This document shows positions 1 to 17,965 of a DNA stretch of 17,965 nt, one piece after another. Within the stretch, counting starts at the first letter, position 1; every line of letters starts with the position of its first letter. Source of the stretch: Candidatus Neomarinimicrobiota bacterium (GTDB lineage: Bacteria; Fidelibacterota; Marinisomatia; Marinisomatales; TCS55); contig JABIDL010000039.1 of the NCBI GenBank assembly GCA_018651745.1, forward strand, positions 1 to 17,965, in the 5' to 3' direction. Position numbers and translations under genes: made by a program. The notes beneath the pieces are model-generated. The model ran no database searches and was not told the DNA's origin. It worked only from the letters and a program-made list of their open reading frames with translations.

Positions 1-77
1 ATCCCCATTTCGGTTTGTTGGTCATTGCTGGTTGAAAAAGAAGAAGAGCTCATGATTACAAAATTTGGGAATGAATA

Positions 78-85
78 TAAAAAAT
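78..85. repeat. Target site duplication, left copy (8 bp)
   Basis: TAAAAAAT directly precedes the left inverted repeat of the insertion sequence and is repeated exactly at 821-828. Eight bases is the usual duplication length for IS1595-family elements. The perfect match indicates a fairly recent insertion. Confidence 0.93.
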
Positions 86-98
86 GGGTCATGACTAG
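86..98 (+). repeat. IS left terminal inverted repeat
   Basis: GGGTCATGACTAG is the exact reverse complement of 808-820. The match breaks down beyond 13 bases. TCATGA inside it is itself palindromic. Confidence 0.92.
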
Positions 99-130
99 AA
101 TGCGTAAAGTAAAAGGCTGTAAGTTCTTAT

Positions 131-811
131 ATGACAATGAGAAACAAGTATGTTAGTCGTTCCCATATTTCTGAGAAGAAATTTAGGCAGTTGGTTAAAC
201 TGTTTTCTTTGGATCTTGACGCCATTCAAATCAGTGAACTTTCCCATCTTAACCGCAATACCGTTAATCGCTATCTTAAGATTATTCGAACTAGAATCGC
301 AGAGCTTTGTAAAATTGAATCGCCACTTGGTGGCGAGGTGGAAATAGATGAAAGTTACTTTGGCGCAAAGCGAGTTAAAGGAAAGCGTGGACGTGGTGCT
401 AGCGGTAAAACAATTGTGTTTGGAATTTTGAAACGTAAAGGTAAAGTTTATACAGAAATTGTTCCAGATGCTTGTCGGAAGACGCTTCAGGATATCATAC
501 GGGGACGAGTAGATATGAAAACAATTATACATTCAGATGGCTGGAGAGCTTACAATGGATTGGTCGATTTGGGGTACAAAAAGCATTTTAGAGTCCATCA
601 TGGAAAGAATGAATTTGCAAGAGGTCGAGCCCATATTAATGGGATTGAAAGCTTTTGGGGATATGCTAAAACCAGGCTTTCTAAACATCGTGGAATTCAT
701 AAAAATGCGTTCTATTTTCATTTGAAAGAAAGTGAGTTTAGGTTCAATTTTAGGCATGAAAATATCTACCAAATATTACTCGAAAACTTTCGAAATAACC
801 CGCTAAACTAG
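131..811 (+). CDS. IS1595-family (ISXO2-like) DDE transposase
   Basis: This 226-residue protein carries out cut-or-copy transposition of the enclosing element. Residues about 14-56 form a helix-turn-helix-like region (QLVKLFSLDLDAIQISELSH, then NRNTVNRYLKII). The ISXO2-like catalytic domain follows. GGEVEIDESYFG supplies the first acidic residue (D73), IIHSDGWRAY the second (D136), and HINGIESFWGYAKTR the third block (N170/E173), which matches the DDE/DDN variants of this family. There is no N-terminal zinc ribbon, as in the IS1016 subgroup, and the length is normal. The stop codon (809-811) lies inside the right inverted repeat. Two in-frame ATGs occur at 131 and 137 without a good ribosome binding site. 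The start overlaps the tail of the interrupted host frame (which stops at 156), so translation may depend on read-in from that gene. Confidence 0.93.
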   Translation: MTMRNKYVSRSHISEKKFRQLVKLFSLDLDAIQISELSHLNRNTVNRYLKIIRTRIAELCKIESPLGGEVEIDESYFGAKRVKGKRGRGASGKTIVFGILKRKGKVYTEIVPDACRKTLQDIIRGRVDMKTIIHSDGWRAYNGLVDLGYKKHFRVHHGKNEFARGRAHINGIESFWGYAKTRLSKHRGIHKNAFYFHLKESEFRFNFRHENIYQILLENFRNNPLN

Positions 812-820
812 TCATGACCC
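808..820 (-). repeat. IS right terminal inverted repeat
   Basis: CTAGTCATGACCC is the perfect inverted copy of 86-98. It includes the transposase stop codon TAG (809-811). Confidence 0.92.
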
Positions 821-828
821 TAAAAAAT
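821..828. repeat. Target site duplication, right copy (8 bp)
   Basis: TAAAAAAT, identical to 78-85, immediately follows the right inverted repeat of the insertion sequence. Confidence 0.93.
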
Positions 829-899
829 ATATGGAAGTAACTGGTCAGTTTTTACCAAAACTAACCACGCTGAAAAAGCTGGAAGAACACGCCAGATAA
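829..899 (+). pseudogene. Methyltransferase-type gene, severed 3' end
   Basis: If the IS and one duplicate are removed, codon TAT is rebuilt across the junction (base 85 plus 829-830) and the frame continues as MEVTGQFLPKLTTLKK to TAA at 897-899. This is the lost C-terminal tail, 23 residues counting the rebuilt tyrosine. The Tyr and the F-L-P-K-L run resemble the usual ends of ICMT-type methyltransferases. The piece has no start of its own that would give a useful protein. It ends 43 bases before the M16 peptidase gene, so the two genes were probably co-transcribed before the insertion. Confidence 0.75.
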
Positions 900-942
900 G
901 AGTACTTTCCGTCCCCAAAATAGTTAAAAAACAAGGATACTT

Positions 943-3714
943 ATGGAACAAGTCAGACAAAAAACACGCATTATATTAACCTTTTTAGCGATGATAGGAA
1001 TCACAATGGCAAAAACACAAGTTTCAGGATATGATTATATAAAATCGTCAGGAGGTATCGACGAGTATTTATTAAAGAAAAACGGATTAAAGGTCTTGCT
1101 TATGGAAGACCACTCAGCACCGGTTGTCACCTTTATGGTGACGTACCATGTTGGATCAAGAAATGAAGCGGTTGGGCACACGGGGTCTACGCACCTATTA
1201 GAACACCTTATGTTCAAAGGATCGCGACGGTTTAACAAAGATAATGGAAAACCAATTTGGACCATGCTTCAAAATGTGGGCGCGCAAATAAATGCCACAA
1301 CCTGGCTGGATAGAACAAACTACTTTGAATTGCTTCCAAGCGAACACCTTGAAAGAGCAGTACAAATTGAAGCGGATAGAATGCGCAATGCGTTTTTAAG
1401 AGACGAAGACAGACAGCCAGAAATGACAGTTGTTAGAAATGAATTCGAACGCGGAGAAAACGATCCGTGGGACGTCTTAGATAAAAATATTTGGGCGACA
1501 GCATATCAGGCACACCCCTACCACCATTCCACGATTGGTTGGAAAACAGATATAGAAAACGTTTCAACGGATAGGCTGAAAGATTTTTATAACACCTATT
1601 ACTGGCCCAACAACGCCACCGTAACAATTATTGGAGATTTTGACAAAAAAGAGGCGTTGGGCATGGTTAAGAAACATTTTGGTAAACACAAATCAAGCGC
1701 TCACGACATTCCCGAAATGTATACAGAGGAACCCGAACAACAAGGCGCACGCAGACTGCTTGTAAAAAGATCTGGGCAAACGGGCATCGTGGGCATTGCA
1801 CATAAATCGCCAAAAGGAATTCACAAAGACACATATGCCCTTCAGATAATATCAAAAGTATTAGGCGATGGGAAATCCAGTAGGTTGTATAGAAAAATTG
1901 TGGACAAAGGATTAGCAACCGGGCTCTTTATGTGGGATTTCCCATTTAAAGATAATGGATTATTTATTACGTACGTTTTTATGACACCTGGCGCAGACCA
2001 CTCAGAAATAGAAAATATAATTCTAAATGAGTATGCATCTTTGCAATCTGATGGTATTACCGAAAATGAACTAAAAAGAGCAAAGGCACAGATAAAGTCT
2101 GAGATGGCCTTTAGTCGCGATGGTTCTTATTCAATAGCAAGCGCGCTTAACGAGGCTATTGCCGCCGGAGATTGGACTTTTTATACAACATATGCTGATA
2201 ATATAAACGCAGTAAAAACATCTGATGTAAAAGTAGTGGCTCAAAAATATCTCTTAGAGGATCAGAGCACAACTGGATATTTTATTCCAAAATCCGGATC
2301 TGATGGAGAGAATAACCCCGGTGCGTCGGGTGTTCACCAGCCATTAAATTGGCGACCCGAAAGCAAGAAAATCCCCGGTGTGAACCAATTGTCTAGCTCG
2401 ACAAGTGAAGGCGCAGTAAGCACCACGTCGCTTTCAAGCCAGATTGTTACATCTTATCCCGTAAAAGGAATCACGCTTTATACGATGCCAACCACGGTAA
2501 AAGATGTTGTTACCATTCGTGGAAGCATTTTGGGAGGCGACGAATTTAGCCCAAACACAAATCCTGTGATAGCAGACCTAACCGCAGCGATGTTAGACGA
2601 GGGAACCAAGTCGCACAACAAACTCGAAATAAGTGAAATGCTGGAATCTGTCGGAGCTTCGGTGGGTTTTTCGAGCGGGATGTACCGGGTCAACTTTTCT
2701 GCCCAATGTCTTAAAAAAGACATCCAAATGGTTATAAATCTTGTTGCGGAACAGCTCAAAGAACCCGCATTTAATAAAGAAGATTTGACAAACGTAAAGC
2801 TCCGATATGTTGGAAGCTTAAAGCGTGAAAAAGAAAACACCCGTCGCCAAGCCATGGGTCAATTTAGACGAACGCTATATCCAAAAGGACATCCGAATTA
2901 TAGTTTGGATACAGACGCTCAAATAAAGTTTATCGAAAAAACAACCGCCAAAGACTTATCCAGTTTTCATAAAAACAGTTACGGGTTGGGTGATATGATA
3001 ATCTCAGCCGTGGGAGACTTAGACACCAAAAAATTGAACGCTAGCATCCAAAAAGCTTTCAAAGGGTGGAAGAACTCAACACTTAAACAAGAGCCGTCCG
3101 GCCTAAATGCAAAAGCAAAAAAAGGAAGCACAGAGTTTTTAAAAATTAAGGATAAAACAAGCGCAGACGTGGTTGTTGGAATTCCAATTGGGATTGACAG
3201 AAATCACCCGGATTACTACCCGCTTGTGCTTGGGAATTATATTCTTGGAGGGAATTTTTCTGCTCGACTAATGCAAACAGTTAGAGACGAAGAGGGCTTA
3301 ACCTATGGAATTGGTTCAAGAGTAAGTGGCGTTGCATTTGGGAATGATGGATTTTGGTATGTGTCTGGCACATTTGCCCCAAACCTATTAAACAAGGGGA
3401 GAGAATCCGCACTAAAACAAATAAAAGCATGGGTTTCTGGAGGGGTTACTGCTGAGGAACTTGAAAACAAAAAAACAACAATAACCGGATCTTATAAAGT
3501 TGGTTTTGCAACAACATCGGGGTTAGCGCGCCAAATTCTTGCCAATGCCGAGCGAGGAAGAGAATTGTCGTTTTTAGATGCATATCCGAAAATTATTAAC
3601 GGACTGTTATTAAAGGATGTAAACAACGCAATTAAAACCTACATTAATGTTGACAAACTCATTACAGTTGGAGCGGGGACCATTGATATAGATGGAAATC
3701 CGCTTGAGGATTAA
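943..3714 (+). CDS. M16 family zinc metallopeptidase, two-repeat form, exported
   Basis: This 923-residue pitrilysin/PqqL-like protease is probably periplasmic or envelope-bound and cleaves peptides or misfolded proteins. Residues about 8-24 (TRIILTFLAMIGITMAKT) look like a signal peptide. The inverted zinc motif HLLEH is at 84-88 (H84, E87 and H88), and the third ligand is probably E167 in TVVRNEFERGEN. Residues about 40-255 form the first M16 domain and 270-450 the second. A Ser/Thr/Gly-rich linker at about 455-505 joins a second half (about 510-920) that has MLDEGT where the zinc motif would be, so that half is catalytically dead. The substrate-holding R781/Y788 pair lies in RDEEGLTYG. The length fits the four-domain single-chain type. 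AAGGA at 933-937 is a good ribosome binding site, which supports this start. The gene is downstream of the IS and may suffer polarity or read-through from it. Confidence 0.95.
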   Translation: MEQVRQKTRIILTFLAMIGITMAKTQVSGYDYIKSSGGIDEYLLKKNGLKVLLMEDHSAPVVTFMVTYHVGSRNEAVGHTGSTHLLEHLMFKGSRRFNKDNGKPIWTMLQNVGAQINATTWLDRTNYFELLPSEHLERAVQIEADRMRNAFLRDEDRQPEMTVVRNEFERGENDPWDVLDKNIWATAYQAHPYHHSTIGWKTDIENVSTDRLKDFYNTYYWPNNATVTIIGDFDKKEALGMVKKHFGKHKSSAHDIPEMYTEEPEQQGARRLLVKRSGQTGIVGIAHKSPKGIHKDTYALQIISKVLGDGKSSRLYRKIVDKGLATGLFMWDFPFKDNGLFITYVFMTPGADHSEIENIILNEYASLQSDGITENELKRAKAQIKSEMAFSRDGSYSIASALNEAIAAGDWTFYTTYADNINAVKTSDVKVVAQKYLLEDQSTTGYFIPKSGSDGENNPGASGVHQPLNWRPESKKIPGVNQLSSSTSEGAVSTTSLSSQIVTSYPVKGITLYTMPTTVKDVVTIRGSILGGDEFSPNTNPVIADLTAAMLDEGTKSHNKLEISEMLESVGASVGFSSGMYRVNFSAQCLKKDIQMVINLVAEQLKEPAFNKEDLTNVKLRYVGSLKREKENTRRQAMGQFRRTLYPKGHPNYSLDTDAQIKFIEKTTAKDLSSFHKNSYGLGDMIISAVGDLDTKKLNASIQKAFKGWKNSTLKQEPSGLNAKAKKGSTEFLKIKDKTSADVVVGIPIGIDRNHPDYYPLVLGNYILGGNFSARLMQTVRDEEGLTYGIGSRVSGVAFGNDGFWYVSGTFAPNLLNKGRESALKQIKAWVSGGVTAEELENKKTTITGSYKVGFATTSGLARQILANAERGRELSFLDAYPKIINGLLLKDVNNAIKTYINVDKLITVGAGTIDIDGNPLED

Positions 3715-3743
3715 TACCCAATTTCGTTTATATTATAACTGGG

Positions 3744-3770
3744 GGGCGCATACAGCGCCCTTTCTTTTTT
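3744..3770 (+). terminator. Rho-independent terminator after the M16 peptidase gene
   Basis: GGGCGC (3744-3749), loop ATACA, GCGCCC (3755-3760), followed by TTTCTTTTTT. The 6-bp all-G/C stem and U-rich tail are textbook. It lies 30 bases after the peptidase stop and ends only three bases before the next start codon. Confidence 0.9.
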
Positions 3771-3773
3771 AAG

Positions 3774-4238
3774 ATGGATATAATTCTTATTGCGGCCGTA
3801 ACTGCGAACGGAATGATTGCAAAATCTCATGATGAGATTATCACGTGGTCGCTGGATTTACACCTATTCCGAAAACAAACCACCGGGTTTCCTGTTATAA
3901 TGGGATCAAACACTAAAAAGACCCTTGCAACGGATCTAGATGAAAGACAGCTGATTGTGTTTCATCGGCAGGACGATCCAAAAGAGATATTATCCAAACT
4001 AGATTCAAAAAAATGTTTTATTATAGGTGGCGGAAAAACATATTCAGTATTCGCTCCTTACTTAACTCATTTATATTTAACCCCACATCCACTCATTTTT
4101 GGAAAAGGAATCCCCCTGTTTTTCGAATTAGATGGAAACTTAGAATTAAATTTTCAAACCTTAGTAGAAATAGATCCAGCAAAAGGTGTTTACCAGTATC
4201 AATATAAAGTACGACGTGATATTCATCACACACGCTGA
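3774..4238 (+). CDS. Dihydrofolate-reductase-like protein (DHFR/RibD-C fold)
   Basis: This 154-residue cytosolic protein probably reduces dihydrofolate to tetrahydrofolate with NADPH. DHFR signatures appear in order. IAAVTANGMIAK is the first strand. WSLDLHLFRKQTTG contains the catalytic acid D28 and F32 (the E. coli D27/F31 positions). PVIMGSNT is the nucleotide-binding strand, and IIGGGKTYSVF is the conserved G-G loop. LYLTPH carries the family threonine. The end, PLIFGKGIPLF, resembles the DHFR-like RibD C-terminal group more than classical FolA, so a related pteridine or pyrimidine reductase is a real alternative. No ribosome binding site is visible, because the start is three bases behind the preceding terminator tail. 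The next in-frame ATG (residue 14) would remove the first strand, so this start is preferred. No thymidylate synthase gene is adjacent. Confidence 0.78.
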   Translation: MDIILIAAVTANGMIAKSHDEIITWSLDLHLFRKQTTGFPVIMGSNTKKTLATDLDERQLIVFHRQDDPKEILSKLDSKKCFIIGGGKTYSVFAPYLTHLYLTPHPLIFGKGIPLFFELDGNLELNFQTLVEIDPAKGVYQYQYKVRRDIHHTR

Positions 4239-4282
4239 AACTAAAAGGGGTTATATTTTCAGCTAATTTTAGGAAATATAAT

Positions 4283-5479
4283 TTATTTTTGTGCCCGCCT
4301 AGCTTTAACCAAAGCTGATTTTACTTTAGCCCGAAGCGTACGATCGTCAACGGCGTTTATGGAATCCATGTTTCCACCAAGCCCTTCGTCCACCAACCTT
4401 TGTATGAAATCATCCTCAGATTCTTCATTCCCCACAGCCGCCGTGTTAACAGGCGAAACTTCGGGTATATTTTTAGGCATTGGCGGAAGATTTCCCGATC
4501 GCTTCGCTCGAACCATGGCTGATTTAGCCTTTCCCCGAAGTGCTTTATCTTTGATAGAATTGATAGGGTCCATATTTCCCCCGATTGCCTCGTTAACAAC
4601 ATAAGCAATACAATCATCATCGTTAGAAAATAGCGGTAGTGCAGAAGCATCAGAAGCGTCGGCAGAGTCCGATTCTGGAGGCGGTCCATCTTTTAATGCT
4701 TTTTCTAAATGTTTCTGGATCGACCCTCCTCGCTTTGCCCGCACCAATAATGATTTTGCTTTTCCCCGCGTTGCCTTTGATCCAATAACGGCGATGGGGT
4801 CCATATTGCCGGAAAGCCCAGCTTGAACAGCAAAAGCAATCATAGACAATTCTTGTTCGGGGGTCATTGTTGAAGTTTTATCAATCAAAACCTCGGGGCT
4901 TTCGCCAACGTTATCCTCCCTAATAAAAAATCCCAAATTTGAAAGAATATGAGATTTGGCGCCACTAAAACCAAAAAGCGTAAAAAACGAAAATAGACCC
5001 TTACTTGTTCTTTTACAGGTAACAATAGTATTTCCGTCAGAAGCTGTTTCAAGAGTAAAAGTTACCAATTCTTTAGACAGTGGATTAAATCGTAAAGAAA
5101 AAGTCAATTCTTTGTTTAGCTCAACAGCCATAATTCTTCCTCGATATAATGGCGAAATTGCATTTGTGCGAACAAGAACAAAAGAGCCGGGAGAAAAATC
5201 AAACCGGTCGAAGGAAAATTTATGCGCATATCGTTCGGCATCAACAATTGGAAGAATTTGTCTGATACCGGGGAACCATAAATTGTAATTAGAAAGCGAT
5301 GTAAGCGCCCTCCACACGCCCCCAACTTTTGCACTAAATGTATGTCGAACGATTGTCTCCGACATAAAGGGACTATAAAAAGATTGATATTTACTATTAA
5401 TAATCCTCTGGTCACTGAGGTCCCAGATAAGGAGTGCGGTTGTCCCTAAAACTAAAATGGCGGCAAAGGTTAATAACAT
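4283..5479 (-). CDS. Membrane-anchored SRPBCC-like protein with three 40-residue repeats, function unknown
   Basis: This 398-residue protein is of unknown function. Residues 2-19 form one membrane helix (LLTFAAILVLGTTALLIW). Positive charges follow the helix, which by the positive-inside rule suggests that the rest is cytoplasmic. Residues about 40-188 look like an SRPBCC (START/polyketide-cyclase) ligand-binding domain: SETIVRHTFSAKVGGVWRAL at the start, a W-F-P block, and alternating strands ending in a long helix. The tail has three equal, gapless 40-residue repeats at 213-252, 290-329 and 358-397. They share G-G-N-M-D-P-I, R-G-K-A-K-S and V-R-A-K-R, and are joined by acidic or Pro/Ser-rich linkers. 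The repeats are basic and probably helical, and I know no family for them. No clear ribosome binding site precedes the start. M39 is an alternative start but would lose the membrane helix. The gene converges on the reductase-like gene and diverges from the acylase gene. Confidence 0.8.
   Translation of the reverse strand: MLLTFAAILVLGTTALLIWDLSDQRIINSKYQSFYSPFMSETIVRHTFSAKVGGVWRALTSLSNYNLWFPGIRQILPIVDAERYAHKFSFDRFDFSPGSFVLVRTNAISPLYRGRIMAVELNKELTFSLRFNPLSKELVTFTLETASDGNTIVTCKRTSKGLFSFFTLFGFSGAKSHILSNLGFFIREDNVGESPEVLIDKTSTMTPEQELSMIAFAVQAGLSGNMDPIAVIGSKATRGKAKSLLVRAKRGGSIQKHLEKALKDGPPPESDSADASDASALPLFSNDDDCIAYVVNEAIGGNMDPINSIKDKALRGKAKSAMVRAKRSGNLPPMPKNIPEVSPVNTAAVGNEESEDDFIQRLVDEGLGGNMDSINAVDDRTLRAKVKSALVKARRAQK
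4289..4843 (-). repeat. Region coding three 40-residue protein repeats
   Basis: The repeats are encoded at 4724-4843, 4493-4612 and 4289-4408. They are collinear without gaps at protein level. All three keep GNMD at the same offset, followed by basic R-x-K-x-K-S and V-[RK]-A-[RK]-R. The DNA copies are diverged, so the duplication is old and has been kept by selection on the protein. Confidence 0.88.
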
Positions 5480-5502
5480 TTATTTAAGAAATTTGTGGCT
5501 GG

Positions 5503-5531
5503 ATTTTACAGTCAGTTAAAAAATAAACCAA
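5503..5531 (-). promoter_or_regulatory. Possible sigma70-type promoter for the SRPBCC/repeat protein gene
   Basis: On the minus strand TTGGTT (5526-5531), a 17-base spacer and TAAAAT (5503-5508) form a plausible -35/-10 pair about 25 bases upstream of the start codon. The -10 matches five of six consensus bases and the -35 only three. The rest of the divergent spacer 5480-5673 is A/T-rich. I see no firm promoter for the acylase side, only a TATATT at 5658-5663 very close to the start codon. Confidence 0.3.
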
Positions 5532-5673
5532 CCTTAGTGAATGCATTAATAATAAAGAAAACCCCAACGAAGTTTTGAGAAGCACGCGTTTTCATAATAA
5601 AACAATCACGATAAAAATCTATATCATTGTGATTAGACAAAACGACTGATAAGTTGATATATTCCAAAGCATC

Positions 5674-8076
5674 ATGAATAAAAAAGAAATCATAATCACC
5701 GCATTTTTGTTACTGGGGCTTTTTGGCATGCTTTGGTTAAAACTATATTTTAATCAGCCGGTCATTTCATATTCAGGATCATCCAACATTCCAGAGCTCG
5801 AAAGCAAAGTAGAGGTTTTCACTGATAGGTACGGCGTTCCGCATGTTTTTGCAGAAAACGAACAAGATCTCATGTTTATGTCGGGATATTTAACTGCAAG
5901 GGAACGGCTATTTCAATTATCACTCCGAGCCTCAGCGGGAAGAGGTGAACTAGCATCCTTTTTGGGAGACGACCTGGTTTCAAGCGATATTTATCTCAGA
6001 ACGTTTGGCATTCCATCAGTTGCAAGGCGCATCACAGCAAACACCGATAAAAAAACATTATCATTTCTTCGAGCATATTGTGCAGGAATTAATAAATGGA
6101 TAGATGAGTCAGAAGACCAACTTCCAATTGAATTTAAAATTTTAAAATCGAAGCCAGTAAAATGGAAGCCATCAGACGTGGTTGCATCGGTTAGACTAAT
6201 GGCTCGAGAGCTGCAACAATCGTGGAGAATAGAAATTGTGATGGGATTGCTTGTAGAAAAGCTTGGTGTAGAAAAAGTCAGAGAACTTTTTCCTTTGGAT
6301 GCCGATGATATAAAAATAGTACCGATAAAAACATCTCTTTCCTCTCTTTTTCAATCCATGAAAAATTCTGAAAACCAAATCCGATCCATTATGCACTCGG
6401 ATGGCTCTGTTATGGGCTCTAATAATATGGTAGTCGGAAGACCTCTTACAAAATCAGGAAAACCTATTTTAACAAACGACCCTCATCTCGGAACGTCCCA
6501 ACCCGCCTGGTGGTACGAAATGCATTTAAAAGGTGGCGATATAAATGTTAGCGGTATTTGTTTGCCGGGCTTACCTCTTCCTGTAATTGGGCAAAATGAG
6601 TTTTGTGCATGGGGATTCACCAACGTAATGGCGGACGATATGGATTTTTTTGTAGAAACCCTTCACCCAGAAAACAAAACACTATATAAACATAAGGGCG
6701 AATGGAAAACAATTGAAGAGGTCGAAGAAACCATACCCCTTAAATCGGGCGGCGAAAAAAGAATTATCATTCGTAAAACCGTTCACGGACCGATTATTAG
6801 CGATATTCACGATTTAATTGAAGGATCAAATACGGCAGTGTCTATGGCGTGGGTCGGGAATAGAGAATCAAATGAAATAAAAGCCCTTTTAGAAATGTCA
6901 TATATAAAAAACTGGGAAGATTATTCAAAAGTTGTAAAACAAATATCGATACCCGGACAAAATATTGTATATGCGGATATTAATGGAAACATAGGCTGGA
7001 GACCTGCGGTCAAAATCCCTATTAGAAAAGAAGGAAACAGCCTTATTCCCAGACCCGGAGAATCGGGCGAATATGATTGGACAGGGTTTGTCCCATTTGA
7101 TGAAATGCCATACTTGTTAAACCCGGACGCCGGATTTATAGTAACAGCTAACAATAAAACGATAGACGACTCATATCCATATTATATATCAAATCAGTTT
7201 GCTCCTCCGAGCCGAGCAATTCGCTTTACGGAAATGGTGACGGAAACAAAAAATATTACCATAGAAGATGTGAAGAAAATGCTGATTGATCAACTTTCAC
7301 CCCAATCTCGCGAAATAACCAGATATTTTTTACAAAGTAGATCAGGAACAGAAACGGGAAATCTTAAGTTTGCCTATGATTTATTAGCTGACTGGGATTT
7401 TATTGAATCGCCAAATTCACAAGCTGCATTGGTTTTTCACGTGGCATTCAGCCATTTGCTGAAAAATATTTATGGTGACGAATTAAATGAAATTGAAGAT
7501 GGCATATTAGAGGATTTTCTAGAAATGCCGATGGTGCCAATCAGAAGTCTTTTGGCACTTCTTAGGTCTGGATCTTCGAGTTGGTTTGACAACGTTCGAA
7601 CAACAAGAATTGAAACTATGGAAGAGATATTATATATTTCAATGCGCGAAGCTGTAAGCGAAATAGAAAGAAATATTAGTACAGTTCCAGGCAGATGGGT
7701 TTGGTCAAAAGTGCATAAGATTACCTATACACACCCCCTGGGCAAAATAGCCATTCTTGATAAACTATTTGGATTTAACGTGGGTCCCTTTTTATCTGGA
7801 GGTTCGTCGGGAACAGTAAATAAGGGACAGTATAAACACTTATCGGGATACACGACCATTGTTGCCCCTTCGATGCGGCGCATTGTTGATTTTGGAAATT
7901 TAAACAACACGCAATTTATTTTACCAACGGGCCAGTCCGGAATTCCATCAAGCCCCCATTACAAAGATCAAGCAGAAATGTTTGTTAATGGAAAATTTAG
8001 AACAACATATTTTGAAGAAAATTATATTAGAACCGCCAACGATTTTCAAAAGATGGTTTTTCAACCCCTAGAATAA
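5674..8076 (+). CDS. Penicillin acylase family protein (Ntn hydrolase, peptidase S45)
   Basis: This 800-residue acylase precursor is exported or membrane-anchored (hydrophobic residues 6-26 after a short KK stretch). Family members are cut autocatalytically before a serine that becomes the N-terminal nucleophile of the beta chain and hydrolyses amide bonds. Here MGSNNMVV places that serine at S249, so the alpha chain would end at G248. Other hallmarks are DRYGVPHVFA (51-60), YLTARERLFQL (72-82), LTNDPHL (267-272 region) and LPLPVIGQNEFCAWGFTN, with oxyanion asparagine N317. The usual tryptophan after SNN is methionine here. The length is normal. Possible substrates include N-acyl amino acids, acyl-homoserine lactones and other amides, and the sequence does not decide between them. 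No clear ribosome binding site is seen. The gene is followed after four bases by a phosphodiesterase gene, so it is probably the first gene of an operon. Confidence 0.92.
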   Translation: MNKKEIIITAFLLLGLFGMLWLKLYFNQPVISYSGSSNIPELESKVEVFTDRYGVPHVFAENEQDLMFMSGYLTARERLFQLSLRASAGRGELASFLGDDLVSSDIYLRTFGIPSVARRITANTDKKTLSFLRAYCAGINKWIDESEDQLPIEFKILKSKPVKWKPSDVVASVRLMARELQQSWRIEIVMGLLVEKLGVEKVRELFPLDADDIKIVPIKTSLSSLFQSMKNSENQIRSIMHSDGSVMGSNNMVVGRPLTKSGKPILTNDPHLGTSQPAWWYEMHLKGGDINVSGICLPGLPLPVIGQNEFCAWGFTNVMADDMDFFVETLHPENKTLYKHKGEWKTIEEVEETIPLKSGGEKRIIIRKTVHGPIISDIHDLIEGSNTAVSMAWVGNRESNEIKALLEMSYIKNWEDYSKVVKQISIPGQNIVYADINGNIGWRPAVKIPIRKEGNSLIPRPGESGEYDWTGFVPFDEMPYLLNPDAGFIVTANNKTIDDSYPYYISNQFAPPSRAIRFTEMVTETKNITIEDVKKMLIDQLSPQSREITRYFLQSRSGTETGNLKFAYDLLADWDFIESPNSQAALVFHVAFSHLLKNIYGDELNEIEDGILEDFLEMPMVPIRSLLALLRSGSSSWFDNVRTTRIETMEEILYISMREAVSEIERNISTVPGRWVWSKVHKITYTHPLGKIAILDKLFGFNVGPFLSGGSSGTVNKGQYKHLSGYTTIVAPSMRRIVDFGNLNNTQFILPTGQSGIPSSPHYKDQAEMFVNGKFRTTYFEENYIRTANDFQKMVFQPLE

Positions 8077-8080
8077 TACC

Positions 8081-8836
8081 ATGTTTGTAGGTTTTATTAT
8101 ATTTTTAGTACTTTATTTTTATCACAACACATGGAGCCCCAAAAACGTAAATATTTTTTATAAGTCAAGCCCCCTTTACATTGCCCACCGAGGAGCGCCG
8201 AACAGCGAACCGGAAAACACCATCCCATCTTTTTTATCCGCCGTTAACGCAGGATTGACCGCCATTGAATTAGACGTTGTTAGTACGCAGGATGGGGTGG
8301 TTGTGTGTTCACATAATTTTGACCTTGAGCGAAAAACTTCTGCCGAGGGATATATTGATAAAACGACATTTGAAAATATAAAATCTCAAACAAGGCTTAT
8401 TGCAAAATTAGAGGATGTTTTTACAATCGTTCCGAAACATGTAATTGTAAACATAGAAATTAAAACAAGAAATTTGTGGGATTTGAAAACCGTCAAAGAA
8501 GCCGTACGCCTAATCAATAAATATAAAATATCAGACAGAACGATACTTTCCTCATTTAATCCTATTGTTCTTCTAATGACCCACATATTAAATAGAAGCA
8601 TTTATACTGCCTTTATTGTTTGGGAAAAGAAATGGATTTGGCTAATAGATTGGATACACCCGGACTTCCTTCACCCGGACTATGGATTGGTAAGTAAAGA
8701 TTTAATACGATATACCAAAGAAAGAAACATGGGACTAAATGTTTGGACTGTAAATAGCAAGCCGGGGATTAGTTGGCTAGATGAAATTGGTGTTGATGGT
8801 ATAATCACCGACCGACCCAAATTTTGCAAGATATAA
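8081..8836 (+). CDS. Glycerophosphodiester phosphodiesterase family protein, membrane-anchored
   Basis: This 251-residue enzyme hydrolyses glycerophosphodiesters (deacylated phospholipids) to glycerol 3-phosphate and an alcohol. The GDPD TIM-barrel motifs are complete. AHRGAPNSEPENT has H36/R37 and E43 or E45. AIELDV carries the metal ligands E63 and D65. CSHNFDLERKT has the second histidine, H78. VNIEIK has E126. The C-terminal strands are LNVWTVN and GVDGIITDRP. Residues 2-15 are hydrophobic (FVGFIIFLVLYFYH) and probably act as an uncleaved membrane anchor. The start is four bases behind the acylase stop and lacks a Shine-Dalgarno site, so it may be translated by re-initiation in a shared transcript. 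Wrong substrate within the GDPD family is possible. Confidence 0.93.
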   Translation: MFVGFIIFLVLYFYHNTWSPKNVNIFYKSSPLYIAHRGAPNSEPENTIPSFLSAVNAGLTAIELDVVSTQDGVVVCSHNFDLERKTSAEGYIDKTTFENIKSQTRLIAKLEDVFTIVPKHVIVNIEIKTRNLWDLKTVKEAVRLINKYKISDRTILSSFNPIVLLMTHILNRSIYTAFIVWEKKWIWLIDWIHPDFLHPDYGLVSKDLIRYTKERNMGLNVWTVNSKPGISWLDEIGVDGIITDRPKFCKI

Positions 8837-8869
8837 ATCACCTCCAATTTTTTTCTTCCTCTTTTTTAT

Positions 8870-11800
8870 ATGAGTTCTAATAATAACAAATGGACTTTTG
8901 CTGCAGATCGTGGAGGCACCTTTACCGATATTCTTGGAATTGATCCAAATGGGCAATTTCACCAGGAAAAAATCTTATCAGAATCGGCTCTATATGAAGA
9001 TTCTGTATTAGAAGGAATCCGCCGCGTTCTTAAAAAAAATAGTCAAAATTATTCGGAAAAATTGATTTCAGAAATCAGAGTTGGAACAACCATTTGTACA
9101 AACGCACTTTTAGAACGTAAGGGATCAAAGATTGGATTGTTAATAACTTCGGGGTTTAAAGATCTCATTACAATTGGAGACCAAACGCGCCCAGATATAT
9201 TTAGTTTATGGATTGAAAAACCTAAACCACTATATCAGCGGTCACTAGAAATTCGCGAGCGTATCAATTTTGAAGGAAAAGTTGAGACCCCGCTGGACAT
9301 TTCCGATATCGAAAAAGCAATTGAAGAATTAAAAACTCAGGGGATTTTGACGGTTGTAACCTTATTTATGCATTCATGGAAAAACCCATCCCATGAAAAA
9401 CAAGCAGCCAAAATTATCAAAGACAACGGGTTTTCTGATGTTATATGTTCCCACGAAGTTTTGCCATTGATTAAGATGGTTACTCGCGGTCAGACCGCGT
9501 TAGTAGATGGGTACTTGTCTTCATTGCTTTTATCTTACATAAAAACCCTAAAAACCCAAATTGGGAAACCAAACATACATTTTATGACAAGTTCGGGTGG
9601 TTTGGTGGATTCAAAAATAATTCGAGCTAAAGATTCCATTCTTTCCGGGCCCGCCGGAGGGGCGGTCGCAGTAGCGGCGATAAGTGACCAATTAGGAATT
9701 CGAGAAACGATTGGTTTTGATATGGGTGGCACATCCACAGATGTTTGCCGATATGATGGAGAGTTAGAACACATTTCTGAAACAGAACTCGCAGGAATTA
9801 AATATCAGACGGATCAGTTAGATGTTGAAACTGTTGCAGCGGGTGGTGGGTCAATTCTTGGTTTTGACGGACAAAAAACTACTGTCGGACCTCAATCCGC
9901 GGGGTCTTATCCGGGACCAGCTTGTTACGGAAACGGAGGGCCGCTTACCATTACTGACGCCAATTTAATTCTTGGTCGGCTTTTTCCTGAAAATATGCCT
10001 ATAAATTTTGGGTCGTCGGGAATAAAAGGTTTGAATATTGAAGTTGCCTATCGGTCCTTTAAGTCCTTAACTAAAACCATCAACAAAAAAACAAATGAAT
10101 GTTATACGCCTGAAATATTAGCCGAAGGATATATTGCTGTTGCAAATGAAGCGATGTGTAGGGTTATTAGGAAAATTTCGATTGCAAAAGGATATGATAT
10201 TCGAAAACACACTTTAATTTGTTTTGGATCTGCCGCCGCTCAACACGTCTGCTCTATTGCCAAATCTTTAAAAATAAATAAAATTATTATTCATCCCCTA
10301 GCCGGAATTTTATCTGCATATGGAATTGCTATAGCAGATAAAACAAATAGAAAAGCAATGGCAATTATGGAAGTTCTTACAGAAAACCTTCTTTCTCATC
10401 TTGATGATAAATTTAATCAATTGGAATCCGAAATATATAAATCTCAATTTCAAAATCAATTTGATTCAATTAGGATTGATCGTTATCTCGATATGCGCCC
10501 TCTTGGCAGCGACACTTATCTTACAATAAAAGTAACCGATGTGAACAAGATTTATCCAATCCGTGAACAATTTATTAAATCATATAAAAAACGATTTGGG
10601 TTTTATCCGGAAAACAGTGAAATCGAAGTTGTTAATATAAGAACAGAGGTGTCCAAAATAGGGTTGGGACGATTTTATGAAAATATATTTTCTGGCTCTT
10701 TTAAAAAAACTAAATCAAAGCCCAAACCTGATAAGTTCAAAAAAGTATTTTTTTCGGGAAGTTGGATAAAAACACCGGTCTTTTATAGAAAAACTTTGAA
10801 CCCAAATTTTATTATTTCAGGACCGGCGGTTATTGTTGATGATTTTACTACAGTTATTGTAGAGCCCGGTTTTACAGGCTCGTTCAATCAGGCTGGGCAC
10901 TTAGAAATACTTGCTGCAAATATTATAAAATCCAAAACTAGCGAAAAAAGAGATCCCATTCTTCTCGAAATATTTAACCACCGCTTTATGAGTATAGCGG
11001 AGCAAATGGGCTATACTTTAGCCAATTCAGCCCACTCGATTAATATAAAGGAGCGTCTTGATTTTTCATGTGCAATTTTTGATGCTAGAGGAGAATTGGT
11101 AGCTAACGCGCAGCACATCCCGGTTCATATTGGATCCATGGGAGATTCAGTAAAAACGGTTTTATCACAAAATAAAAACACCTTAAAAAAAGGTGACGTT
11201 TTTTTAATTAATAATCCGCACAATGGAGGATCTCATTTGCCAGACATTACTGCCGTGTCTCCAGTCATAATTAATAACAAACTTGTGTTTTTTGTGGCAA
11301 CCCGCGGTCACCATTCGGACATTGGAGGAATCACTCCGGGGTCCATGTCGTCCACCGCAACTACTCTAGAGGAAGAAGGTGTGGTGATTGATAAATTTTT
11401 ATTGGTAAGAGACGGAGCGTTTTTTCAAGAAGAGATTTCTACACTGTTGTCAAGTGGATTATACCCAGCACGAAATATTCCGGAGCGAGTTTCTGATCTT
11501 CGCGCCCAATGTGCCGCTAATGCAAAAGGAATACAGATTTTAGAACAATTAGTAGATGAAATGTCTTTAAATGTCGTTACGGCCTATATGCAGCACATAC
11601 AGGACAACGCAACAGAGGCGATGGAAGAGGCTCTTAACATTTTCCTTGGTAACAAAAAAATATATAATAAAAAATTCATTGATACATTAGACGGTGGTCA
11701 GAAAATATGTGTAGAAATAATAATAAGTAGATCTGATAATAGGTGCAGAATAAAAATAGATTTTTCGGGTACCAGTTCTGAAATTAAGGAAAACTTAAAC

Positions 11801-12511
11801 ACGCCATCTTCGGTTGTTAAATCCGCTGTTCTTTATGTGTTGCGCACGCTTATTATGAAAAACATCCCGCTCAATTCTGGCTGTTTTCGACCAGTAGATA
11901 TCATAATACCGAAAGATAGCCTTTTGAATCCATCCTCAACGGCTGCGGTAGCTGGTGGGAATGTGGAAACATCCCAAAGAATTGTCGATGTTTTGTATGG
12001 CGCGCTTGAGCTAACTGCAGCTTCACAGGGTACAATGAATAATTTTACATTTGGTTTACCGGATGGAAGTGGAAAACAATATTATGAGACTATCGCTGGC
12101 GGATCGGGAGCTACAAACGGCCACCATGGCGCATCTGCCGTTCAGGTGCACATGACAAACACGCGCATTACCGATCCGGAGGTATTAGAACAACGGTTCC
12201 CGGATATAAGAATTGAAAAATTTGCAATTCGGAAAAACTCTGGTGGCGATGGGAAATGGATTGGAGGTGATGGAGTGGAAAGAGCAATACGTTTTCTTAA
12301 AACAATGAAAGTATCTCTTTTAACTGAAAGGCGCGTATTTCCACCGTACGGTATGAAGTATGGTAATCCCGGGAAAATAGGGAAAAATATTTTAATTCAA
12401 GAGGATGGACAAGAAATAAAAATGGACGGAACGGAAGAGCAAACAATTAACCCCGGTGAAAAAATTGTAATAAAGACCCCCGGTGGTGGTGGGTATGGAA
12501 AAAGAACTTAA
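8870..12511 (+). CDS. Hydantoinase/oxoprolinase, HyuA-HyuB fusion (probable ATP-dependent 5-oxoprolinase)
   Basis: This 1213-residue cytosolic enzyme probably opens 5-oxoproline to glutamate with ATP hydrolysis. The HyuA half starts with [12 protein letters not shown] (10-21). The D-R-G-G form is typical of 5-oxoprolinases, whereas hydantoinases usually have D-V-G-G. The core includes SGPAGG (259-264) and [11 protein letters not shown] (282-292), the second nucleotide-binding loop of the actin-like fold. The HyuB half begins near residue 690 ([21 protein letters not shown]). It contains [13 protein letters not shown] (781-793), GHHSDIGG (813-820) and a glycine-rich end with PGGGGYG. HyuA and HyuB are separate genes in many bacteria but fused in eukaryotic and some bacterial oxoprolinases of similar length. 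The gene lies 33 bases behind the phosphodiesterase gene and probably shares its operon. It has no visible Shine-Dalgarno site. Its stop faces the stop of a small minus-strand gene 13 bases away. Confidence 0.93.
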
Positions 12512-12524
12512 ATTATTTTTGTAA

Positions 12525-12695
12525 TTATTCCATTTTTCTCGGTAAAAAATAATATAAAATTCCACCAATTATACAAGCCATTACACCCTTCATCCATCCC
12601 GGGCCCTCTGGTAAAAATCCGCTTTCTTGTGTCCAAGATAATATGGCAAACGTAATGCCGAACGATGATAGATAAAGCCAAATAAATTTTTTCAT
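12525..12695 (-). CDS. Small membrane protein of 56 residues, last gene of the pur operon
   Basis: This short frame lies between purH and the oxoprolinase gene and is easily missed because of its length. It starts MKKFIWLYLSSFGITFAILS (one membrane helix) and is followed by WTQESGFLPEGPGWMKG. A second helix, VMACIIGGILYYF, leads to the end LPRKME. Two membrane helices with a lysine-rich N-terminus suggest a small inner-membrane hairpin protein. Support for a real gene: an AAGGGA ribosome binding site sits about six bases before the ATG, the start is ten bases after the purH stop, and the frame fills the whole gap with sensible composition. The function is not recognised. It resembles in size and placement the two other small membrane proteins between purF and purD, but not in sequence. 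Confidence 0.72.
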   Translation of the reverse strand: MKKFIWLYLSSFGITFAILSWTQESGFLPEGPGWMKGVMACIIGGILYYFLPRKME

Positions 12696-12705
12696 ACTTA
12701 ATCCC

Positions 12706-14259
12706 TTAATGTTTAAAACACCGTGTGCTGGTGAAAATCATAGCTATGCCATATTCATCACAGGCGTCTATCACTTCCTGGTCTCGAATTGAACCGCCGG
12801 GCTGTACCACCACTTTAATCCCAGAATTTTTGATGGCATCTATACTGTCTCGAAACGGAAAATACGCATCGGAAGCTAAGACGCCGCCCTTCACATTTTT
12901 GCATCCCTTTCGCAAGGCCATGTGAACTGCATCCACGCGGCTCACCTGTCCGGCACCAAGCCCGACTGTCGTATTGTCTTTGGCGATCAAAATGCTATTT
13001 GATTTAGCATGGCGGAGTACCTTCCATGTGAATAAGGCTGTTTCAATGTCTTGTTCGGAAGGTTGCGCTTTAGTAACAGTTTTGTAGTGTTCGCGTGTTA
13101 AGGTATTAATGTCTGTATCTTGGACTAATAATCCACCATCAATATTTCGCACTTCTAATTTTTGGGTTCGTTTCCCAATTTTTCCGATTTCCAACACGCG
13201 TAGATTCTTTTTCTTTTTGAATATTTCTAGTGCTTCCGGATCAAAATCCGGCGCCAATACAATTTCTACAAATACTTTTTTGATTTCGATCGCCACGTCA
13301 TTCGTGCAAGTTCGGTTGAGCGCAATAATGCCACCAAACGCTGATAGCGAATCCGCATTAAAAGCACGATTATAAACATCGAGTAAATTATCCCCAATAG
13401 CCACCCCGCAGGGATTTGAGTGTTTTACTACAACGCAGGCTGGTTTGTCAAATTCTCGAATGCAAGCCAAGGCGCCATCCGCATCCATGATATTATTATA
13501 GGATAATTTTTTCCCTTGATGAATCGTGGCATTCAAAATATTGGGCTCATTGTTTCCGGGGATTTTATAGGATGCAGCGGACTGATGGGGATTCTCACCA
13601 TAGCGCATTTCAGAATGTTTTTCAAAGGTGAGCGAAAGATTATCAGACAAATCGTCACTCTTCAAATAATTGTGGATAATGGTGTCGTACTTTGCTGTGT
13701 GGCCAAACGCTTTGGACGAAAGTTGCTTCCGAGTTTTAAAAGAAATTTCTCCGGATTGCAATTCATCGATTATAGTGGAGTAATTGGAAGGATCCACTGT
13801 AACGCAAACCCAGCCCACATTTTTGGCAGCAGAACGAATCATAGTGGGGCCACCGATATCTACATTTTCTAATGCTAACGCCAAGTCACAATCATCACGG
13901 GAAATTGTTTCTGAAAAAGGATATAGATTACAGACCACAAGGTCGATCCATTTGACTTGATTGGCGGTAGCATCATCAGCATGTTTGTCCCGTAGCCCGA
14001 GAATTCCTCCCTCAACAAGCGGATTAATGGTTTTTACACGGCCATCCATGATTTCCGGAAATTTTGTATAATCACTTACATCGGTAACGGGAATATTGGC
14101 ATCACGTAAAACTTTTGCAGTTCCGCCGGTTGACAAGATTTCTACGCCGTGGTTGTGTAAAGTTTGAGCGAACTCCACCACGCCCGTTTTGTCAAAGACA
14201 GAAATAAGCGCTCGGTTAATTTTGATTGGGTTTTGATTTAATAGTGGTTTTTTTATCAT
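12706..14259 (-). CDS. purH: Bifunctional AICAR formyltransferase / IMP cyclohydrolase
   Basis: This cytosolic 517-residue enzyme makes the last two steps to IMP: formyl transfer from 10-formyl-tetrahydrofolate to AICAR, then ring closure. The N-terminal cyclohydrolase domain (about 14-200) has ALISVFDKTG, STGGTAKVL and MDGRVKT (71-77). The formyltransferase domain has RYGENPHQ (219-226), the catalytic K279-H280 in VVVKHSNPCG, SAFGG and the end block VVQPGGSIRDQEVI through TSTRCFKH. The start chosen is ATG at 14257-14259 because AGGA lies six to seven bases before it. A frame opening with GTG at 14272-14274 is possible but adds only five residues and would bury the ribosome binding site. It is preceded by purN after 38 bases of repeat-rich spacer and followed by a small membrane protein gene. 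Confidence 0.97.
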   Translation of the reverse strand: MIKKPLLNQNPIKINRALISVFDKTGVVEFAQTLHNHGVEILSTGGTAKVLRDANIPVTDVSDYTKFPEIMDGRVKTINPLVEGGILGLRDKHADDATANQVKWIDLVVCNLYPFSETISRDDCDLALALENVDIGGPTMIRSAAKNVGWVCVTVDPSNYSTIIDELQSGEISFKTRKQLSSKAFGHTAKYDTIIHNYLKSDDLSDNLSLTFEKHSEMRYGENPHQSAASYKIPGNNEPNILNATIHQGKKLSYNNIMDADGALACIREFDKPACVVVKHSNPCGVAIGDNLLDVYNRAFNADSLSAFGGIIALNRTCTNDVAIEIKKVFVEIVLAPDFDPEALEIFKKKKNLRVLEIGKIGKRTQKLEVRNIDGGLLVQDTDINTLTREHYKTVTKAQPSEQDIETALFTWKVLRHAKSNSILIAKDNTTVGLGAGQVSRVDAVHMALRKGCKNVKGGVLASDAYFPFRDSIDAIKNSGIKVVVQPGGSIRDQEVIDACDEYGIAMIFTSTRCFKH

Positions 14260-14269
14260 GTTGTTTCCT

Positions 14270-14332
14270 GCCACGAAGGCTCAAAGGCACAAAGATTTCA
14301 TTTTATACTTTGTGTATTAGTGTCTTTGTGGC
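14270..14332. repeat. Imperfect inverted repeat of CTTTGTG type at the purN-purH junction
   Basis: Two 25-base arms (14270-14294 and 14308-14332) are inverted copies with 19 of 25 matches and a 13-base loop. Each arm runs from GCCAC at the outside to CACAAAG at the inside. The element overlaps the last codons of purN (HKDTNTQ) and ends just before the purH ribosome binding site. In RNA it would form a long hairpin between the two genes. Confidence 0.8.
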
Positions 14333-14894
14333 TAATCATTTTTATAGCTTCAATAAAGGCTTGTCCTTCTAATTCTTGTACTTTTGTTTTTAATGTTTCA
14401 ATAGTATCGTCAGAATCTACATTACATTTTTTCTGAACTAAAATAGGTCCACCGTCCACGTCATCCGTAACAAAATGGATCGTGCACCCCGTTTCTGTTT
14501 CACCGTTTTTTAATACTTCTTCATGGACGTTGGTATCCATTCCGCCGGCATATTTAGGCAAAAGAGACGGATGAACATTTAACAACTTATCCCGCCATTC
14601 TTGGCAAAATTCAGTAGACAAAATTCGCATAAATCCAATGAGCAAAACCAGTTCAACATTATGGCTTTTCAATATAGCCGTCATTTCAGCATCAAAAGTT
14701 TCTCGCGATTTATCCTTATGAGAAATGAACACAGCCGGCACGCTATGATTTTCAGCTCTCTCTAATATATAGGCATTTTTGCGATTAGATAGAACCACAG
14801 AAACGTCCGAATCCAATTCACCGGACGCAATGGCATCCAATATGGCTTGTAAGTCTGTGCCGTTGGTTGAGCCAATAACGCCGAGTTTTATCAT
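14298..14894 (-). CDS. purN: Phosphoribosylglycinamide formyltransferase, 10-formyl-THF dependent
   Basis: This 198-residue cytosolic enzyme transfers a formyl group from 10-formyl-tetrahydrofolate to GAR, the third step of IMP synthesis. It opens with KLGVIGSTNGTDLQAI, the phosphate-binding loop, in a variant form (family more often G-S-G-x-G-S-N). Catalytic N106 and H108 lie in LLNVHPSLLP, at the same positions as in E. coli PurN. The catalytic aspartate is D147 in DDVDGGPIL. The insert GGMDTNVHEEV after the LLPKY block differs from the shorter E. coli loop. The start ATG overlaps the purD stop (ATGA, 14891-14894), which indicates translational coupling. The last ten residues are coded by the inverted repeat at the purN-purH junction and are probably not structural. 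Confidence 0.95.
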   Translation of the reverse strand: MIKLGVIGSTNGTDLQAILDAIASGELDSDVSVVLSNRKNAYILERAENHSVPAVFISHKDKSRETFDAEMTAILKSHNVELVLLIGFMRILSTEFCQEWRDKLLNVHPSLLPKYAGGMDTNVHEEVLKNGETETGCTIHFVTDDVDGGPILVQKKCNVDSDDTIETLKTKVQELEGQAFIEAIKMISHKDTNTQSIK

Positions 14895-16204
14895 CGTAAA
14901 GCATTCATATGGTCAACCCGTTTTCGAATCACATCATCTGTCCCAATATCTGTCCGATGAAATAGTGGACCCGAAAGGGAAGACACTTCTTTTTCCGCAA
15001 TTTTTTCTGCTTCAGAAATGGTATCTGCTATTCCCACAACAGCAACTGTTCTGCTTCCAATTTCTACAAGATTTGCGCCTTTAAAATCAACGGACGCATA
15101 AAACAATTCGTCTGGATTTTCGATTTTGGAAACATCAATAGGTTCGCCTTTTACAGGATTATCCGGATATCCTTCAGGCACGGCATATTTGCAAACAGTC
15201 GCTTTGTTGGCAAATTTTACATCCATTTGATCCAAAGTGCCATCGGCGATTCTGTGACACAATTCAATAAAATCAGATTCCAAAAGCGGCAACACATTCA
15301 TGGCTTCCGGATCGCCGAATCGGGCGTTGTATTCAATGAGTTTTACTCCATTCGTCGTTGCCATAAATCCGCCATAAAGGATGCCTTTGTATCCGACCCC
15401 AAAATTATCTTTTACCGCCTTAGCGGTTTGAATATTAATTTCATGCGCTTGGGAAATATCATCATCCGACAAAAAAGGAAGCGAATGATTTGCATCAGAA
15501 TAAGTCCCCATACCGCCGGTATTGGGTCCCGTATCTCCTTCGTATGCGCGCTTATGATCTTGGACGGCAGGCATGTGTTTTAAAGTGTCGCCATCGCAAA
15601 AACTCATGAGAGAAAATTCTTCACCAATGAACTTTTCTTCAATGACAAATTCACCACTACTATTCACCAGTTCTTGACAATACGCAATTGCTTCATCGTG
15701 GGAATGTAAATGATCTCCCGAAACTTTTACGCCTTTTCCACCAGCGAGACCGTCATACTTTACCACATAATTTTCACCCAACACATTCAGGAATTCAGCT
15801 ACACCATTCATGGAATTGAAGGTTTGATATTTCGGTCCACCTGGGATATTATATTCTTTTAATAAATCTCGGGTAAACGCTTTGGATGTTTCTAATTGAG
15901 CCAGATCTTTTTTGGGTCCAACCACTTTTACGCCTGCACTCCAAAGTTCATCTGCTACACCATTCGCCAATGGATTTTCTGGGCCAATGATAGCCAAGGT
16001 TGTTCCAATTTCCTTAGCATAATTGACTACAAATTCAGGATCGTTGAAGTTGCCAATTAAAATTTCATCACAAAGTTCGGCAATGCCTGGATTCATATTG
16101 GAGGCAAGACAGTAAATTTCTTTTTCTTGGGGTGAACGATCTAAAGCTCGAACGATGGCATGTTCCCTTGCGCCAGAACCGATGACTAAAAATATATTTT
16201 TCAT
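14891..16204 (-). CDS. purD: Phosphoribosylamine-glycine ligase (GAR synthetase)
   Basis: This 437-residue ATP-grasp enzyme joins glycine to 5-phosphoribosylamine with ATP, the second step of IMP synthesis, in the cytosol. The N-domain starts FLVIGSGAREHAI (5-17) and contains GPENPLANGVAD (74-85). The ATP-grasp region has VVKYDGLAGGKGV (147-159), EEKFIGEEFS and the family signature HKRAYEGDTGPNTGGMG (217-233). The metal-binding block is IEYNARFGDPEAM (290-302). The length is normal. No Shine-Dalgarno site is visible before ATG 16204, and the 5' side holds a CTCTGTG-type repeat. Its substrate is the unstable product of PurF, whose gene lies upstream in the same orientation, separated by two small membrane protein genes. 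It overlaps purN by four bases. Confidence 0.97.
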   Translation of the reverse strand: MKNIFLVIGSGAREHAIVRALDRSPQEKEIYCLASNMNPGIAELCDEILIGNFNDPEFVVNYAKEIGTTLAIIGPENPLANGVADELWSAGVKVVGPKKDLAQLETSKAFTRDLLKEYNIPGGPKYQTFNSMNGVAEFLNVLGENYVVKYDGLAGGKGVKVSGDHLHSHDEAIAYCQELVNSSGEFVIEEKFIGEEFSLMSFCDGDTLKHMPAVQDHKRAYEGDTGPNTGGMGTYSDANHSLPFLSDDDISQAHEINIQTAKAVKDNFGVGYKGILYGGFMATTNGVKLIEYNARFGDPEAMNVLPLLESDFIELCHRIADGTLDQMDVKFANKATVCKYAVPEGYPDNPVKGEPIDVSKIENPDELFYASVDFKGANLVEIGSRTVAVVGIADTISEAEKIAEKEVSSLSGPLFHRTDIGTDDVIRKRVDHMNALR

Positions 16205-16210
16205 TTAAAG

Positions 16211-16250
16211 GGGGACACAGAGTTCATGAAGAGCCACAGAGCACACCGAG
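16211..16250. repeat. CACAGAG-type degenerate repeat upstream of purD
   Basis: The spacer contains GGACACAGAG (16213-16222), the palindrome TTCATGAA (16223-16230) and GCCACAGAGCACACCGAG (16233-16250), so three units of the form [AC]CA[CG]AGAG/CACCGAG lie in the same direction. The theme GCCACxxAG is shared with the inverted repeat at 14270-14332. It fills the gap between the 124-residue membrane protein gene and purD. Confidence 0.55.
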
Positions 16251-16252
16251 AT

Positions 16253-16627
16253 TTAAAAACAAAATCTAATTAAAAAGACAATAACTCCAAGCAAGATCAT
16301 TCCAATTAGGAATAAAGCAGACTGTTTTTTTAGCTTTTTTTCTTCATCGGTAATAGGACGAATTTCATCTTTATGTTTTTTTTCATTTCCCGAGCCAATG
16401 GCAACACCGATTGCGACACCGATCGCAATTCCCATTGCAACATTGTTCAACGCCACACCAATTCCCACGCCTATTGCTACACCAACCCCAAGACCTTGCT
16501 CCATCCAATATCCTTTTGGATGCCCGGTAAGTATTTTTTGAATTTTCCGCTGTTTACGTATTTGGATAAGGGCAAAAGCACCCACCACCAAAACCATAAT
16601 TAATATGATGTAAATTTTATAGGTCAT
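16253..16627 (-). CDS. Glycine-zipper membrane protein, 124 residues, function unknown
   Basis: The protein has an N-terminal membrane helix (residues about 4-21, IYIILIMVLVVGAFALI) and a basic stretch (IRKQRKIQKI). Next comes a long alanine/glycine segment at about 44-79 built of G-x-[AG]-I-G units (GLGVGVAIGVGIGVAL, then GIAIGVAIGVAIGSG). A charged loop follows (KKHKDEIRPITDEEKKLKK), and the last helix (about 104-122) ends at the C-terminus. Such small-residue repeats usually pack tightly in membranes and can oligomerise. The gene starts two bases after the stop of the preceding small gene, whose last codons supply AAGG as ribosome binding site, so the two are coupled. It sits inside the purine operon, but its role there is unknown. 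Confidence 0.82.
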   Translation of the reverse strand: MTYKIYIILIMVLVVGAFALIQIRKQRKIQKILTGHPKGYWMEQGLGVGVAIGVGIGVALNNVAMGIAIGVAIGVAIGSGNEKKHKDEIRPITDEEKKLKKQSALFLIGMILLGVIVFLIRFCF

Positions 16628-16629
16628 TA

Positions 16630-16821
16630 TTATTTACCTTGTTTCCCATGATTGAAAGCCATGGCAATTGTCATTCCGATAGCGGGTCCGATCGCAACGC
16701 CAATGGCGACCCAAAAAGGGACATTTCCAGTAACGGCGCCAATAACCGCACCGATGGTTACACCAAAAGAAGCGCCAAGAGCAAGCCCGAGCCCGATTGA
16801 TTTGTTCTTCTTCTTATTCAT
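16630..16821 (-). CDS. Glycine-zipper membrane protein, 63 residues, function unknown
   Basis: This short protein has a lysine-rich start (MNKKKNKS) followed by two alanine/glycine-rich hydrophobic segments, residues about 8-30 (IGLGLALGASFGVTIGAVIG) and about 35-57 (FWVAIGVAIGPAIGMTIAMAF). The end is basic (HGKQGK). Repeated G-x-x-x-G spacing marks a glycine zipper, as in its neighbour, which suggests that the two proteins may form one membrane complex. The frame stays open upstream to a TTG at 16918-16920, but that extra 33-residue stretch is coded by a hairpin repeat (16841-16883) and looks unlike protein, so ATG 16821 is preferred. No good ribosome binding site is visible for either start. 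It lies 115 bases after purF and two bases before the next gene. Confidence 0.72.
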   Translation of the reverse strand: MNKKKNKSIGLGLALGASFGVTIGAVIGAVTGNVPFWVAIGVAIGPAIGMTIAMAFNHGKQGK

Positions 16822-16840
16822 TTTGTTTAAGCGCTTTAGT

Positions 16841-16883
16841 AAAGTTTCAAACTTTGCGGAAGTAAAACCAACTTTCGCAAAGT
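16841..16883. repeat. Palindrome plus hairpin repeat in the spacer after purF
   Basis: AAAGTTTCAAACTTT (16841-16855) is a perfect palindrome around one base. It overlaps a second hairpin with 12-base arms (16851-16862 and 16872-16883, 11 of 12 matches, the exception being a G-T wobble) and a nine-base loop. The outer arms read ACTTTGCG and CGCAAAGT. Further right, AACACTTT occurs three times on the plus strand (16895, 16903 and 16920). No U-tract follows, so it is not a typical terminator. It looks like a dispersed intergenic repeat or mRNA-processing structure. Confidence 0.6.
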
Positions 16884-16936
16884 CAATGCTCGTGAACACT
16901 TTAACACTTTTCCAACTCAAACACTTTCTTCATATT

Positions 16937-17965
16937 TCATTTCCCATTCCGATCATTCATGCGCATATTTTCCATTTCTGCAATTTTAGCTTCATCAATA
17001 TCATTCGCCACATAGTTTCCATCCAGACAAGCCATACAAGGCGTATCTATATGGTGGTCGCCTTTCCGAGTCACCGCCTCCACCAAATCATCAATTTTTT
17101 GATACAGCAACGCATCAACTTTAAGATAATCTTGGATTTCATCTTCATTCATATTACCGGCGATGAGTTCCCCTTTTGTTGGCATATCAACCCCATAAAA
17201 ACATGGCGATTTTACCGGCGGACAGGCCACAGCAAAATAGACCTCCTTTGCGCCAAAATCTTTTAGCATTCGCACAATTTCACGGCTCGTATTTCCCCGG
17301 ACAATACTATCATCCATAATCATTACTTTTTTATCGCGGATTTCAGTCTCTTGTGGCACCAATTTATATTTCACGGACTTTTTCCGCTCTGCTTGTCCTG
17401 GCATAATAAAGGTGCGCCCGATGAATGTGTTTTTATATAGTCCTTCTGAATATCGCACGCCCAATTCGTGGGCGAAAGAAAGGGCAGCTGTGTTTGCTGT
17501 GCTGGGGGCAGGGATGACAATATCTGGAACGATATCAGGATGTTTTTTCTTCCATGCTTCGGCTAAATTTTGTCCCATCCGCAATCGAGATCGATAGACA
17601 CTTACATCGTTTAAAGTGGCGTCGGGGCGGGCAAAATACACATATTCAAAAATGCATGGATTAAAAGATTTTTTAACCAAACGCTTACTAAAAACTTTTC
17701 CACTTTCATCCACATAAATCAGTTCACCCGGGAGCACAGTTCCTTTTGGTTCAAACCCCATTGAATAAAACATGGTATTTTCAGAAGCAAAAATATAATC
17801 CTTACCGCCATTTCCATTGGACCGTTCACCTTTTACTAATGGACGAATTCCCTGTGGATCGCGAAAAACAACGAGCCCCTTTCCAATAACAATACTGACG
17901 ACAGAATAAGCCCCTTTCACTCGTTTAAAAATTTTAGTAACAGCATTACACAAAAGATAGAAAAA
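16937..17965 (-). CDS. purF: Amidophosphoribosyltransferase, partial (5' end beyond the window)
   Basis: This enzyme makes 5-phosphoribosylamine from PRPP and glutamine, the first committed step of purine synthesis, in the cytosol. The frame is open to the right edge, so the start and the N-terminal catalytic cysteine of the glutaminase domain are missing. Visible glutaminase parts are KGAYSVVSIV and FRDPQGIRPLV. The phosphoribosyltransferase domain has the PRPP loop VMIMDDSIVRGNTS (about 17285-17326). Four cysteines, in NPCIFEY, PCFYG and CMAC, are spaced 151, 55 and 3 residues apart. This matches the 4Fe-4S ligands of the Bacillus subtilis type (146, 55 and 3), so an oxygen-sensitive iron-sulfur PurF is likely. 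IPAPSTANTAA and the C-terminus look normal. It is the most upstream pur gene visible. Confidence 0.95.
   Translation of the reverse strand, partial: FFYLLCNAVTKIFKRVKGAYSVVSIVIGKGLVVFRDPQGIRPLVKGERSNGNGGKDYIFASENTMFYSMGFEPKGTVLPGELIYVDESGKVFSKRLVKKSFNPCIFEYVYFARPDATLNDVSVYRSRLRMGQNLAEAWKKKHPDIVPDIVIPAPSTANTAALSFAHELGVRYSEGLYKNTFIGRTFIMPGQAERKKSVKYKLVPQETEIRDKKVMIMDDSIVRGNTSREIVRMLKDFGAKEVYFAVACPPVKSPCFYGVDMPTKGELIAGNMNEDEIQDYLKVDALLYQKIDDLVEAVTRKGDHHIDTPCMACLDGNYVANDIDEAKIAEMENMRMNDRNGK

Follow-up and report, generated by a model that had tools for sequence, protein, structure and literature searches.

We find that a 40-residue module, carried in three copies by a putatively membrane-anchored SRPBCC-like protein of Candidatus Neomarinimicrobiota, also occurs in this phylum on NuoC and NuoI of complex I and on KorB, the beta subunit of 2-oxoacid:ferredoxin oxidoreductase, and that it is undescribed in Pfam, NCBIfam and the PDB. 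A sequence-only reading of the gene had suggested a sensor or tethering protein; the presence of the module on NuoC, NuoI and KorB moves the explanation away from a generic sensor or tether and towards the electron input of a complex I that lacks nuoEFG. We propose, with a confidence that falls a little short of even, that it is a three-helix docking module on the electron-input side of nuoEFG-less complex I in Neomarinimicrobiota.

The window is contig C39 in its entirety (17,965 bases), from a genome of 1.86 Mb that is 95.8% complete and belongs to Candidatus Neomarinimicrobiota / Marinimicrobia (SAR406), for which the NCBI name is now Fidelibacterota. The gene under study, taken from the open reading frame list, its parts and its conserved neighbour are as follows.

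3774..4238, plus strand: DHFR-like gene, convergent with the SRPBCC protein gene (Pfam DHFR_1, E 1.4e-15).
4283..5479, minus strand: SRPBCC protein gene, 398 aa, encoding a membrane helix, a helix-grip domain and three 40-residue modules.
5414..5476, minus strand: N-terminal membrane helix, residues 2-22 (AlphaFold2 helix; charges).
4910..5395, minus strand: SRPBCC / helix-grip domain, residues 29-190 (about), from Foldseek and VIA-align.
4724..4843, minus strand: module copy 1, residues 213-252 (self-alignment, orthologues, profile).
4613..4723, minus strand: linker 1, residues 253-289, which differs among orthologues (low pLDDT at 265-279).
4493..4612, minus strand: module copy 2, residues 290-329 (self-alignment, orthologues, profile).
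4409..4492, minus strand: linker 2, residues 330-357 (low pLDDT at 340-351).
4289..4408, minus strand: module copy 3, residues 358-397, C-terminal (self-alignment, orthologues, profile; folded alone at pLDDT 91.9).

The three repeats align without gaps and lie exactly where the sequence-only reading had placed them, each with the motifs G[GS]NMD[PS]I, R[GA]KxKS and V[RK]A[RK]R that it had named. Ungapped BLOSUM62 self-scores of the repeat pairs over 40 residues are 119, 116 and 78, whereas the best scores in each of 1000 shuffles average 21 and never exceed 59. The same reading pictured small modules strung on variable, acidic or Pro/Ser-rich linkers, and this agrees both with the low pLDDT of the linkers and with a set of 86 linkers, acidic or Pro/Ser/Ala-rich, that average 33 aa in length and -4.4 in charge.

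Prediction of a single module on its own, from 81 module sequences, confidently gives a three-helix domain (pLDDT 91.9, pTM 0.69; helices 5-17, 22-25 and 30-47), with H1 of about 13 aa, a short H2 of 4 aa and a basic H3 of about 18 aa. The repeat had been described as a turn followed by a basic helix; the basic helix stands, but the predicted fold extends the unit to H1-H2-H3, with a first helix that is acidic as a family average. Mean charges of the SRPBCC-borne copies are -2.7 for the N-terminal half and +6.4 for the C-terminal half, the net charge of a whole module is a modest +2 to +4, and helix 3 is basic in each carrier class.

Family searches return no described counterpart, as the sequence-only reading had supposed. 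Pfam searched against 23 diverse modules gives nothing above cut-off (best E 0.019), NCBIfam finds no match for the repeat in the window protein, and profile searches of the PDB reach a best E of 0.13, with no PDB chain, NDH-1 included, matched by sequence. That best PDB match, the Hemolysin II C-terminal domain, spans 24 residues and was taken as chance, while Spore_YtrH, DUF5681 and DUF842 were set aside as below cut-off and inconsistent among copies (DUF5681 reaches E 0.002 on one orthologue). In fold searches with the module, Foldseek finds no significant match (best E 2.8), and the best VIA-align rows (Z 4.6, to archaeal ribosomal proteins) lie within the range of common helical arrangements. 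Searches of plasmid records gave no match, and no RNA families were found in the window. The peripheral subunit-binding domain of 2-oxoacid dehydrogenase E2 (PF02817) is likewise helical, about 40 residues long and set on flexible linkers, where it docks partner enzymes. Its outline resembles that of the module, but profile similarity is nil, and E3_binding was rejected as an assignment: compared with three E2 domains of this phylum, the module reaches an hhalign probability of 0.1.

An AlphaFold2 model of the full window protein (26 sequences; pLDDT 77.6, pTM 0.44) shows a helix-grip domain and three helical units separated by low-confidence linkers. Foldseek places the N-terminal domain nearest to CalU16, a START-like protein (best PDB E 4e-8), and VIA-align superimposes it on 3ijt_A with Z up to 15.9 (rmsd 2.6 over 135 residues), so that the helix-grip fold of the SRPBCC / START-like superfamily, anticipated from the letters, is found by both methods. 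The domain is assigned by fold rather than by Pfam family because its Polyketide_cyc2 score of 12.9 bits lies below the 27.4 cut-off and no curated match is returned. The single membrane helix, also anticipated, is present in the model at residues 2-22, although it is not essential, as a sister family carries a short soluble N-terminal domain in its place. The absence of any K or R before this helix and the net charge of +7 on the domain that follows it suggest, by the positive-inside rule, that the C-terminus and its modules probably face the cytoplasm.

The surroundings of the gene differ between families. Adjacent genes in the window family, for a DHFR-like protein and M16 peptidases, are not respiratory; some of its genomes also have 2-oxoacid dehydrogenase E2 and E3 at a greater distance. 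The DHFR-like gene is convergent and adjacent, or nearly so, in the window and in 22 of 36 related loci, a conserved association within the window family that probably has no part in the function. In sister families, 11 loci (L088, L090, L094-L100, L104 and L107) hold the SRPBCC gene upstream of genes for HEAT, Rieske, two cytochrome b parts and cytochrome c; at most of these loci the gene also runs divergently from CtaA, SCO1 and a gene of the UbiA family. Elsewhere in the window, an IS1595-family transposase (131-811, plus strand; Pfam E 3.8e-30) occupies the contig end, and a fused hydantoinase/5-oxoprolinase A+B of 1213 aa (8870-12511, plus strand) follows a penicillin-amidase-family gene (5674-8076) and a GDPD gene (8081-8836). 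Between purD-like (14891-16204) and purF-like (16937-17953) genes lie two adjacent small proteins (16253-16627 and 16630-16920, minus strand) rich in glycine zippers of the GVAIGVAIG type, for which Pfam glycine-zipper and other matches are weak.

These contexts bear on what the SRPBCC domain itself might do. One account, which is compatible with docking and which we consider possible though on the unlikely side, makes the protein a quinone or lipid handler that the modules merely place at respiratory complexes. The helix-grip fold, the membrane helix and the position in front of Rieske-cytochrome b genes in a sister family agree with it, as does the description of CoxG as a menaquinone-binding membrane protein (PMC13240472). 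CoxG and COQ10-type START proteins resemble the SRPBCC protein in helix-grip domain, membrane association and respiratory context, the last of these seen here in a sister family. On the other hand, no CoxG or COQ10 family profile matches the window protein in Pfam or NCBIfam up to E 1, and the window-family gene does not stand beside respiratory genes. CoxG and COQ10 have both been proposed as quinone or lipid handlers, and tandem docking modules are not known to be part of either family. By analogy with CoxG and from the Rieske-cytochrome b context, a quinone is a reasonable guess for the ligand, and the pocket may hold a quinone or a lipid.

The protein is widespread in its order. Near-full-length orthologues of the 398-aa protein occur in most genomes of the same family (E 1e-76 to 4e-118), and full-length forms extend to several other families of the order. 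Repeat number varies from 2 to 4 among orthologues from dozens of genomes, a kind of variation that the sequence-only reading had named as support for a new module. Scanning 84,980 species with two SRPBCC-region patterns yields 36 loci, nearly all from genomes titled as this phylum or just as bacteria, a scan that is keyed on the SRPBCC region and so is of little use for judging whether other phyla have module carriers. One locus, L105, comes from a MAG titled Flammeovirgaceae and shows a typical Neomarinimicrobiota SRPBCC gene with an SCO1 neighbour; the title is probably wrong.

A search of 245 genomes of the phylum with a 23-module profile finds a match in 99, and in the 61, 20 and 30 genomes for which matches were listed fully, the only carriers are the SRPBCC protein, NuoC, NuoI and KorB. 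NuoC carries one or two copies at its N-terminus. NuoI carries two full copies at its C-terminus in G061, and one to five longer relatives were detected in families f16, f19 and f20; these share no more than a 28-column core with the module, though significantly (hhalign probability 97.5, E 5.7e-12), and their own PDB matches are mostly designed helical proteins. The N-terminal module of KorB is confined to one genus (G009 and G016), and the remaining KorB proteins found in the 61 genomes are without the extension. Two fragments that end at contig edges start like NuoC, one of them directly behind nuoA-nuoB. NuoC frames of 190-240 aa in G041, G045, G047 and G053 were discounted as extensions, the extra length preceding the likely start codon.

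Comparison of the copies points to transfer between proteins. Within G009 and G016, the KorB modules share 68-79% identity with repeat 2 of the SRPBCC proteins, a level that indicates copying from protein to protein, and the likeness includes the following linker with its motif AERP. In G124, too, the nearest counterpart of the NuoC modules is SRPBCC repeat 2, here from related genera. Transfer of the module to electron-input proteins has therefore probably taken place more than once. Such movement, together with the absence of the module from some relatives, could also be read as the spread of non-functional tails by copying without selection, but we hold this to be most improbable. Two residues of the R-G-K-A-K motif, its arginine and its second lysine, do not vary in any of 81 modules, the SRPBCC protein is conserved through much of the order, the module fold is predicted with confidence, and the KorB extension is rich in silent changes, with 19 silent and 22 replacement codon differences over 72 codons.

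The link to nuoEFG-less complex I starts from the window genome, whose sole further module stands, as one copy, at the N-terminus of NuoC. Here the nuoB stop and the start codon of nuoC overlap over four bases, so that translation most likely includes the module in NuoC. In NuoC of the Bacillus type, a long segment rich in lysine and alanine extends the N-terminus; NuoC of the window genome aligns to positions 307-425 of the NCBIfam model PRK07735, which is 430 long. The gene cluster (L158) reads nuoA-B-C-D-H-I-J-K-L-M-N without nuoEFG, which fits an 11-subunit complex I or noncanonical NDH (nNDH), and a search for NuoF in this 95.8% complete genome found none. Among 71 NuoC loci in 61 genomes, the module is present on 20 of the 59 without a nearby NuoF and on none of the 12 that are NuoF-linked; the Fisher p of 0.015 is a guide only, as the loci are not independent and shared ancestry is ignored. 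More telling than this p are G018, G023 and G030, which have both kinds of cluster on one contig and carry the module only on the nuoEFG-less NuoC. The module-extended NuoI proteins examined also sit in nuoEFG-less clusters. As separate observations, the NuoI at L149 (G018:C113:2500-4403) is nearly identical to that of f16 (L133) although G018 is assigned to f1, which is likely MAG contamination, and L199 (G192:C8:57000-76000) holds two successive nuo sets, the first with an extended NuoI and the second cut by the end of the stretch.

Carriers do not strictly co-occur. The module is on NuoC alone in G001, G002, G003, G010, G012, G017 and G022, and on the SRPBCC protein alone in many other genomes, so strict pairing of SRPBCC and NuoC modules was rejected on the carrier distribution in the 61 genomes; 19 of these relatives have no module at all, which makes the module dispensable for nuoEFG-less complex I. 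This distribution also weighs on the idea that the modules bind each other, SRPBCC-borne copies pairing with those of NuoC and KorB through acidic helix 1 and basic helix 3 to gather a respiratory cluster at the membrane. The charge split within each module, the multivalency of the SRPBCC protein and the copying of the module between carriers would all suit such self-assembly, but we judge it improbable, as genomes at least 90% complete contain a single carrier: NuoC with one copy in G001, G012 and G017 and with two in G010, and the SRPBCC protein in G007, G014, G019, G043 and others. A shared third partner fits these nearly complete single-carrier genomes better than module-to-module binding.

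Docking of a shared soluble partner is accordingly the form in which we develop the proposal. The modules would hold this partner near complex I, and the best candidate may be an acidic ferredoxin reduced by 2-oxoacid:ferredoxin oxidoreductases; the window genome encodes a 101-aa ferredoxin with a net charge of -20 and a pI of 4.05. NuoC and NuoI belong to the peripheral arm, through which electrons enter complex I. On their flexible linkers, basic modules could concentrate the acidic carrier locally, or hold its reductase, and the SRPBCC protein would be a membrane-bound accessory that offers several docking sites. The loose co-occurrence of the carriers, the modest net charge of whole modules and the non-respiratory genes adjacent to the SRPBCC gene in the window family weigh against this proposal. 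A basic helix could instead bind acidic lipid or nucleic acid, making the module a generic membrane or RNA anchor, and both the basic helix 3 of every carrier class and the membrane helix of one carrier family are in keeping with this. We nevertheless think it quite improbable, since the carriers are non-random, those other than the SRPBCC protein all sitting where electrons enter complex I or load onto ferredoxin, since complex I is membrane-located already, and since the matches to ribosomal proteins are weak. If docking is correct, the module may be a portable tag that, by being copied from one protein to another, recruits its carriers to a ferredoxin-to-complex-I route and links 2-oxoacid:ferredoxin oxidoreductase, nuoEFG-less complex I and the quinone- or lipid-binding SRPBCC accessory in one respiratory assembly, an extension that we offer tentatively and regard as unlikely at present.

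Several known systems lie close to this proposal. The nNDH that Getz et al. 2018 (PMC6143742) described in Marinimicrobia, a complex I from which the NADH-binding subunits are missing, shares with the present case the phylum, the absent NADH-binding subunits and the nuoABCD-HIJKLMN cluster of the window genome and its relatives. That paper leaves the electron donor open, with flavodoxin suggested (PMC6143742). Its accessible text does not mention an added module on either NuoC or NuoI, an SRPBCC partner or a connection to KorB, all three of which are features here. Work on another 11-subunit complex I proposes ferredoxins as the shuttle, with pyruvate:ferredoxin oxidoreductase as the foremost candidate for the source (PMC11238625). 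The ferredoxin site of cyanobacterial NDH-1 is a highly positive surface on NdhI and NdhH, together with NdhV and NdhO, and NdhI, the NuoI counterpart, holds clusters beside that site (PMC7021789). Photosynthetic NDH-1 is thus alike in being complex I-like, without an NADH module and fed by ferredoxin via a positive surface (PMC7021789), but its added parts are separate subunits, whereas here NuoC or NuoI carries the module as a fused part, and KorB and the SRPBCC protein use it again. Docking domains and ferredoxin-fed complex I are already known; a portable module common to complex I, to KorB and to an SRPBCC protein of the membrane is, as far as we are aware, new, and a literature search found no paper describing one.

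Many bacteria pose the question of what donates electrons to a complex I that has no NADH module. Neomarinimicrobiota (SAR406) occur widely in the ocean, and a module common to their nuoEFG-less complex I and to a ferredoxin-reducing enzyme gives a direct handle on that question and a bait for the partner. It also provides a functional context for an otherwise unannotated membrane SRPBCC protein that has been kept in much of the order.
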